This document shows, one piece after another, positions 1 through 64,000 of a stretch of DNA of 64,000 bases (its first letter is position 1; each line of letters begins with the position of its first letter). The notes beneath the pieces are model-generated. The model was not told where the DNA came from, did no database searches, and saw only the letters and a list, made by a program, of their open reading frames with translations. This stretch comes from Bacteroidota bacterium (GTDB lineage Bacteria > Bacteroidota > Bacteroidia > UKL13-3): NCBI GenBank assembly GCA_040388375.1, contig JAZKBU010000011.1:1-64000 (forward strand), written 5' to 3'. The position numbers and the translations under genes were made by a program.

Positions 1-173
1 GGGATTGGGGGAATGTTGGCTCTACACTGATATTGATGAATTGATGGTAAGGGGGGATGGGGGCTTTAGTTTGGTTGTCTTAGGGTAATAACCATGATTG
101 GGAGAGGGAAGGGGATTGGTGGGGGTAGGTTGATTTGGTGTAGATAAAAAATAGAAATAAAATAGAAATAAAA
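1..173. other. gene-free left edge, G-rich on the plus strand
   Basis: No gene is visible here. The first ~130 bases are unusually G-rich with several runs of four to six G, then the sequence becomes AT-rich with two tandem copies of AATAGAAATAAAAT-like sequence ahead of the first promoter. It may be the end of a gene or an intergenic stretch continuing outside the window. Confidence 0.5.
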
Positions 174-204
174 TTTGTTAAATAAATTCAAGTAGTTATA
201 TTTG
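174..204 (+). promoter_or_regulatory. Bacteroidota-type promoter for the first gene
   Basis: TTTG at 174-177, a 19-base spacer, then TATATTTG at 197-204: an exact match to the Bacteroidota -33/-7 consensus. Transcription would begin about 6 bases downstream, essentially at the ATG at 209, so the mRNA would be leaderless or nearly so. Confidence 0.75.
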
Positions 205-208
205 CGCT

Positions 209-667
209 ATGGAACAAAATAAACAAAAGGGCGGTAAACGATTGGGGGCTGGAAGAAAGCCTGTTTTGAGCAAAAAAAAACAGATTAGTCTTTATGTAGA
301 GGGTAGTAAAATATTAAAGTTTGGCAATGACGAAAAAATGAAAAAATATCTTTACAAGGTTATTGAAACTTTTGGGAATTCACCTATTGATTATAAGCCT
401 CCAACAGAAGCTAATTTTCATGGCAAGATGGTAAGCATGGAAGTTGTTGATAAAATGGATGTTGAGCAACAAAAAAGTAGTATAACAGGTTTGCCACCTA
501 AGTTATCTGACTTTGATAAGTTTTCAGAAGAATTGCGTTCAGCTAAATCAAGGCATGATGTTGATGCTATAATGAAGCGTTCAGTTGGAGGTATCATGTT
601 TCCAAAAGAAAGGTTTGCGCTTAAATCAGTAGCCGATGAAGTAATGGAAGATATGTTTAACGATTAA
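209..667 (+). CDS. putative DNA-binding protein with GGKR-GAGRKP arm
   Basis: This 152-residue protein opens with a basic arm GGKRLGAGRKP (residues 8-18), a motif common at the N-termini of phage small-terminase-like and other DNA-binding proteins, followed by a short lysine run. The rest is charged and has no motif I recognise; the C-terminal part (about 105-150) looks helical. It is the first gene behind a perfect promoter, and its ATG lies only five bases after the -7 box, which implies leaderless translation. The role is inferred only from the basic arm; it could be a regulator or a packaging-related protein. Confidence 0.75.
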   Translation: MEQNKQKGGKRLGAGRKPVLSKKKQISLYVEGSKILKFGNDEKMKKYLYKVIETFGNSPIDYKPPTEANFHGKMVSMEVVDKMDVEQQKSSITGLPPKLSDFDKFSEELRSAKSRHDVDAIMKRSVGGIMFPKERFALKSVADEVMEDMFND

Positions 668-679
668 AAAATAAAAACT

Positions 680-952
680 ATGGCAGAAAAGATGTTAATG
701 GATAATATCAGGTACTTACAAAAAAGTTCAAAGTTATCAAGATTGGCTTGGGCTAAGAAAATGCAAATAAGTGATAAGACAGTTGGAAAGTGGTTTGAGG
801 GGTTAGCCTCCCCACAAACTGAACATTTAGTTAAGATAAGCAACAAAAACAAAGTAAGCATTGACTATTTGATACGTAAGGATATAGAAATATTGTACAA
901 ATTCCAAATTACCGCTAATTATATGTTTATTCAAAAACTTATGAAACTTTGA
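680..952 (+). CDS. small XRE-like helix-turn-helix protein
   Basis: A 90-residue protein. Residues 6-60 read like an XRE/Cro-type helix-turn-helix: LSRLAWAKKMQISDKTVGKWFEGLASPQ has the expected helix, turn and recognition helix spacing, followed by an SIDYLI segment typical after such domains. The tail (about 65-90) is hydrophobic and unusual for the family. It follows the first gene by 12 bases and is probably co-transcribed. A regulatory role is likely; the target is unknown. Confidence 0.75.
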   Translation: MAEKMLMDNIRYLQKSSKLSRLAWAKKMQISDKTVGKWFEGLASPQTEHLVKISNKNKVSIDYLIRKDIEILYKFQITANYMFIQKLMKL

Positions 953-956
953 CACC

Positions 957-1076
957 ATGCACAACTTCTTTTACATATCAGGCGTATTATTTTGGAGCGC
1001 AATTTTAATCGGAATTATCGGGTATATTGTACTTGTAATAATAGGTTTGAGTATTACTGATAGGGATGAAAATTAA
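957..1076 (+). CDS. 39-residue single-span membrane peptide
   Basis: A short open frame starting four bases after the preceding stop. It encodes a 39-residue peptide with a long hydrophobic stretch (about residues 9-31) ending in a charged TDRDEN tail, so a single membrane span is likely. No family recognised. Support comes from tight packing in the operon and sensible composition. Confidence 0.5.
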   Translation: MHNFFYISGVLFWSAILIGIIGYIVLVIIGLSITDRDEN

Positions 1077-1101
1077 AAATAAATTATAAAAAATAAAAAG
1101 T

Positions 1102-1509
1102 ATGAAAAAGTATAAAATGGTATTAATAGTTATGTTTTTATCATGTGCTTGGTTGCTCGTAGAAGCACAAACATTACATATTGAAGATGGTATTTACAAT
1201 CCGTTTAAAATGCCTAAAAGAAATACAAATATTGGTAGAGACACAATTCCTGTTATATTACTTGTTAGTGATACAACTATACCAAATACTGTTGGTTACT
1301 GTAATGGTTATTCTGTCAGAAAAATAGAATACGCAAATGTTGATGTATCCATTGATCCAAATTATGTATTACCAGACGGAGGAATGACTTTAATGGGTTG
1401 GGTTCCTAGATATGAAGAACGTCCATTTTATACACATCTAGAGTATTTGGATGATAAAAAACTACCGTTATCAAAAAATATAATTGTATGGCAGTTAAAT
1501 TTAAAATAA
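1102..1509 (+). CDS. exported protein of unknown function
   Basis: A 135-residue protein with a clear signal peptide: basic start MKKYK, hydrophobic core to about residue 20, and an A-Q-T cleavage region at 22-24 as in many Bacteroidota secreted proteins. The mature part is soluble and rich in P, D and Y. No domain recognised. Export from an infected cell could serve superinfection exclusion, but that is speculation. Confidence 0.7.
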   Translation: MKKYKMVLIVMFLSCAWLLVEAQTLHIEDGIYNPFKMPKRNTNIGRDTIPVILLVSDTTIPNTVGYCNGYSVRKIEYANVDVSIDPNYVLPDGGMTLMGWVPRYEERPFYTHLEYLDDKKLPLSKNIIVWQLNLK

Positions 1510-1685
1510 AAAACAATTGTAACCATTACCCGATAATGAGATATAAAGATGAAGTGCTTTATATTGTGTGTATGTTTTGTGAGAAAGAATTAAATAAAGA
1601 CGGCACATTAAAAACCGAAGATATTGACTGTGAAATAGTAACCACTAAACAAATAACCAATGAAAAAAGCAAAAGACAAGGATGA
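1488..1685 (+). CDS. small protein with Cys/His pairs
   Basis: A 65-residue basic protein whose start overlaps the previous gene by 22 bases. It contains NNCNHYP near the start and MFCEKE around residue 30, which could together bind one metal ion (C-x-H and C-x2-C-like spacing, incomplete to the eye). No family recognised. Its end overlaps the next gene by 26 bases, so three reading frames are chained. Confidence 0.6.
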   Translation: MAVKFKIKNNCNHYPIMRYKDEVLYIVCMFCEKELNKDGTLKTEDIDCEIVTTKQITNEKSKRQG

Positions 1686-1926
1686 AGCGTGGAAGTTACA
1701 GGAAACGTATGCGGGTAAACCTCATGGATGGATACAATGGAAAGGAACTAATGTTTGTATGGACTTTCATTGTGAATGTGGAAATTTTGCTCATATTGAT
1801 GCAGACTTTGCCTACTTTATAAAATGCCATGTATGTAACAGGATTTATATGTGCAACGGTCATATCGAAATGATTGAAATAGAAAAAGAACCCGATAACT
1901 GTGTTATAGAAACAGAACCGGAATAA
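1660..1926 (+). CDS. zinc-ribbon-like phage protein
   Basis: An 88-residue protein with the layout HCECGNFAHIDADFAYFIKC followed by HVCNRIYMCNGH. The paired C-x-C-G and C-x2-C-N motifs with flanking histidines are typical of a conserved small phage zinc-ribbon family of unknown role. It overlaps the previous gene by 26 bases. The acidic C-terminus lacks motifs. Function cannot be assigned. Confidence 0.75.
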   Translation: MKKAKDKDEAWKLQETYAGKPHGWIQWKGTNVCMDFHCECGNFAHIDADFAYFIKCHVCNRIYMCNGHIEMIEIEKEPDNCVIETEPE

Positions 1927-2005
1927 AGGCAATGATCTAAAACTTAAAAGCCACACAAAACAACAATGTATTTTATTTATTCACAAATCTAAATATTTAT
2001 CAATT

Positions 2006-2377
2006 ATGAGTTTAGCCGAAAAATATTATAGAATATTTTACAAAGTAAAGGACGGCGTTAAACTTTCAAATGAACAATGGAAGGTAGTAAAAATGATGCA
2101 CGAATGTTTGAGGGAATACAATAAGCCAAAACTACCGCAGGGTGCAATTATGGTTAATAAACAAGCGTTGGTTAATCATCTTCGGTATGTAAAAAATTGC
2201 CTCAAAGATACAGATGCTTTAATGCTGAACTCTAAATACAAAGACTTTTCAAATGGGGAAGGTGGTAAAGAAATGGCTAAAATTTGGAACGCATTAAATT
2301 TAACCATGCAGTCTATATTGCACTTTCAGTTAAACGTACCACTTGAAAGGCTGAATGAAGAAATAGCAGAACTTTAA
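2006..2377 (+). CDS. hypothetical helical protein
   Basis: A 123-residue, largely helical, basic-to-neutral protein. No domain recognised. It follows an 80-base gap and is the last gene before a strong terminator at 2408-2436, so it closes the first plus-strand unit. Confidence 0.7.
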   Translation: MSLAEKYYRIFYKVKDGVKLSNEQWKVVKMMHECLREYNKPKLPQGAIMVNKQALVNHLRYVKNCLKDTDALMLNSKYKDFSNGEGGKEMAKIWNALNLTMQSILHFQLNVPLERLNEEIAEL

Positions 2378-2407
2378 AATCCTTACGCTAATGAGGTAAG
2401 GTAGAAA

Positions 2408-2436
2408 AGCCATCCATTAACAAGGGTGGTTTTTTT
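2408..2436 (+). terminator. intrinsic terminator after the first operon
   Basis: Stem AGCCATCC (2408-2415) with GGGTGGTT (2424-2431), including G-U pairs, merges into a seven-T run (2430-2436). A smaller inverted repeat CCTTAC/GTAAGG lies just before it (2382-2402). Confidence 0.75.
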
Positions 2437-2448
2437 ATTGAAAAATAA

Positions 2449-2479
2449 TTTGAATTATTGAGTAGGAGTATTATCTTTG
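2449..2479 (+). promoter_or_regulatory. promoter of the 2.5-kb non-coding RNA
   Basis: TTTG (2449-2452), a 19-base spacer and TATCTTTG (2472-2479) match the Bacteroidota consensus exactly. It lies after one terminator and before another, with no open frame between, so it should produce a small RNA. Confidence 0.75.
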
Positions 2480-2484
2480 TTGTC

Positions 2485-2651
2485 CGGAAAAGATACAGGA
2501 TATACAGCCGGAATTTACCGGCAAGAGTTTTAAAAGAGATCAAGACGTTTAAAAGTAAAATCACCCTGAGCAAGTGGTTGCCGCAAAAGTCGGTTACAAG
2601 TCTCTAAGGATTTTCACAGAGCCGCAGCAAAGTACAAGCTGCGGTTTTTTT
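2485..2651 (+). ncRNA. small non-coding RNA with own promoter and terminator
   Basis: About 165 nt between a perfect promoter and an intrinsic terminator, with no ATG-initiated frame of useful length. Visible helices: GCCGG/CCGGC around 2509-2524; AAAATC (2557-2562) with GATTTT (2609-2614); AGAGA (2535-2539) with TCTCT (2601-2605), which would cross the previous helix as a pseudoknot; and the terminator stem. The two crossing helices are short and could be chance. Function unknown. Confidence 0.6.
2622..2651 (+). terminator. intrinsic terminator of the 2.5-kb RNA
   Basis: Perfect seven-pair stem CCGCAGC (2622-2628) / GCTGCGG (2638-2644), nine-base loop, then seven T (2645-2651). Confidence 0.85.
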
Positions 2652-2670
2652 ATTCCCCCAACAAAACACC

Positions 2671-2705
2671 AAATAAAATACCCCTACAAAATACTTTGCA
2701 GGGGT
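2671..2705 (-). terminator. terminator of the minus-strand early operon
   Basis: ACCCCTACAAA (2680-2690) pairs with TTTGCAGGGGT (2695-2705) apart from one mismatch, loop of four. Read on the minus strand it is followed by a T-rich tract (2671-2679). It lies downstream of the last minus-strand gene at 2771. Confidence 0.7.
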
Positions 2706-2770
2706 GCTTGGTTGACTAACTCTTTTTAAAAATGATGAAAGGCAAAGATACTATTTTTTCAACTGTTCAA

Positions 2771-3148
2771 TTACTTTTGATTGGTATTGTAGGTTAATTC
2801 AGTTCCAGTTAATGCGAAATATAGGTTTTGGAGTTGGTGAAGATATTTAATTTCAGCTTTGTACAAATATTCTCCTTTCCCAAAATAAATATACCCTGTA
2901 AACAGTTCAACTGAAAGATGAATTTTTGATTTTGTCTCATACCAATCATTATCGTACCACGTAAATCCACACTTATCTAATATTTCCGGCGAAAGCGGTA
3001 TTGGGTGGATATGCTCAATAGGGATATGGGTATTTATCATTGAACCTTCCCTTAATTCAAAACCGATAGTATGTACCTGTATTGGTTCTGTCATTTTACC
3101 TGCTAAAACATAATTTCCAATTCGTAAATCTTTTTCTGATAGGCTCAT
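2771..3148 (-). CDS. conserved Bacteroidota phage protein (LHQLQNLYFALTG type)
   Basis: A 125-residue protein with an N-terminal LRIGNYV segment, IPLSPEILDKCGF in the middle and YLHQLQNLYFALTGTEL at the C-terminus. That combination is common in small proteins of Bacteroidota phages and prophages of unknown function. Last gene of the minus-strand early operon, five bases after the DUF3307-like gene. Confidence 0.8.
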   Translation of the reverse strand: MSLSEKDLRIGNYVLAGKMTEPIQVHTIGFELREGSMINTHIPIEHIHPIPLSPEILDKCGFTWYDNDWYETKSKIHLSVELFTGYIYFGKGEYLYKAEIKYLHQLQNLYFALTGTELTYNTNQK

Positions 3149-3152
3149 GGTT

Positions 3153-3542
3153 TTAGTTATTTATGGGTGGTTGGAGTGCGTAGTATGACATAAAAATAAT
3201 TACTGTGGCGTGTAAAAATTGGTCAAATCCCATTAATATCCAGTAAGGGTATTTCATGTTATCCCTTGTTATTGGGAAGTAGTATGTTACTTTGCCTTTA
3301 GCTACATCAATCAAAAAATGAGTGCCTACCTGAAATAAGATAAGTGGAACCGATTTAAAATAACCAACCGCTATCAGCAATGGTATAATCATCAGTACCC
3401 CATGAACGCAAGCGTGATTAAATATAGGGTACAATGGTTTTCCTAATTGCTTTGCCTTTAGCATTGTTGCAGTAGATAACCAAGTAAAATCAGCTAACCA
3501 ATGGCAAGCAAATAAACTTATCAATAATAATTCCTTTTCCAT
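3153..3542 (-). CDS. DUF3307-like membrane protein
   Basis: A 129-residue protein with about four membrane spans. FACHWLADFTWLS near the start and GTHFLIDVAKGKV around residue 80 carry the H-x3-D and H-x3-D motifs seen in DUF3307 proteins. Function of the family is unknown. A second, only distantly similar protein of this type is encoded at 13972-14400. Confidence 0.7.
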   Translation of the reverse strand: MEKELLLISLFACHWLADFTWLSTATMLKAKQLGKPLYPIFNHACVHGVLMIIPLLIAVGYFKSVPLILFQVGTHFLIDVAKGKVTYYFPITRDNMKYPYWILMGFDQFLHATVIIFMSYYALQPPINN

Positions 3543-3547
3543 AACTT

Positions 3548-4093
3548 TTATTTTGATTGTTCTGATACTGGTGGTTGTGGTAAGGATGCGATAAGTTTTT
3601 CAAATTGCCTTTTAGTCATTATTGATTGGCCTGCAAACCGTTGGCAACTATCCAAATCATCGTCCATGTACTCCGAATATTCATCCCACAGTTCTTCGGC
3701 TTTTTCCTTTATCCACCCATCGGCTACTACATTAACAGGGGAGGCGGGTGGGTTTGTGATGGCTGGTAAAGGGAAGTTTAAAATAGTTTCTCCTAATGCC
3801 TGGAACACATCTTTGTCTGATTTCTTATCTGCTTTATCTTGGTTGAACGGGTAAAGGAAGGTTGTCGAAATATCCTTTAATAATTGTTTTCCATAGTTTT
3901 CCATATCCTCCATGCTGTACCATGCTTTTTGAACAGGCTCTACTTGTGGTAGTTGTTCTGGCTTGGGTGCGGGAAATAGAGGCTCCCAATTAGTGTACAT
4001 AATGGGATCTGATTTACATGACTTGCATGGGGAAAGAATAATTGATAGTTCACCGTGTTTACAAGTTTCGCAATCTTTTTTATCTGGTGTCAT
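3548..4093 (-). CDS. hypothetical protein with N-terminal Cys-rich motif
   Basis: A 181-residue protein. The N-terminus holds C-x2-C (CETC) and SPCKSCKSD followed by YTNWEP, a small zinc-knuckle-like module also found in other phage hypothetical proteins. A P/Q-rich linker (about 42-58) leads to an acidic helical region. No catalytic motif seen. Confidence 0.7.
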   Translation of the reverse strand: MTPDKKDCETCKHGELSIILSPCKSCKSDPIMYTNWEPLFPAPKPEQLPQVEPVQKAWYSMEDMENYGKQLLKDISTTFLYPFNQDKADKKSDKDVFQALGETILNFPLPAITNPPASPVNVVADGWIKEKAEELWDEYSEYMDDDLDSCQRFAGQSIMTKRQFEKLIASLPQPPVSEQSK

Positions 4094-4101
4094 AATGGTA
4101 C

Positions 4102-4296
4102 TTAATTTTTATTAGATAATACTTCTGTTTTCCAGTAATCGTATAATTCATCAAGTTCAAATTCAGTTCCATCATATTCAACTAGCGGTTCCCTTAATAA
4201 CCATCCTTCAAAACTTCTTATACAATCTGTATCAATAAACTCTGCAAACGCTATTGAAACAGATTTTAGTGCTGTAAAATATTTTTCTTGACTCAT
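4102..4296 (-). CDS. small acidic hypothetical protein
   Basis: 64 residues, rich in E, D and aromatic residues, no motif recognised. Eight bases upstream of the next gene in the operon (3548-4093). Confidence 0.65.
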   Translation of the reverse strand: MSQEKYFTALKSVSIAFAEFIDTDCIRSFEGWLLREPLVEYDGTEFELDELYDYWKTEVLSNKN

Positions 4297-4336
4297 AATT
4301 AATCATTTTAAAGTTTTTGCGTTTGTACTGTTGGGG

Positions 4337-4912
4337 TTAGTTGTTCAACTTTTTTTGAATAGCATCAATAGCCGTCCAGAAATGAGATTGAATTTCATGT
4401 AACACATCAGTTCCGTAAGCGTGAACATAAGTGTTGATAATGACGTCTAAATTAAGCACTTCAGGCATTTCTTTCACCTGCCATACCTTACCTACCTCTC
4501 CAGTACTTTCTGCTGCTGTAGTGGAGGCGATAAATGTTACAAGATCAGGGAACGGGTTTTCACCCAATGTAATCGGATATGCGCCCCGTCCGTTACCAAC
4601 AGTATAAGCATTGATTATTTGCTGTTTCTCAACTTCAATGTAGTATGAAAGCCAATGTAATAAGTTCCCTTTATCAATAGTATCTCCTTTAATGGCTTTT
4701 ATTTTATCCATCATTGTTTTAATTGCAGTTTGCCCAACTGCCATTTCTGCTGCTGTAGTGGATGTATTAAAGTGCTGATGAGTAGCACAAACTAAGTCCA
4801 CAAGCATGTGGTCATCTACAGCTATTTTAATTGGAGTATTTGAAATGGATATTCCAAAATACTTTTCTACGATTAATTCATACTGGCAGCGATTTGATTT
4901 TTCTAATAACAT
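4337..4912 (-). CDS. hypothetical protein with repeated TTAA(E) motif
   Basis: I place the start at the ATG at 4912 (protein begins MLLEKSNRC) because the longer frame would run into the upstream gene, which stops at 4923, and an A-rich leader precedes this ATG. About 191 residues, helical, no known domain. Two copies of an STTAAE motif are encoded by an 18-bp direct repeat (4508-4525 and 4745-4762). Confidence 0.65.
   Translation of the reverse strand: MLLEKSNRCQYELIVEKYFGISISNTPIKIAVDDHMLVDLVCATHQHFNTSTTAAEMAVGQTAIKTMMDKIKAIKGDTIDKGNLLHWLSYYIEVEKQQIINAYTVGNGRGAYPITLGENPFPDLVTFIASTTAAESTGEVGKVWQVKEMPEVLNLDVIINTYVHAYGTDVLHEIQSHFWTAIDAIQKKLNN
4508..4762. repeat. 18-bp direct repeat pair, third partial copy at 5131-5145
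   Basis: TTCTGCTGCTGTAGTGGA occurs at 4508-4525 and 4745-4762, and a shorter version (GGCTGCTGTAGTGTC) at about 5131-5145. In the minus-strand genes all three encode a TTAA peptide. Confidence 0.7.
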
Positions 4913-4922
4913 AATTATTTTT

Positions 4923-5126
4923 TTAATTTTTATATTTAATAAAGTATGCAATTCGTATTGCTAACGCCGTCTTTGATACTCCATATTTTTTTGAAAGACG
5001 GTTAATATCTTCATCACTGCCTAAATCAAATCCCCTATCCAAATCTTCTGATATAAATTTTTTTGGCATCAGTAAAAGCATTGCGAACAAATTTGCTTCG
5101 GATTCTATATTTTTATCAACTTTCAT
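4923..5126 (-). CDS. ImmA/IrrE-like C-terminal fragment lacking HEXXH
   Basis: From the ATG at 5126 this is a 67-residue protein. ESEANLFAMLLLMPKKFI followed by INRLSKKYGVSKTALAIRI matches the part of ImmA/IrrE metallopeptidases just after the active site: the third metal ligand region (E-x2-AN-FA-x-LLMP) and the closing helices. The HEXXH helix that should precede it is absent, and no frame upstream supplies it. The protein is therefore either a broken remnant or a stand-alone accessory domain. It overlaps the upstream gene by 11 bases. Confidence 0.65.
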   Translation of the reverse strand: MKVDKNIESEANLFAMLLLMPKKFISEDLDRGFDLGSDEDINRLSKKYGVSKTALAIRIAYFIKYKN

Positions 5127-5463
5127 GTATGGCTGCTGTAGTGTCTGTATCTTCTGCATGGGGGGTGGGTTGGTTATCCAAAATGTCCAATACATCGCCA
5201 CGTTTAACCCATTTAACTTTTACTGATCTGTGAGTTTTATTTTCATCCCATTCATTTTCAGGTATAGTTTTAAATGGTATTGCCTCAATCCGTTCCCTTA
5301 AAGTCCCCGCTACCTGTCCTTCTACTGCTTGTGGTGGTTCAGGTGAGGGGGTTAATTGGGAGGCATATTCTTCAATTGCTGAAATAATACCATCGTAAGT
5401 ATAAGTAGAACGGAAACCGGGGAAAATGCCTTTATCTTTTAATATTTCTTCTTTACTTTTCAT
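5116..5463 (-). CDS. hypothetical protein
   Basis: 115 residues. A helical N-terminus (IISAIEEYASQL) is followed by a proline-rich linker and a basic segment HRSVKVKWVKRGDVLDIL. The C-terminus carries a DTTAA motif derived from the repeat described at 4508. No known domain. Confidence 0.65.
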   Translation of the reverse strand: MKSKEEILKDKGIFPGFRSTYTYDGIISAIEEYASQLTPSPEPPQAVEGQVAGTLRERIEAIPFKTIPENEWDENKTHRSVKVKWVKRGDVLDILDNQPTPHAEDTDTTAAIHES

Positions 5464-5501
5464 AACGCTTTATTGTTTTAATTGTGTTTGTTGAGTGAGG
5501 G

Positions 5502-5798
5502 TTATTGGTTAAATGTTTTATTGTAGTAATCCATGCAGTTTTTAAATTGTCTCCCGTTACCGTCTTGTTGGTTGTCCCTGTCTGAATCTCCTTGATTATA
5601 TGCTTTCTCAAATTGTTCCCTTTCTAATTTAAGGAAATTTTTTGCTGTCATTACAGCGATAGTTTGTACTGACATTGCATCGTTCCATATTTTTTTATTC
5701 TCCTTACCTTTTACCTCTTTCCATTTTTTATAATACTCCTGATTAGTTTTATCTAACCTTTCAATTAATTGCTGCATTGCTGTTTGTTCTGTAGGCAT
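5502..5798 (-). CDS. hypothetical helical protein
   Basis: 98 residues, charged and helical (TAMQQLIERLDKTNQEYYKKW at the start), ending in CMDYYNKTFNQ. It resembles small coiled-coil early proteins of Bacteroidota phages but no family is recognised. Confidence 0.65.
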   Translation of the reverse strand: MPTEQTAMQQLIERLDKTNQEYYKKWKEVKGKENKKIWNDAMSVQTIAVMTAKNFLKLEREQFEKAYNQGDSDRDNQQDGNGRQFKNCMDYYNKTFNQ

Positions 5799-5814
5799 GG
5801 TTACTTGGGTTTGT

Positions 5815-6354
5815 TTATTTAGATTTATTTAATTGTTCGATTTCCATAGCAACTTCAAGTTCTTTTATGGCTTTGTGATAATTTTCCTTTGCTTCTTGTA
5901 GCCTCTTTAATTTAAACCCTTGTTTTCTTTCTGAAATTATTGCGGAAATTCTATTTTGTATTTCGGTGTTACCTTTCCACATATCCATAACTTGTAAAAT
6001 GCGCTGATCGTTTAAATATTCCTCATTTTCAGTCATAGCCCAATCAATAACACAATCTATCTTTGATATAAAAAATCTACTCATTGGGTAGTGTAGTTGT
6101 GAGTGACCTTTTGTGTAATGAGTATTAGCGCAGGTAAAGTCCACACTTGCTTTTAATTCTCCCGATTTTTCACTAACCTTTAAAACAAAATGAGCGTCTT
6201 GTAATTGGTTTTTAGCATCCCCTTCATCATAGAAAGGAGTAACGGCAAAAATTTCATCACTATACAAATCGCTTTCAAAACAAATAATAACTTTTCTGCC
6301 TCTTTTTTCAGCCCTTGTAATTTTAACACTAATCGGTTCAGGTTTCTTTTCCAT
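5815..6354 (-). CDS. hypothetical protein, beta N-terminus and coiled-coil tail
   Basis: 179 residues. The first ~100 alternate strands and turns; the last ~50 (RKQGFKLKRLQEAKENYHKA onward) form a likely coiled coil. No known domain or catalytic motif. Confidence 0.65.
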   Translation of the reverse strand: MEKKPEPISVKITRAEKRGRKVIICFESDLYSDEIFAVTPFYDEGDAKNQLQDAHFVLKVSEKSGELKASVDFTCANTHYTKGHSQLHYPMSRFFISKIDCVIDWAMTENEEYLNDQRILQVMDMWKGNTEIQNRISAIISERKQGFKLKRLQEAKENYHKAIKELEVAMEIEQLNKSK

Positions 6355-6358
6355 AATT

Positions 6359-6640
6359 TTATTTTAGTAGTGAAATTTGATATTTAAGAAAATCTATCCA
6401 CCAATTTTCAAATGTTTTATAATTATCTTTTTCTTCCCACAGTAATTCAAAATCATCTTTTATATGAGCGTATTTTTCGTTAACCAAATCTTCTGCATCC
6501 TTATACCCTTTGCCACCACATTCATTACAAATAACCATAACATCCATTTCTATTTGCATCCCTTCTTCTCCTCTATGGATATTTTTTTCTACTTCTCCTG
6601 TACCGTTACAGTTTTCGCAATTTTTATTTTCTTCTTTCAT
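6359..6640 (-). CDS. small DnaJ-type zinc-finger protein
   Basis: A 93-residue protein with CENCNGTGEV and, 25 residues later, CNECGGKGYK. These two C-x2-C-x-G-x-G repeats are the zinc-binding unit of the DnaJ cysteine-rich domain. Here they stand alone with an acidic helical tail, as in many small phage proteins. It may bind protein or RNA; function unknown. Confidence 0.7.
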   Translation of the reverse strand: MKEENKNCENCNGTGEVEKNIHRGEEGMQIEMDVMVICNECGGKGYKDAEDLVNEKYAHIKDDFELLWEEKDNYKTFENWWIDFLKYQISLLK

Positions 6641-6660
6641 GCTTAGTACTGTTAGATGGG

Positions 6661-6888
6661 TTAAGGTTTATAAATAAAAAACTCAATTCCTGAATAATCT
6701 GAAATGTAGTAATCTAATTTATTTTCTTTAATGAACTTATTTATTTTTTCTAAGTGGTAATCTTTTCGGGGCAGCGATGTGGATTTAATCAACCAACCGA
6801 CTACTTCATTATTGGTAAGGCTCTTTTTCACTTCATTAATAATTTTGCAATTAAAAGAAATGATATAAGATTTTAATTCAGGGTTCAT
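6661..6888 (-). CDS. small hypothetical protein
   Basis: 75 basic residues with aromatic C-terminus (DYSGIEFFIYKP). No motif recognised. In line with its neighbours in the minus-strand operon. Confidence 0.6.
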   Translation of the reverse strand: MNPELKSYIISFNCKIINEVKKSLTNNEVVGWLIKSTSLPRKDYHLEKINKFIKENKLDYYISDYSGIEFFIYKP

Positions 6889-6952
6889 GGGTTAATGATT
6901 TTTAAAAGAGGGGAAAGTAAATACAATCCCCGTTTGTTACCAAAACAACTGC

Positions 6953-7066
6953 TTATGAATAGATACTTAAATTACTTGTTCCTAAACATGCCAAATCTGT
7001 TGTTACGTTCCAATCCAGTTCAGTGCTGTCCTCTGCACCTTCTATTGCGTTTGGTTCTGTTGTCAT
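6953..7066 (-). CDS. 37-residue acidic peptide
   Basis: A short frame whose ATG overlaps the TGA of the upstream gene (ATGA, 7063-7066), the usual sign of translational coupling. It encodes a 37-residue acidic peptide with no family. It fills most of an otherwise empty 170-base gap. Confidence 0.5.
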   Translation of the reverse strand: MTTEPNAIEGAEDSTELDWNVTTDLACLGTSNLSIYS

Positions 7067-7359
7067 GCTAATTGCTTTTTAATAAATTTATTTCTTATTT
7101 TTTCATATGGGATATAATCAAAATCTTCTCGTTTTATTTTTGATGGATCGTACTCCCCCAAGCATTCACATTCAGCAAATGTTGTTTCAACATTATCTCC
7201 GCTTTCTCTTTCTGTCAAATCAGTATGAATAAATAAAACCTTGCCGTTTCTTACTACATAATAATCTTCATAGTAAAAAACAGTCTTACTCATAAACACG
7301 TTCATCCATCTATGCACAAGTAACTTGCCCTCTGCTTCTTGTAATATTTTATTATCCAT
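7063..7359 (-). CDS. hypothetical protein
   Basis: 98 residues, beta-rich in the middle (YYEDYYVVRNGKVLFIHTDL), no recognised domain. Starts two bases after the NinG stop and ends overlapping the 37-residue peptide. Confidence 0.65.
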   Translation of the reverse strand: MDNKILQEAEGKLLVHRWMNVFMSKTVFYYEDYYVVRNGKVLFIHTDLTERESGDNVETTFAECECLGEYDPSKIKREDFDYIPYEKIRNKFIKKQLA

Positions 7360-7361
7360 GT

Positions 7362-7967
7362 TTAATTAAATTTACTTTCTATCAATCTTAGTTTTGCCCG
7401 TAGGTCTATCAATAAACTTTTAAGTTCTTCTCTTGACCATTTGTAAGGCTCTCTTGCTATTTCTTGTAACTGTTGTGATAAGCCATTTTGTTCTTCATCA
7501 AGTTTATATGCAAACACCTCTAAATTACCGTCTAAAGTTTCGTTGCAATGTTTACAGCAACAACGATTAGCCCTGAAATCCCATCTTGTTAAAGTATTGG
7601 CACGTTTTATAAAATGGGATAACTGCATCATGCTCCAATGTTGCTCCTTCCCACAAGTAAAACAATTTGCATAACCGAATTTATTTGCCGCCGTCATTCT
7701 TACTATTCGACTATGAACGTAATCCAAATCATTAATCAATGCTTGCCGTTCAGCTTCAAAATAATTCCCTTCACTTACCTGCTTATTTCCTAAACTTCTT
7801 ACCCTTTGATTTAAACTTGCTTTTTGTGTGTACTTTTTAACCTTAATTTCTTTGTTGCATTTTAAGCAAACCAGTTCTTTTCCCAACTTAACTACATCAG
7901 TATCTTTTGCCCCACATTTAGAACAATCACCGAACTTACATTTATTTATTGTGGGTGTATATGCCAT
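7362..7967 (-). CDS. ninG: NinG/Rap-family recombination protein
   Basis: A 201-residue protein matching lambda NinG (Rap), which binds and resolves branched recombination intermediates. Evidence: two N-terminal C-x2-C pairs (CSKCGAK, CLKCNKE), the basic middle, and the diagnostic block CFTCGKE, then QLSHFIKRANTLTRWD and CNETLDGNLEVF, with conserved cysteines and histidine suited to metal binding. Length is close to the family's usual ~200 residues. It sits between an HTH protein and small early genes; a role in phage recombination during replication is likely. Confidence 0.88.
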   Translation of the reverse strand: MAYTPTINKCKFGDCSKCGAKDTDVVKLGKELVCLKCNKEIKVKKYTQKASLNQRVRSLGNKQVSEGNYFEAERQALINDLDYVHSRIVRMTAANKFGYANCFTCGKEQHWSMMQLSHFIKRANTLTRWDFRANRCCCKHCNETLDGNLEVFAYKLDEEQNGLSQQLQEIAREPYKWSREELKSLLIDLRAKLRLIESKFN

Positions 7968-7970
7968 TAG

Positions 7971-8294
7971 TTAAACTGATTGTGGTGGTGTATTGTAAAC
8001 GTAATCAGGAAAATTAATAATCGGTATTATCTGTTTTTTTGCTGCCTCTAATTCAAGCGTTTCGTTCAATGATTCTATTTTTGATATTATCCTTAAATCA
8101 AAATCATACGCACCTTTGATTAATTCAAAAGCAACCTCAACATCCATACCAAATGCTTGTGCTAAATAATTAATAGTCAAGTTATGCCGCTTCATCATTC
8201 TCCTTACGTTTTCAGCTATTGATAATGAACTTCGCAACTCATTAAAATCAACATCATTTAAAGAGGACAAAACTTCTTTTAAGGGTGTATTCAT
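7971..8294 (-). CDS. helix-turn-helix (XRE-like) protein
   Basis: 107 residues. Residues about 28-75 (IAENVRRMMKRHNLTINYLA through FDLRIISKIESL) have the helices of an XRE domain: NLTINYLAQAFGMDVEVAFELIKG is the HTH core. This resembles antitoxin-type HTH proteins of Bacteroidota. No toxin partner is evident beside it. Likely a regulator. Confidence 0.65.
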   Translation of the reverse strand: MNTPLKEVLSSLNDVDFNELRSSLSIAENVRRMMKRHNLTINYLAQAFGMDVEVAFELIKGAYDFDLRIISKIESLNETLELEAAKKQIIPIINFPDYVYNTPPQSV

Positions 8295-8307
8295 TGTTAC
8301 TTAGTTT

Positions 8308-8580
8308 TTATTTGGTTAATTTATTTAACATTTCTTCATCCTTTGAATAATCCGCTTCTATGAATTTCTTTGCCTTAATTATATCTTTTAATATTTCGGC
8401 AATTTCTTTTCGTTCTCTCCTAACTCGTTCCATACCATAACCTGTTGCTTCATCAATCATTTTTTCTATTGGACTTTGTGGCTTACTTAAATGTTCCTGA
8501 TACTGCCTTAATAAATAATACCCTGCATCAACTGTGGCATAGGCTGTAAACACTTCACTATTTTCAAAAATACTCCGCAT
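8308..8580 (-). CDS. hypothetical helical protein
   Basis: 90 residues, helical, charged C-terminal half (MERVRRERKEIAEILKDIIK). No motif recognised. Confidence 0.6.
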   Translation of the reverse strand: MRSIFENSEVFTAYATVDAGYYLLRQYQEHLSKPQSPIEKMIDEATGYGMERVRRERKEIAEILKDIIKAKKFIEADYSKDEEMLNKLTK

Positions 8581-8606
8581 TGCTTTGTGTTGTGTGGGTT
8601 ACTGTG

Positions 8607-8807
8607 TTAAAGTGATTGAAATTCTTTTGTTGAATTATTATTAAATAATGAGTATATCATATCGGTATCTGTTTCTATAACTCTATCATCTTCCACTAAA
8701 TACCAACAAACCTTATCGTCTTTTAGTCTTGGCACTAAATCATCCCTTCTAACTATCCATTCGATAAATGCCATGCTTTTATGATATGCAAATTCTTCAT
8801 TAGTCAT
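8607..8807 (-). CDS. small hypothetical protein
   Basis: 66 acidic residues without recognised motif. Its start overlaps the upstream gene by eight bases. Confidence 0.6.
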   Translation of the reverse strand: MTNEEFAYHKSMAFIEWIVRRDDLVPRLKDDKVCWYLVEDDRVIETDTDMIYSLFNNNSTKEFQSL

Positions 8808-9174
8808 TGTTCAGTATTTTGTTTATTTCAATTAATTCGTAATGGTCATAATCCCCACCTACTCCATTTGCAAATTTCGACCTACCTTCCAACTTAATTT
8901 TTCTTTCTTTTATTTCTTCAATACCATCAGGTCTATCCATTACAATTTGGCATCTGTTTTTTGCGGCATTAACCATTTTTTCTACTTTTTCAGCCGATAT
9001 GCCCGTATGGTTATTTATTAATGGATAGGAAAGGTTTTCTGATTTAAGGGTTATTGTAACAGTTTCACCATAACTATGATTGTATGTTGAGAACTTTTGG
9101 TATTTATGTAGGCTTATACCAAATAATTTTAACCATTTCCTTTGCTTATTGTATATTCTTTCTCTCTTTTTCAT
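8800..9174 (-). CDS. hypothetical protein
   Basis: 124 residues with a very basic N-terminus (KKRERIYNKQRKWLKLF) and a mixed alpha/beta remainder. Could bind nucleic acid; no family recognised. Confidence 0.6.
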   Translation of the reverse strand: MKKRERIYNKQRKWLKLFGISLHKYQKFSTYNHSYGETVTITLKSENLSYPLINNHTGISAEKVEKMVNAAKNRCQIVMDRPDGIEEIKERKIKLEGRSKFANGVGGDYDHYELIEINKILNND

Positions 9175-9175
9175 T

Positions 9176-9502
9176 TTATTTAAATATTGCTTGTTTGTAC
9201 TGTGCAGATAACACCTTAAAACTTCTTACATAGTTAGCAATGGTAACATTACCTGAATTTACAGAACCTGAAAACCTACAATAAGACAAATTACCATCCT
9301 TAAGAGTAACGGCAGGTTTCTCATATATGCTTAATTGTACCGTGTCTTTAGTTTTGTCGTTAAAAGTATATTCCACTTCTGAAATGTAATAATCTATTGT
9401 AAATATTTCTTTTGGTCTATGCTTAAGTTTGTATAAAGAATATTCTTCGTACCCAAAAAAGCAAGCATAAATAACAATTACTAATATAATTAATGGTTTC
9501 AT
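9176..9502 (-). CDS. membrane-anchored or exported hypothetical protein
   Basis: 108 residues. The start MKPLIILVIVIYACFFGYEEY is a membrane anchor or uncleaved signal; the rest is a small beta-rich soluble domain. Second gene of the minus-strand early operon. Confidence 0.65.
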   Translation of the reverse strand: MKPLIILVIVIYACFFGYEEYSLYKLKHRPKEIFTIDYYISEVEYTFNDKTKDTVQLSIYEKPAVTLKDGNLSYCRFSGSVNSGNVTIANYVRSFKVLSAQYKQAIFK

Positions 9503-9706
9503 TTAAAAATTAGTTTTAAGAATTTTATTTAGTCCCTTTAATTCCAAATCAGTAAAGTCATTGTATTTTTTCTTTACTGAAAACTTAGATGGGTTCATAG
9601 GTGTTTCTTCACTATGTAACAACTCTGCAACTTTAGCCTGTGTTAAGTTTGCTTTTATCATGGCAATATCAATTTCCTGCGATACTGTTAATATTTCTTT
9701 GCTCAT
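9503..9706 (-). CDS. small HTH protein, first gene of the minus-strand operon
   Basis: I take the ATG at 9706 (protein begins MSKEIL); an upstream in-frame GTG would lie inside the promoter. About 67 residues. DIAMIKANLTQAKVAELLHS is a good XRE first-helix/turn/recognition segment, followed by FSVKKKYNDFTDLELKGLNK. As promoter-proximal gene facing the RNA region, it may regulate the divergent promoters. Confidence 0.7.
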   Translation of the reverse strand: MSKEILTVSQEIDIAMIKANLTQAKVAELLHSEETPMNPSKFSVKKKYNDFTDLELKGLNKILKTNF

Positions 9707-9726
9707 TGTTTTTCCTTTTATTTCCA

Positions 9727-9756
9727 CAAAGATAATGTTTTAAACTAAATTACAAA
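9727..9756 (-). promoter_or_regulatory. promoter of the minus-strand early operon
   Basis: On the minus strand: TTTG (complement of 9753-9756), 18-base spacer, TATCTTTG (complement of 9727-9734). Start point near 9721 gives a leader of about 15 bases to the ATG at 9706. Confidence 0.75.
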
Positions 9757-9773
9757 ATAAATTTAAAAAAGAT

Positions 9774-9803
9774 TTTGAAATATCAAAATAGTCCTTATCT
9801 TTG
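9774..9803 (+). promoter_or_regulatory. divergent promoter of the tandem RNA region
   Basis: TTTG (9774-9777), 18-base spacer, TATCTTTG (9796-9803). It fires away from the early operon into 550 bases that contain no gene. Only 17 bases separate the -33 boxes of the two divergent promoters. Confidence 0.75.
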
Positions 9804-9808
9804 TCCAA

Positions 9809-9985
9809 GTTCTTTAAAAAATAGGGTTGATATACAGGGTTGTGGTGTAAATGAAATAGCACACTTTATTAAGTTAAAGCCGACAACTGGAAATCCGGAG
9901 TATAGGTAAGGTGTTTGTAAAATACAGTCTTAATAAAAAGGATAGGGAGGTACAAATCCGCCCAACCCTGCATATCAACGTTATT
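9809..9985 (+). ncRNA. structured RNA domain A
   Basis: The 17-base segments 9826-9842 and 9963-9979 are complementary at 16 of 17 positions and enclose ~120 nt. Inside are a nine-pair helix TTTATTAAG/CTTAATAAA (about 9866-9874 with 9932-9940) and a hairpin GGGAGG/CCGCCC-like helix just before the closing strand. No open frame. This is the pattern of a multi-branched structured RNA. Confidence 0.7.
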
Positions 9986-9991
9986 TAAAAA

Positions 9992-10068
9992 AGTATTTAC
10001 CCTTTACTGCACAATAATCATAAACCTCTTTTTTTGGGGTTGAGATAAAAGCATATTTGGTAAATATT
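9992..10068 (+). ncRNA. structured RNA domain between A and B
   Basis: AGTATTTACC (9992-10001) pairs with GGTAAATATT (10059-10068), one G-U pair, and encloses a hairpin AACCTC (10023-10028) / GGGGTT (10036-10041) with a T7 loop. It begins right after domain A and ends two bases before domain B. Confidence 0.55.
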
Positions 10069-10070
10069 AA

Positions 10071-10244
10071 AGCTGTTGTTCTTTGTTATGTGGTGGAAAG
10101 TACCGATGAAGTGGCGAGCGGATTCGGGAATATACACATAAAAAAATGTTCGCATTATTAGTTCTATGGAACGACAAGCATAGAAATGCAGGTACACGGG
10201 AAATAACTTACCAATCCTGCCATAACAAAGGACACAGCTTTTTT
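10071..10244 (+). ncRNA. structured RNA domain B with terminator-like end
   Basis: Segments 10071-10090 and 10221-10239 form 19 pairs with one bulge and one G-U. The interior holds GCGAGC/GTTCGC (10114-10119 with 10148-10153), hairpin GTTC-tatg-GAAC (10161-10172), and GCAGG/CCTGC (10188-10192 with 10216-10220), which abuts the closing stem. Six T follow directly (10239-10244), as in an intrinsic terminator. Confidence 0.7.
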
Positions 10245-10253
10245 AAAAGTTCT

Positions 10254-10343
10254 TTAAGTACAGTATAAATAAACCCGGACATTTTAACAAATGGCTTTTA
10301 TCGTCCAGCAATCGGATGGGGTGAATAAAGCGACTGTACTTAA
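10254..10343 (+). ncRNA. structured RNA domain C
   Basis: TTAAGTACAGT (10254-10264) and ACTGTACTTAA (10333-10343) are perfectly complementary over 11 bases. Inside, CCC/GGG, GGAC/GTCC and a hairpin CATTT-taac-AAATG nest in order. A short T run and A run follow. Confidence 0.6.
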
Positions 10344-10357
10344 TTTTAAAAAATAAA

Positions 10358-10388
10358 TTTGGATATTCGGAAAAGAATATTATTTTTG
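10358..10388 (+). promoter_or_regulatory. promoter ahead of the plus-strand accessory operon
   Basis: TTTG (10358-10361), 19-base spacer, TATTTTTG (10381-10388). The preceding AAAAATAAATTTGGAT is shared with the promoter at 31369. A second -7-like TATCTTTG occurs at 10447-10454 without a good -33 box. Confidence 0.65.
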
Positions 10389-10525
10389 ATACCGCTACAA
10401 ACAATAAATTAAACCAATAACACGATGTTAGTTCAGATTAAGTTATTATCTTTGCTTCACTTCACGCCACTACAAATATCAGGCGTTCGTTTTAATATGG
10501 TTTATTTTATTGCGTAGCAGCACAG

Positions 10526-10554
10526 GCCGATGGTTAACTCCATTGGCTTTTTTT
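10526..10554 (+). terminator. terminator-like hairpin at the start of the 10.5-kb gene
   Basis: GCCGATGG (10526-10533) pairs with CCATTGGC (10540-10547, one G-U), followed by seven T (10548-10554). A further hairpin ACGCC/GGCGT lies at 10464-10486. The stem includes the first ATG of the downstream frame, so this may be an attenuator in a leader RNA. Confidence 0.6.
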
Positions 10555-11297
10555 ATATTCAAAAACAATATTGTTGCTACTTGCGGAATACAGTTTTTAT
10601 ACCAGTAAAGTTGATTAAGGAGGCATCTAATGATGGGTGGCTAAAGTCAGTATCTTACTTTGTGCGTATGAAAAGCCTATATAGAAACAATACTTTTTAT
10701 AATTATTCATTAAGGAGGTTAGGTGAAGTTGTTAAATGTAGTCCTGCGTGTTTGGCGGCTCATTTAAAGATACTTGAAGCTAAAGGGTTAATATCATTCC
10801 ATAATGGGAATATAACCTTTGCAGGGCTTGGAAAATTACAATCAATGTACGGGATCAAAAATATAGGAGTTCCGGTAGATATAAATAACAATTTTAAAAA
10901 CCAATACGATATTTTAAGAGGGCAGATAATACGATTTAACTTAGCCTCACAACAACATAGAATAAATAAGTCTGAATTACAACATTGCAGGGATAAATAC
11001 GTTCCTAATACAAAAAATGAAAAGATGAATAGTTCTTATGTAGGTTTGTCAGCAAATGGAATTGGTAACTTGTTTTCTTTATCAATGGCAACAGGTAGCC
11101 GGATAAGAGGTAAATTAAAAAACCTTAATCAAATATCTGTTAAAAGACGTTTTTCCAAATTGTTATGGGTTAACTCTTATAATGATTTTATTAACTTGAA
11201 ACGTATTGGGGTTATACCTATCTATTCATTATTTAATAATGGCTTAGTGGTTAAAGAGGTAAGACCTGAAATGCAGTACAACTATTGCCCTGCATAA
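10530..11297 (+). CDS. putative winged-helix replication or regulatory protein
   Basis: A frame of 255 residues from the ATG at 10530. YSLRRLGEVVKCSPACLAAHLKILEAKGLISF (about 63-95) is a winged-helix core, and a second HTH-like unit, LSANGIGNLFSLSMATGSRIRGKLKNL, lies near 175-200. Two such units occur in phage replication-initiation proteins and regulators. The 5' end is uncertain: the first ATG lies inside a terminator-like hairpin, and the next ATG (10668) would remove conserved-looking sequence, so a non-ATG start such as TTG at 10581 is possible. Confidence 0.65.
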   Translation: MVNSIGFFYIQKQYCCYLRNTVFIPVKLIKEASNDGWLKSVSYFVRMKSLYRNNTFYNYSLRRLGEVVKCSPACLAAHLKILEAKGLISFHNGNITFAGLGKLQSMYGIKNIGVPVDINNNFKNQYDILRGQIIRFNLASQQHRINKSELQHCRDKYVPNTKNEKMNSSYVGLSANGIGNLFSLSMATGSRIRGKLKNLNQISVKRRFSKLLWVNSYNDFINLKRIGVIPIYSLFNNGLVVKEVRPEMQYNYCPA

Positions 11298-11311
11298 GTA
11301 GTTTACAAAAA

Positions 11312-11716
11312 ATGAACACGAAAAAACTAAATATAACTTTAAAAAAATATTACAAAGGATGGAAACCTGTAACTGAAATAAGACGTTCATTCTTTATATG
11401 GACAGGTAGTTATTCAAATAGCATAAAGGAAAAAGAAATATACAAGATACTTAAAAGACATAATCTAAGGTTTTACTGCGAAATATCATTTGATATGATT
11501 AAAAGATTTGACTTCTATATTCCTTTACTGGACTTAGTTATTGAATATGACGGTGGGCAACACTTTTCAAGTATCAAAAATATTAACAACGATATTGGAA
11601 AGGAAAGTCAGTTAAAAAAGTTAGGGGTAAAGTTGATACGGTACAATAAAACTCATAACTTAACAGACCAAATAAAGCATGATTTAATTCACCATCCTGT
11701 ACTTTCAGGGATATAG
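11312..11716 (+). CDS. PD-(D/E)XK endonuclease, DUF559/VSR-like
   Basis: Starting at the ATG at 11312 the protein has 134 residues. FDFYIPLLDLVIEYDGGQHF gives the D...E-Y-D-G-x-Q-H active-site signature, followed by LKKLGVKLIRYN, as in very-short-patch-repair-like and DUF559 nucleases and in stand-alone phage endonucleases. It could be a free-standing homing nuclease or a recombination nuclease. It lies directly after the winged-helix gene. Confidence 0.8.
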   Translation: MNTKKLNITLKKYYKGWKPVTEIRRSFFIWTGSYSNSIKEKEIYKILKRHNLRFYCEISFDMIKRFDFYIPLLDLVIEYDGGQHFSSIKNINNDIGKESQLKKLGVKLIRYNKTHNLTDQIKHDLIHHPVLSGI

Positions 11717-11753
11717 GCTTGGTTTATCAATAACTATCTTAAAATTAAACACA

Positions 11754-11981
11754 ATGATAATAAACGGAAGGTATTTTTTAGATAATCCAGAAAGCGGTTA
11801 TTATGAAGTAAGCAAGGATCATTATGAACAATACCAAGAAAATTATAAGCGTTTTATGGATGCTTTTATTACACCAAATATTGACCAATCAAAATCAATA
11901 AAAGGTAAAATAATAATAACTTCCACTACTGCTGATGATAATAACGGGGATGAGTTTAAAAAACTTTGGCAACAAAAATAA
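11754..11981 (+). CDS. small hypothetical protein
   Basis: 75 residues with aromatic N-terminal half (GYYEVSKDHYEQYQENYKRF). No family recognised. Between the nuclease gene and a putative replication pair. Confidence 0.6.
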   Translation: MIINGRYFLDNPESGYYEVSKDHYEQYQENYKRFMDAFITPNIDQSKSIKGKIIITSTTADDNNGDEFKKLWQQK

Positions 11982-11991
11982 AACTAAAACT

Positions 11992-12303
11992 ATGTTTAAT
12001 TCAGAACTATTCAAAACAGCATGGGCAACGTGGAAAAAGCATAAGCAGGAACTGTCAGATAGACCTTACACAGAAACAGCAGAAGAAAGGGCTTTATCAA
12101 TATTGTTTCAGCAAAGTCATGGAATAGAAGATTTAGCAATCCAATCAATAAATGAAAGCATTGATAATAATTGGGCTAAAATATACATAGTTAAAAATTA
12201 CAACGCCAATGGAAACGGACAAGTTAATGGTAGCAATCAGCAATCAGGAAATAAACAAAACGGAACAAGTACCGATAGAGTGGAAGCCCTGCGTAACTGG
12301 TGA
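11992..12303 (+). CDS. putative replication accessory protein
   Basis: The ATG at 11992 gives 103 residues. FKTAWATWKKHKQE...TAEERALSILFQQS followed by AIQSINESIDNNWAKIY is typical of a small helical domain of Bacteroidota phage replication proteins, and the N/G/Q-rich linker leading to a terminal TSTDRVEALRNW is like their C-terminal interaction tails. The assignment is by resemblance only. The next gene overlaps its last 95 bases in another frame. Confidence 0.6.
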   Translation: MFNSELFKTAWATWKKHKQELSDRPYTETAEERALSILFQQSHGIEDLAIQSINESIDNNWAKIYIVKNYNANGNGQVNGSNQQSGNKQNGTSTDRVEALRNW

Positions 12304-13042
12304 AGAAGATGCGTTTACAAAAGCCTTGCAGCATAGACCTATTAATAAATCAACTGTAGATGAATTAAAGCAGGTTTTAAAGTTAGTTATTATTAAAGTA
12401 GGAGTAAGAGCCAACAACCTGCCAAATGATGTAGAAAAAGAGGTTTTAATAGAGCATATCATTACCAATTACGGCAACCATACACCAATGGAAATTAAGT
12501 TGGCTTTTGATATGGCAGTTTCAGGTAAGTTGGATGACTTGGATAGTAAAGGAAATGTTATTGATTTGGAAGTTAATTGTTACGAAAATTTTAGTTGTCT
12601 GTACTTTTCAAAAATAATGAACTCTTACCGCAGGTGGGCAAGACAAACACATAACCAATTAAAAGATTACCCAAAAATGATTGCAGAAAAACTTACTTTA
12701 TCGGATGAAGAAAAAGCGGAGTGGATAATGGAGTGGAAGCAGAACCCCGATATTATATTAGAACTTATCCCTTTAGTATTTTACGATTGGATGGCAGAAA
12801 AGAACCTGTTAAAAATTACGGCAAAACAAAAATGGGAATACACCGAACAGGCAACCGCCCAAATAAAAGCTGAATTATTCAACGAAACCCAATTAGTAAA
12901 AACAAACAACGATGCTTACATAGCCTACAATAAATTCTGTAACATGGAGAAAGAAGGATTTAGCGGAGAAAATAAAGGCAGGATTGTAAACAGGGCAAAG
13001 AGATTAATTATATACGATTATTTAAAAGGTAAAATTGAATAG
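12209..13042 (+). CDS. hypothetical protein, possible replication factor
   Basis: 277 residues from 12209, or 271 if the ATG at 12227 is used. Helical throughout: DELKQVLKLVIIKVGVRANN, MEIKLAFDMAVSGKLDD and YFSKIMNSYRRWARQ are typical of a conserved protein in Bacteroidota phage replication regions. No catalytic motif. The long overlap with the previous gene makes the start uncertain. Confidence 0.65.
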   Translation: METDKLMVAISNQEINKTEQVPIEWKPCVTGEEDAFTKALQHRPINKSTVDELKQVLKLVIIKVGVRANNLPNDVEKEVLIEHIITNYGNHTPMEIKLAFDMAVSGKLDDLDSKGNVIDLEVNCYENFSCLYFSKIMNSYRRWARQTHNQLKDYPKMIAEKLTLSDEEKAEWIMEWKQNPDIILELIPLVFYDWMAEKNLLKITAKQKWEYTEQATAQIKAELFNETQLVKTNNDAYIAYNKFCNMEKEGFSGENKGRIVNRAKRLIIYDYLKGKIE

Positions 13043-13044
13043 TT

Positions 13045-13266
13045 ATGATGGAAAAAATTGTTGATTACGGAACTACACATTCTGTTACGGTGTTAGATGT
13101 TAAAAATGTTGTTATAACTGTGGTAGATGAAAACAACGAAGGTTACTTTTTAATAGGACACGGGTTGAAAACATTACCAAAAGTTGATGACAAAGGAACT
13201 ATTGTTTTTACAAAGCACAACGGCCCCACTAAAGGTTATTGGAAATACTACCCAAAAACAAAATAA
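13045..13266 (+). CDS. small hypothetical protein
   Basis: 73 residues, beta-rich (VTVLDVKNVVITVVDENNEG), perhaps an SH3-like barrel. No family recognised. Two bases after the previous stop. Confidence 0.6.
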   Translation: MMEKIVDYGTTHSVTVLDVKNVVITVVDENNEGYFLIGHGLKTLPKVDDKGTIVFTKHNGPTKGYWKYYPKTK

Positions 13267-13268
13267 TT

Positions 13269-13631
13269 ATGACTTTTATTTATATTCTCATTTGCCCATT
13301 GGATGGATTGGTAAAATATGTTGGCAAATCAAACAATCCTGAAAAAAGGTTAAAAGACCATTGTTTGGATTTCAGGTGCATGGATTTGGATAAGGCTATG
13401 TGGATAAGAAGTTTATTGGCTAAAAAAATGAAACCACGAATAGAGGTAATTGACGAAGTTGATGCTGATAACTGGAAAAATATGGAAGATTATTGGTGCA
13501 AATATTTTAAAGGATACGGTTATCAGTTATTTAACAAACGTTCTCGTAACGGACTTACTTATGCAAATTCAAAAACATTTAAGCCCGGCAATATACCTTG
13601 GAATAAAAAGAGCAGATTTTATGAAGTATAA
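13269..13631 (+). CDS. GIY-YIG endonuclease
   Basis: From the ATG at 13269, 120 residues. FIYILICP...VKYVGKSNNPEKRLKDH contains the family's two tyrosine-bearing strands (Y-I-L form of GIY and Y-V-G form of YIG), and the following R and a downstream E (EVIDEVDADNWKNMEDYW) fit the catalytic pattern. The C-terminal KTFKPGNIPWNKK resembles a DNA-binding add-on of homing endonucleases. Probably a free-standing mobile nuclease. Confidence 0.82.
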   Translation: MTFIYILICPLDGLVKYVGKSNNPEKRLKDHCLDFRCMDLDKAMWIRSLLAKKMKPRIEVIDEVDADNWKNMEDYWCKYFKGYGYQLFNKRSRNGLTYANSKTFKPGNIPWNKKSRFYEV

Positions 13632-13643
13632 AATTTAATAGTT

Positions 13644-13937
13644 ATGCAAACAGAATATAGAAAACAAAAGTACTTAACTGTTTCACCTGAACAGGAGCAA
13701 TTAATAAAAGCCAATGCAGGTAAAATGACAATTAACGAACTATCTATATTACTTGGGTTGCCCTTCCAAAAAACTTACAATAATTTAAAACTTCTACAAT
13801 TAACTAAACGTAAAGCAACAAGAAAGCCACCACCACCAAAATATAAAATAATAGAAGATAAAGAATGTAGGATAATTGACTTTGACAGAAACGGGTATTT
13901 TGATGAAGCAAAATTTGCAAAATATTATCAGTATTGA
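13644..13937 (+). CDS. small HTH-like protein
   Basis: 97 residues. EQLIKANAGKMTINELSILLGLPFQKTYNNLKLL (about 19-52) reads as a helix-turn-helix of the kind seen in phage DNA-binding proteins, followed by a basic proline-rich linker KRKATRKPPPPK. Likely binds DNA. Confidence 0.7.
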   Translation: MQTEYRKQKYLTVSPEQEQLIKANAGKMTINELSILLGLPFQKTYNNLKLLQLTKRKATRKPPPPKYKIIEDKECRIIDFDRNGYFDEAKFAKYYQY

Positions 13938-13971
13938 CCACACAGGGTATAAACATAAAAAATAAAAAACG

Positions 13972-14400
13972 ATGGAGCAACTTATTTTACACGGCATTGG
14001 AGACTATTTAATTCAGACTGATAAGTGGGCGAATGGTAAAAAACTAAAAGGCTTGTATGGATTTCTTTGTTGCCTTAAACATTGTGTTACTTACTCGTTA
14101 CCATTTTTAATTATCGGTAGCTGGAAGGCAGTATTGGCTATATGTGTTTCACATTTTATAATTGACAGGACAAGGATAATAGAATATTTATTAGCATGGA
14201 AGAACGGGGTTTATAAAACAACAGAAATAAAACCAAACTCAATAAATTATATGTTCACTGCATATACCGTAAAGAGTTTAGATATTTCAAATTTTGGATT
14301 TGCAGAAAGTAAACCCAAGTTCATGTCAATATGGTTGTTTATTATTACCGATAATATAGTTCATTTAATCTGTAATTATTTATCATTAAAATATCTATAA
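13972..14400 (+). CDS. DUF3307-like membrane protein
   Basis: 142 residues with about four hydrophobic segments. HGIGDYLIQTDKWANGKK near the start and CVSHFIIDRTR around residue 60 match the conserved H-x2-D-x-L-x-Q and H-x3-D motifs of DUF3307. Function unknown. It is not closely alike to the other such protein at 3153-3542. Confidence 0.75.
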   Translation: MEQLILHGIGDYLIQTDKWANGKKLKGLYGFLCCLKHCVTYSLPFLIIGSWKAVLAICVSHFIIDRTRIIEYLLAWKNGVYKTTEIKPNSINYMFTAYTVKSLDISNFGFAESKPKFMSIWLFIITDNIVHLICNYLSLKYL

Positions 14401-14576
14401 TGGCATTACACGTCTTACCAATAAATGATATAAAGCCACACGAAGAAACTACCACTTGTGAATGTGAGCCAAATGTTATTTTTGAAAACGGTGAAATGAT
14501 TGTGGTTCATAATAGCTATGACGGTAGAGAATTTATTGAAGAAATATGCGATTTTATTAATAATAAAAACAAATAA
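14400..14576 (+). CDS. small hypothetical protein
   Basis: 58 residues, acidic. The ATG overlaps the stop of the previous gene by one base, and the next gene begins two bases after its stop, so it is well supported by packing. Contains a CECE segment but no full metal site. Confidence 0.6.
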   Translation: MALHVLPINDIKPHEETTTCECEPNVIFENGEMIVVHNSYDGREFIEEICDFINNKNK

Positions 14577-14578
14577 CC

Positions 14579-14782
14579 ATGAACAACTCCTTTACCTATT
14601 CTTACATGATTTCAAAATTAGGATTTTCACTCAATGATAATTCCTTCGACAAGGTTCTATCTTGCCCTACTAATCCTGTTAAAAGAAATTATGTTAAGAT
14701 AAAACCAGTGGTAACGTTAATGAGTGACGCTGATTTTAAAAACGCAATGAAGATTGTTAACCAAATTAAAAATAATAGGTGA
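14579..14782 (+). CDS. small hypothetical protein
   Basis: 67 residues; the C-terminal MSDADFKNAMKIVNQIKNNR looks helical. No family recognised. Confidence 0.6.
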   Translation: MNNSFTYSYMISKLGFSLNDNSFDKVLSCPTNPVKRNYVKIKPVVTLMSDADFKNAMKIVNQIKNNR

Positions 14783-15309
14783 GCAGAGTAATAACTTTTA
14801 GTCGTGTTTTCCCAAGTTACCATCCACGTAAAGGAGAGCCAACTAATTTTGTTGAAAAGATTTGGAAAGGATTGGATAAACTAAATTTAACGGGAGAGGA
14901 ATTAGATAGGTGTATAAACGATTACTTTGTTTCTGCCGACGAACTTTGTTCTTATAATTCTATTCATTCAAAATACCATACCATACGTGCAGGTAATCGT
15001 TGGAAAGTAGGAGATAAATTTTCTCCCCGTGTTTGGAGTGGTAAACCTTATGCAAGTAAGCAAATAATAATTGCGCCGGATATTGAAATAAAAAAAGTGT
15101 GGGATTTAGAAATTGAAGTAGGTAAGGAATATTGGTTCTTTAAATTAAATGGTGAGGATATTAGCAACGGTAAAGAAGATTTTAACATTGATGAATTTAC
15201 AGAAACACTTGCCAAAAATGATGGTCTTGAATTATCTGACTTTCTTAATTGGTTTCCTAAATCAGTAAAGGCACAAATAATTTGTTGGAACGAAAATATA
15301 AAATATTAA
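14779..15309 (+). CDS. ASCH-domain-like protein
   Basis: 176 residues starting with GTG that overlaps the previous TGA (GTGA). KYHTIRAGNRWKVGDKFSPRVWSG followed by QIIIAPDIEI matches the RNA-binding-type beta barrel of ASCH/PUA-like proteins, where the T-I-R-x-G segment is typical. Such proteins are frequent in Bacteroidota phages; a role in RNA binding or coactivation is inferred from the fold. Confidence 0.65.
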   Translation: MSRVITFSRVFPSYHPRKGEPTNFVEKIWKGLDKLNLTGEELDRCINDYFVSADELCSYNSIHSKYHTIRAGNRWKVGDKFSPRVWSGKPYASKQIIIAPDIEIKKVWDLEIEVGKEYWFFKLNGEDISNGKEDFNIDEFTETLAKNDGLELSDFLNWFPKSVKAQIICWNENIKY

Positions 15310-15312
15310 CCC

Positions 15313-15741
15313 ATGAGCCAATTACCATCCACAAGCCATTCCGCTAATCGTGAAATGACAAAAGAACTAAGAGAGCAACATCATGCAAAAATAGTTTCAG
15401 CTATTGAAGTACTTGGAGAATGTATAGGAGAGCAAATAGCTGAACAAGCAAAGATGGATTATCATGCTGTTATGCGTAGGCTTAAGGAACTTGTGGATGC
15501 AGGTAAAATTTACAACACATTAAAAACAGGGTTGACAAGCACAGGACGTAAAGCCAACAAGTATGCGATTAGAAATGAAAATACCGTAATCCCCGTTCCC
15601 GAAAAATTCAACCCTACTGATACAACACTACTTGACTTTGCATCTATGGTAGTAAATAAAAAAGAAAATGTAAAAATTGAAAAGGAAACAATAATAACAA
15701 AAAGATTAGAGCAGATAGATTTATTCTCCAATCAAAAATAA
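15313..15741 (+). CDS. winged-helix DNA-binding protein
   Basis: 142 residues. EQHHAKIVSAIEVLGECIGEQIAEQAKMDYHAVMRRLKELVDAGKIYNT (about 20-70) is a clear winged-helix with recognition helix YHAVMRRLKELV. The C-terminal half is a charged tail. Likely a transcriptional regulator. Confidence 0.72.
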   Translation: MSQLPSTSHSANREMTKELREQHHAKIVSAIEVLGECIGEQIAEQAKMDYHAVMRRLKELVDAGKIYNTLKTGLTSTGRKANKYAIRNENTVIPVPEKFNPTDTTLLDFASMVVNKKENVKIEKETIITKRLEQIDLFSNQK

Positions 15742-15749
15742 AAAACACA

Positions 15750-16973
15750 ATGAACACACAACAACCACGTATGTTTAAATTGCTTAAAACAATTTCTTCG
15801 CCACAATTTCATATAAACGAAGGGAGTATTTTTATTCAACATTGTAGCGAACCAGATTGTGCCTATACCTGCGGTAACTATACATTGCATCCTGACCATG
15901 TAGAAAATAATCCTGAATGGTTTGAAGAACTTGCACCACTACCTACAGTTAAGGAAAGAATACAATGTGCATTGGTTGAAGAAAGAACTGAAAAGTTATT
16001 GAATAGGGATACGGATAATGCAATGATTAAAGTTTTTACAACTCACGGCGGTAAAATATCCGACATACTTCCACTTAGTAAATTAAGTTCAATAATCGAA
16101 TCAGCCCTCAATGAAGATACAGTAGTGCAGGATAACCAAGACCCACTTACAATTTTTACAAATTCATTGCGTGAAGTAAAATGGGATAATGATTTATTTT
16201 TCAGATTTAATTGGGGTTTAACTCCTGTAGCGGGTAAAATAACTATTTCTCCATATAAAAAACATTTACAAATACTTCCATGTAAATCAACTGATGATAT
16301 TGGTAGTGGTGCAGGTCAGGCAATATATCTTGATTTCCAAAGAAAAACAGATACAGTAGTAGAAGATAAGTTCGATGGTAAAAGAGTTGACACTTTATTT
16401 AATGATGAATATGGACAAACGGGTAAAATGCAGCCACTAAGTTTCGGCAAAAGAAGATTTACAAAAGAAGAAGTAGATGCTATAAGGAACAATGCTTGGA
16501 CTACTGGTAAGTATGGAAATTATAATACCTATACCGAATATGTAAATGTAATTACAAAATATCCACCCGAAAATCCATTTGATAAAGTAGCCAAGTACGG
16601 AGAAGTACCAACAGGATTTTTTGACAAACAGGTAGGTAAGGAACAGGAATGGGAAATAATTTCTTTCCATAATACCGATTATAAAACAGTACTTAATAAA
16701 AACGAAGATGGTACTTATGGAATTTACAATGCAGGGTACAAAGAAATAATGGCTGCTTCACGAACATTACTCACAATACATTCAGTACGCAGGCTTAGTG
16801 ATGGAGAAGTATTTACTGTAGGAGATATAGTTGAGTGGAATTTGATTGAACATAAAGGGTCAAAACCATTTACAATAAAATCTTTTGAAATTAACGATAT
16901 TCTTACACAGAAAAGAATGTTTTGCAATAATAACAATATTGACATTTGTTACCTGAAAAAAATAAAACAATGA
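15750..16973 (+). CDS. hypothetical protein of Bacteroidota phages
   Basis: 407 residues. An N-terminal small domain includes CSEPDCAYTCGNYTLHPDHV, with cysteines and histidines suited to metal binding. The final ~60 residues (IHSVRRLSDGEVFTVGDIVEW onward) form a KOW/SH3-like barrel often found repeated in large Bacteroidota phage proteins. No catalytic motif. Confidence 0.65.
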   Translation: MNTQQPRMFKLLKTISSPQFHINEGSIFIQHCSEPDCAYTCGNYTLHPDHVENNPEWFEELAPLPTVKERIQCALVEERTEKLLNRDTDNAMIKVFTTHGGKISDILPLSKLSSIIESALNEDTVVQDNQDPLTIFTNSLREVKWDNDLFFRFNWGLTPVAGKITISPYKKHLQILPCKSTDDIGSGAGQAIYLDFQRKTDTVVEDKFDGKRVDTLFNDEYGQTGKMQPLSFGKRRFTKEEVDAIRNNAWTTGKYGNYNTYTEYVNVITKYPPENPFDKVAKYGEVPTGFFDKQVGKEQEWEIISFHNTDYKTVLNKNEDGTYGIYNAGYKEIMAASRTLLTIHSVRRLSDGEVFTVGDIVEWNLIEHKGSKPFTIKSFEINDILTQKRMFCNNNNIDICYLKKIKQ

Positions 16974-17233
16974 GCAAAGAACAACATGAACTTGAAACTG
17001 TAAATTGGGGCGTAATTCCTATTTATAATTATTCAGGAACGCTTGTGGAAAAGTTAGTGGGTGGTTATCGGGTATATGGTCAAACCTGCAATACTCCCCA
17101 TGAAGTAGATTTAATCATTATGAACGCATGTAGCATCCTTTCCGAATCAATTTACAAAGGAGAAACGGTATCTGTTGTTAATAATGGGCAAATAGCCTGG
17201 ACAAATGATAAAAAATTAGACAATGGAAAATAG
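16970..17233 (+). CDS. hypothetical protein
   Basis: 87 residues from the ATG at 16970, which overlaps the previous TGA (ATGA). Mixed alpha/beta, no motif recognised. Confidence 0.6.
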   Translation: MSKEQHELETVNWGVIPIYNYSGTLVEKLVGGYRVYGQTCNTPHEVDLIIMNACSILSESIYKGETVSVVNNGQIAWTNDKKLDNGK

Positions 17234-17597
17234 CGTTGAAGTTTTGGAATTTAATACTGTTGAAGAAGCCGAAACGGAATACCTGAAAAGACGGGCAGAA
17301 GGTTGTTGGGTAATGGTTGACCGATTGAAAGTAGTTTGGTCATGGAGGAAGTTTAAATCTGTTTGCCGATTCTCTATGAAAAAAGTAGATAAAAGACCTA
17401 TGGATATTGTGGAGTTTGTAGATAGGTTAAGGGAAGAAATACCGAAATTGGCTGAAACGTTTGGAATTATTTCCGAAGCAAAGCAAAGACGTAGGCAAAG
17501 ATTGGCAGATGCACAAGTAGGCGAAAAATGTAACCAAAATAACATAAACGGCACTTTAGGGCAGGATTTAGGTGATGGTAATGGTATTCTGCCATAA
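17223..17597 (+). CDS. hypothetical protein
   Basis: 124 residues, overlapping the previous gene by 11 bases. Basic in the middle (EAKQRRRQRLADAQVGEK) with a G/N-rich tail. No family recognised. Confidence 0.6.
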   Translation: MENSVEVLEFNTVEEAETEYLKRRAEGCWVMVDRLKVVWSWRKFKSVCRFSMKKVDKRPMDIVEFVDRLREEIPKLAETFGIISEAKQRRRQRLADAQVGEKCNQNNINGTLGQDLGDGNGILP

Positions 17598-17644
17598 GGC
17601 TGCTTTTTTAGGATTTGGGCAAAATAAGTAAAATTTATAATATT

Positions 17645-17926
17645 ATGGCTGATTATTTTAAAAATGTAGATACTTATAACGGCTTTGATATAGTTCATTA
17701 CATTAGACAAGGGGGAGAAACTGATTACTTTTACATTGCCAAAGATGGGGAAAGGTTTTCAGGAATGTATATGGCTTCTCCCAAAGCATGTAAAAATGTT
17801 ATAGAAACCCATTTAAGAGCCAAAAAAGATCATGTCAAAATAGAAGAAGCAAGAAAGGCACTTAACAATTATCTCCAAACTATTAACCCAATTTACCTTT
17901 CATTTCCGATTAAGAAATCAGCATGA
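17645..17926 (+). CDS. hypothetical protein
   Basis: From the ATG at 17645, 93 residues: a beta-rich N-terminal part (YNGFDIVHYIRQGGETDYFY) and a helical C-terminal part. Last gene before the pseudoknot RNA promoter at 17939. Confidence 0.6.
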   Translation: MADYFKNVDTYNGFDIVHYIRQGGETDYFYIAKDGERFSGMYMASPKACKNVIETHLRAKKDHVKIEEARKALNNYLQTINPIYLSFPIKKSA

Positions 17927-17938
17927 AAAAAAATAATT

Positions 17939-17969
17939 TTTGAATTATGAAACACACTAACTACCTTTA
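17939..17969 (+). promoter_or_regulatory. promoter of the 18-kb pseudoknot RNA
   Basis: TTTG (17939-17942), 19-base spacer, TACCTTTA (17962-17969), one mismatch to consensus at the last base. The context AAAAATAATTTTTGAATTAT is close to that of the promoter at 2449. Predicted start near 17975. Confidence 0.6.
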
Positions 17970-17974
17970 ACAAA

Positions 17975-18078
17975 GCTATCAAATTACGTTATGATAAAAA
18001 ATATTACAAACTCTTTCCCCGATTCAAGATGCAACTTCACTATACGTAGCGGATTTGATAGCCTTCTTTTATCGGGGA
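17975..18078 (+). ncRNA. H-type pseudoknot RNA, copy 1
   Basis: Stem 1: GCTATCAAAT (17975-17984) with ATTTGATAGC (18053-18062), ten perfect pairs, extendable by TACG/CGTA across a four-base bulge. Stem 2: TCCCCGAT (18016-18023) with ATCGGGGA (18071-18078), eight pairs. Stem 2's 5' strand lies in the loop of stem 1 and its 3' strand beyond it, giving a pseudoknot. A T-rich tract follows. The predicted transcript starts at the first base of stem 1. Confidence 0.65.
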
Positions 18079-18094
18079 TTTATTGTTTATTGAA

Positions 18095-18418
18095 ATGAAA
18101 GAAAACATAATTAAATGGTGTGATAATTTACAAAGAATATTGTCTTTAAAAGAAAGTCATGAGGTAAAGTTTGTAAGTCAATACAAAGATTCATGTTATT
18201 ATTTACCTCAAATTCAAATAGGTAGCACTACGCCAAAATCTTACGTTGCATGGTTTTGTGAAATATGGGTAGATGGGGTATGTATATTCCGTGAAAGTAG
18301 AATACCAGAAAACCAAACAGATGAAGAAATGGAAAATATGGTAATTGAAATATTAATGCAAAGCGTATTTAATTATGGAGTAATGGGAGCAAAAGACATT
18401 TTAGAAAAAATAAAATGA
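18095..18418 (+). CDS. hypothetical protein
   Basis: From the ATG at 18095, 107 residues with no known domain; the C-terminal part is helical. It begins 17 bases after the pseudoknot, which could act on its expression as a leader. Confidence 0.6.
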   Translation: MKENIIKWCDNLQRILSLKESHEVKFVSQYKDSCYYLPQIQIGSTTPKSYVAWFCEIWVDGVCIFRESRIPENQTDEEMENMVIEILMQSVFNYGVMGAKDILEKIK

Positions 18419-18585
18419 CAGAACCAAACAATATAACGGATTTGATTAACCGATACCGTGAAAGACTAAAGACAGTGTACACCAATCCTAACCCAATACA
18501 GAACAATCCTTTATTTGAATATTCTGAAATACAGGAAAAAATTAAACAACTTGAACGGATAACCATAACTAAAGGTAAACAATAA
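18415..18585 (+). CDS. small helical protein
   Basis: 56 residues starting at an ATGA overlap with the previous gene. Two helical segments (ITDLINRYRERLKT and YSEIQEKIKQLERI) suggest a small coiled-coil hairpin. No family recognised. Confidence 0.6.
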   Translation: MTEPNNITDLINRYRERLKTVYTNPNPIQNNPLFEYSEIQEKIKQLERITITKGKQ

Positions 18586-18592
18586 ATAAGCA

Positions 18593-18832
18593 ATGACAAG
18601 GAAAGCATATAGAAGAAAGAGTGATGGTAAGGTTGCGGCAACGTATGGGTTATTTGAACACCAGACTGGAAATTTTATCAAGAACTATTATGTAATATTT
18701 GGTGAACCTGCAAACATAGAACAAAGTGAAGTTGATGATACTGATAAATGGGAATTAATAGATGTTGAAGTTTCCCCCAATCATGTTTACACTATAGAAA
18801 AATTAGATAATTTACTAAAAACAAATAAATGA
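18593..18832 (+). CDS. small hypothetical protein
   Basis: 79 residues, basic start (MTRKAYRRKSDGKVA) and beta-rich middle. Overlaps the first gene of the glycan island by four bases, linking it to that operon. Confidence 0.6.
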   Translation: MTRKAYRRKSDGKVAATYGLFEHQTGNFIKNYYVIFGEPANIEQSEVDDTDKWELIDVEVSPNHVYTIEKLDNLLKTNK

Positions 18833-19791
18833 GTATAGTATTACCCAACCTGAATAGAACAGATGTACCAGCCATTAATATGTTGAATATGGTTAATACA
18901 GATATTCCTATTTTGTTATTATCACGACAGGACGAGTTTTCATTAAATGAAGAAGTTTTAAGTTTAGGTGGTAAAGAGTTTGTTGTGTGCGACTTTATTG
19001 AAGAAGGGTGGGACAAATCTTATCCTAATACATTGGTTGTCGGAGAAAATACAGATGAATTTGATTTTATGCAGGGTGAAGGATGGAACAAATTGCATGA
19101 GTTTTTAGCAATTAACCAACCAAAATTATATCTAAAAAGAGAGTTGCAATCCAAAGACCAGACAGATAAATTAGTTCCTGTTGAATACCCAAATTGGCAA
19201 CCCGATTATCCATTACAACTCAAAGAGCAGTTTGATAATAGACCTATTTCGGCGTTCAATTATTGGGGACGTAGCCACGAAGCAAGGCTAATGCTCCAAA
19301 GTCAAATATGGAAACACGCAGCACTTAATGGTTATTCTGTTTGTGATAATATTTTTCAGTATAATGATTTCATGCACCACGAAAGAGAATCGAAGAAACT
19401 TGTATCCTTTCACATGCCATTTTATTCAAGAGTTGAAATGCCAATAATAATGGCAATAAACGCCGTAAGTAAATTATCCATAAGTTTATGGGGATGTGGG
19501 AAAAAATGCTTCCGTTCAACAGGTGAGAGCAGCAATGATAGCATTTGTGTTTTACCAGAAGATGAACTTGCTTATTCCTACCCGTTTATCCATAACCAAA
19601 ACTGTATAAAATTTTCAACAAATAATGATATAACAGGGTTAAAGAACGAATGGAAAGTTATGGAAACTGTTGATGAGGCATTACGGAATCCAAGACTTTA
19701 TGATATTTACTTAGAGAGCAAAAAAATAGCAGATTGGTATAGAATTGATAATTACATAAAAAACTATTTAACCCCTTTAATTAATGCCTAA
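18829..19791 (+). CDS. putative GT-B-type glycosyltransferase
   Basis: 320 residues. No catalytic signature is certain, but the C-terminal half (FHMPFYSRVEMPIIMAINAVSKLSISLWG onward, ending in a helical IADWYRIDNYIKNYL) looks like the C-terminal Rossmann domain of GT-B enzymes, and it leads a run of sugar-transfer genes with overlapping ends. Function inferred largely from context. Confidence 0.5.
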   Translation: MSIVLPNLNRTDVPAINMLNMVNTDIPILLLSRQDEFSLNEEVLSLGGKEFVVCDFIEEGWDKSYPNTLVVGENTDEFDFMQGEGWNKLHEFLAINQPKLYLKRELQSKDQTDKLVPVEYPNWQPDYPLQLKEQFDNRPISAFNYWGRSHEARLMLQSQIWKHAALNGYSVCDNIFQYNDFMHHERESKKLVSFHMPFYSRVEMPIIMAINAVSKLSISLWGCGKKCFRSTGESSNDSICVLPEDELAYSYPFIHNQNCIKFSTNNDITGLKNEWKVMETVDEALRNPRLYDIYLESKKIADWYRIDNYIKNYLTPLINA

Positions 19792-20434
19792 AATAGCACT
19801 TACCACTTTTTATACAAAAAACTATCAACCATTAGCTGATATTACTGTAGAAGTAATGAGGCAGTATTGTGATAAACATGGATACCATCTTAATATAAAT
19901 GTTATTGAAGATAATGAAAGATACCATTTTGTAAAAACAAAAGACACAAGAAAGTTATTGGATGAATTTGATGTGGTAATGGGAATTGAGGCAGACTGTT
20001 TGCTGACTAATTTTAATATTAAAGTAGAAGATTTTTTGGATGAAGAAAATGAATTGTATATTACTACCGATTTTACAAATATTAATTTTGGAGTTTTTAT
20101 AGTAAAATCAAGTGACCCAACAAAACGGCTATTTGATTGGATAAATGCACAAAAAGATATGTTTGGTGATGAACAGGAAATATTTGAAGCAAATAGAAAT
20201 ATAGAAAAAACAAAAGTAGTAAAACACCCATGCTTTAATTCAATTCCTTATTCACCATATTATGCCCCGGACTTTGGAAAGATGCACTATAAACCGGGTG
20301 ATGAAGTTTATATATGCAAAGAGAACGAAGGTCACTGGATGCCGGGTAATTTTATCTGTCATTTGCCAGGTAAAAATATGCAGGACAGGATTACCATTTT
20401 TGAAGATTTAAAACAACATATCATTTATGGATAA
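19784..20434 (+). CDS. GT-A-type glycosyltransferase
   Basis: 216 residues. The opening KIALTTFYTKNYQPLADIT is the first strand and helix of a nucleotide-sugar binding fold; DVVMGIEADCLLTN (about 63-76) gives the acidic metal-binding motif (E-A-D in place of D-x-D); NFGVFIVKSS and GDEQEIF follow as in galactosyl/mannosyltransferase-like families. Overlaps both neighbours by eight bases. Confidence 0.7.
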   Translation: MPKIALTTFYTKNYQPLADITVEVMRQYCDKHGYHLNINVIEDNERYHFVKTKDTRKLLDEFDVVMGIEADCLLTNFNIKVEDFLDEENELYITTDFTNINFGVFIVKSSDPTKRLFDWINAQKDMFGDEQEIFEANRNIEKTKVVKHPCFNSIPYSPYYAPDFGKMHYKPGDEVYICKENEGHWMPGNFICHLPGKNMQDRITIFEDLKQHIIYG

Positions 20435-21173
20435 GAATTACCAAATAGTAATAGTATCCACCAAGAAACCGGAAGCCGATTATTTTACATACGATGAATT
20501 TTATAAATCATTGGAAGGTGAAGAAATAATTAATTTAGGGGATTGGGGAATGAAAGGGTTATCCGATAGACCACGCTTGTTGTATAGGGCTATAAAAGAA
20601 GGGAGAGTTAATAAAAAATATACCATTTTCTGTGACAGTTGGGATTTGGTGTTTGTTGATAGTCCTGAAATAATAATCCAAAAGCATTTGGATTTCGGCA
20701 ACGATGTGACCATAAGTGCTGAAAGAAACTCGTTCCCTGAAGATTTGAAAAATGAATTTGATAATTTAGGTACACCAACAACATACAAATATCTTAATTG
20801 TGGCGTTATTGTAGGAGAAACAGAAATGATATTAAAGTACTTAGGAGATATGGATGCAGAAAACATACAGCAAGATTATTGGGATGTTGACCATACCGTC
20901 CATATAAATGAGCAGCTCGAATATCAGAAAAGTTTTTTAAGACAACCAATAAAAATAGGTTTAGATTATATGCAGGATATTTGTTGGTGTATGCAAGATG
21001 TAGATATGGATGAGGTGTTATTATCCTTTAAATTAAATGAAGAATCACAACCAATAGGAACAGAAGTTAGGAATAAAGAAACAAAAACATTCCCATCAAT
21101 TATTCATTGGAACGGTGGTAGTAAAAGTGGAAATACTATGCAACCAATACTAAAGCATTTAAAACTAAGATAG
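20427..21173 (+). CDS. PLOD/procollagen-type glycosyltransferase, copy 1
   Basis: 248 residues resembling the glycosyltransferase domain of lysyl hydroxylase/procollagen glycosyltransferases: GLSDRPRLLYRAIKEG, then FCDSWDLVF with the acidic metal motif D70-x-W-D73, YKYLNCGVIVGE, and a terminal SIIHWNGGSKSG. Catalysis would be transfer of a sugar from a nucleotide donor. It is a tandem paralogue of the following gene. Confidence 0.8.
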   Translation: MDKNYQIVIVSTKKPEADYFTYDEFYKSLEGEEIINLGDWGMKGLSDRPRLLYRAIKEGRVNKKYTIFCDSWDLVFVDSPEIIIQKHLDFGNDVTISAERNSFPEDLKNEFDNLGTPTTYKYLNCGVIVGETEMILKYLGDMDAENIQQDYWDVDHTVHINEQLEYQKSFLRQPIKIGLDYMQDICWCMQDVDMDEVLLSFKLNEESQPIGTEVRNKETKTFPSIIHWNGGSKSGNTMQPILKHLKLR

Positions 21174-21174
21174 T

Positions 21175-21927
21175 TTGTCAGCGCAAATAGTAACCATATC
21201 ATCTTATCATCCACCGGAGTTTTATTACGCATACGATTACCTTTTTCAAACAGCAGGAGATAATGAGATATTGGTATTAGGGCAAGAAAATGGAGAGTTT
21301 ACCGGATTGAGCGACAAGCCACGCATACTTTACAATGCAATTAAAGATGGTAAAATAAAAGAAAAAATAATCTGTTTTATAGATGCGTGGGACGTTATAC
21401 TCGCAAGCTCATTGGAAGAAATAATTGAGAAATATAAATCATTTAATTGTCCAATAGTAATAGGAGCTGAGAAGAATTGCTTCCCTGCTAACTTCAAAAA
21501 AGAATATGATAAATTACCATCAACAAGTAGTTTTAAATACCTTAATTCAGGGGTTATAATTGGAGAAACAGATGCAATAATGGAAGTCTTAGAAGTTATG
21601 GATGCACCTAATTTGCCCCGTGATTACTATAACCCACAAACAGGAACTAATTATCATTTTAATGACCAAGCATATTACATGGATTTGTTTTTAAGACAAC
21701 CAGTTACAATGAAATTAGATTATAACTGTGAGATAGCACAGAATATGCAAGGTGTAACTATGGATGATATATCACTATCGGTCAGGTTAGATAAAGAATG
21801 GAATCAAATAAGACCGGAAATAAGAAACAATGAGACTAAATTTTTTCCATTAATCCTACATTGGAACGGATCATCAAAATCTGATGGAACGAGAGAACCA
21901 ATACTAAAACACTTAAACTTAATTTAA
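21175..21927 (+). CDS. PLOD/procollagen-type glycosyltransferase, copy 2
   Basis: 250 residues with the same blocks as the previous gene at the same residue numbers: GLSDKPRILYNAIKDG, FIDAWDVIL (D70-x-W-D73), FKYLNSGVIIGE, LILHWNGSSKSD. The two arose by duplication. The only start close to the upstream stop is TTG at 21175, one base after the TAG, an unusual start for this phage. Confidence 0.8.
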   Translation: MSAQIVTISSYHPPEFYYAYDYLFQTAGDNEILVLGQENGEFTGLSDKPRILYNAIKDGKIKEKIICFIDAWDVILASSLEEIIEKYKSFNCPIVIGAEKNCFPANFKKEYDKLPSTSSFKYLNSGVIIGETDAIMEVLEVMDAPNLPRDYYNPQTGTNYHFNDQAYYMDLFLRQPVTMKLDYNCEIAQNMQGVTMDDISLSVRLDKEWNQIRPEIRNNETKFFPLILHWNGSSKSDGTREPILKHLNLI

Positions 21928-21928
21928 A

Positions 21929-22237
21929 ATGGCAGAAGAAATTGAAACATCAAAAATAGAAATGCCACCATTTTTAAAATTGCCACTTGTACTTTTAAAA
22001 ACAGAAGAAAACGAAAATTTAGGCACGAAGGCTGAATTTATGATAGTCGAAGTAAGGATTAATCCTTACCACATTACTTCATACTATCCACGTTCTTATG
22101 GTAAAGGCGAAGATGAGAAAGGGTGTACATCAGTTAATATTAATGGAGGCATTTATTGGATTGATATGCAATGTGATGAATTTGATAAATTGATTGAAAA
22201 AACTTCAAGAGAAATAAACATAAAATCGCCCAAATAA
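21929..22237 (+). CDS. hypothetical protein within the glycan island
   Basis: 102 residues, mixed alpha/beta (RINPYHITSYYPRSYGKGED), no family recognised. One base after the upstream stop; its TGA-region overlaps the methyltransferase start by one base. Confidence 0.6.
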   Translation: MAEEIETSKIEMPPFLKLPLVLLKTEENENLGTKAEFMIVEVRINPYHITSYYPRSYGKGEDEKGCTSVNINGGIYWIDMQCDEFDKLIEKTSREINIKSPK

Positions 22238-22857
22238 TGAGTGAAATAATATACGGTCTTATATCTCCTGTAGATAAAAAAACAATGGAGAAATGTTTTG
22301 ATGAAATATTTGAAAAGTTTCCTGATGCGCCTATTCGTTACTGTGAGTGCGGTCTTTATAATGGCAGGACTACTTCAGGTGCAAGAGAATATTTTAAATC
22401 AAAAAACAAAAAGTACATTCAAATAGGGATTGATAACTTTAAGGATAAAGAAGAATTAGTATTTTTCCCTGAAGATGCAAAATTAATATTTGGAAGTTCT
22501 ATAGAAGTGTACAATCAATTACCAGATGAAAGCCAACACTTCATAATGATTGACGGGAATCATTCTAAACCTTATGTGATGGCAGATGCTTTGTGTTACT
22601 ATCCTAAATTAAAAGTTGGTGGATTTATTTGTTTCCATGATGCAGCACCACATGCCCAAGATGTAAGTTATCAAAGAATGGGTAGTGAAGATGATTTGGA
22701 TATGAGTATTAGCGTTCTTCGTGCATTGGAAAGGATAGGATGGATAGGGGAATATAATGTATTGGATTTTTATGGGTTAGAATTAGCTTACTATGAATAT
22801 GCTCCATTTGAAGTGGATGAAGGCGGGGGTGTCATAATTTTTAAAAGAATAAGATAA
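22237..22857 (+). CDS. class I SAM-dependent methyltransferase
   Basis: 206 residues. CECGLYNGRTTSGAR (residues 36-50) is motif I (E-x-G-x-x-x-G-x-x-T), MIDGNHSKPYVMADA (104-116) and VGGFICFHDA (127-136) are the D-G-x-H and G-G-x3-x2-H-D motifs of the Methyltransf_24-like family, often found in polysaccharide and antibiotic pathways. Probably O-methylates a sugar made or added by the neighbouring enzymes. Confidence 0.82.
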   Translation: MSEIIYGLISPVDKKTMEKCFDEIFEKFPDAPIRYCECGLYNGRTTSGAREYFKSKNKKYIQIGIDNFKDKEELVFFPEDAKLIFGSSIEVYNQLPDESQHFIMIDGNHSKPYVMADALCYYPKLKVGGFICFHDAAPHAQDVSYQRMGSEDDLDMSISVLRALERIGWIGEYNVLDFYGLELAYYEYAPFEVDEGGGVIIFKRIR

Positions 22858-23778
22858 ATGAATATCTACTTATTAAGTCCAATTAATAAATCAACAAAAG
22901 AACTGTTTCCAACTTTCATAAAGACGTTTGAGGAACAAGGACATACATTTACAAGTGGTGTATATGATTCTACGGTATGCTTTATGGATTTGTTTTCAGG
23001 ATTAGGAGAGTATAACCAAAGTGTATTAAATGAAATTGTAGAAAGAAAAATCCCAATAGTTTATTTTGATGCTTTTGACTATGGCGGATGTAAGGATGGT
23101 ACAGAAGAATGGTTTGGATTTGATGCTATGAAATATAAAGGAACAGCTTGGTGTGATTTCTTTTGGCGAACTATCGCTTATTGTAAAGTAGTTTACTTCA
23201 TGCGTAAAAAGGATAAAACAAAAGATTATCCAAAATGGGTTTATTCGTATGAGCTAACAATGTATGAAGACCATATATTTGAACCAGTAACAGCAGATGA
23301 ATTATTTAACCGTCCTTATGATATTTTCTTTGCCGGAAATGAAAGTCCTGCAAGAAGAAGTGTTTATGAAGGATTAAAAGATACAGGATTAAAATTGGAT
23401 TGGTATTGGTCAAATGAAGGAGGTAAATTACCGCATGATGAATGGGTAAACAGAGCAAGACAAAGTAAGTTGTTCGCCGCTTGTGATGGGGGCGGCTACA
23501 ATTGTGAAAGGATATATCAACTAATCTATACAGGTGTGCTATTAAAACAGCGCAATAACCAGTTCGTTTTAAGAGATTTTACACATGGTTTTAGTTGCTT
23601 AAAGGTTAGCGAAATACCATTATCACACGAAATTGATTTTATACAAAAAATATTGTCCAATAAAGAACGATTGCATAATATATATACCTTAGGTATAAAA
23701 AATATAGAAAAGTATTATAACCCACAATTTCGTGCATCTTATATTTTACAGGTATTATTTCAAAACGGAATAAATTAA
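22858..23778 (+). CDS. glycosyltransferase, CgeB-like GT-B
   Basis: 306 residues. DIFFAGNESPARRSVYEGLK begins the C-terminal Rossmann half, and AACDGGGYNCERIYQLIYTGVLLKQ with later IDFIQKILSNKERLHNIYTLG are the donor-binding E/R region and closing helix pattern of CgeB/GT1-type proteins. Starts immediately at the stop of the methyltransferase. Confidence 0.7.
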   Translation: MNIYLLSPINKSTKELFPTFIKTFEEQGHTFTSGVYDSTVCFMDLFSGLGEYNQSVLNEIVERKIPIVYFDAFDYGGCKDGTEEWFGFDAMKYKGTAWCDFFWRTIAYCKVVYFMRKKDKTKDYPKWVYSYELTMYEDHIFEPVTADELFNRPYDIFFAGNESPARRSVYEGLKDTGLKLDWYWSNEGGKLPHDEWVNRARQSKLFAACDGGGYNCERIYQLIYTGVLLKQRNNQFVLRDFTHGFSCLKVSEIPLSHEIDFIQKILSNKERLHNIYTLGIKNIEKYYNPQFRASYILQVLFQNGIN

Positions 23779-23809
23779 TTTGCAATAATCTAAAAATTAT
23801 ATATATTTG
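23779..23809 (+). promoter_or_regulatory. promoter of the 23.8-kb pseudoknot RNA
   Basis: TTTG (23779-23782), 19-base spacer, TATATTTG (23802-23809): an exact consensus match. Predicted start about 23815, which is the first base of the RNA's stem 1. Confidence 0.78.
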
Positions 23810-23814
23810 GGATA

Positions 23815-23924
23815 GCTTATCAATTATAGTCAATGAAAATATTAACTTCAAAATCCCGTAAGCAAGTGCAGTCCTACCGAAAGGCTATGATTGATAAGCC
23901 ACTTGTTTGCGGGATTTTGTTTTT
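23815..23924 (+). ncRNA. long-stem H-type pseudoknot RNA, copy 2
   Basis: Stem 1: 23815-23829 with 23885-23899, 15 pairs with one G-U. Stem 2: 23850-23868 with 23900-23918, 19 pairs with two G-U. The order is 1-2-1'-2', so the helices form an H-type pseudoknot; 1' and 2' are directly adjacent and can stack end to end. Connecting loops (20 and 16 nt) are long enough to cross the helices. Stem 2 runs into TTTTGTTTTT (23915-23924), like an intrinsic terminator. A small CC-GAAA-GG hairpin sits at about 23877-23884. Confidence 0.75.
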
Positions 23925-24659
23925 ATGAAAATAGATTTAATACAAACGCCGTTTCCTGATTTTTATAAAAAAATGATAGGGAATAAATATGGTAGATTAG
24001 TTGTTATTGAGTATGCTGGTTCTTTGCCAAGTAAGCATAGAAAACATGGGGTTCCTTATATAAAGTGTAAATGCGATTGTGGGAACATAGTTACTAAATG
24101 CGTTTTTCGTGTTTGGAACGGAGATTGTAAATCGTGTGGATGCCTACAAAGGGAAATGGGAGTTGAGAAGTTAACCACGCACGGACAAAGTTATACCGTA
24201 GAATATAAAACGTGGGAAGGTGTAAAAAAGAGATGCTTGTACCCAAAATCTGAAAATTATTATTTATATGGTGGAGCTGGTATAAAAATATGCAAAGGTT
24301 GGTTGGGTAAGGATGGGTATATAAATTTCAAGAATGATATGGGTAATAAGCCAACTCCGCTACATTCAATAGATAGAATTTATAGTGATAAACATTATTC
24401 GTGTGGACATTGTAAAGAGTGTAAACGCAATAAATGGGATTTTAATTGCAGATGGGCTACCAGCGAAACCCAATCTAATAATACCAGTAGAAACAAGTAT
24501 GTTTATATAGAAGGCGAAAAACTATCATACCGGCAAGCTGAAAGAAAATTAGGTTTTGGGCGTGGTATATTGTGGTCTCGAATAAATAATGGGTGGAGCG
24601 TGGAGGAAGCTATAAGAGTTTTCCCAAGTTACAACAATAAAAAAATAAAAAGAAAATAA
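23925..24659 (+). CDS. HNH-type free-standing endonuclease (phage homing family)
   Basis: From the ATG at 23925, 244 residues. An N-terminal zinc ribbon (CKCDCG...CKSCGCLQRE) is followed by WEGVKKRCLYPKSENYYLYGGAGIKIC and HSIDRIYSD...NCRWATSETQSNN, the signature of a common phage HNH-like homing endonuclease family; the usual short spacer before the NCRW block is enlarged by a Cys-rich insertion CGHCKECKRNKW. A C-terminal HTH-like unit (SYRQAERKLGFGRGILWSRI) would help DNA recognition. It splits the glycan island and sits directly after the pseudoknot RNA. Confidence 0.8.
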   Translation: MKIDLIQTPFPDFYKKMIGNKYGRLVVIEYAGSLPSKHRKHGVPYIKCKCDCGNIVTKCVFRVWNGDCKSCGCLQREMGVEKLTTHGQSYTVEYKTWEGVKKRCLYPKSENYYLYGGAGIKICKGWLGKDGYINFKNDMGNKPTPLHSIDRIYSDKHYSCGHCKECKRNKWDFNCRWATSETQSNNTSRNKYVYIEGEKLSYRQAERKLGFGRGILWSRINNGWSVEEAIRVFPSYNNKKIKRK

Positions 24660-24664
24660 TTTAC

Positions 24665-25468
24665 ATGAGAACAGACAACCCGTTTATAAGTTTAGTAATA
24701 AATCTTGATTCTCGTTTAGAGCGTGACCAATTTGGAGGGGTTAATTTAACAGGTGTTGTTAATAATGACTTTTTAGATTTCGGGGTTTTTAATAAGCAAA
24801 AATTCTTTGAAGGATTTGATTTTGAAACCATAGTATTTATTGATAAGCACTTAGACATTCCGATAACTACATTAGAGTATCTTTATAAAACCTGTGATGT
24901 AGTATGTGTAAGAAACCATACTGATGAAGATAAGTTTAATGATGCAAATTATTTGGCTGCTTTACAATTAGCAAGAGGTAAATATATTTGCCATGTTGAT
25001 TCAGATTGCTCAATGTTTACTTCATCAAAAGAGAATGTTCAGGAATTACTTAATTATCTCGAAACATACGATTATTTAAGCTACCCTACGCCATTTACAC
25101 CCAATCCAGACACTAATGACAATTATGATTATTGGTGGTGTAGCACACGTTGGTTTATGTGCAAAAGAGAAACACTTGATTTTACCGAAATAAAAAAATG
25201 TTTAGCATCTTCCGATTACTTATATTATAAGTATCCGGCTTCAATAAAAAATCCTTGGCTTGAACATATTCTTGGATTGATTTCAAAATATACAACAGGT
25301 AGGGGAGTTTTTTATCCTCCACTGGATTATGAAAAACACTTAATATTCTGTTGGGATAATTATGAAAAATGGATACTTAGGAGGTTGAATGAACAAAGTT
25401 ATGATGAAGTAAAAAATTGGGTATTATCTAAGGGTGGTATTCATTACCCAAATCAGGTTCATATATGA
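24665..25468 (+). CDS. GT2-like glycosyltransferase
   Basis: 267 residues. ISLVINLDSRLERD is the first strand; YLAALQLARGKYICHVDSDCSMFT contains the D112-S-D114 metal motif in the position expected for GT-A family 2-like enzymes. The C-terminus is rich in W and Y (YDYWWCSTRWFMCKRETL) as in acceptor-side regions. Overlaps the SGNH gene by four bases. Confidence 0.78.
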   Translation: MRTDNPFISLVINLDSRLERDQFGGVNLTGVVNNDFLDFGVFNKQKFFEGFDFETIVFIDKHLDIPITTLEYLYKTCDVVCVRNHTDEDKFNDANYLAALQLARGKYICHVDSDCSMFTSSKENVQELLNYLETYDYLSYPTPFTPNPDTNDNYDYWWCSTRWFMCKRETLDFTEIKKCLASSDYLYYKYPASIKNPWLEHILGLISKYTTGRGVFYPPLDYEKHLIFCWDNYEKWILRRLNEQSYDEVKNWVLSKGGIHYPNQVHI

Positions 25469-26133
25469 AAGACACATGGCTATTTAATAGAGGCGAAGTA
25501 ATAAACTTTGATATTCCAAAAGGAGTACAGTTACCAATATACGTAATAGGAGATAGTCATGTAAGAGTATTACCGGAAGTAGCTCCATATATCTTTAAAA
25601 GGTCAACAGATATTGAAGATGTTATTGACAGTAAAAGTGCCTATGCAGTAGGAACAAAAGGACATGATGTTTACCTTAATGAGTCAATAAGGATAATACC
25701 CAATGGTTCACAAGTGTTATTATCATTTGGAGAAATAGATTGCCGTCATTATGTTCCGGTAAAGGCAAAAGAAAATAACACTACTATTCAGCAAGAGGTA
25801 GATAAAATTATTGAACGTTATACAGTTAACTGTGTGAGGTTATTAAAAGAAAAATATAAGGTAACAATATTGGGTAGTTATCTATGTCCCGATGATCTAA
25901 ACCATCAAAATAAGTACACAGATATATTTCAGGCTAAATATTATTTCAATGTTAAAATGGAGAAATATTGCCAACAGAATAAGCTGCCATTTGTACCAAT
26001 ATTCAGAACAGGAATAGAAAAAGAGTGGCATAGATTTGAACACGAATACCCACATTATTTTAATGACAGTTCACATCTTGGCCCTTGTATGATACCAATA
26101 ATACTTGAATCAATAGTAAATAATAATGAGTGA
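25465..26133 (+). CDS. SGNH/GDSL-type hydrolase or acyltransferase
   Basis: 222 residues. YVIGDSHVR (G29-D30-S31-H32) is block I with the nucleophile serine, LLSFGEIDCRHY (89-96) stands for block III with E in place of the usual N, and FNDSSHLGP (D201, H204) is the block V Asp-x2-His. This arrangement fits SGNH proteins that add or remove O-acetyl groups on glycans. Role within the glycan island is inferred. Confidence 0.75.
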   Translation: MKDTWLFNRGEVINFDIPKGVQLPIYVIGDSHVRVLPEVAPYIFKRSTDIEDVIDSKSAYAVGTKGHDVYLNESIRIIPNGSQVLLSFGEIDCRHYVPVKAKENNTTIQQEVDKIIERYTVNCVRLLKEKYKVTILGSYLCPDDLNHQNKYTDIFQAKYYFNVKMEKYCQQNKLPFVPIFRTGIEKEWHRFEHEYPHYFNDSSHLGPCMIPIILESIVNNNE

Positions 26134-26311
26134 ATTAAACTTACATGATGGTATATGTAATCTTATGGTAAAGGCTTTAAATAAGCATAGAAGTAAATTA
26201 GCTGCTGCAAGGTCTTTGGAAATAACAAGCAGTATGCTTAACACAAGGATTAAAAAGTATAATATTGTGAAGCAAAAAAGAAAGTATGTCCATATTGGAA
26301 TTACAGAATAG
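26126..26311 (+). CDS. small Fis-like helix-turn-helix protein
   Basis: 61 residues. KALNKHRSKLAAARSLEITSSMLNTRIKKYNIV is the Fis-type HTH (helix, L-A-A-x-x-L-x-I, then M-x-x-R-I-K-K-Y), as at the ends of NtrC regulators and in small phage proteins. Overlaps the upstream gene by eight bases. Confidence 0.75.
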   Translation: MSELNLHDGICNLMVKALNKHRSKLAAARSLEITSSMLNTRIKKYNIVKQKRKYVHIGITE

Positions 26312-26492
26312 AGTTGAAGTAGTGACACCTGAAGGTGTTGGATTTATATGGTTAGTCACTGAGTTTGGTACTGAAACATCAAAAATATTTACGGTAATAC
26401 AATCAAATGGTCAAATTTGGGAATGGCAACCAAAGGATATAAAAGTAAAAAACAATATTACATTCAACAGAATAAACGATGAACGCAAATAG
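26286..26492 (+). CDS. small SH3-like hypothetical protein
   Basis: 68 residues, beta-rich (NRVEVVTPEGVGFIWLVTEF... WEWQPKDIKVK), resembling small barrel proteins of Bacteroidota phages. Overlaps the HTH gene by 26 bases. Confidence 0.55.
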   Translation: MSILELQNRVEVVTPEGVGFIWLVTEFGTETSKIFTVIQSNGQIWEWQPKDIKVKNNITFNRINDERK

Positions 26493-26616
26493 AGTTAAAA
26501 AATTAAAAGATATGGCTGCTTTATTTTATCAAATGCAACCACAAGGAGTAGTTAAAAAATCAGTTGAACAAATATATCAGGAATTGAAACAAGTTCATAA
26601 AAAGAAAACCAAATGA
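26479..26616 (+). CDS. 45-residue basic helical peptide
   Basis: The ATG at 26479 overlaps the preceding gene by 14 bases and the stop overlaps the next ATG (AATGA, 26613-26616). It encodes 45 residues, lysine-rich and helical. No family recognised; packing supports it. Confidence 0.55.
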   Translation: MNANRVKKLKDMAALFYQMQPQGVVKKSVEQIYQELKQVHKKKTK

Positions 26617-27566
26617 ATATTAAAGAATTAAGGGAGTTACTTGCCAATGCCCCAGATGATATGGATTTAGATAGCATTCTTATAAAGAAAGAAGAAGTAA
26701 CTAACATTATATCATCTGACATTGCTACTACAATCCCAATAGATACCACATTCACTTCCATTAAACATACTTGTAATTTGGGAGATATTATAGGGGCATT
26801 ACCACAATGTAAAAAATACTTTGAAGTAACAGGAAGGAAGATACTATTCCTTCAGCGGTTGAATATGCCTGCCGCTTATTATACTGGTGCTGTGCATGGC
26901 ACTGTTGACGAATCTGGAATCATGGTAACTCTAAACCGTCCACTTTTTGATATGGTAAAACCTCTTTTAGATTCACAAGAGTATATACAAAGCATGGAAA
27001 TATACAATGGACAATCAGTTCATTTAGACTTTGATGTAATAAGGGGGAAGACATTCGTTAATATGCCTCACGGCAGTTTGGCTTCATGGTTGACATTTGC
27101 TTTCCCTGATTTGCATTATGATATTAGTAAGCCGTGGGTACACTTACCGCAAGAAAAAATCCAAATAGAAGAAGTCACAAAAGGGAAGATAGTAGTAAAT
27201 TTTACCGAAAGATATAGAAATGGACTAATGGATTATTTTTTCTTGAAAAATTATGCTCCAGATTTGATATTCGCAGGTACAGAAACAGAGTACTTTAAAT
27301 TCTGTAACCAGTGGCAGTTAACTATCCCAAGATTAGAGATTAAAAACTTTCTTGAATTAGCTCATGCTTTAAGAGGGTGTAGATTTTTATTATCAAACCA
27401 ATCATTCCAGTGGAATTTAGCAACAGCATTAGGAGTCCCAAGAGTATTAGAGGTATGTCAATATGCTCAGAATTGCCTACCTTTTTATGGAGAAGATAAT
27501 TATGGATTTTTTCATCAAGTAGGTTTGGAGTACTATTTCAGAATGATGTATAATAAAACAGCATAA
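26613..27566 (+). CDS. GT9/heptosyltransferase-like glycosyltransferase
   Basis: 317 residues. CNLGDIIGALPQCKKYFEVT with KILFLQRLNMP resembles the N-terminal G-D-x-x-x-x-x-P loop of ADP-heptose:LPS heptosyltransferases; KIVVNFTERYRN starts the second domain, and FLLSNQSFQWNLATALGVPRVLEV is the donor-binding block with N/S-x-x-x-x-W/H-x-A-x-A-x-G-x-P pattern. Last gene of the glycan island, followed by a hairpin shared with the convergent gene. Confidence 0.72.
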   Translation: MNIKELRELLANAPDDMDLDSILIKKEEVTNIISSDIATTIPIDTTFTSIKHTCNLGDIIGALPQCKKYFEVTGRKILFLQRLNMPAAYYTGAVHGTVDESGIMVTLNRPLFDMVKPLLDSQEYIQSMEIYNGQSVHLDFDVIRGKTFVNMPHGSLASWLTFAFPDLHYDISKPWVHLPQEKIQIEEVTKGKIVVNFTERYRNGLMDYFFLKNYAPDLIFAGTETEYFKFCNQWQLTIPRLEIKNFLELAHALRGCRFLLSNQSFQWNLATALGVPRVLEVCQYAQNCLPFYGEDNYGFFHQVGLEYYFRMMYNKTA

Positions 27567-27590
27567 AAAAAGCCCTGCGTTAACAGGGCT
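27564..27590 (-). terminator. terminator of the isolated minus-strand gene
   Basis: AGCCCTG (27571-27577) pairs perfectly with CAGGGCT (27584-27590). The seven A on its left (27564-27570) are a T run when read on the minus strand. It may also slow plus-strand readthrough from the glycan island. Confidence 0.75.
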
Positions 27591-27616
27591 TAACCAATTA
27601 AAAAACAAAGAAAATT

Positions 27617-27916
27617 TTAAGTGGCTGCTGATACCAAAGTTGTTACCGATTGGTCAGTTGCAAGTTTTACACTGTTTACATTCAATCCACTTGGGGGAAA
27701 TTCTAAAATAGTGTAAACATAATAGCCATTACCTACCTGAAGTCCATTTTGCAAAGGCCATAAATTTACTCCGGGGGTGACAGCAACACTTGCTAAAGGA
27801 GCAATAGGAAACTGTTTAAATTCGGTAACGGCAGCTTGTCCTGCTGCATTTTGAAATGGTGGAGTCCCGAATATTTGACCATAAATTCGGGTTGTTACGT
27901 GAGCTGTGATTGCCAT
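27617..27916 (-). CDS. small hypothetical protein, possibly virion-associated
   Basis: 99 residues, neutral, rich in A, T, V, G, P and N, beta-rich without charged helices, a composition like the small virion protein at 34120-34491. It is the only minus-strand gene between 10.5 and 61 kb, with its own terminator. No family recognised. Confidence 0.6.
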   Translation of the reverse strand: MAITAHVTTRIYGQIFGTPPFQNAAGQAAVTEFKQFPIAPLASVAVTPGVNLWPLQNGLQVGNGYYVYTILEFPPSGLNVNSVKLATDQSVTTLVSAAT

Positions 27917-27973
27917 AATAAAGTGTTTTTAATAATGATTGAATGAATGATTGACCGACTAAAATTAGTATTT

Positions 27974-28004
27974 TTTTCAATTCAACAAATATTTTTTATA
28001 TTTA
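27974..28004 (+). promoter_or_regulatory. possible promoter of the packaging/virion block
   Basis: TTTT (27974-27977), 19-base spacer, TATATTTA (27997-28004): both boxes one base off consensus. The ATG of the first gene is 11 bases downstream, again a very short leader. Confidence 0.4.
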
Positions 28005-28014
28005 TAGTTAAATT

Positions 28015-28815
28015 ATGGCGGTAAAATATTTTTTATTAAATCCAGAAAAGAAGTCCTTATCTAAGGATGAAATACAGCAAATAGAATCCAATAAGACGGG
28101 GCTATCTGAAACCATTTGGAGTGCAAGGGAACAAAAAGCCAAAGAAGTATTTGAGGAAGAATGTACTTTAAAACATACATTTGGAAGGATAATAGTGAAA
28201 GCAAACCTGCAATCAAAAAACGAACATTCCTTTTCAGATGGTACTAAAATAAGATTAGAAAGGCAGTTCAACAACTTCAATAGAAGGGAAACTCAACCCG
28301 TAAATGCCATTGTTATTTCAGCAGACAACATACCAACAGGTAGTGAAATATTAATAGGTCATAATGCACTTCACGATTCAAATAAGATATTCAGCTATAA
28401 ATCCAAGTCACCAGATATACAGTATTTTTCATTACCAGAATATGATTGCTTTGCATGGAGAAATAGCGAAGGTAAATTGCAGCCAATGAGTAACTTTGAA
28501 TTTGGGTTAAGAGTGTTTAAGCCATACGAAGGAAATATTGCAGGGATAAAACCTATGCAAATAAAAAATGTGTTATATATTACTACCGGGAAATTTAAAG
28601 GATTAGTATGCCATACGGTAGAAGCATCGGATTATACTATTATTTATCAAGGTACTGATGGGAAAGAAGCGCAAGTAATAAGAATAAGACATAGTGATGA
28701 TGAAGATTTTGACAGGGAAGAGGTACAAGCTATTTCACATTACTTAACGGACGGTGTTTCCAGTGGAACGTTGCTTATTGGGTTAACGGTGTCTGATTGT
28801 AAAACCTTAAATTAA
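28015..28815 (+). CDS. hypothetical protein at the head of the packaging block
   Basis: 266 residues. Two beta-rich parts: RIIVKANLQSKNEHSF... VNAIVISADNIPTGSEILIGHN (about 62-120) has the strand-loop rhythm of a GroES-like barrel, and LYITTGKFKGLVCHTVEASD begins a second part. The GroES comparison is weak and by eye. Precedes the terminase genes; no catalytic motif. Confidence 0.6.
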   Translation: MAVKYFLLNPEKKSLSKDEIQQIESNKTGLSETIWSAREQKAKEVFEEECTLKHTFGRIIVKANLQSKNEHSFSDGTKIRLERQFNNFNRRETQPVNAIVISADNIPTGSEILIGHNALHDSNKIFSYKSKSPDIQYFSLPEYDCFAWRNSEGKLQPMSNFEFGLRVFKPYEGNIAGIKPMQIKNVLYITTGKFKGLVCHTVEASDYTIIYQGTDGKEAQVIRIRHSDDEDFDREEVQAISHYLTDGVSSGTLLIGLTVSDCKTLN

Positions 28816-28940
28816 TGAAAGAATTAGGAGGTTATTGGGTATATAAAACAATAGATGGGATAGTTACAAGAAGAAGACCAACTGCGCAGGAAATTATTGA
28901 AGCAGAAAAGGCAAGCATCAAATACAAATTGAAAAAATAA
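28815..28940 (+). CDS. 41-residue basic peptide
   Basis: Its ATG overlaps the last base of the previous stop (TAATG). MKELGGYWVYKTIDGIVTRR reads as a small strand pair, followed by a lysine-rich helix. No family recognised. Confidence 0.5.
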   Translation: MKELGGYWVYKTIDGIVTRRRPTAQEIIEAEKASIKYKLKK

Positions 28941-28949
28941 AATAATATT

Positions 28950-29285
28950 ATGGCTGAATTAGAGGAATTAAAAAAAGAGAATGAGGAACTTAAAAAACAA
29001 CTTTCTGAAATGAGCGGGAGTATTGAGGTAAGTGCATTTTACTCTTTAAGGCGCATTCTTAGTCTTCAAGCAAAACGGTTAGATAAGTTTGATTTGGACA
29101 AGGAGATAGGTTCAAATTCCAAAGAAGACAAGGTTTATGATAGGACGTTGGATATTGTTGTTAAAATGCCCAAAATGATTTCTGAATTGAATAGCCTAAA
29201 GTCGGAACTTAAATTAACTGGTAATGAGGATGAAGATAAAAAGAACAAAGCATTTGTTGATAATATAGCCCAATCCCGCCCATGA
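28950..29285 (+). CDS. coiled-coil protein before TerL, candidate small terminase
   Basis: 111 residues beginning with a heptad-like coiled coil (ELEELKKENEELKKQLSEM) and continuing helical. It overlaps the terminase large subunit by four bases (ATGA). The position is that of a small terminase subunit, but no HTH domain is visible, so this is only a positional guess. Confidence 0.6.
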   Translation: MAELEELKKENEELKKQLSEMSGSIEVSAFYSLRRILSLQAKRLDKFDLDKEIGSNSKEDKVYDRTLDIVVKMPKMISELNSLKSELKLTGNEDEDKKNKAFVDNIAQSRP

Positions 29286-31357
29286 GTCTTGCGATTGATA
29301 TATTTGGCAGTTTAATTCGTATTGATAATACACCAAAAGAAATTGAGGATTGGGGGACTGATAACCCAAAAGAACAATATTGGCGAAGAAAAGAATTGCC
29401 TGATTTTTTTGATGAAGTAGAATATGACAAAGATGGTGTTGCCTTATTAACACCGGAACAAGCTGCCTATTCAGCCATTGAAGTAGAACGATGCAGAAAA
29501 GGATTTTCATTCTATAATAACGGAATAGTTACATACATAACAGGTAAGAATTATTTTTACCTACAATGGTGGAAACTGGAGGACGATATTTACCCTGATT
29601 ATAGAGATGCAGATAGGAGGTATTTCCTATTCCTTAATTATTGGGAGGCTATTCTGTGGTGTATTTTTATAGTTCGTGGAAAGAAACGCCGGGAAGGCGC
29701 AAGTTCACAGGCTTGCTCTAATTTAATGTACGAGTGTATATTTTACAAAAGCAGTAACTGTGGGCTTGTTAGTAAAGAAGAAAAAGATAGTAGGGAAACA
29801 TTCTTGGAAATGGTTTCTTTTGGCTATCAACAGTTGCCGCCGTTTTTAAAACCAAGACAGTTAAATAGAGCAGATAGCGTTACTGAATTTATTTTTGCAG
29901 GGAAAGCAGAGAAAGGAGAAAATTCAGGTAAGAAAGGTAATAAATCAAAGATAAACTATCGTACCCCAAAAGAAAATGCTTATGATCGGGGGCGTATGAG
30001 CCGGGTGCTTGGTGATGAGGGCGGTAAGTGGCCTATTGATATTAAGTTCTCCAAGTTTATTTCTAAGGTATCAAAGACACTGATAAAAGGTGCAAAAAGG
30101 GTAGGGTTCATGGAGTGTCCATCCACCGTAAATGAAATGACAAAAGGTGGAGGTGCTGAATACAAAAAGGTTTGGGATGGGTGCGACCAATTTATATCCG
30201 GAGGCAAAAAAACACCATTAAGGGGAGTAACGTATTTCACGCCATCTTACGACAACTACGAGGGTTTTATTGATAAGTACGGCATGAGCGTTATGGATGC
30301 GCCTGACGAAGAAACTTATGACTTCTTAGTTAAAAAATGGGTTGTGAAAGACCAGTACACAGGAGAAACAATAAGTGAAATTTCAGAGGAAGATATAAAG
30401 TTAGGCGCAAAGGTTTATATAGCAAGTAGGCGTGTTGGATTAACTGGCGATTTGTTGGAAGAAGAAATTAGGCAGAACCCAACTACTGTACAAGAAATGT
30501 TTGAAGCTGCAAATATAGGCTGCACATTCAATTCTTATAACATTAATCAACGTAAAAGAGAATTAGAAGAAAATCAAGTATATAAAAGAAAAATACTCTA
30601 TACTCTTGATGAAGAAACCCAAAAAGTAAAATGGAGAGATATAACACCAAATGAAAAAAACTTTTATTGGGAAATAACGTGGGGGCTTGATGGGAAGATT
30701 ACGGATAATAAATGGGTACTTAATGGAAACGGTCAAAAATCCCCCGGAAGAAGCGAAGATGGGGCAATATCTGTAGATAGCTACTCAAACTCACAGGGAG
30801 GGCGAAAATACGGTTCAAAGGCATGTGCGCTGATTGGTAGGCGTTCTGACTTACTTGACCCTGAAAACACAGGCAAACCAATAGGGATGCTTTATGGCAG
30901 ACCGGCAGAAAAGGATATTTTGCATTATCAGGTCATGTTGGCTGGTATATGGTTTGGTTATCCAATTTGGTATGAACATACTGCCGATGACTATTGGGGT
31001 TATTTTAAAGACAGGGGTAGGCTTGGTTATCTTGGTAAATATCCTAAAAGCCTAATTGACCCTACGAAACGTGAAACACAAGAGCAGCACAAAGGCACTC
31101 CAATAACTCCATTCAGCCTTACTAAACAATTAGATTACGGCATCTCATTTTTTGAAAATCATTGCGATAAAATTGATTGGGTTGAAATATTGGATAACGC
31201 TTTAATTTTCGACCCCTATGACAGAACAAAATTTGATATAATTGTATCTTTTCTTATTTTGATTTCTGTACTTATGGAAAGACCAATAATTCCACCACCT
31301 AAAACTATTCCATTAATACCAGTATTTGATGGTAATGGGCAGTTGGTTATGAATTAA
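29282..31357 (+). CDS. terL: terminase large subunit
   Basis: 691 residues, the motor that pumps DNA into the procapsid and cuts it. Near residues 131-142 VRGKKRREGASS stands for the ATP-binding loop (K/R-x-R/K-x-G-x-S form), RVLGDEGGKW has Walker B with D245-E246, and the C-terminal nuclease half contains ISVDSYSNSQGG with acidic D499 and later LIFDPYDRTKFD. Length and layout agree with large terminases of Bacteroidota podoviruses including crAss-like phages. First virion-block gene of certain function. Confidence 0.85.
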   Translation: MSLAIDIFGSLIRIDNTPKEIEDWGTDNPKEQYWRRKELPDFFDEVEYDKDGVALLTPEQAAYSAIEVERCRKGFSFYNNGIVTYITGKNYFYLQWWKLEDDIYPDYRDADRRYFLFLNYWEAILWCIFIVRGKKRREGASSQACSNLMYECIFYKSSNCGLVSKEEKDSRETFLEMVSFGYQQLPPFLKPRQLNRADSVTEFIFAGKAEKGENSGKKGNKSKINYRTPKENAYDRGRMSRVLGDEGGKWPIDIKFSKFISKVSKTLIKGAKRVGFMECPSTVNEMTKGGGAEYKKVWDGCDQFISGGKKTPLRGVTYFTPSYDNYEGFIDKYGMSVMDAPDEETYDFLVKKWVVKDQYTGETISEISEEDIKLGAKVYIASRRVGLTGDLLEEEIRQNPTTVQEMFEAANIGCTFNSYNINQRKRELEENQVYKRKILYTLDEETQKVKWRDITPNEKNFYWEITWGLDGKITDNKWVLNGNGQKSPGRSEDGAISVDSYSNSQGGRKYGSKACALIGRRSDLLDPENTGKPIGMLYGRPAEKDILHYQVMLAGIWFGYPIWYEHTADDYWGYFKDRGRLGYLGKYPKSLIDPTKRETQEQHKGTPITPFSLTKQLDYGISFFENHCDKIDWVEILDNALIFDPYDRTKFDIIVSFLILISVLMERPIIPPPKTIPLIPVFDGNGQLVMN

Positions 31358-31368
31358 TAAAAAATAAA

Positions 31369-31398
31369 TTTGGATTGTTGAATAATTAATTATATTTG
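31369..31398 (+). promoter_or_regulatory. promoter of the Com-like gene and portal region
   Basis: TTTG (31369-31372), 18-base spacer, TATATTTG (31391-31398). The upstream AAAAATAAATTTGGAT matches that at 10345-10364. Start predicted about 31404, seven bases before the ATG at 31411. Confidence 0.7.
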
Positions 31399-31410
31399 TT
31401 GGGAATATAT

Positions 31411-31575
31411 ATGGACAATACCGCTTTAAATTCAATTACTTGTAACAATTGTGGGAAGAAAATAGGGGAAGCCAAAATTATAGATGGAATATTGTCTTTA
31501 ATTTGTCCAAAATGCGGAACAAAGAATATTCAAGAAACAAAACCTACAAAGAGCGTCAAGAACGCCAGTAGTTAA
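31411..31575 (+). CDS. Com-like zinc-finger protein
   Basis: 54 residues with the spacing of the Mu Com family: ITCNNCGKKIGEAKI, then LSLICPKCGTKNI, giving two C-x2-C pairs 22 residues apart, and a basic serine-rich tail. In phage Mu, Com is an RNA-binding zinc protein that opens a translation-blocking stem-loop in the mom leader. Here the gene has its own promoter and is followed, 12 bases after its stop, by a hairpin/pseudoknot just before the portal ATG. Similar Com-like proteins occur widely in phage genomes; the regulatory role is inferred. Confidence 0.72.
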   Translation: MDNTALNSITCNNCGKKIGEAKIIDGILSLICPKCGTKNIQETKPTKSVKNASS

Positions 31576-31586
31576 ATTTATAAAAA

Positions 31587-31637
31587 TAAGTGCTTCACGA
31601 AAGCCATTAGGTAGAAATACTTAATGGCTTTTTGTTT
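31587..31637 (+). ncRNA. short pseudoknot or hairpin before the portal gene
   Basis: Two readings are possible. (1) Pseudoknot: TAAGT (31587-31591) with ACTTA (31619-31623), and AAAGCCAT (31600-31607) with ATGGCTTT (31624-31631); the two 3' strands are adjacent, as in the copy at 23.8 kb. (2) Simple hairpin: AAAGCCATTA/TAATGGCTTT, ten pairs. Either is followed by TTGTTTTT. It may be a terminator/attenuator or a regulatory element for the portal gene at 31645. Confidence 0.55.
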
Positions 31638-31644
31638 TTAAACA

Positions 31645-34107
31645 ATGGCAGAAGAACCCAAAAATATTAATACTGGTGAAGACCCATTGAAGTCCTTTCA
31701 ATTAGCAGAACTATCTACAAAACAAAAAGAATCTCCTGATTTTGGTTTGAAAATTTCAAAAAAAATTTGGGGCTATACTACAACTTCATTAGGTGGTTAT
31801 TTTTATAATCGTAATGCCCAATATGTTATAAACAGAAATTATGCCAATGGTATAATGGACGTAAGAACTATGTTTCAAGACAGGTTTCAGTTTAATGCGA
31901 AACAGAATTTCATTCGATTGGATTGGCAAACCCTGCAAATAGTTAATCGTATAATTTCAGGATTAGTTGGTAGGTGGATGCAACGGGGAGAAAAAATTGA
32001 AGTTACAGCAACAGATGACCGTTCTCAAAAGAATAAAGAAGAACAGTATGCACAACTGGAATTTATAATTGAAAACTTAGACCAATTACAAAAATTGCAA
32101 GATGCAACAGGTGTTGCGTTTGTTCCAAAAGATGATTTACCGGCTGACAAAGATGAACTAAAACTATGGAAAGCCCAATTCCAAAGACTTCCAGAGGAAA
32201 TAGAAAATGAGTTAGGATGCAATGATGTATTGCAATCCAATGGGATGTATGATGTAGTTAAGGAGAAACTTTTACATGACAGTGCAGAAGTTGGCTTTGT
32301 AGGTACATACACATGGATGGATGAACAAGGGGTTATTCATTCAAAATGGGTTAAACCGGAAGATGCTATTTATGGGTGGAGTGAGTATCCTGATTTCAGG
32401 GATGCAAGTTGGTTGGGTGAAGCACCGTCTATGAAGATAAGTGAATTAAGACGGGATTTCGGTAAAGAATTTCATCCAAATGATCCATTGGCACTTACGG
32501 AAGAACAACTTTTTAAAATAGCACAAACCGCAAAAGAGTGGTCATTCAATACCAATTTAGTTTGGAATAATTTATGGAACAGCGTTTACTTACGTCCGTA
32601 TGATGAATGGAATGTAAGGTCATTAAAATTTGAATTAAGAACAGTTGACAGCGAACCATATACCGTGACTAATTCCACCATATCAGATAGAACATATGTT
32701 CAAAAAGGGATGCCGGTTAATAAAAAAGGTGAACCAAAATCAGCCCCTTCGCCAAATCAAAAAGTTATTGATGACAGTAACATAAATATTTATGAATCAG
32801 TTTATCTACCTGATAATGATATTTTACTAAGGTGGAAGTTGAAGGAAAATATGATTCGTCCACAAGACCCAAAAGAAATTGGTAATGCAGAATATTCATA
32901 CTCTTTTTATATGTATCAGAACTACTTAATGAGAAACTTAGCAGTTCCTCAAAAGATACAGGCAGCAGTAGACGGGATGATATTGGCATTACTAAAAGTT
33001 CAACAAGATGTATCATTAGCTATACCTCCGGGATGGGTATTTGATGAAACTGCATTGCAGAATATTGATTATGGATTAGGTAATGAAGGGAATAAATCAG
33101 TTGACCATGCAAGGTTGTTTTTACAGACAGGTAAATTGTATTACAAGGGAATAGATGCAGAAGGGAACAGAGTTCCACCGCCAATAGAAGAAATAGCCAA
33201 CACAGGGTTTGCACAACACATCGAAGCATTTATAAGGACTTATGAGTTTTGGTATAAAACATTGAGGGATGAATTAGGGGAAGACCCGAATCTGATAAGT
33301 TCAGCAGTTCAGCCAAGAGTAACGGCAGGTAATGTAGAATCTTCTTTATCAATGCAGGAATATGCAACTGATTATATGTATCGGGCTTATGCCGAATGTA
33401 TGAAAATGACAGCAAGGAAAGTTTCTTGTTTGCTAAAGGATTCTATAGTGTACGGAAGTAAAGCATATAGGAATATAATAAAAGGGGAATACACTACTTG
33501 GCAAATATTTAATACTGATATTAAGTTCTTACCTACAGACCAACAAGTATCACAATTTGATATGATTATTCAAAATGCAATAAATAGTACCCCTGAATTA
33601 GCATTGTTTTTAAATCAGTTGCAAGCAATGGAAATGGTTAAGCAGGATGTTAAATTAGGGTGGACATATTACAATAGCTGTATAAAGAAAATGATTTTGT
33701 GGAAGCAAAAAACAACTGCTGAAAATACACAAGCAACCGGACAAATTCAAATTGCATCAGCACAAGCAGCAGAAAAAGCCAAGCAAGAAACAGAAACAGT
33801 AAAGATAGACGGAGATTTAGCTAAAGTAAAAATGGAAGGAGATACTTCTACTAAAAATGCTTTATCGGTAATGTTTACTTCTTTTTATAAAGATGGAGGA
33901 CAAGTTCCACCTGAAATGAAACCGGCTTTTAATGCGTGGGTAGAAAATATAATGTTGCCAATGATTTCTCAAAATGAAGAACAAAAAGCAACTATTATGC
34001 AACAGATGAAAGAAGCACAACAGAAGCCAGACGAACAAGGTGAACAGTTACCAGATAATGAACAAGAACAAATTCAACCACAGCAGCAAGAACAAATAGC
34101 TGCATAA
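31645..34107 (+). CDS. portal protein
   Basis: 820 residues, the size of portals in crAss-like and related podoviruses. It is placed after TerL and before scaffold and capsid genes. Features: N-terminal NRNYANGIMDVRTMFQDRFQ and IVNRIISGLVGRWMQRG (wing and stem region), a long helical core with NLAVPQKIQAAVDGMILALLK, VTAGNVESSLSMQEYATDYM near residue 565-585, and a Q/E-rich C-terminal tail from about 765. It forms the ring at the unique capsid vertex through which DNA passes. Confidence 0.8.
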   Translation: MAEEPKNINTGEDPLKSFQLAELSTKQKESPDFGLKISKKIWGYTTTSLGGYFYNRNAQYVINRNYANGIMDVRTMFQDRFQFNAKQNFIRLDWQTLQIVNRIISGLVGRWMQRGEKIEVTATDDRSQKNKEEQYAQLEFIIENLDQLQKLQDATGVAFVPKDDLPADKDELKLWKAQFQRLPEEIENELGCNDVLQSNGMYDVVKEKLLHDSAEVGFVGTYTWMDEQGVIHSKWVKPEDAIYGWSEYPDFRDASWLGEAPSMKISELRRDFGKEFHPNDPLALTEEQLFKIAQTAKEWSFNTNLVWNNLWNSVYLRPYDEWNVRSLKFELRTVDSEPYTVTNSTISDRTYVQKGMPVNKKGEPKSAPSPNQKVIDDSNINIYESVYLPDNDILLRWKLKENMIRPQDPKEIGNAEYSYSFYMYQNYLMRNLAVPQKIQAAVDGMILALLKVQQDVSLAIPPGWVFDETALQNIDYGLGNEGNKSVDHARLFLQTGKLYYKGIDAEGNRVPPPIEEIANTGFAQHIEAFIRTYEFWYKTLRDELGEDPNLISSAVQPRVTAGNVESSLSMQEYATDYMYRAYAECMKMTARKVSCLLKDSIVYGSKAYRNIIKGEYTTWQIFNTDIKFLPTDQQVSQFDMIIQNAINSTPELALFLNQLQAMEMVKQDVKLGWTYYNSCIKKMILWKQKTTAENTQATGQIQIASAQAAEKAKQETETVKIDGDLAKVKMEGDTSTKNALSVMFTSFYKDGGQVPPEMKPAFNAWVENIMLPMISQNEEQKATIMQQMKEAQQKPDEQGEQLPDNEQEQIQPQQQEQIAA

Positions 34108-34119
34108 AAACATAAAGTC

Positions 34120-34491
34120 ATGGGATTATCACGACCACTTGGAGATTTTGCAAACGAATTTAATTCGGTTTATAAAATAACACTTGACCTGTCAGGGTGG
34201 GATAGAACTGATATAAATGTAATACCCCCATTTTCAGGAGTAATTAACGTTTATGGCAGTAATGACGGTGGGGCAGTTCAAGGAGTAACACAAGGGAATG
34301 CGACATTAGCTATAAACTTTACTCCTGTAGAAGTAACTAATTTGGCTACTCATGCAGTAACTAATTCAATTTCAGCAGCAGGCAATTACCGGTATGATGT
34401 AAATGCACAGTTTTTAAGGATACAAGGTGTTCCACCGGCAGCAGGTACAAATGTTTATAAACTTTTATTATTTAATTCAAAAATCAGTTAA
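34120..34491 (+). CDS. small beta-rich virion protein
   Basis: 123 residues, almost free of lysine and rich in N, V, T, G and A. IPPFSGVINVYGSNDGG and a strand-turn pattern throughout suggest a beta-sandwich, as for head decoration or fibre proteins. Between portal and scaffold. The exact role is unknown. Confidence 0.6.
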   Translation: MGLSRPLGDFANEFNSVYKITLDLSGWDRTDINVIPPFSGVINVYGSNDGGAVQGVTQGNATLAINFTPVEVTNLATHAVTNSISAAGNYRYDVNAQFLRIQGVPPAAGTNVYKLLLFNSKIS

Positions 34492-34500
34492 AATATTTTT

Positions 34501-35733
34501 ATGTCAGAAGAAACAATAACAAATCAAGAACAAAAAGTAGATACAATTACACAGAACCTACAAAATGCAATGTGGGGCGAAGAAGGGCAGCAGCAACAGC
34601 AAAATTCACAAGAACAAAATCAACAACAGGATAATCAGCAGCAACAATCGCAGGAGCAGAATAATGACCAACATCAAGAAATAGCCGTTCCGGTTGAATG
34701 GCTTAAAAAAGAATTTGATATTGAAGACTATACAGTTTTAAAAGCTGAAAGAGAGGAGCTAAAAACGCTAAAAGCTAATCCACCAAAAGTAGAAGAAATT
34801 AAGTTTGATGATGACCAAAGCAAGCATATTTATGAACTATTAAGGGAAGGTGGCGATAAGAAAAAAGAAGTATTGAAATTTCTTGCTACACAGGAAAAGA
34901 TTGAAGCACTTGTAAGTTCAGAAGTAACTAAAGAAAATGCGGCAGATATAGTAAAATTCGGGATGCAGTTAAAGAGTAAGGCAAGTGGTAGTGAATTAAC
35001 AGATTTTGAAATAAATAGACTTTTTAATAGGAAATTCCAAATGCCTGAAAAGCCCACACTTGAGGATGTGAAATCAGATAGCACTATTCTTGAATCAGAT
35101 GAAGAAAAAGTATATCAAGAAAGATTAAGCAAGTGGCAAAGTCAGGTAGAAGAAGTGAATTTAGATATTAGCATTGAGGCGAAACAGTTAAAACCTGATT
35201 TGGAAAAAGCAAAAGCAGAATTAGTATTACCAGAAATAAATAAAGGAGTACAAGCTAAACAAGAGCCAACGCCTGAAGAACAGGAGGCTTTTAATAAAAG
35301 TAAAGATTCCTTTAAACAATCTGCAAAACAAACAATAGATGGTTTTGGTGGGTTCACAGCACAGGTAAAAGACAAAGATGTTGATTACACTGTAGGATAT
35401 ACCCCTTCGCCAGATGAAAAAACACTTGTTTCGACCAAGTTAAATGAATTTGCAGAATCAGGGTTTGATGCTAATGCCTTGTTTGTAGATAGATGGCTAA
35501 TGGAAGATGGAAAAACAATGAATATTCAACAAATGACAGAAGACTTGTCAAGAATATTCATGGGTAAAAACTCTGACGAAAAATTAGCTGTTGATGCTGC
35601 AAATAAAAGGATAGAGGCATTCTTACGTGAAAAGAGAAATCCTAACGTAATGGAAGGAAATCAAAACAGAACTTTCCAACCAAACGGAACACAAACACCG
35701 TCAGAGAAGTTAGCAGATATGTTTTTTGCGTAG
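34501..35733 (+). CDS. capsid scaffold protein (candidate)
   Basis: 410 residues placed directly before the major capsid gene. A very Q-rich segment (about 22-62), then charged helices with coiled-coil character through the molecule and a disordered C-terminus (NQNRTFQPNGTQTPSEKLADMFF). These are the hallmarks of phage scaffolding proteins, which line the procapsid and leave before or during packaging. No protease domain seen. Confidence 0.72.
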   Translation: MSEETITNQEQKVDTITQNLQNAMWGEEGQQQQQNSQEQNQQQDNQQQQSQEQNNDQHQEIAVPVEWLKKEFDIEDYTVLKAEREELKTLKANPPKVEEIKFDDDQSKHIYELLREGGDKKKEVLKFLATQEKIEALVSSEVTKENAADIVKFGMQLKSKASGSELTDFEINRLFNRKFQMPEKPTLEDVKSDSTILESDEEKVYQERLSKWQSQVEEVNLDISIEAKQLKPDLEKAKAELVLPEINKGVQAKQEPTPEEQEAFNKSKDSFKQSAKQTIDGFGGFTAQVKDKDVDYTVGYTPSPDEKTLVSTKLNEFAESGFDANALFVDRWLMEDGKTMNIQQMTEDLSRIFMGKNSDEKLAVDAANKRIEAFLREKRNPNVMEGNQNRTFQPNGTQTPSEKLADMFFA

Positions 35734-35768
35734 TACTAAGTATTACTTAACAATTTAAATCTTAAAAA

Positions 35769-37202
35769 ATGGCAGATCAAGGAATACCGACCTCCAATAT
35801 ATTGCAACCGGGTGTGATAAGCATATCAGGAGGTACAAATTATAGCGTCATTACAGGGCTACAACTGTTGACCCCAGTTTACTGGAAAAAATATGTAGAA
35901 AGATACGGCCCGGAAGCATACGATTATTTCTTTCAATGGTTAGCAACTTTTGGGGGAATGGAACTCGTTAAAAACCAAAATTTCTTTTGGTACGAATCAA
36001 GGGGTAAAAACCAAATAGCTGTCACTAACCTTACTCAAGTTTCAAGCCCATCAGCAGGAGCAACAGTTACGGTTAATATACCAGCAAGCCAACTGTATAG
36101 TTCAGGTGTTTATAGTCCATTACGGATAGGCGAAACTGTGTATATAGCATCTTCAAATATTGAAGGAGAGATTTTAACAGTACCAGCAGTTGACCAGTGT
36201 ACAATACGTCCTAAACAAGTTGCAGATGCTTTTGTATCAGCAAATTCAACTCACTTGCTTGCAGGTGAAATACTGATTTTTGGAGGTATTACGGATGCTG
36301 GTGAAGCGTCAGGAGAAAGGGATTCTCAAACGCATCTTGACCAAAGGATGGAAAACAATATTACCGTTATCAGGGAAAACTATAAAGCCACTGACTTTGC
36401 TGAAATGTCAGATGTTTGGTATGATGAAGGTATTTCTGGTAGCACTCCTGCTGGAGTTAATCAGGCAGGAACAAGTATGTTCACATACAAAGCATTGGTT
36501 AAAACAGACCGTAGATTCCTGAATAGCATTGAAAGCAAATTAATGCGTGGTGATACTGTTACCAATACTGGGTTATTGAATACTCCACCAGTAGGTAGTC
36601 AAGGGTTTATTCCAACTGTTTTAGCAAATGGCGAAACAGTAAATTATACGCCGGGAACTTTGGATATTGCCAAGCTGCACCAAATTACCCGTATCATGGA
36701 TGTGAACGGATGTGCTAAAGAAAATATGTGGTTGATGGATATTTTCCAAAGACAAGACTTTTCTGACGGCATATTTAAAGAATATCCAGCAGGCGCATTT
36801 GTTTATGGTACAGGTGAAAAATCACAAGAGGCATCAGTAGCTTATGGATTCCAAGAAATTCTTATTGACGGTTATTTACTGAAAGCTAAGAAGTACTCTC
36901 CGTGGAACACAGAGGTTACAACAGGGCTTACTCCTAATGTTGATTTCTTCCGTGACTTTGGTGTTATTTCTCCATTAGGAACAGTTATGGATGCTAAGAA
37001 TTATACTCCATTGAAAAACATTACCATGATGGCTATGCAACCTCAAAAAGGTGGTACAACTGGTAATGCAATCAGGGTTTGGCCTTATGGTGGTGGTTCT
37101 ATGAACCCAACTGACGGTACATTGGCTGATAATATTGCAATGGCCTGCTATAGGGGGATAAGAACCGCAGGAGCGAATCAATTCCTTATCGTAAGCGCAT
37201 AA
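35769..37202 (+). CDS. major capsid protein
   Basis: 477 residues, following the scaffold gene and ended by a strong hairpin, the classical position. Includes VYWKKYVERYGPEAYDYFFQWLATFGGMELVKNQNFFWYE at the N-terminal arm, an E/T-rich extended region (about 180-230), and a C-terminal beta domain with ITMMAMQPQKGGTTGNAIRVWPYGGGS. Consistent with the HK97-fold capsid proteins of Bacteroidota podoviruses; the fold itself is inferred. Confidence 0.78.
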   Translation: MADQGIPTSNILQPGVISISGGTNYSVITGLQLLTPVYWKKYVERYGPEAYDYFFQWLATFGGMELVKNQNFFWYESRGKNQIAVTNLTQVSSPSAGATVTVNIPASQLYSSGVYSPLRIGETVYIASSNIEGEILTVPAVDQCTIRPKQVADAFVSANSTHLLAGEILIFGGITDAGEASGERDSQTHLDQRMENNITVIRENYKATDFAEMSDVWYDEGISGSTPAGVNQAGTSMFTYKALVKTDRRFLNSIESKLMRGDTVTNTGLLNTPPVGSQGFIPTVLANGETVNYTPGTLDIAKLHQITRIMDVNGCAKENMWLMDIFQRQDFSDGIFKEYPAGAFVYGTGEKSQEASVAYGFQEILIDGYLLKAKKYSPWNTEVTTGLTPNVDFFRDFGVISPLGTVMDAKNYTPLKNITMMAMQPQKGGTTGNAIRVWPYGGGSMNPTDGTLADNIAMACYRGIRTAGANQFLIVSA

Positions 37203-37216
37203 TATTTAATTTAATA

Positions 37217-37243
37217 GCAGGGGTAATTTCGCCCCTGCTTCTT
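37217..37243 (+). terminator. hairpin terminator after the capsid gene
   Basis: GCAGGGG (37217-37223) and CCCCTGC (37232-37238), seven perfect pairs, loop of eight, followed by TTCTT. The short T tract suggests partial termination, which would raise capsid over downstream expression. A second small inverted repeat CCGAA-TAT-TTCGG follows at 37254-37266. Confidence 0.65.
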
Positions 37244-37309
37244 ATAAGACCATCCGAATATTTCGGACACTAAAAAAGGTGTTAAAAGGTAATCAAAAAA
37301 ATCATAAAA

Positions 37310-38218
37310 ATGGCAACGTCATTGAAACACACGCAAATGGCTGATGAAGAAGCAAAAGCTGCTAATCAAAAGCACAACTTTGAAAGTTTGGTAATACCTA
37401 CAGATATATTACCAGAAGAAAAAGAAAAAAAGGTATATAATGTACTTTTTAAATTAATTAAAAAAAGACGAGGTAGGGTTTATTTGGATAATTGTTGTGA
37501 CAATATACCTAATCCTAAAAATGATGGGAATCCAGAAAGGATATGGCTATTAAATGGTGCAAGAAGTATTTGGGATTCTGATTTAGAATATATCCTAAAA
37601 GATAAATCAAGATACGACAGGGCAAGGAGGGGTATGGATATTAAATTTACAGATTCAGTTTGTATGGTTCAAAGTACCGATACACTGCGTTTGGAGTTTA
37701 TGCGAAAAAATAGTAACAATGTAGGTAAAAAAATAGAGGGTCGTGGTGGTAAATATGATTATTATGAGTATGACCCTGCACAAGAACAGAAAGAAAGACA
37801 CGCAAAACAGTTAATGAAGATTGGTATAATAACCAAAGTAAATGAAATGCCAACTGATAAAATTAGAAAATTGGCAAGTTTTTTAGGTATTTCTTTTGTT
37901 GATGAATTAGGGATGCCTGTATCTGACGAAGGGGTAAAAACAGAATTAATGATTAAAGCAGATACAGACCCAGCTACGGTACAAAAATACATGGATTCAA
38001 GAGAAGTAGAGGTTGCGTATTTGGTTAAGAGGGCAATAATTGATGCAAAAATAGATTTGGGAGGACAGAACGGTAACGCAATATGGGCAGGCGGTAAGGG
38101 GTTTATAGCAAAAATACCAACCAACAGAAAGCCTTATGAATACCTTACTGAACTTGCAATGACAAATAGTGATGAAGGAAGGAATTTTAAACAGCAATTA
38201 GAACAAATGATTACGTAA
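37310..38218 (+). CDS. hypothetical virion-block protein
   Basis: 302 residues, basic and helical. RIWLLNGARSIWDSDLEYIL and a middle part with KQLMKIGIITKVNEMPTDKI, then a C-terminal helical region. It follows the capsid gene; crAss-like phages carry small head-completion or cargo genes in this position. No family recognised with confidence. Confidence 0.65.
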   Translation: MATSLKHTQMADEEAKAANQKHNFESLVIPTDILPEEKEKKVYNVLFKLIKKRRGRVYLDNCCDNIPNPKNDGNPERIWLLNGARSIWDSDLEYILKDKSRYDRARRGMDIKFTDSVCMVQSTDTLRLEFMRKNSNNVGKKIEGRGGKYDYYEYDPAQEQKERHAKQLMKIGIITKVNEMPTDKIRKLASFLGISFVDELGMPVSDEGVKTELMIKADTDPATVQKYMDSREVEVAYLVKRAIIDAKIDLGGQNGNAIWAGGKGFIAKIPTNRKPYEYLTELAMTNSDEGRNFKQQLEQMIT

Positions 38219-38219
38219 T

Positions 38220-38903
38220 ATGGATGTGAATGAATGTTATCGGTTGATGAGTTATTGTGTGGCAAAAAATCGTTCACAAGGATACTTGTCACCCGATGAC
38301 TTCAATTTAGTTATAAATCAAGGGCAGCGAATGTACCTTGATTTTTTGCTTGGGGAGTATCAAAAATATTTACCACAAAGGCCGATTGCTGTAGTTGAAT
38401 TTGGGCAAAATGAAAGAATTAGAGATTCGATAGCTCCGCTTATTTACAATACAATTCTACCAATAAATTCAACAACAGGTATTTCTTCATACCCATCAGA
38501 TTATGAATATGTAGATAATATGTTTGGTGTGTATGGAAGTTATAATATAAGATTTATTCAGCAGGATAGACAGGATTCGTATCTGCATTCTGTAATTGAT
38601 CCTATAATACAAAATCCTGTCTATTTAATCCGTCACGAAGGTTTTCAGTTTTTCCCAGATAGACCGTATGGCGAAAACCAAGCCAGAATGAGTTATGTAA
38701 GAAAGCCGCCAAGTATAGTTTGGGGTGAAGGTAGAGACAGCAATGACCGACCAGTTTGGAATCCAGCTACAAGCCAAAATCCAATTTGGAGTGAAACGGA
38801 TATTTTACAAGTTATTATGAGAGCATTGCAATTAGTCGGAGTTAATTTGCAATTAGGAGTTGTAATACAATACGCTAATGAGATTAAAACACAAGGGCAA
38901 TAA
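38220..38903 (+). CDS. head-tail adaptor/ring-like protein (candidate)
   Basis: 227 residues. The order helical N-terminus (MDVNECYRLMSYCVAKNRSQ), a beta-rich middle with SYPSDYEYVDNMFGVYG, then FQFFPDRPYGENQARMSYVRKPPSIVWG is seen in head-tail connector proteins of short-tailed Bacteroidota phages. Overlaps the next gene by one base. Assigned from position and layout. Confidence 0.6.
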   Translation: MDVNECYRLMSYCVAKNRSQGYLSPDDFNLVINQGQRMYLDFLLGEYQKYLPQRPIAVVEFGQNERIRDSIAPLIYNTILPINSTTGISSYPSDYEYVDNMFGVYGSYNIRFIQQDRQDSYLHSVIDPIIQNPVYLIRHEGFQFFPDRPYGENQARMSYVRKPPSIVWGEGRDSNDRPVWNPATSQNPIWSETDILQVIMRALQLVGVNLQLGVVIQYANEIKTQGQ

Positions 38904-39541
38904 TGACAAGACGTGCGTACATAGAAAGAGTAAGAAGATTAATTTATGGTGGGCAACCACCTGCTGATGCTTCTATTACTGTAGGGTTAGTTAACTTCTA
39001 TCTACCAGATGCCGTAGCCGTAGCCGCAAGAGCAAATTATACCGACAATTTAAAATTAAGTGGAATAGCAGTTGTTAATAATTCTTTTTATACCACATTC
39101 AAATCATTATCAGTTGTTGGAGATGAACAGTTTTTATGGAAAATAACAATACCGGAATTACCAATAGGAATTGGAGCAAATGAAGGGGCTAGTACTCTAA
39201 TATTTAAAGATTCAAGTTCAAATCAATTATCATTCCCTGTTGTATGGTTAAGTGAAAATCAGTTAAGTTTTCAACGTGGGATGAGAATAATACCAAATAA
39301 ACTTTTAGCTTACCCACAAGGGACTTTTATATACGTTATGAGTACGATAATGCTTAGTGCTTATACAGCACAGGTTACAATGGTAAGTGCAGGTGATAGT
39401 ACAGATTTAGATAGTGTACTGAATGTGCCACCTGATTACTTTCCAATTATGACAGACTATTTAAAAACTCAATTAATGTTTGAAAGAAGTGTGCCAGTAC
39501 CAGTAACTAATGATGGTTCGGATATAATTAAGACAACTTAA
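38903..39541 (+). CDS. head-tail connector-like virion protein
   Basis: 212 residues. N-terminal TRRAYIERVRRLIYGGQPPADASITVG is a helical arm followed by beta-rich sequence, and the C-terminal DYFPIMTDYLKTQLMFERS is a helix. It looks like the partner of the preceding adaptor. No family named. Confidence 0.6.
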   Translation: MTRRAYIERVRRLIYGGQPPADASITVGLVNFYLPDAVAVAARANYTDNLKLSGIAVVNNSFYTTFKSLSVVGDEQFLWKITIPELPIGIGANEGASTLIFKDSSSNQLSFPVVWLSENQLSFQRGMRIIPNKLLAYPQGTFIYVMSTIMLSAYTAQVTMVSAGDSTDLDSVLNVPPDYFPIMTDYLKTQLMFERSVPVPVTNDGSDIIKTT

Positions 39542-39551
39542 AAACTTAAAC

Positions 39552-39941
39552 ATGAAAAAAGGTCAATACTTATCAGAAAATGGTGATTTAATGAATGTCA
39601 CTATTATTGATGAAGAAAATAAACAAGTCTTTGCAACTAAAAATGGATGGAATGCCTCATGGTTTTTAGAAAAAGAGTATTCTACATGGAAGGTTGTAGA
39701 GAAAATTTATATACCGGATATACCGGCACAAATTAATTCACAATCAAAAACTGAAGAAAATGCCATACAAGAGCCTTCAACAAGCAGCGTATTTCAATAT
39801 TCACAAGAAGGAACTGGAAAAGAAGGGAGTGAACGTGGAGGAATGGAACAAGGAATCGAAGGGGATGAAATTACCGAAAAAAGTGAAATTGAAAGTGAAG
39901 AAACCATAAAGCCTAAAAAAACAAGAAAGAAAAAAGAATGA
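39552..39941 (+). CDS. hypothetical protein with charged disordered tail
   Basis: 129 residues. The first ~55 form a small beta-rich domain; the rest is low-complexity, rich in E, S, G and Q, ending in KKTRKKKE. No family recognised. Overlaps the GroES-like gene by four bases. Confidence 0.6.
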   Translation: MKKGQYLSENGDLMNVTIIDEENKQVFATKNGWNASWFLEKEYSTWKVVEKIYIPDIPAQINSQSKTEENAIQEPSTSSVFQYSQEGTGKEGSERGGMEQGIEGDEITEKSEIESEETIKPKKTRKKKE

Positions 39942-40201
39942 AACCAATTTTAAATCAGATTATTTTTAAACCATTACCATCAGATGAATTAACTGAAGGT
40001 GGATTATTTGTTCCTGAAAATTGTAGAGAAATAAATAACAAAGGTACTATTGTTAATGTTGGTGAAGGAACAAAAAATAAACCAATGCGGTTAAAAGAAG
40101 GTATTACTGTTCATAGAGTAAAAGATTGGGGTTTAGGTTTTACAATCAATAATGAACTTTATTTTCTAATGGACGAAAGTGCCATAATAGCAATAGAATG
40201 A
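39938..40201 (+). CDS. GroES-like co-chaperonin
   Basis: 87 residues matching Cpn10: NQIIFKPLPSDELTEGGLFVPENCREINNKGTIVNVGEGTKN carries the first strand, the mobile loop (T-E-G-G-L-F-V-P) that docks to GroEL, and the G-T/K-V-x-x-V-G-x-G-T strand; VKDWGLGFTINNELYFLMDESAIIAI closes the barrel. Slightly shorter than host GroES (~95). Phage co-chaperonins such as T4 gp31 adapt host GroEL to fold the capsid protein. No GroEL gene is present in the window, so it would work with host GroEL. Confidence 0.85.
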   Translation: MKPILNQIIFKPLPSDELTEGGLFVPENCREINNKGTIVNVGEGTKNKPMRLKEGITVHRVKDWGLGFTINNELYFLMDESAIIAIE

Positions 40202-40962
40202 GCCAGCAGCATATGCCTTATATTTCAGTGGATAGCTGTATTACAGACTATCTTGGAGAGGGGGAATACTCTCAACATAAATATTTTAAATGTTGGCACA
40301 TAGCATTTAGAGGTATGGAAAATTTAGGATTAGATTTCTTCTATCGTATTCAATCATTAAAATTACCTATTAATTCAAACTTTACAGTAACACTACCTGC
40401 TAATTGCCTTAATGTAACAAAGGTTGGAATATTAAACGATAATGGGGCAATAATACCATTATGGAATAATCCAAACATGACAACCTATGCAGACCTATTA
40501 CCTGATAGGATTGATAAAACTACTGACAATGAATCCTTATGGTTAACATGGGATAATAATACATGGTGTAATACTTGGAATGGTAGTGGATATTCAAATG
40601 TTTATGGAGTGCCAAGCGGAGAACCATTTGTAGGAGAATTTAAAGTTGATATTGAGAACGGAGTTATTCTTTTAAGCCAACATTTTAATCGAAATTATTT
40701 AATGGTAGAGTGTCTTGTTTCTCCAATGGAAGGACAAGAGTATTATTTACCAATGCAGTTTAGAGAAGCTCTTATAGCATGGATTTGGTGGAAGGATAAT
40801 AAAGCAGTTTCGGTAAGGCGTGGGCAAGTTGGTATTTCAAGAGATTTGAAACACGATTTTTTTGTTGAAAGAACAAATGCCATCTCAAGATGGAAGCCAT
40901 CAACAATAATGGATAAATACCAAGTATCACAAGAGCAGAGTAGAGCAGCTATAAAGACTTAA
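40198..40962 (+). CDS. virion adaptor/ring-like protein
   Basis: 254 residues. HMPYISVDSCITDYLGEGEYSQHKYFKCWHIAFRGMENLG, then a beta-rich middle with many W residues (LWLTWDNNTWCNTWNG), and MQFREALIAWIWWKDNKAVSV towards the C-terminus. This pattern occurs in the neck/tail ring proteins of crAss-like phages. Overlaps the GroES-like gene by four bases. Role inferred. Confidence 0.6.
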   Translation: MSQQHMPYISVDSCITDYLGEGEYSQHKYFKCWHIAFRGMENLGLDFFYRIQSLKLPINSNFTVTLPANCLNVTKVGILNDNGAIIPLWNNPNMTTYADLLPDRIDKTTDNESLWLTWDNNTWCNTWNGSGYSNVYGVPSGEPFVGEFKVDIENGVILLSQHFNRNYLMVECLVSPMEGQEYYLPMQFREALIAWIWWKDNKAVSVRRGQVGISRDLKHDFFVERTNAISRWKPSTIMDKYQVSQEQSRAAIKT

Positions 40963-40963
40963 T

Positions 40964-41254
40964 ATGCCGTCTATAATAGGAAATACAAGTAGTTCAATAT
41001 ACAGCATCCCTTATAATGAGGGATGTACTTTAGAATCTTTTTCATTGGTTAATAAAACAGCAGGAACAGTAACAGCTAATTTAGCAATAAGAGAAAATGA
41101 AACCGATTACCAAATAATACCAGTTAATACACCTATTTATGGTAATCAAATGTATAGCTCTGATTTGGAAAGACAGATTAATGCAGGACAAAACTTTCAT
41201 TTAATTGTGAGTGGAGCAGTCGATTACCAGTTTTCAACCGGCAAACCAAAATAA
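40964..41254 (+). CDS. small beta-rich virion protein
   Basis: 96 residues, low in charge, with NKTAGTVTANLAIRENETDYQ and a strand-turn pattern. Similar in style to the protein at 34120. Perhaps a fibre or collar component. Confidence 0.55.
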   Translation: MPSIIGNTSSSIYSIPYNEGCTLESFSLVNKTAGTVTANLAIRENETDYQIIPVNTPIYGNQMYSSDLERQINAGQNFHLIVSGAVDYQFSTGKPK

Positions 41255-41257
41255 AAA

Positions 41258-41566
41258 ATGGCTTTAAATGTATATACTAATTTAACCTATCCTACAATAT
41301 CTGTTTATGTTGATTTAAACAGAGGTAGTCAAACAAATAGTATATGGGGCATACAGATATTAAATGACCCACCATTTAGAAATGATAGTGCTGATAGATA
41401 TATATTCGGGACAGTAACAGGGATAAATTATTTAGGAACAAAAGTATCAGTAGGGCAATCTGTAATGATTGATAGGGGACAAGCGATATTAGTTACACAA
41501 GGAGGTATTAATTATTACTTGGCAGATGAAACTACAGTTTTAATGACCGAACTACCAGAAGAATAA
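41258..41566 (+). CDS. small beta-rich virion protein
   Basis: 102 residues, beta-rich (VYVDLNRGSQTNSIWGIQIL), no family recognised. Three bases from each neighbour, so part of the same virion transcript. Confidence 0.55.
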   Translation: MALNVYTNLTYPTISVYVDLNRGSQTNSIWGIQILNDPPFRNDSADRYIFGTVTGINYLGTKVSVGQSVMIDRGQAILVTQGGINYYLADETTVLMTELPEE

Positions 41567-41568
41567 AA

Positions 41569-44500
41569 ATGGCAAAAGAAGAAAAAAGATTTGGAGGGAT
41601 AATGAACCTTGACGATAAGCCGGAATTTGTTTTGGCTAATCAGCATATTCACGCATTAAATATTCGCCTGTATGGTGGCGCAAATGGATTGACTGCACAA
41701 AATATTCCCGGAAATACTTTAATTGCAAATTCACTTCCGGCAGGCGATAATCAGGCATTAGGTTCATGTTATGATGGGTTAAGACAACGGATATTTTGGC
41801 AAAACTGGAATAGCAATGCAAGGAATGGGCTTTATATGTATACTATTAGTACAGGGGTTATAACTGCATTACTTGTAAGTTTTACTAATTCACAAACTGA
41901 TATATTTGGCTTTGATTTGGATTATCCTATTGCTTCTCAAAACATAATTTACACAACAGAAGAAGATGGAGATATTTGGACTTGGACGGCAAGGAATGAC
42001 AGACCAAAAGAACTGAACATTTTAGATGCCTTAAATAATATTTATGGTGCAAACTGGTTAGCATCATATCTTGACGTTGAAAAATCACAGCCAACAATAC
42101 CTATTCATTGTGGGTATGAAAATGATACAGCAGTAACGGTTAATAATTTAAAAGGTAGCGGTGGGTATAAACTAATAAGGGCTAAATATAGGTTTTGGTA
42201 CGGAACATTTCAAAAATCATGTTGGAGTACCATTAGTGAAATGCCTATTCCGGTTGGATATACTGACCAAGCAATAGATACTGACCAAACAAAGAATTGT
42301 CGTATAGGAATGATATTCCAAACTGGTTCAACAGACACAGTTAAAATTGAAATAGCAGTACAGGAAAATTTAGGAGACATTTGGGGTAAGTTTTTTTCAG
42401 TACAAATATTGGATAAAGCCGAACTTTCAATACCCAATAACGATACATACATTTGGGCTTTCTATAATAATGAGGCTTATGATTATATAGATGAAGCAGA
42501 AAGTATCTTGCAGTTTGACAGGGTTCCAATAAAAGCAAATACACAGGAACTATTAAATGGCAATGTAATTATTTATGGAGGGATTACAGAAGGTTATGAC
42601 CCTGTAATACCAGATGTAACAATAACTTCCGAAACACAGGATATTTCAGCACCAACAGGCGGTATTTCTGTCTTAGCCACACAACAAGGATTTAATGGGT
42701 TATCAACAGGTAATATAAGAATATCTTTAGCAGGTACACCTATTTTCCCGACTGCCGGAATTGGTATTACAGGAACAGCTTCATTTGTGCGTGTAACTGT
42801 ATTTAATGGCACAACCCCCTTAGATATAATATGCCAAGCATTAGTAGATAATACTACACTTGCTGTATTGATTGCACAACTTTCCGCAAGTGCAACTGGG
42901 CAGGGATTTACGGTAGTAAGCACAACTTCAAATAGTATTGTAATAAGCCATGCAAGCCAAGTATTGATGTATTACTATTCAGGCGGTAACGGACGAGATC
43001 AAAAGCCAATAGGGGAATCAGTACCGGCAAATGATTTTAGTAGTAAGTACGATTATGCTTTAGCTTATTTCGCAGAAAAATCTAAAACAAATGGGGCAAC
43101 TACATCAGAGGATTTTAATGTTAGCATCTTCCCAATAACAATGAGTCCAAATGCGTATAATTTCAGTCTTTCAAATATACAGTTAAAAATATACCATAGA
43201 CCGCCAACATGGAGTAAATATTATCAGGTATTAAGAACCAATAATCTAACCAAAGAAGATTTTGTAAGTTTAGTAAGTGATAGGACTTTTAAGGATGCTG
43301 ATTTCGCATATATTTCTATTGAGGCTTTGGCAAGATATAAAATACAATACCCTACAACAGTAATATCTTATGACTTTTTGGTTGGTGACCGGATTAAATT
43401 TTGTGCCTTATTCAATAATGACAAAACCATTGCACAAATTTATGGTAATGCACATGATTATGAAATAGTAGGACAGGTTGATAATCCTAATATAAATGGG
43501 TTGGTTAATGGTGGACGGTTCGTTAAGATAAAATTGCCAACAACAGGTGCAACATTTGATTTTGGAAGTTTTACAAGCAATTCTTATTACTACTATTATA
43601 TACAATTATATACACCTGCAAAATCAGTGGCAAACAATCTTAATGTATATTATGAGTTTGGAGAAATGTTTGAGATTGGAAATTCAGGTAGTGCCACATT
43701 AGCGTTTCATCAGGGCAACTTCCAAAATCAGGCAACCGATTTATCTGCACCTGCAATAATAAACCTAAGAAAAGGAGATGCTTATTTCAGACCAAGAGAC
43801 ATAAGGGCAGGGGCTTTCTTCTTAGCAGATACCGTAAAGGATATAACATATTCATGGGTTAATGAACCTGTATATGAACAAACCATAGAAAATATTCCTG
43901 TAGGCACAACATACACAGTTAAAAATACCACAAGTGGTAATACATCTAATCTTAATAATTGGCTAATTAAAACAGGATTGGTTGCCGTTAATTTTAATGT
44001 AAAAGGCAAATTAATCTTTAAGTCTTTATTGACAACTGCAAGCAATATTTCCGTTATTTTACAAATAAAGAATGTTGGTGGTGGTGGCGTAAGTTTAGTG
44101 GCATTATCAACAATATCAGGTGCATCTAACGGGCAGATACTTGAATTTAATATTGACCAAAATGTAACTATACCTGCAAGTAAAACAGCCGTTATTTATT
44201 TACAGGAAAGTCCTGTTAGTTCTCCAACTCCATTTAGTGCAAGTTCAATATCAGGACAATTAACTTTCATAGATACTGAACATGATTTTTTAATAGGAGT
44301 TATAGACCCTAATTTTTCAGACTTCTTTGCAAGTAAAGTAAATTCTAATGGTAGGGAATTTGTAGTTAACCCTGATGAAAAACAAATATTTTATTCAACA
44401 CTTTTAAGGTGGGGTTTAAGTTACCAACAGAATACAAATATTAATCAAATAAACCGTTTCTTCCCTGCAAACTTTGATGAAATTGACCGTTCAAAAGGGG

Positions 44501-45483
44501 CTATCCAAAGACTAAAAACAAGGGATAGAATATTAAGAGTTTTCCAAAACAGGGCGTGTGGGCAGTTTGGAGTGTATGCAAGGTTTATTCAAAATAATCA
44601 AGGACAATCTGAACTTGTAACCACAGACGATATAATAACCAAAAATAATATTTCATATTATGAAGGTGAATATGGGGTAGGGGAGCAATATACGGCTTTA
44701 GTCAGTGGAAAGATTGCTGACTACTTCGATGACAGCGTAAGAGGTTATGAATGTAGATTAAGTGGTAACGGAATTACGCCAATAAGTGAGTTGTATAAGG
44801 GAGAATTTACGATAAGGAATTATATAACTCCATACAATAAGACTAATTTAAGAACAGATGGGAGCAAGGCTAAAATATTAAAAACGTTTAATTACTTTGA
44901 TGAAGAAGCAATAACACTTTTACAAGCTACAGCCACATTGCCGGGGTATTGTTTTTCATTCAATGAGAAAAGAAACGGGTATTGTACTTTCCATAGTTTT
45001 AAAGATGCAGAATGGTTACAGGATTTTGAAGATAATATTGCTATGTGGAAAGACGGACAATTATGGGTATTAAATATAGGTAATCCTGACCCATCTACTC
45101 CATATTGTAATTACTTCGGGGTTCAATATGATGCAAGTATAACCGTAGTGTTTAATGTAAACCTATTGGAAAAGAAAACACCTGAAAGCCTTAGTGAAAT
45201 TGCCAGTGCTATTTGGGCGTGTCCAGTTATCTATAGCAATGTTATGAGCTATGGTACTCAAAGGCAAGAAACAATGTTAGGCACTTATGATTTTGCCACT
45301 TTAGAAGGTGTTTTTGAGGCTGCAATTTTAAGGGATTCATATTCCATAAATGGGATAAACAATGGAGATTGGATGAAAGCAAACTGGTTGGTAGTTCAGT
45401 TTATAAAAGAAAGCGCAAGTGAGTTAATTTCATTAGCTGAAGTAAGTTTGATGTGGAAAGACAGCCCATTGACAAACAAATGA
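41569..45483 (+). CDS. large tail/stabilisation protein (muzzle-like)
   Basis: 1,304 residues. The start KRFGGIMNLDDKPEFVLANQHIHALNIRLYGGANG is typical of the P22 gp10-like or crAss-like stabilisation proteins, and a long beta-rich body follows. The C-terminus (FDFATLEGVFEAAILRDSYS-like segment and DWMKANWLVVQFIKES) is also usual for them. It would close the tail below the neck. Assignment is by size, position and sequence style. Confidence 0.65.
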   Translation: MAKEEKRFGGIMNLDDKPEFVLANQHIHALNIRLYGGANGLTAQNIPGNTLIANSLPAGDNQALGSCYDGLRQRIFWQNWNSNARNGLYMYTISTGVITALLVSFTNSQTDIFGFDLDYPIASQNIIYTTEEDGDIWTWTARNDRPKELNILDALNNIYGANWLASYLDVEKSQPTIPIHCGYENDTAVTVNNLKGSGGYKLIRAKYRFWYGTFQKSCWSTISEMPIPVGYTDQAIDTDQTKNCRIGMIFQTGSTDTVKIEIAVQENLGDIWGKFFSVQILDKAELSIPNNDTYIWAFYNNEAYDYIDEAESILQFDRVPIKANTQELLNGNVIIYGGITEGYDPVIPDVTITSETQDISAPTGGISVLATQQGFNGLSTGNIRISLAGTPIFPTAGIGITGTASFVRVTVFNGTTPLDIICQALVDNTTLAVLIAQLSASATGQGFTVVSTTSNSIVISHASQVLMYYYSGGNGRDQKPIGESVPANDFSSKYDYALAYFAEKSKTNGATTSEDFNVSIFPITMSPNAYNFSLSNIQLKIYHRPPTWSKYYQVLRTNNLTKEDFVSLVSDRTFKDADFAYISIEALARYKIQYPTTVISYDFLVGDRIKFCALFNNDKTIAQIYGNAHDYEIVGQVDNPNINGLVNGGRFVKIKLPTTGATFDFGSFTSNSYYYYYIQLYTPAKSVANNLNVYYEFGEMFEIGNSGSATLAFHQGNFQNQATDLSAPAIINLRKGDAYFRPRDIRAGAFFLADTVKDITYSWVNEPVYEQTIENIPVGTTYTVKNTTSGNTSNLNNWLIKTGLVAVNFNVKGKLIFKSLLTTASNISVILQIKNVGGGGVSLVALSTISGASNGQILEFNIDQNVTIPASKTAVIYLQESPVSSPTPFSASSISGQLTFIDTEHDFLIGVIDPNFSDFFASKVNSNGREFVVNPDEKQIFYSTLLRWGLSYQQNTNINQINRFFPANFDEIDRSKGAIQRLKTRDRILRVFQNRACGQFGVYARFIQNNQGQSELVTTDDIITKNNISYYEGEYGVGEQYTALVSGKIADYFDDSVRGYECRLSGNGITPISELYKGEFTIRNYITPYNKTNLRTDGSKAKILKTFNYFDEEAITLLQATATLPGYCFSFNEKRNGYCTFHSFKDAEWLQDFEDNIAMWKDGQLWVLNIGNPDPSTPYCNYFGVQYDASITVVFNVNLLEKKTPESLSEIASAIWACPVIYSNVMSYGTQRQETMLGTYDFATLEGVFEAAILRDSYSINGINNGDWMKANWLVVQFIKESASELISLAEVSLMWKDSPLTNK

Positions 45484-45917
45484 TTAAATTAGAAAAAATA
45501 AGTACATTTGGGTTACGCAATTTGGTAGAAATAGCGTATAAAGGTGATAGCGAATTATTGGATAAATATTGGGGAGAAGATTTTAATTTAGAAGATGCGG
45601 TAAATGAAACAATGTGGATGGTTGGTGAAGTTAGTAAAGAAGCAGAAATGAGTTACTATTCAGTTGAATTGGATGACTGTGAAATTGGATATGTTTGCTG
45701 CTTTGAACACAATCTTTATTCATTTGGAATAAATATTAATTACAGGACAAAAGATAACTTGGTAGAATTTTGGGAACGGATTAAAGAAATAATGGGGCAA
45801 AGTTTTATTTGTATGTTATTTCCACAAAATGAAAGGGCAATTAACTTTTTAAAAACACAAGGGATGAAAATAGTTGATGGAGTTGAACAAAATTGCGTAA
45901 CACTTTTAAATATATAA
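45480..45917 (+). CDS. GNAT-like acetyltransferase-fold protein
   Basis: From the ATG at 45480 (ATGA overlap with the previous stop), 145 residues. EIGYVCCFEHNLYSFGININ, ...ERIKEIMGQSFICMLFPQNERAINFLKTQGMKIV resembles the last strands of a GNAT fold, where N-x-R-A-I-x-F-L is the co-substrate helix. The acetyl-CoA loop (R/Q-x2-G-x-G/A) is not seen, so activity is uncertain. Confidence 0.6.
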   Translation: MIKLEKISTFGLRNLVEIAYKGDSELLDKYWGEDFNLEDAVNETMWMVGEVSKEAEMSYYSVELDDCEIGYVCCFEHNLYSFGININYRTKDNLVEFWERIKEIMGQSFICMLFPQNERAINFLKTQGMKIVDGVEQNCVTLLNI

Positions 45918-45920
45918 ACT

Positions 45921-46532
45921 ATGCCGTGGATTATACCTTTAGCAACAGCGGGATATAGTATTTATAATTCTGCACATAATGCCAATAAAGCAAAAAAATC
46001 AGAAAATGCTTTAGAAGATTCATTGAATAATACGCCAAAGTACAAACCAAATCAATCAATTTTAGATTACTATGATAAAGCCTTAAATAAATATAACACC
46101 AATCCAACAGATACAATGGAGTATAAAGCTACTTCACAAGGTATAAAACAAGGAACAGTTAGTGGGTTAAGGGCATTGCAAGATAGGCGAAGTGGATTGG
46201 CTGGTATCCCTACATTAATGGCTAATCAAAATAATTCATTATTAAAAGCGGCGGTTACTGCTGAACAAAGAAAAGCACAGCAATTAGGAGTACTTGGGGA
46301 AGCTACAAGACTAAAAGCAGGTGAACAAGGTAAGGAGTTTCAGCAAAATGAAATTTACCCATTTGAGGCTAAGTACAATTTGCTTTCATTAAAGGCGGCA
46401 GGAGAAAGGGCAATACAAAGACAATCTACTCAAAACGCTTATAATAATGCTTGGGCAGCAGGAAGCATATTCCAAGATAATTGGGATAATGGTAAAAATA
46501 TATGGGGTACTAAAAATAGAAAAACAAAGTAA
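45921..46532 (+). CDS. internal virion (ejection) protein, small
   Basis: 203 residues. Glycine/serine-rich N-terminus PWIIPLATAGYSIYNSAHNANKAKKSENAL, then helical, A/Q/K-rich sequence. This is typical of podovirus ejection proteins that sit inside the head and enter the cell with the DNA. It precedes two larger candidates of the same kind. Confidence 0.62.
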   Translation: MPWIIPLATAGYSIYNSAHNANKAKKSENALEDSLNNTPKYKPNQSILDYYDKALNKYNTNPTDTMEYKATSQGIKQGTVSGLRALQDRRSGLAGIPTLMANQNNSLLKAAVTAEQRKAQQLGVLGEATRLKAGEQGKEFQQNEIYPFEAKYNLLSLKAAGERAIQRQSTQNAYNNAWAAGSIFQDNWDNGKNIWGTKNRKTK

Positions 46533-46535
46533 TCA

Positions 46536-47942
46536 ATGGCACTTCACAACGCAGCAGGAATGTATAACGGTTCAGCACCGCTTAATCCATTACCCTATGT
46601 ACAGATAGCTATGGCTGCACGTCAACGTAAAGCTGCAAGGGAAGAAGCCATTGATAAATATTACAGACAATTACCCGATACAATAAATGATAAGAATTTG
46701 AGGGATCAGGAAGTACCTATTATTAATGATTATAAAAACAAAATATTTGAATTTGGATTAAAGAACAGGGAGGCATTAAGAAACCCAAAATTAGATAATG
46801 GAGCAGCACAACTCACATTGGATAAGTTAATGAGAGAAACAACATCAGTTGCAAGGGAAAGCCAAAATGCAGCAAAGGTTGATTTAACAGCAGGTAAATC
46901 ATTAATGAATAAGGATAATCAATTTATACTTAATAGCGATGAATATGTAGCTGACCACGCATTACATAATTTACCTGTAACAGACCCAAGACACAAAACA
47001 CTTGACTTAACTAAGTATGCAGCAGGCAGACCGTATGATGAGGGTGCTTTAATAAAAAGAAATGCAGATATAAAGTATTCTGATGGTACACCTGAAATTT
47101 CACAGCATCCAACAGACCCATTATCACAAGTTGTTACTACAAGACCTGTTTTAGATGCAGCAAATAAACAAGTACTATTTGCAAGAGCAGCAGATGATTT
47201 ACATAATAATCCAATGTTTGCTAAAAAGATAAAAAATGAGTTGGCTCAAACAGGACAGTTACCACAGTTAGTAAAAATAGCACAAGAACAATTCGGGTTA
47301 AAAGACCCAAGTGATATTACTGATGAGCATTTAGCAGCAGCTTACGAATATTCATTATTACCAGTTAAGCAAACCGTACAAAAAAGAATTGTTAACACAG
47401 AAGCAGTAATGGATAAGAGGCGTAAAGAAGGTATGGAAGATTGGAGAACCAAAAATGCTTTAACGTTTAAACAGAGTTTAGAAAAAATAAGACTAAATAA
47501 TCAAAACCGTAAAGATGGATTGCCAACAGAAGATACGGGTTATGTTTCTGATGAAGTAGCAGACCAAGCTGGACAGGATATAACAGTTGATTTAGGGGGT
47601 AAGAAAAGAGACGTAAGGGTAATATATGTTAACGATGTTGACCCTGAAAGGTTGGATATTATTACCGGGAAAGATTTAACTAAGAAAAAAATTGGAGTTA
47701 CGCCTATACAAATAAAACAACCTGACGGAACTTATAAATATGGCTATTATCAAGATAAAGGTACAGGTGATTGGGAAGGAGCAGATGGGCAAAAAATAAG
47801 CCGTGAGGCTGTAAAAGACAGATATATTAGCAAGGTATCTCCTACTAAATTTAAAGTACAGGTAGGAACTAAAGGGAGTGAAAATACAAATACACCAAAA
47901 GTAAAAACAACAACTAAAAGCGGGCTTCCCGTATTTCATTAA
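46536..47942 (+). CDS. internal virion protein, medium
   Basis: 468 residues, helical and polar, with IAMAARQRKAAREEAIDKYY early on and a long charged middle. No domain recognised; its place between the small and the 2,014-residue proteins suggests an ejection or inner-core protein. Ends exactly at the start of the next gene (one-base overlap). Confidence 0.6.
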   Translation: MALHNAAGMYNGSAPLNPLPYVQIAMAARQRKAAREEAIDKYYRQLPDTINDKNLRDQEVPIINDYKNKIFEFGLKNREALRNPKLDNGAAQLTLDKLMRETTSVARESQNAAKVDLTAGKSLMNKDNQFILNSDEYVADHALHNLPVTDPRHKTLDLTKYAAGRPYDEGALIKRNADIKYSDGTPEISQHPTDPLSQVVTTRPVLDAANKQVLFARAADDLHNNPMFAKKIKNELAQTGQLPQLVKIAQEQFGLKDPSDITDEHLAAAYEYSLLPVKQTVQKRIVNTEAVMDKRRKEGMEDWRTKNALTFKQSLEKIRLNNQNRKDGLPTEDTGYVSDEVADQAGQDITVDLGGKKRDVRVIYVNDVDPERLDIITGKDLTKKKIGVTPIQIKQPDGTYKYGYYQDKGTGDWEGADGQKISREAVKDRYISKVSPTKFKVQVGTKGSENTNTPKVKTTTKSGLPVFH

Positions 47943-50900
47943 TGCCGGAAAAATATTTATATAAAGACAAAGTATTGCAACGTAAAGATGTTGAAGATGC
48001 AGCAAAGCAAAGCGGCATGGATATAGATACTTATAGTCAAAAAGCAGGGTTAAAACGGGTTAATGATAACTACAATTACAATGGTAAAACCATATCAGCA
48101 GAAGATGTTTTTGATGCTGCAAAACAATCAGGAATAGGGTTTGATGATTATATACAAAAGGCTAAAATTTCACCTATTGAAGATGTAAAAAAAAAAGAAT
48201 TTGGAAACATATCTGGCACTTCATCTTCCCCTACATTATCACAATCTCAATTAAACGTAGAGATACCTACAGTTAGTCTTGAAGATAATCAAAAAGATAT
48301 TTTTACTTTATCAAAAGAGCATAATGATTTAGCCAATAAAACTATTGAGGTAGGTGATACTGAAACAGGTAGTACTATTGAGCCAGTTGAAGGAATGGCA
48401 AATGCTAAATTTGATAAGGAAGGAAATGCTTTACCAAGAGGCGGTAGAAATCAAGCCAAAGATTTAAAGGATTACATGGTTAATGAAAGGGGATCAGACC
48501 CCGTAGATGTTTATGAAGAAATTAAAGATGTACCGAAAGATAAGTTGGATCAACATAAAGATGAATTGGCTGATGATAGAGAAACAAACACTCCTTTATA
48601 CCAAAGAAAATTAGCACGAATTAAGTGGGAAGATGGATTGGATAAGGAACTTATAAAAGGATTGGAACAAGGTGGCGTTTCTCCTGATGAATATAACAGA
48701 GTAAGAAATAATATGGATTTAATTTCCGATGAAACAGGGAAAGGAGATTATACCAATCAGCGTGGCGCAGTTAAATCATTAGCGCAAGATATTCAACTTT
48801 ACGGTGGAGAAAATAAAGATAAATTACTGAAAGATTTTGCAGTAGAAGTAAGTAAGGTTTATGGTAATGCCTACAACAATAATTTTGATAAAGTTGCAAG
48901 CGATACTCCCGAAAGTAAATACCTGAATAATGATGAACAATTAGCACTGCAATACATTAAGGATATTGCACCGGATAAAGCAGGACAATACGATAGGTTA
49001 ATGATTGACCCAAAAACATTAAAAGATAATCCTGATGCCTTAAAAGGGTATAATCATTTAAAACAAACTCTTGAAGAAACTGGAATTGGATTACAGCAAA
49101 ATTCAGTAAATGAAGAACTAAATAGCCTTAGTAAACAAGCAGAAGAAAATGGTGGTTTAAGTCCTGACCAATTACAGATGGCAACGGACTTGCAAAAAAA
49201 GAATGAAGAACTTTCACAGAAGCGAAATGAACTAGATAAAAAATACCCTGATAGAATTACTGATAAGGTAGATGATGCAGTACAGGAAATATTAGGACAA
49301 CGTGCAAATTTTGGTGGCAGATTCATGGGTAAGGTTACGCAAGGTGTTGGGCATACAGTTGAAGGTATGTGGAATTTAGTTAGTCAACCGTTCATGTCCG
49401 ATGCAAGTAATAATCTTACAGAACTTGGAATAATGGGGGCTTCAATTAGAGAAGAAAAAGACACCCATTTAACGGATAAAAATAAATCTATTCAGGATAG
49501 TGAATTAATTATTCAGCCAGAAATAAAATCACAAATTGATGCAATAAAAAATGACAAGAATTTATCTTATGAACAAAAGGCAACAAAAATTACAAGCATA
49601 TTAAAAAACAATCCTGATAAGTTTGGCAGAGTTTCAATACAAGGTGGCAAGTTTAATTTTTCGCCATCAGCAATACTTAATTCAGTTTCAGATGTTACAG
49701 CTTCATTAGTTCCGTTTATTGCTATGGAAGCAGCAACGGGTGGCATAGGTGGTGCAGGAACAGCAGCAAAGATGTTTAGGACAGCAAACGCAGCATTTAC
49801 AACAGGATTTTATGACCACCAAGCGGAAGGAATAAAAGAAGGTAAAACCGGAAGTGATTTGTATAAATATGCTGTAGTATCAACATTGATAGATGCAATG
49901 GCTATTGGTGGCGCACAAACAGCATCAGAAATAAGGGCATTGGCAGGTAATAAAACATCAGCAGCTAAAATGTTGGCTTCGTTATCAGATAAAGAAATTG
50001 AAGCACAGTTAGCAAAAGGCGTAGCTAAACCAATAAAGGTGTTTGGTAAGAACATAGAGCCGTTTTTAACCGCAACAAAGGATAGATTGGCTACTACACC
50101 TAAAATGTTTGCAGAAGGCTTAAAAACAGGCGCAAAATTTGAATTAGCTACCACAGCAGCAAATGAATTAAAGCATCAAATATACAATACCGATATTGAT
50201 AGAGAATTAAATTTAAAACATTCAATTTTAGGTGGCGCAACTTTTGGAATAATTGGTGCAGGTTTAGGACAGTTAGGCTATAAAGCACCAAATGAATTAC
50301 AAAGAGATTTTATAGTTAAGTTTGGTGAAGACCCTGATTCATTTCATGCAATTAATGACAAAATGAAAAAGGATGGTGAAATTACACAAGTAGAATATGA
50401 CCACCGGAAAACACTAATAGAAAAATCAGCAGAAGCATACAAGGCACTTCCCAAAGCCAATGCAAAAGGAAAGCCTTTAACCGAAAAAGAAAAAGGAGAA
50501 TACCTATACAATACCGTTATAAAAAATGAAGGTAATAGTGCAAAATCAAATCTTCCACCAAAGCAAGCAGAAAAAGCAGAGATAACAGCAATGGCGGCTG
50601 ACCATGCTAACGATTTAATTCTTGACCCAAAAACCGATAAGCAGTTAGAAAGTAGAAAAGGATTTTTAGAAAGAAAATTAGAATTAAATCAGTTAGGAGA
50701 TGAAAATGCTATCCATCTTTCAGATAAGGAATTGATAAGTGTAAAAGGAGAACTACAAGCAGTAAATGATGCTATTGAACACAAAAAATCCTTTGAAAAA
50801 GTAGAAATGCAGCGTAGGGAAATAACCCCTAAACCCACTGAACTAAGTACAGAAGCCAAGCCTGATGTAGTAGGTAGTGAAGAATTGGCTAATAATGCAG

Positions 50901-53900
50901 ATTTGATGCGTGATATTTTGGATGAAACTAAAATCAGTAAGGATGCAAATACTTTAAATTTTGAAGAACGAGATAATATTCATCAGGGCATTAACGATTA
51001 TGAAACTGGTAAAATATCAGGAGAGGAATTGAAGAAAGTGTTTATTGATAATAATGTTCCCGAAGAATATCTAAGTAGAAAAATGGTTGAAAATGGGATG
51101 GCTAAAAATTTAGAATTACCACAATCAACTACCGAACCAATAACAATAAGCAATGAAAATACCCAAGCAAGTACTGAAAACACTGAACCAAACAGTGCAG
51201 AAAAAACGAGCGTTGCAGAACCAGTGGTTAGTGAAACTACACCAGAAGCAGGAATAGGGGAAGAAAAAGTTACAGGCATCAAAAAATCAATAACAGAAGC
51301 TATAAGGGCTGAAAGAGGATTACCAAAAGTAGAGTTGCCTAAAATGGGTACTGATATTTCAAATTTAGAAGCAGCTAAAGAAAGGGTTGATAGTGGCAAG
51401 TCGAATCCATTGGATATTATTAACAGGATACTTGAAGATAAAAACGGGTTTAAAAATCACGATGAGTCTTTTGATATTCAGTATTACGCACATCAATTAG
51501 AAAGACATAACGAGGACTTAAATAAGCAATTGTCCGAGGCTGAAACACCGGAAGAAAAGGCTGCTATAGTCGGACAAAAAATGCAGTTAAGTGATAAAGT
51601 TGATGCCCTTACAGAAGCTACAAGAATAGCAGGTAATACCGCAGGTAAAGTGCTTAGTTCTTTTGCCCCTGTAATTAGTTTGAATACCGGACAAATATTT
51701 AGAGAAAATAAAGCCATAATAAAAGAAGCGTACGGTGGCGAAGTACCAAAAGAAGTTCAGGCTAAATTGGATGCTCTTACAAAGGAAAGGGATGAAGCTA
51801 TTGCCGCAAAAGTAAAACTGGAAGAAGAACTAAGGCAGAAAATGGCTCAAAAGGGCTTTGAAGAAATTAAGAAACGTGCAGCAAAAACAGCAAGAACAAA
51901 AGAAACAGCAGAACAACTTAAAAAAGAAGAACAGGATTTATTGCAGCAATTGAAGGATGCAGGTAAAGCAGACCCTACAGCACCCAAAAGAAGTGGGGTA
52001 GCATTAACAGACAAGCATGTTGTTATCATTGGTAAATTAGCTTTAAATTACTTTAAACAAGGCGTTAATGGGTTAGAGGCAATAATTAATAAAATACATG
52101 ATGCCGTAAGGGATGAAATAAGTGGAATTACCAGAAAAGATATAAGGGATTTGTTGGCTAATTATGACCCGTTAACTATTGAAAAAGAGATTGAAAGGCT
52201 TAATAAAAAAGCTGACCTTTTAGAAAATAAATTAACACCACCATCAGTTGATAGTAAAGGTAAGCCAACAGAAAAAACAGATTTTGGCAAGCAATCAAAA
52301 ATAGAAAGGACGTTCAGAAATAATACCGAATGGACAAAGGCAAATCAGCGTGTAGCAAATGCTGAACATAAGATGAAGATTGAAAAGCGTAAGGCATTTG
52401 AAAGCCAAAAGAATTTATATCAAAGAGGTTTAATGTGGTTAGGTAGATTAACAAGGTTATCTGTTTTATCCGGCAAAGCAGTATTGGCTAAATTAGCATC
52501 AGCAGCCGTTATAGGAGGTGCAATAAAACGTATTCCTGAACAGGCAATAGGGGCTATGTATAGTGGTGCATTTAAGGGTATTGCAGAAAAAGCACCAATA
52601 GAAGGATATGTTAACGCTAAAGCAGAAGCTAATTTTTATAAAGAGTTTTTTAATCCTAAAAAGTTTGCACAAAATTCTTGGCAAATATTAAAATCAGGAA
52701 CAACCGATTTAGGTAAAAGGCTTGGCGGTGCAGAATACGAGCATGTACCAGTTTTATATTTACCAACCGATTTACACCAAATAATAAAAGACCCATTAAA
52801 GAGAGGGGCTTATGAAGCATCATTAAGAAATGGGCTTGTTTGGGCTGAAAAACAAGGATTGGATATAAATGACCCATTGGTAATTAATTCGCTTGAAAAT
52901 GCAGCTTATAAAAGGGCGCAATACGAAATTTTCCAAGAGAGCAATAAACTTTCAAGATGGTTTGTATCTCAAAAGGCATCATTAGAAAAGAAAGGCAATG
53001 CAGGAGCAACCGTTAAGTTTCTTGTTGACTTCCTAATACCCGTAAGCACGGTTCCTGCAAATCTGGTTCGTAGGGCTGCAACTACTTCCCCTGTAGGATT
53101 AGTAAGAGGCGGCGCAAAGGTAGTAGAGGCATATAGAAAAGGTATTGAAAACCTATCCACCGAAGAAGCAGAAAGCATAATGAAGCAATTAAAACAGGGT
53201 ACATTAGGTACAGCATTATGGCTTGCAGGTTGGTTTGGTTATCAAAGTTTCGGTGGTTTATATAGTCAGTTCAATCCAAATAAAAAAAGAGAAGAAGGAG
53301 ATAAGGTAAGTGATGTAATGATAGTTAACGGCGAAGAAATACCTAAACCAGTTCAACACGCATTGCCATTAGAAGTTATTCAGGTAGCAGCAACAGCAAG
53401 GCGTATTTATGAGAACTATAGAAAAAATAAAAATGCAAGTACACCGGAAGCCTTGTTAAATGCAGGATTAGGTTCTATTGGTGCATTGGGTGAACAAATA
53501 CCAGTTATTGAAACTCCAATTCACGCTGCTTTGGCTACCCAAGACCCACAAGAATTGGATAAGTTTAAAGAAGATATTGACAGGAGAATAGTACCGCAAA
53601 TAATAAGGGAAGAAACAGATAAAACAAAAGGTTCTAATGACTTAAAGTATTTGGATGACCACCAACTAAAAATAGTGGATATACATAAAGAATCATTACA
53701 GCCTGTTAACTCAAAAGGTGAAAGGGTATTTGTTACCCCTGAATTATTTAAAAAAGTAACCGATGTAAGAGAAGAAAAAATAAAAAAAGAAATTGCAGAT
53801 GCAAGAAAAAATGGCTTTGTTATTTGGGAAACCGGAGAAAAAATACCTGCCGATAAGATAACAAAACCACAATTAAGATCATGGTTAATGGGAGTATCAA

Positions 53901-53986
53901 CAAAGGCTAAAAATGAAGCAATTAATGAAGTATTTGGAGAACAACCAGAAAAGGAGGATAAACCAAAGGTCGAAACATATCAATAA
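47942..53986 (+). CDS. giant internal virion/ejection protein
   Basis: 2,014 residues, the largest gene. The N-terminus has two similar ~38-residue units (DVEDAAKQSGMDIDTYSQKA and DVFDAAKQSGIGFDDYIQKA). A hydrophobic, G/A-rich stretch near 575-700 (SLVPFIAMEAATGGIGGAGTA) and a second near 1,500-1,760 (FLVDFLIPVSTVPANLV; GTALWLAGWFGYQSFGG) could pass membranes; coiled coils connect them. These are features of podovirus inner-core proteins that form a channel in the host envelope. No lysozyme or protease motif was found. Confidence 0.65.
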   Translation: MPEKYLYKDKVLQRKDVEDAAKQSGMDIDTYSQKAGLKRVNDNYNYNGKTISAEDVFDAAKQSGIGFDDYIQKAKISPIEDVKKKEFGNISGTSSSPTLSQSQLNVEIPTVSLEDNQKDIFTLSKEHNDLANKTIEVGDTETGSTIEPVEGMANAKFDKEGNALPRGGRNQAKDLKDYMVNERGSDPVDVYEEIKDVPKDKLDQHKDELADDRETNTPLYQRKLARIKWEDGLDKELIKGLEQGGVSPDEYNRVRNNMDLISDETGKGDYTNQRGAVKSLAQDIQLYGGENKDKLLKDFAVEVSKVYGNAYNNNFDKVASDTPESKYLNNDEQLALQYIKDIAPDKAGQYDRLMIDPKTLKDNPDALKGYNHLKQTLEETGIGLQQNSVNEELNSLSKQAEENGGLSPDQLQMATDLQKKNEELSQKRNELDKKYPDRITDKVDDAVQEILGQRANFGGRFMGKVTQGVGHTVEGMWNLVSQPFMSDASNNLTELGIMGASIREEKDTHLTDKNKSIQDSELIIQPEIKSQIDAIKNDKNLSYEQKATKITSILKNNPDKFGRVSIQGGKFNFSPSAILNSVSDVTASLVPFIAMEAATGGIGGAGTAAKMFRTANAAFTTGFYDHQAEGIKEGKTGSDLYKYAVVSTLIDAMAIGGAQTASEIRALAGNKTSAAKMLASLSDKEIEAQLAKGVAKPIKVFGKNIEPFLTATKDRLATTPKMFAEGLKTGAKFELATTAANELKHQIYNTDIDRELNLKHSILGGATFGIIGAGLGQLGYKAPNELQRDFIVKFGEDPDSFHAINDKMKKDGEITQVEYDHRKTLIEKSAEAYKALPKANAKGKPLTEKEKGEYLYNTVIKNEGNSAKSNLPPKQAEKAEITAMAADHANDLILDPKTDKQLESRKGFLERKLELNQLGDENAIHLSDKELISVKGELQAVNDAIEHKKSFEKVEMQRREITPKPTELSTEAKPDVVGSEELANNADLMRDILDETKISKDANTLNFEERDNIHQGINDYETGKISGEELKKVFIDNNVPEEYLSRKMVENGMAKNLELPQSTTEPITISNENTQASTENTEPNSAEKTSVAEPVVSETTPEAGIGEEKVTGIKKSITEAIRAERGLPKVELPKMGTDISNLEAAKERVDSGKSNPLDIINRILEDKNGFKNHDESFDIQYYAHQLERHNEDLNKQLSEAETPEEKAAIVGQKMQLSDKVDALTEATRIAGNTAGKVLSSFAPVISLNTGQIFRENKAIIKEAYGGEVPKEVQAKLDALTKERDEAIAAKVKLEEELRQKMAQKGFEEIKKRAAKTARTKETAEQLKKEEQDLLQQLKDAGKADPTAPKRSGVALTDKHVVIIGKLALNYFKQGVNGLEAIINKIHDAVRDEISGITRKDIRDLLANYDPLTIEKEIERLNKKADLLENKLTPPSVDSKGKPTEKTDFGKQSKIERTFRNNTEWTKANQRVANAEHKMKIEKRKAFESQKNLYQRGLMWLGRLTRLSVLSGKAVLAKLASAAVIGGAIKRIPEQAIGAMYSGAFKGIAEKAPIEGYVNAKAEANFYKEFFNPKKFAQNSWQILKSGTTDLGKRLGGAEYEHVPVLYLPTDLHQIIKDPLKRGAYEASLRNGLVWAEKQGLDINDPLVINSLENAAYKRAQYEIFQESNKLSRWFVSQKASLEKKGNAGATVKFLVDFLIPVSTVPANLVRRAATTSPVGLVRGGAKVVEAYRKGIENLSTEEAESIMKQLKQGTLGTALWLAGWFGYQSFGGLYSQFNPNKKREEGDKVSDVMIVNGEEIPKPVQHALPLEVIQVAATARRIYENYRKNKNASTPEALLNAGLGSIGALGEQIPVIETPIHAALATQDPQELDKFKEDIDRRIVPQIIREETDKTKGSNDLKYLDDHQLKIVDIHKESLQPVNSKGERVFVTPELFKKVTDVREEKIKKEIADARKNGFVIWETGEKIPADKITKPQLRSWLMGVSTKAKNEAINEVFGEQPEKEDKPKVETYQ

Positions 53987-54057
53987 ATAAAAACAATAGT
54001 GAATTTATACTACAATACGGATTATATTTTTTAATTTACATACTAATTTATACAATC

Positions 54058-54588
54058 ATGGCAGCATTTACACCGAATTTTTCAGCTACACAAACTTTGG
54101 GAAATCCGTCTATCATAAATTTTCAGGACACAAGTACTGGAACGCCTGATGTATTGGTAGTAGTAAGGAGAATATATATTACTAATGCAGAAGGTAATTA
54201 TATTACTGCCAATGGAGTGTTTACAACTGCTACTTATACTACGTGGTTGCTTGCAGATGCAACAACTTCAGTTGATTGTTTAACACAAGATACCGCTTGT
54301 TATGTGCGTGTTACTTGGAATGAAGTTGGTGGTACTGCTTTGTACGATAAAATTGTTCTGTATGGGTTTTATTCTTACACACAGGACTTTCTTTTGCAGC
54401 TTACAAAAAATCAAATACCTAACCCACAGATATTAGCAGATACAAATTACTGGTCAAACAAGAGCAAGTTACATACTCTTTTAAAAGATGCGATAAATGC
54501 TGTAGAAATCGGCGCAGATATTTATTCGGCTCAAAATAGCTTGAACTTAGGAAATTATCTTATCCAAAACAGTGCAGACTTTTTTTAA
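54058..54588 (+). CDS. virion-associated protein of Bacteroidota phages
   Basis: 176 residues. A beta-rich N-terminal part (INFQDTSTGTPDVLVVVRRIYI...VTWNEVGGTALYDKIVLYGF) and a helical C-terminal part (DTNYWSNKSKLHTLLKDAIN). A similar two-part protein is frequent before tail-fibre genes in Bacteroidota phages. Role unknown. Confidence 0.6.
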   Translation: MAAFTPNFSATQTLGNPSIINFQDTSTGTPDVLVVVRRIYITNAEGNYITANGVFTTATYTTWLLADATTSVDCLTQDTACYVRVTWNEVGGTALYDKIVLYGFYSYTQDFLLQLTKNQIPNPQILADTNYWSNKSKLHTLLKDAINAVEIGADIYSAQNSLNLGNYLIQNSADFF

Positions 54589-54591
54589 ACT

Positions 54592-55152
54592 ATGAGTACA
54601 CCATATAACATACCGACAATAATAGGGATTGCAGATGTGTGCCAGTATCTTGCACAGAACGCTATTTCAAAATCTGCTTTATTCAAAAAGCCACCATTTA
54701 CACCATTATTGCCTGAAATAATATACGTAGAAAACGATTCACTTAAATATATTTATGCAAATAATCTTAGCGGAAACAATGCTGAATTAGATGCAGTGGC
54801 AAATTATGTATTCAGTCTTTGTGTCTATACACTACAAGCATACAATATTTATTCAAGTGGAAACGGTGGAACAATAGCACCAATAACCCCCGGTACAATT
54901 ATGCCTTTGCCTTACGACTTTATTGTTAGTGGAAGTAGCTTTATTGCTAATGGTGTTTCATCAATAACCATAACATTATTTATTGGGTACAATATTGAGT
55001 TTGTCAGAAATGCAGTACCGCAATACACAACAGATGACGGTTCAGGATTGTATTATTCATGGGATAGGGCAACAGGATTATTTACAATTTCAGTAGCAGC
55101 TTCGGGTGACGGTAATCCGGGTTCTGAACACTTTAGAATATCAGCAGTTTAA
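54592..55152 (+). CDS. virion-associated protein
   Basis: 186 residues. Partner of the preceding gene by position; beta-rich C-terminal half (VSSITITLFIGYNIEFVRNAVPQ). Probably a tail or fibre-attachment component; no family recognised. Confidence 0.6.
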   Translation: MSTPYNIPTIIGIADVCQYLAQNAISKSALFKKPPFTPLLPEIIYVENDSLKYIYANNLSGNNAELDAVANYVFSLCVYTLQAYNIYSSGNGGTIAPITPGTIMPLPYDFIVSGSSFIANGVSSITITLFIGYNIEFVRNAVPQYTTDDGSGLYYSWDRATGLFTISVAASGDGNPGSEHFRISAV

Positions 55153-55161
55153 AATAATTAT

Positions 55162-58100
55162 ATGAAAAGTTTAATATGTTCTTTAGGGTTAATTTTAAGC
55201 ACAGTATTATTGCAAGCTCAAACATATACTATACCTCAAAACTTGAATAACGTTACTATGGGGATAGTAAATACCAATGCAATAAAAGGTAAACTTATAT
55301 TAGGTATATTCACTGATACTGTAGCCGCAAACTTGGACTGCTGTTTAAAAAATTATGATGGGGCTTTAATAAAAACTACTTCCCCAATAAACGGTATTTG
55401 GTACAGAAATTTAGCATTATACCAATGGATTCAGGTAGGTTCAGGTGGTGGAGGTTCAGGATGGAACTTAACAGGTAACGCAGGTACTACAGCCGGAACC
55501 AATTTTTTGGGAACAACCGATAATGTGTCTTTAGTGTTTAAGGCAAATAATATAGAAGCTGGTAAGATAGACCTACCTCTAAGTAATACAAGTTTTGGGT
55601 ATCAATCAATGGGTAACACTTCTACTGGTAATCAAAATACAGCATTCGGGTATCAGTCTTTAAATAGTGTAATTACAGGCGCATCAAATACAGCAGTTGG
55701 TTATACAGCTATGGCTACTAATAATGGAAGCAGTAATACCGCTTTAGGTATGCTTACCATGAATAATAATCAGACAGGTAGTAATAATATTGCATTAGGG
55801 TATAGAGCAGGGTATTTTACATCAAATCAATCTAATAGACTTTTTATTGGCTCAATGGGGTTGACATCAAATGTTGGGCAAGATACTACAATGCACATAA
55901 TATATGGCGCACAAGATGCCACAGCAGGTAGCCAAAGGCTTTACCTTAACTCACAAGTATATTTACCTTATCTTAATTCAGGAGTAGGAACTAAAGCAGT
56001 AAGGATAAACCCCGGAACAGGATTATTGACTTATGCTGATACAACTACTGGTGGTGGTGGAGGCTCAATCGGTGGCTCAATATCAACTAATCAAGTGGCT
56101 TATGGTAGTGGAAGTAATACTATAACAGGGCTTGCAGTAAACGCTACAGGAACTCAAAAATTCTTAGCACAAACTTCAAGTGGTGCGCCTGTTTGGGCAG
56201 TACCATCAGGTAGTTTAGCTACGTTCTTTAATGTAATTCCTTATGGAGCTGTGGGTGATAGCACCACAAACGAAACAACTGCTTTTCAGGATGCCATTGA
56301 TGCAGCCCACGTTAACGGTGGTACTGTTTATGCACCGGCAGGGCAATACTCTTTTAACACACTAACGTTTTATAGTAATGTTAAGATAATGGGAGACGGT
56401 AACGGCACAAGATTTTATTCAAGAGCAGCAGAACCAATGTTTCAATCCGTAAATACAAGTTTTAATACTTATACAGAAATTAATTATTGTACTTTATCAG
56501 ATATATATTTAGACGGGCGTGGTATAGGTACTATCGGTGTTAACTTACAAAATGCAGCCCTGTTAAATTTTCAAAATATGCAGGTGTACAGGTTTGATAC
56601 CGCATGTAAAATACGTGGGATTATAATTGCAAACTTCGACAACTTTGATGCCGAACAAGGGCTTGTTGGTATAGATGTTGACAAAGGGCCACCATCGTTT
56701 AACCTACCTACAAATATCATAAACATAACAAGGAGCAGGTTTACTTATTTAACTCAATGGGCAGTTCATTTTACAAATGGATCAGGACTTAGCATTAGTG
56801 GATTAACAGATTTTGAGGCTAACGGTACATCTTCAGATTCCACTACAGGTTGTGTTAAAATGGCTTACCCTTATATAACAAATGATGAAGGACTTGGTCT
56901 TAGTTTAAAAGGTAATTGGTTTGAAAACAATAGCGGCGTAACTGTAGATATTGAAGATGGAGGTGTTTACAAAGCTAAACATATTATAGAGGATAATACA
57001 TTTATTGTTGTAGGTGCTGGTAATAATCATACAATAAAAACACATATTGTGGGTGGATTTGCCGGAACTGTAGAAGTCTATTTAGCACGAAATCATTTTG
57101 AAAATACTGATAGCTATACAATTGATGGGATTGGTTCCGGTTCTGGTAATCTTGTTAAGGTTTATTATTACGATATAATAGACCCGTCTATCACAACAAG
57201 TTTTACATCAAGTTCTCAACTACTATCCACGACAGTACCGGGCGGCTCAACAACAGAACTGCAATATAATAATGCAGGGGTACTTTCAGGTATCACAGGA
57301 GCAACAACATCAAATGGAATTAATGTAACGCTAACAAGCCCAACAATAGCAACAGCATTAACGGGAAGTTATTTAACTGCATCAGAACTTTTAGGAACAG
57401 ACGCAAGTAAAAATATAGTTTCTTTACCTGTTGCTTCTTATCCATCATTAACAGAGTTAACCTATGTAAAAGGTGTAACAAGCGCATTACAACCACAGAT
57501 AGATGCAAGGGCTACTTCACTTAATCCTACGTTCACAGGAACAGTTACAGGCCCGATAAGTAATTGGAGTGGACTATTAAGCGCAAACGCAAAGGCTGTG
57601 GTTACAGGCGCAACATTAGGAGGGGCGTCATTTACCGATAACTTTTTAAATGTAACAGGTACATTTCCTGCCACAAGTGGAGCAGGTGTAGTAGCAGGTG
57701 TTTACGAATCATTTACAACAGCAGGAAGTTCAGGAGCGCAGCTTATTGGAAGCTATATAAATTTAGCAGCAGGTCATACAGGTACAGGCCCGTCAAATTG
57801 CATGGTTGGAGATAACGCAGTAGCAGGTACAGGAACAGCCTTAAATCTTAACGCAACATCAACTTCACCAGCAGGGAATAACGGATTTGTAGGTTATGCA
57901 AGAGCAACTACAACAGGCAGTAATATTGGAGGTTTTGCTGAAGCAAGTGCAGGAAATATAAATATTGGTTATTTAGGTAAGGCAACAACAAATAAAAATT
58001 CAGCAACAAATATTGGAATAGCTGCATTTGCACTTAATACAGGTTCTTCACCTATACAAGTAGGTGCGTATTTTGGATTACAAAACGCAACCCCAACTTT

Positions 58101-58596
58101 TGCAAGTGCCGCATTAATGGCAGATAACGGTTCTCAAACATCAGATATTTTTGTAGCAAGGGATAACGGTACAGCAACATTTACTATTGCAGATGGTGGT
58201 GGTGTTACGACTACCAGTTTAGCAGGTTCAGGTTCACGTGCTGTATTGGCAGATGCCAATGGATTACTAAGTGCGCCAGTTTCAGATATAAGAGCTAAAT
58301 GGAGAGTCAATGATTTGGATTATGGTATAAATACCATTATGAAATTGCACCCTGTTTCATTTTATTATAAAAAAGGTTGGCAAAATTATGGTAAGCAAAG
58401 ACAAGTTGGATTTATAGCACAGGAAATAGAAAATGTTATGCCTAATAGTGTTTTTACCACACCAAAAACAGGATTAAAAGGTTATAATGAGATTGACATT
58501 GTACCGATACTTACAAAAGCTATGCAGGAACAGCAGTTAGAAATTCAGGAATTGAAAAAACAGGTTAATGAATTAAGATTGTTGATAAATAAATAG
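55162..58596 (+). CDS. tailspike with beta-helix and S74 chaperone domain
   Basis: 1,144 residues. Residues 1-20 look like a cleavable signal peptide (basic start, hydrophobic core, L-Q-A-Q-T). About 140-230 holds YadA-like N-T-A-x-G-Y repeats (NTAFGYQSL, NTAVGYTAM, NTALGMLTM, NIALGYRAGYF). From about 360, YGAVGDSTTNETTAFQDAID...GGTVYAPAGQY is the start of a pectate-lyase-type right-handed beta-helix. The end (SDIRAKWRVND...GFIAQEIENVMPN) is the Peptidase_S74 intramolecular chaperone that trims itself off. Likely binds or degrades host glycan. The signal peptide is unusual for a virion protein. Confidence 0.8.
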   Translation: MKSLICSLGLILSTVLLQAQTYTIPQNLNNVTMGIVNTNAIKGKLILGIFTDTVAANLDCCLKNYDGALIKTTSPINGIWYRNLALYQWIQVGSGGGGSGWNLTGNAGTTAGTNFLGTTDNVSLVFKANNIEAGKIDLPLSNTSFGYQSMGNTSTGNQNTAFGYQSLNSVITGASNTAVGYTAMATNNGSSNTALGMLTMNNNQTGSNNIALGYRAGYFTSNQSNRLFIGSMGLTSNVGQDTTMHIIYGAQDATAGSQRLYLNSQVYLPYLNSGVGTKAVRINPGTGLLTYADTTTGGGGGSIGGSISTNQVAYGSGSNTITGLAVNATGTQKFLAQTSSGAPVWAVPSGSLATFFNVIPYGAVGDSTTNETTAFQDAIDAAHVNGGTVYAPAGQYSFNTLTFYSNVKIMGDGNGTRFYSRAAEPMFQSVNTSFNTYTEINYCTLSDIYLDGRGIGTIGVNLQNAALLNFQNMQVYRFDTACKIRGIIIANFDNFDAEQGLVGIDVDKGPPSFNLPTNIINITRSRFTYLTQWAVHFTNGSGLSISGLTDFEANGTSSDSTTGCVKMAYPYITNDEGLGLSLKGNWFENNSGVTVDIEDGGVYKAKHIIEDNTFIVVGAGNNHTIKTHIVGGFAGTVEVYLARNHFENTDSYTIDGIGSGSGNLVKVYYYDIIDPSITTSFTSSSQLLSTTVPGGSTTELQYNNAGVLSGITGATTSNGINVTLTSPTIATALTGSYLTASELLGTDASKNIVSLPVASYPSLTELTYVKGVTSALQPQIDARATSLNPTFTGTVTGPISNWSGLLSANAKAVVTGATLGGASFTDNFLNVTGTFPATSGAGVVAGVYESFTTAGSSGAQLIGSYINLAAGHTGTGPSNCMVGDNAVAGTGTALNLNATSTSPAGNNGFVGYARATTTGSNIGGFAEASAGNINIGYLGKATTNKNSATNIGIAAFALNTGSSPIQVGAYFGLQNATPTFASAALMADNGSQTSDIFVARDNGTATFTIADGGGVTTTSLAGSGSRAVLADANGLLSAPVSDIRAKWRVNDLDYGINTIMKLHPVSFYYKKGWQNYGKQRQVGFIAQEIENVMPNSVFTTPKTGLKGYNEIDIVPILTKAMQEQQLEIQELKKQVNELRLLINK

Positions 58597-58616
58597 CACC
58601 AATGGAATAAATAACA

Positions 58617-58948
58617 ATGGGTAATGATAAGAGATATACAGACAATTGAAAAGTAAATGGAATATAGAAGCATTAAAGGAGTACTTTGAAAGTAAGTTTT
58701 TAGAGAAAGAAAAGGCTTTAGATGCAGGGCTTATAAGCCTTAATGAGCGATTAGGATTACTTAATGAATTAAGATCAGGGGTAGCTACAAAAGAGGAAAT
58801 AAAGGCTTTAGAAAAAGAACTACATGCCCTTACAACAAGATTAGATTTATTATCAGGACAGGATAAGGGGGTATCAAAATTTATTGGTTGGATTTTGGCG
58901 GCTATAATGATAATTGGGTTTATTATTCAAAACGTAAAACTTAAATAA
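58617..58948 (+). CDS. holin/XhlA-like membrane protein, start in question
   Basis: The main frame from TTG at 58646 gives 100 residues: coiled coil (KEYFESKFLEKEKALDAGLI...KEEIKALEKEL) and a C-terminal span (FIGWILAAIMIIGFIIQ), as in phage holin-associated proteins. The only nearby ATG (58617) is in another frame and encodes MGNDKRYTDN before a TGA that overlaps the TTG. K-Y-T-D-N directly before a W-x-I/V-x-x-L motif is usual in this family, so the gene seems split by a one-base shift, or uses coupled restart at TTGA. Confidence 0.6.
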
Positions 58949-58949
58949 A

Positions 58950-59156
58950 ATGCCACAAACAGAATGTTTAGCCATACAAGATACCTTAACAGGTTTATGG
59001 CTTATTGCAGTTAATTCAGATGGTACTTATTCATGGGGGAATCCTGATAATGCTATCTGCTTTCCTACTGAAGAATTAAGACAAGATGTATTGAATAGTT
59101 TAGGAGATACAGAAAGATTTGCAAAAGGCAGACCGGGAGACAGGCAACCAAAATAA
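58950..59156 (+). CDS. small hypothetical protein
   Basis: 68 residues; ETECLAIQDTLTGLWLIAVNSDGTYSW-like sequence suggests a small beta barrel. Overlaps the following gene by one base. No family recognised. Confidence 0.55.
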   Translation: MPQTECLAIQDTLTGLWLIAVNSDGTYSWGNPDNAICFPTEELRQDVLNSLGDTERFAKGRPGDRQPK

Positions 59157-59509
59157 TGACAAAGGCACAGGAAACCATACTTGGATGGGTAGTATTTGTG
59201 GGATTAATTTCTCACTTCGGGTTAGGCTACTTTTTTTGGGACGTAATAAAGGTGGTTAATATTTATTATGTCTCAATATATTTCATGGTTGATGTTATGG
59301 GATTTGTGATATATTTGACCTCACGGGAATCAAAAATGTTAAAGGGTATGGGGGCTTTAGGCATGGTTTTGGGGACTTTTTATCTGTACCGGGAATTTAA
59401 TAACCCGATGTATTGGACAGAAAGAAATTTTATTACATTAGGGCTTGTACTATCCAATACTTTCTTCATTTGGTACTTTACTGACAAGATAAAAAACAAA
59501 GCACAATGA
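59156..59509 (+). CDS. membrane protein of the lysis region
   Basis: 117 residues with four predicted spans, short loops and a basic C-terminus (DKIKNKAQ). Holin candidate by position and topology only. Overlaps its neighbour by four bases. Confidence 0.55.
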   Translation: MTKAQETILGWVVFVGLISHFGLGYFFWDVIKVVNIYYVSIYFMVDVMGFVIYLTSRESKMLKGMGALGMVLGTFYLYREFNNPMYWTERNFITLGLVLSNTFFIWYFTDKIKNKAQ

Positions 59510-59838
59510 AACAAGATATTTTTTTCTACATGCAATTACTTTTATTTGCGCTGAATATTATCGTGTTTATTTACATAATGTTGGAGCATAAAGTAAAATA
59601 TAAGTTTGCAAGGGTAGCATTGCTTATAGCTGTGTCATTCGGATTTTTTATAAATGTAGGCAAGGTAACATGGTTTGCTGTATTATTTTGCTTTACCCCT
59701 TATTTATCATTGCTAAATATTAAGCATGAAAGACTTGATAGAATTGTTAAAACAGGCAGGGATATTATTAGGGGCGGCGGTAAGCATTTACCGGGCATGG
59801 AAAGACGTGGCGAAACCTATATTGCAAAAAAGACGTAG
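59506..59838 (+). CDS. membrane protein of the lysis region
   Basis: 110 residues, three hydrophobic segments in the first 75, then a basic tail (KTGRDIIRGGGKHLPGMERRGE). Part of its tail region is also read in another frame by the gene at 59726. Confidence 0.5.
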   Translation: MKQDIFFYMQLLLFALNIIVFIYIMLEHKVKYKFARVALLIAVSFGFFINVGKVTWFAVLFCFTPYLSLLNIKHERLDRIVKTGRDIIRGGGKHLPGMERRGETYIAKKT

Positions 59839-59884
59839 AAAAAAAGTAAGAAAACCCAAACCAAAAAATGATGAAATGGAATAA
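59726..59884 (+). CDS. 52-residue peptide overlapping in another frame
   Basis: An ATG inside the previous gene opens a 52-residue frame: hydrophobic helix (ELLKQAGILLGAAVSIYRAW) and a very basic tail (KRRRKKVRKPKPK). Amphipathic membrane anchor plus basic tail is plausible for a lysis accessory protein. It overlaps both neighbours, so one of the three starts could be wrong. Confidence 0.4.
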   Translation: MKDLIELLKQAGILLGAAVSIYRAWKDVAKPILQKRRRKKVRKPKPKNDEME

Positions 59885-60227
59885 TTTTGGACTTAAATGG
59901 AGGGATGCCATTAACTCAATAATAATAATGTTGATTGGTAACTTGTTAATGATAGTTATGAACGCCACAGATGGCGAATTTCCGACTTTAAATGCCTTGT
60001 GGGTAGGATTTGTTAACTCAGTAAAATATGCTGTAATTCCGTATCTTCTCAAAAATTTTTTCACAGACGATATTCGTTATGCTCAAAAAACATTATCAAA
60101 TGCAAAGGTTGAAGGAATACAGGCAGCAGAACCAATACCGCCACCAATAGCCACAGCCGATAATTCACCAACATCATTTTCAAATCCAGCAGCCCCGAAT
60201 GATGCAGAGGAACAAAATAAAAAATGA
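59868..60227 (+). CDS. membrane protein with proline-rich tail
   Basis: 119 residues: two spans (INSIIIMLIGNLLMIVMNA and ALWVGFVNSVKYAVIPYLL) and a disordered P/A/N-rich C-terminus. Similar two-span proteins act as holins; here only a candidate. Confidence 0.55.
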   Translation: MMKWNNFGLKWRDAINSIIIMLIGNLLMIVMNATDGEFPTLNALWVGFVNSVKYAVIPYLLKNFFTDDIRYAQKTLSNAKVEGIQAAEPIPPPIATADNSPTSFSNPAAPNDAEEQNKK

Positions 60228-60298
60228 AACATTGGAAACTAATATTATCTTTCTTAATAGCAATAGGTCTTATTATTTATTTCATTAAAACAGCATAA
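60224..60298 (+). CDS. 24-residue membrane peptide
   Basis: ATG at 60224 overlaps the previous TGA (ATGA). One hydrophobic span of about 17 residues flanked by K. Very short, but the overlap at its start and the next gene one base after its stop support translation. Confidence 0.4.
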   Translation: MKHWKLILSFLIAIGLIIYFIKTA

Positions 60299-60299
60299 C

Positions 60300-60545
60300 A
60301 TGGCAACGAAAAAAGCACAGGCAGCAGCCGCAAAAGCAGTTGTTGAACAAAAACAAACATTACTTGAAAAACTTGCAAGTAGTCTTGTAGTATCATTATT
60401 GGAGCATGAATTTCTTTCAGCACAAGTAGGTAAAAAAATATTTGGTGGAAAAGGAACTGTTATAGATGCAGGGGAAAAGGCTGTTGGGATAAAAGTTAAG
60501 TTTTCGGACGGGTTGGATTATACATTTACAATCACAAGAAATTAA
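60300..60545 (+). CDS. small basic hypothetical protein
   Basis: 81 residues: an A/K-rich N-terminal helix (KAQAAAAKAVVEQKQTLLEKLASSLV) and a small beta part (GVKVKFSDGLDYTFTI-like). No family recognised. Confidence 0.55.
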   Translation: MATKKAQAAAAKAVVEQKQTLLEKLASSLVVSLLEHEFLSAQVGKKIFGGKGTVIDAGEKAVGIKVKFSDGLDYTFTITRN

Positions 60546-60556
60546 ACCTTAATACT

Positions 60557-60738
60557 ATGTCATTACTTACTTTAATACACTTGTATTGGTTGTAGTTGGG
60601 GTTATCCTATGGGCAATAAATAGTTTTATCCCGATGGATTCAAAGGTAAAAACCATTTTAAATGTTGTGGTTGTTATCATCTTAATAATTTGGATAATCA
60701 GGGCCGTGTTTCCAAGTTTAGGAAACGTGAAGATTTAA
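60557..60738 (+). pseudogene. Thivi_2564-type small membrane protein with frame break
   Basis: The ATG at 60557 encodes M-S-L-L-T-L-I and then runs into a stop at 60593. The -1 frame from about 60571 to 60738 reads L-V-L-V-V-V-G-V-I-L-W, then NSFIPMDSKVKTILNVVVVI, the signature of a widespread small two-span phage protein that normally begins M-S-L-L. Joining the two frames gives a normal ~60-residue member. So the gene has lost one base, is frameshifted during translation, or contains a sequence error. Confidence 0.6.
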
Positions 60739-60742
60739 AACC

Positions 60743-61042
60743 ATGTTTCAGAACAATCAGATATTAGGTGTATGTATAGCCATTGGCTTTATTTGTGCTT
60801 GTCTTGCAGTAGTGTTTTATCTTACCCGTAAACTTATTGCCGAGGATAAAATATTGTTCTTACTTCTATTTGTAGTTACATTAATGGCAAGTGTTTGGGC
60901 AATAGATAATGTAATTGCTTTTAACATGAAGTTATTGGATGATGAAGAAAATAAAATTGTCCTTCAAATGCTTTTACAAGTAGTATCATTAACATTAGGT
61001 TATTGGATGAGAGGGGATAAGACTAAGAAGTCGACAGAATAA
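60743..61042 (+). CDS. membrane protein
   Basis: 99 residues with three hydrophobic segments (GVCIAIGFICACLAVVFYL, ILFLLLFVVTLMASVWAI, VLQMLLQVVSLTLGYWM) and a charged tail. Last plus-strand gene before the convergent terminator. Confidence 0.55.
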   Translation: MFQNNQILGVCIAIGFICACLAVVFYLTRKLIAEDKILFLLLFVVTLMASVWAIDNVIAFNMKLLDDEENKIVLQMLLQVVSLTLGYWMRGDKTKKSTE

Positions 61043-61068
61043 AAAATGCGGAGACTATTAAGCTCCGC
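61040..61068 (-). terminator. terminator between convergent units
   Basis: GCGGAG (61048-61053) pairs with CTCCGC (61063-61068). The A run at 61041-61046 is a T run on the minus strand, so it best ends the minus-strand unit (61100-64000); it can also mark the end of the lysis region. Confidence 0.7.
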
Positions 61069-61099
61069 CTTAACCAAACCTAAAACCAAACCATGAAAA

Positions 61100-61498
61100 C
61101 TACTCTTTTTTTGTGTTACTTAACCTGTTTGCTTCCATTATCGGCATATTACTTTCAGTAGGCACATAAATTACGTTGTTTGACTTATCAATATTATCTA
61201 TCCAAAACCAATGTAAGTAAGCATCAGTTAAAGACTGCCCGATAATCTGATTTGAACGTGCAATACCATGCGCCCTTATCGTATCAGCTTGTGCCAATAG
61301 TGTTGCGCTTTCCATCTTTGCCTTTGCTTCTGCTACTGCAACCTCACGGCTACTTTGAGCATGAGCCAATAATGCTTCACCTTCTTTTTGTTGAGAATAA
61401 ACATTGTACTTAGGGCATCCCCACATACCCAATACTACCAATCCCATTAAAAATAAGATAATTAAAGTTGATACCGAAATTGTTCCTGCTGTGTTCAT
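61100..61498 (-). CDS. membrane-anchored protein resembling an SPFH/band-7 tail
   Basis: 132 residues: one N-terminal span (VSTLIILFLMGLVVLGMWGCPKYNVY), then an A/E/K-rich helix (GEALLAHAQSSREVAVAEAKAKMESATLLAQADTIRA) like the coiled-coil region after band-7 domains, and NVIYVPTESNMPIMEANRL. The SPFH domain itself is missing. Function unknown. Confidence 0.6.
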   Translation of the reverse strand: MNTAGTISVSTLIILFLMGLVVLGMWGCPKYNVYSQQKEGEALLAHAQSSREVAVAEAKAKMESATLLAQADTIRAHGIARSNQIIGQSLTDAYLHWFWIDNIDKSNNVIYVPTESNMPIMEANRLSNTKKE

Positions 61499-61520
61499 AA
61501 TTGTATATTTTAATAGTGAA

Positions 61521-61778
61521 TTAATAATTAGTTTCTTTTTGCCTATTTAATGTAGGGCTTGCTTGCCTTTCCAATTCCTGTTTTTCATGTAACTTATTCA
61601 TTTCTCCTGTAGCGTACATAATGCCTGCTAAGAAGCCTAATTCGTAAGTCCGTTCATTTTCCGGTGTCATGTGTAGGTAAGGATATTTAAAGGTCAGGAA
61701 GTTCCTGTTATGGCTTTTAATTGCCATTAGGTGTAAGTCAAGTTCATTATCTTCGGTAATTTGTTGTTCTTTGTTCAT
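61521..61778 (-). CDS. hypothetical protein
   Basis: 85 residues, acidic, with LGFLAGIMYATGEMNKLHEKQE in the middle. No family recognised. Confidence 0.6.
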   Translation of the reverse strand: MNKEQQITEDNELDLHLMAIKSHNRNFLTFKYPYLHMTPENERTYELGFLAGIMYATGEMNKLHEKQELERQASPTLNRQKETNY

Positions 61779-61780
61779 GT

Positions 61781-62068
61781 TTATAGATTTTTATAGTTTA
61801 AAAATGCCATTTCAAGATTATTGCCTTTCTCACATTGTTTATACCCAAACTCTATTGCTAAAAGGATGGTGCTTTCTTGGTTGCGTTTTAGTCGGGCGTT
61901 TTCAGCCTGTAATTCCTTTACTTGTTCAGCAAGTATATCGTATGCTCCGGCTTTTGAAATATTTACTATTTGGTTAAGTAAATTATCTCCGCTTAATAAA
62001 TCGTTTTCGTTTGCCATAATTGATAAATTGTTATTGTTTGAAAATATTGTGTCTAATAGTTTGCTCAT
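61781..62068 (-). CDS. hypothetical helical protein
   Basis: 95 residues; a coiled coil (YDILAEQVKELQAENARLKRNQE) is the only clear feature. Overlaps the upstream gene by four bases. Confidence 0.6.
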   Translation of the reverse strand: MSKLLDTIFSNNNNLSIMANENDLLSGDNLLNQIVNISKAGAYDILAEQVKELQAENARLKRNQESTILLAIEFGYKQCEKGNNLEMAFLNYKNL

Positions 62069-62301
62069 TTGTAATGGCTTTTAGTGGTATCGGGATTAGG
62101 GGCTTTAGCAGCCATATTCACAACGCCCTTAGTGGGCAACCATAGGCTGTTATACCGGCTTGCAAGGCTTGTATTGCCATTATCTAAGATATAGTGGAGT
62201 TCTCCATCATCCCCGATCATTTCTTCCATAATTTTAGGCATTTGGTAAGTCCTTACTGTTGGATGGAATGTAACAGTATTACCGTTTGTTGTCTTGTTCA
62301 T
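62065..62301 (-). CDS. small hypothetical protein
   Basis: 78 residues, no recognised motif; a P-rich C-terminus. Confidence 0.55.
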   Translation of the reverse strand: MNKTTNGNTVTFHPTVRTYQMPKIMEEMIGDDGELHYILDNGNTSLASRYNSLWLPTKGVVNMAAKAPNPDTTKSHYK

Positions 62302-62322
62302 AATGTTTAAGTTTTAGTTTGG

Positions 62323-62937
62323 TTATAATTGGTTGTTCTGTATTGCTTCTTTTGCTTTTTCTGTGTCCAACATTCCCCAATATCCATGATGAATGCCTTT
62401 AGGGTCTTGGAGTATTGCCCTTGCTCTGTTTGCCCTTTCCATTAAATCGACAAGAACTTCAATAAGATGTTTGTTCTTATCCTGCAATGCTTCATTTTTT
62501 TCTTTTGCAGCCTTTACCATTTCTTTTAAAATCTTAGCTTCTTGTTGCCTGTTTTCTCTTATCCATTTAGCACAATATTCAGGATCATTTGCAAATTCAC
62601 TTCCCCCCGGCGTTAGGTCATAAAGAAGCATATAAAGTTTATAACTCATTGCCTCCATTTCATTCATTTCCTCCAATACCAACTTTTGCAGTTCAGGTAT
62701 AAGGGAGAAGGATGCTTCTTTTTTTGTTTCGGGGTGTTCGGATAAATATATTTGCTCAATTTCCCCGTTAGTTAAATCATCTGTTTGCCTATTCTGGTAA
62801 TAATATGGTGTTCCTTTACCACAATATTTTGCCATTAACGTAATTTTATTATTGCCGCTATATCCATCAAATCTTGGTAATTCATTCCACCATTTAATAT
62901 AGTCGGGTGTTTGGGTGTTATCTGTAGTCTGTTTCAT
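62323..62937 (-). CDS. hypothetical protein with coiled coil
   Basis: 204 residues. LPRFDGYSGNNKITLMAKYCGKG opens the protein; the second half is a long coiled coil (RENRQQEAKILKEMVKAAKEKNEALQDKNKHL). Overlaps the upstream gene by four bases. No family recognised. Confidence 0.6.
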   Translation of the reverse strand: MKQTTDNTQTPDYIKWWNELPRFDGYSGNNKITLMAKYCGKGTPYYYQNRQTDDLTNGEIEQIYLSEHPETKKEASFSLIPELQKLVLEEMNEMEAMSYKLYMLLYDLTPGGSEFANDPEYCAKWIRENRQQEAKILKEMVKAAKEKNEALQDKNKHLIEVLVDLMERANRARAILQDPKGIHHGYWGMLDTEKAKEAIQNNQL

Positions 62938-63278
62938 TGTTGATTTTTTTGTAGTTGATTAAATGATTTTAAAAGATTTCTGCCATTTTCAATAATTACA
63001 TCTATGGCATTTTTTGCTGCATTGGTTATTAATAACTTTGCCTCTTTTTCTTTTCCCTCAAAATACCATGTATGGAATTGTACAGTGCTGGATAAATCTG
63101 GGCGTAAATTTGAGTCAAGTTTTAATATGTCACTTTGTTTTAATCTTGTAGTCTTACCTCCAAAACTACTTTCCTTATTTACCACATATCCTAACTTTGT
63201 TTTAACCGCTTCAAATTCACCTATTTTATATTTAAAAGTAGGGCCACCAATATAAATACTAATAACAAATATTTTCAT
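62934..63278 (-). CDS. hypothetical protein
   Basis: 114 residues; beta-rich first half (KIFVISIYIGGPTFKYKIGE), helical second half. No known domain. Confidence 0.55.
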   Translation of the reverse strand: MKIFVISIYIGGPTFKYKIGEFEAVKTKLGYVVNKESSFGGKTTRLKQSDILKLDSNLRPDLSSTVQFHTWYFEGKEKEAKLLITNAAKNAIDVIIENGRNLLKSFNQLQKNQQ

Positions 63279-63281
63279 AAA

Positions 63282-63503
63282 TCAATGTTTTAAATAGTTA
63301 TCAATAATTTCCAATACTCCCCATACAATAACCCCTGCTACAACTATACAGATGCACCAATCAATTATGTACATTCTTTTATGCCATTTTGGTACTTTAT
63401 AATGGGGCTGTACTGGTGGGTTCCCGTATTCGTTTTTAAATTCTGTTTCGGGGTAGTTGCCGCAATCGCTTTCCCTACCGTTGTAATATTCATGTTGTTT
63501 CAT
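63282..63503 (-). CDS. single-span membrane protein
   Basis: 73 residues with a hydrophilic N-terminus and one C-terminal span (YIIDWCICIVVAGVIVWGVL). No family recognised. Confidence 0.55.
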   Translation of the reverse strand: MKQHEYYNGRESDCGNYPETEFKNEYGNPPVQPHYKVPKWHKRMYIIDWCICIVVAGVIVWGVLEIIDNYLKH

Positions 63504-63522
63504 CTTTTTTAGTTTTAGATTT

Positions 63523-63603
63523 TTAAAAAATTAGTTCCCTGTTCTTTGTATTTATGTAATGAGGTTTTTGTTCCTTAGCTTTTGTACTACTATTTAGCTT
63601 CAT
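63523..63603 (-). CDS. possible 26-residue basic peptide
   Basis: A short ATG-initiated frame 16 bases after the RepL-like stop, encoding a basic 26-residue peptide. It occupies most of the 116-base gap. Support is weak: composition and position only. Confidence 0.2.
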   Translation of the reverse strand: MKLNSSTKAKEQKPHYINTKNRELIF

Positions 63604-63619
63604 TGGCGACGCTCCGTTC

Positions 63620-64000
63620 TTATTCAGTTCCTTGATTTAGCTTTACTAAACTGGTAGATTTAAGCGGTTTATTTTTTGCATCTTTTTTAATGTATTCATT
63701 TAAAAGAATTATCCTATCTCCTTTAAAGAATATTTGCGGATTAATATAGTAACAGCCTGTCATATCCGCTTTTGCTAAAAGTTTCTTTTCGATTAACTGC
63801 GTTATACTTCTATACACAGTTGAATAACCCATCTTTTTTTGCTCCACAACATCAACAATAACTATACAGATACGGTCATTATTATAACGGATATTATCGC
63901 TTATATAATCCATTAGATCAAGGGAAGATTTAGACAGCCCATAAAACATTGCAAATTGATTTCTGAATACTTTAGCAAATTCGGATTTATCAACTTCTTT
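63620..64000 (-). CDS. RepL-like winged-helix protein, cut by the window edge
   Basis: The frame is still open at 64000, so the 5' end lies outside. Visible part ~126 residues. SEFAKVFRNQFAMFYGLSKSSLDLMDYISDNI, then MGYSTVYRSITQLIEKKLLAKADMTGCYYINPQIFFKGDR, match the winged-helix and Y-x-I-N-P-x-x-F-F-K-G-D block of RepL/Rep-type plasmid replication proteins. An ATG at 63949 exists but conserved sequence continues upstream of it. A replication-initiator or regulator role is inferred; it heads the minus-strand unit 61100-64000. Confidence 0.72.
   Translation of the reverse strand, partial: KEVDKSEFAKVFRNQFAMFYGLSKSSLDLMDYISDNIRYNNDRICIVIVDVVEQKKMGYSTVYRSITQLIEKKLLAKADMTGCYYINPQIFFKGDRIILLNEYIKKDAKNKPLKSTSLVKLNQGTE

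Follow-up and report, generated by a model that had tools for sequence, protein, structure and literature searches.

A structured RNA region with a degenerate tRNA-like domain in the control region of a Bacteroidota phage contig, and its possible kinship with interrupted phage tRNAs

The stretch of DNA analysed here (the window) covers bases 1–64,000 of a contig of 69,403 bases, which showed no terminal overlap, and it encodes a phage terminase that is distantly related to proteins of Flavobacterium and Cellulophaga phages. Between a leftward operon that contains the NinG gene (7362–7967) and a rightward operon lies a stretch of about 550 bases that the first-pass annotation had described as free of genes, and no credible gene was found to overlap it. 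The promoter that had been noted before the region was recognized as a Bacteroidota-type match on the + strand (9773–9803; TTTG at 9773–9776, 19 nt, then TATCTTTG at 9796–9803), which reads into the region and was identified by eye from the consensus only. An inverted repeat (TTTTGA..TCAAAA, 9772–9791) lies in the upstream half of this match and is a possible operator. When NinG was searched for in a collection of genome contigs and in 395 genomes of the class, it was found in its own genome only and no relative was recovered.

The next rightward unit has its own promoter matches and a leader terminator, both beyond the structured region. This terminator (10524–10559) stands before a wHTH-like ORF (10530–11297), the true start codon of which is probably further downstream, and it is kept in a related phage locus, L022, where the protein of the downstream gene is 82% identical. 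DNA similarity to L022 begins only at window position 10518, and the L022 sequence further upstream reads as protein-coding. Because L022 shares the downstream gene while the upstream DNA differs, the RNA behaves as a separable cassette, as seen at one contig end. An HNH/DUF559-like homing-endonuclease ORF is present in both sequences (window 11285–11716; L022 1248–1690); colinearity with L022 breaks inside this ORF and resumes with window 12516–12076 inverted.

Four domains, A to D, follow one another on the + strand, and their closing stems were found where the first-pass annotation had placed them: 16 of 17 positions pair in A (9826–9842 with 9963–9979), 10 of 10 in B (9992–10001 with 10059–10068) and 11 of 11 in D (10254–10264 with 10333–10343), and in C 14 of 14 pair (10077–10090 with 10221–10234) before 10071–10076 continues with 10235–10240 past a bulge. 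The U6 run that had been assigned to the end of B lies instead after domain C (10239–10244), the T7 of B lying in its hairpin loop. The argument that four such stems exceed chance did not hold, since shuffled sequences contained a mean of 5.1 helices of at least 9 bp against the 4 observed; stem counting is not the argument because shuffles of the same composition hold equally many long helices. What is exceptional is the fold energy. When the suggested folding was carried out, the whole region folded about five standard deviations better than dinucleotide shuffles (z = −5.0, with 0 of 100 shuffles as good), and 9810–10250 gave z values of −5.2 on the + strand and −3.8 on the − strand and energies of −120.4 and −99.9 kcal/mol, respectively. 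This excess is carried by domain A with its outer stem extended beyond the acceptor (9819–9985; z −4.9) and by the branched domain C (10071–10244; z −5.0); the AT-rich hairpin domain B (9992–10068; z −2.8) and domain D with its 11-bp closing stem (10254–10343; z −3.3) are weaker. Judged by its fold, the gene-free structured region is real.

As had been anticipated, the region matches no Rfam family: no match reached the gathering level, none at E≤10 was credible, and those at high E were chance matches. A multi-part structured phage RNA outside the Rfam families is thus supported by fold energy and by the Rfam search, whereas no support was found for a packaged structural RNA; a defence or anti-defence RNA, also proposed in the first-pass annotation, is a possible identity. 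By blastn, the region had no homologue among phages and 196 relatives and matched only itself in its own genome. No homologue of A or C was found in which covariation could show. We also rejected the idea that A and C are duplicates of a single RNA: their alignment similarity gave p = 0.03, and a shared-motif scan returned 11 chance matches.

The core of domain A (9836–9970, + strand) has the geometry of a tRNA, which the first-pass annotation had not seen, although its reading of a structured RNA stands. A 7-bp acceptor (AGGGUUG/CAACCCU) is followed by U8 and G9, a 4-bp D-stem (GUGU/GCAC) that closes a 10-nt loop, a single base, an extended body, a 5-7-5 T-arm (GGAGG-UACAAAU-CCGCC) abutting the acceptor, and a discriminator base; pairing is 7/7 in the acceptor, 4/4 in the D-stem and 4/5 in the T-stem, which carries an A-G mismatch. 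A strict scan of the 64 kb on both strands for tRNA shells with a body of at least 40 nt, its T-loop pattern set to admit A, returned 9836–9970 as the sole match; by chance such shells occurred 0.3 times per shuffled window and in 0.4% of shuffled regions. With introns allowed and a lowered threshold, ARAGORN reported this element too, as one of several overlapping candidates of low score. A covariance model built from A alone gave seven cross matches when run on other phage loci totalling about 1 Mb; four of these matches fell on tRNA genes, although these fill 3.1% of the strand space there; the structure of the model included the tRNA shell, so that neither this test nor the shell scan was blind. 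In 395 genomes of the class, the same model found one weak 54-nt match, which reads as an intergenic terminator.

The Rfam tRNA model (RF00005) found no match anywhere in the window, even at E≤10, and did not accept A. Neither loop has the tRNA elbow signature: the D-loop (AAAUGAAAUA) is without the GG of G18G19, and the T-loop is UACAAAU, not UUCRANY. The anticodon UAA together with a 5-nt variable region does not describe a normal tRNA-Leu. A tmRNA identity was rejected, with no tmRNA call by ARAGORN and no match to the Rfam tmRNA models. On its sequence, domain A is best described as a degenerate tRNA-like element.

Its anticodon stem appears to be interrupted by a putative insert of 60 nt (approximately 9867–9926, + strand). 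Only once these 60 nt are removed would A have a 5-bp anticodon stem and a 7-nt loop with U33 (CUUUU-CUUAAUA-AAAAG; p 0.007–0.011); the breakpoint lies after nt 30 or 29 and is ambiguous by one base. Enforcing this arm made the precursor 13 kcal/mol worse than its minimum.

Domain C closes with a 20-bp stem followed by the U6 run, a terminator-like end, and we infer that it is the 3′ part of the same transcript. By eye, C suggests a tRNA with a 16-nt interruption of the T-loop (UACA[16]AAU), a reading that was not supported by either of two tests, insert removal and the coincidence of matches to a model of C (R1) with tRNA genes. R1 matched the host genome weakly, best in an apparent respiratory (nuo-type) gene, and its matches in about 1 Mb of phage loci did not overlap tRNAs by coordinates.

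Two related phage loci, L037 and L166, share NinG with the window at 61% and 63%, respectively. In L037, the divergent control region contains two tandem tRNAs in the same orientation; Rfam scores them at 48.0 and 37.4 bits and leaves 53 and 41 nt of their anticodon regions unaligned. At the same locus, L166 has a tRNA-Cys(GCA) of 62.3 bits, and an interrupted tRNA that was found by ARAGORN and missed by Rfam lies further down. Between the interrupted elements of L037 and L166 there is no difference over 56 insert positions but there are 12 over 53 positions of the shells (Fisher p 9e-5), and the first tRNA of L037 differs from L104 at 4 of 67 insert and 15 of 53 shell positions (p 0.002); therefore, conservation is higher in the insert than in the surrounding tRNA. 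A genome scan for the L037/L166 insert returned 14 matches, all without a tRNA shell, which we read as chance. Directly behind the tRNA-Cys, L166 also has a short RNA (4640–4710, − strand) with an acceptor-like stem (UGGUUCA/UGAACCA) and a perfect T-arm, leaving no room for D- and anticodon arms.

The locus also has a feature in common with rRNA leaders. Two copies of a boxA-like element, AAGTTCTTTAA, lie on the + strand at 9807–9817 and at 10247–10257; both agree with AAAGTTCTTTGA of the host 16S rRNA leader at 9 of 9 core bases. The pattern AAGTTCTTTRA occurs in the window at 9807 and 10247 only, with 0.26 occurrences expected per 64 kb on both strands. Because the promoter match is so close, the first copy may straddle the transcription start. 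The form AAGTTCTTT is common to the window, L037, L166 and the host rRNA leader, and in L037 and L166 it stands immediately 5′ of the first tRNA. This placement is not general among the other phage tRNAs examined, being found before 7 of 875 against 3.2 expected.

Taken together, the tRNA geometry, the recovery of an anticodon arm and the locus shared with tRNA-bearing relatives make a connection of this RNA with tRNA probable. The explanation we favour, to which we give an even chance, is that the region is a stable-RNA (tRNA-type) cassette that starts the rightward transcript of the phage, that A is a degenerate tRNA-like element with an anticodon-stem insert of about 60 nt, and that it belongs with the interrupted tRNAs that are widespread in phages but little described, of which L037 and L166 have better preserved members at this locus. 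Transcription would start near 9808, and the boxA-like leader, by analogy with rRNA operons, would recruit Nus factors, which would let polymerase through the untranslated structured RNA. The tRNA shell would then fold and be trimmed in tRNA fashion to a stable RNA bearing the insert, and domain C with its U6 run would end most transcripts. Because its D-loop is without GG, A would act not as a decoding tRNA but as a tRNA-shelled non-coding RNA; where relatives have intact elements, splicing may remove the insert and yield a functional tRNA.

We weighed three other explanations. In lambda nut and HK022 put, boxA or structured RNA stands at the start of phage early transcripts, and the region could likewise be an antitermination leader that alters RNA polymerase and lets it pass terminators downstream, the tRNA likeness of A being incidental. 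The position directly behind a promoter in a divergent control region, the two boxA-like copies, and the terminator in the leader of the next gene (10524–10549), kept in L022, all suit such a leader; yet put RNAs measure about 65 nt and form two hairpins, against 440 nt here, real tRNAs occupy the site in relatives, the downstream gene has its own promoter matches beyond the region and the first boxA copy may not be fully transcribed, so that we regard this explanation as unlikely. We judge equally improbable an unrelated structured regulatory or counter-defence RNA in which the tRNA geometry of A is a coincidence: it agrees with the strong fold, with the outcome of the Rfam tRNA search, with a second strong domain, C, that is not tRNA-like, and with a chance of a shell match in the region that is small but not zero (0.4%), but it needs the geometry, the restored anticodon arm and the shared locus all to coincide. 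That the inverted repeats work at the level of DNA and not RNA, as parts of an operator array or a replication origin, is very improbable, for although the region lies between divergent transcription units and D forms a perfect inverted repeat of 11 bp, folding of the + strand is 20 kcal/mol more favourable than that of the − strand, the arms are 57–130 nt apart with nested hairpins between them, and the tRNA geometry is on the + strand only.

The group to which the favoured explanation assigns A was surveyed by a pattern scan of IMG/VR for tRNAs with 60–90 nt between the D- and T-arms, with acceptor and T-arm checked afterwards, and at least 110 distinct expanded phage tRNA elements were kept. 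Among the matches listed, 109 were scored, A included, against 200 shuffles per body searched identically, with the best breakpoint taken by score: insert removal restored a normal anticodon arm in 57 of 109 at p≤0.05 and in 43 of 109 at p≤0.01, and the insertion points in these listed matches clustered after nt 28/29 and after nt 33. Many restored loops look ordinary, such as CUGUUAA, CUUGUAA, CUGAUAA, CUUUUAA and CUGUCAC, which we take to be those of Asn, Thr, Ile, Lys and Asp, respectively. One type of insert, class I (alignment A3; loci L046, L056, L060, L064, L066, L079, L089, L091, L109, L112, L123, L138 and L140), is 39–57 nt long, lies after nt 28/29 and consists of a covarying hairpin followed by aCnGCAA; its removal leaves canonical anticodon arms. 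Across 16 such inserts, chosen partly by the shared motif and not by pairing, all 7 hairpin pairs show covariation (92.9% of cells are paired, compared with 63.4% when shuffled and at most 55% when slid). The insert of A was rejected as class I, as it lacks aCnGCAA after the insert hairpin, and class I inserts were rejected as tmRNA-like tags, their reading frames being inconsistent.

A second type (L051, L061, L129 and L137), without the aCnGCAA motif, lies after nt 28 and has a C-rich hairpin and a 3′ end of GUUAC or GUUAU. Of the inserts after nt 33, several resemble tRNAs in their own right and have CCA ends, like those of Lak phages (PMC6784885). Such tRNA-like elements are nested in the anticodon loop of another tRNA at L111 361–514, L140 11193–11346, L140 11814–11939, L135 5789–5906 and L158 990–1141, and several of these five end in CCA. 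Over the inserts in the scanned loci, Rfam returned no credible family besides tRNA. The evidence for the class of interrupted phage tRNAs is stronger than that for the element in the window.

To our knowledge, bacterial tRNA introns have so far been known mainly as group I introns. tmRNA has a tRNA-like domain in which the anticodon arm is replaced by other RNA, and domain A resembles it in this respect; however, no tag reading frame or pseudoknot chain was identified. Relative to RF00005, A has the acceptor, D-arm and T-arm geometry, and real tRNAs lie at the same locus in L037 and L166, but A differs in being rejected by the model, in its D-loop without GG and in its 60 extra bases. Unlike lambda nut and HK022 put, the window RNA is much longer, with tRNAs in its place in relatives. 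The closest precedent found is in the Lak megaphages, the tRNAs of which have predicted short intervening sequences, described as 'enigmatic introns', some tRNA-like, with no known removal mechanism (Devoto et al. 2019, PMC6784885). Lak are Prevotella phages of about 540 kb, whereas here a 69-kb contig has a single degenerate element with its insert in the anticodon stem; set beside the Lak interruptions, the arm of A is normal after removal at p ~0.01, but the surrounding tRNA is degenerate. In a search directed mostly at openly accessible literature, we found no other report of short phage tRNA introns. For phage tRNAs that evade tRNA-cleaving defences, two reports indicate that the anticodon region matters against host nucleases (PMC10264068, PMC11555353); the changes described there are anticodon-loop mutations (PMC10264068), compared with a 60-nt insert here.

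We tentatively suggest, as a possibility that we hold less probable than its opposite, that A is a diverged member of a large unrecognized class of phage tRNAs with structured, covarying anticodon-stem inserts of about 40–60 nt that belong to no Rfam intron family, and that are either excised by an unknown, perhaps self-splicing, mechanism or retained, the tRNA then serving as the scaffold of a functional RNA payload. From the window it can be seen how far degeneration of such an element may go at a locus that keeps its structured leader, and the interrupted phage tRNA class is a more valuable lead than the window's own element. It offers a small, testable system; if short inserts whose removal leaves correct anticodon arms are indeed common in the anticodon stems of phage tRNAs, they would represent either a new bacterial splicing chemistry or natural tRNA-scaffolded RNAs, and would bear directly on the unexplained introns of Lak phage tRNAs.
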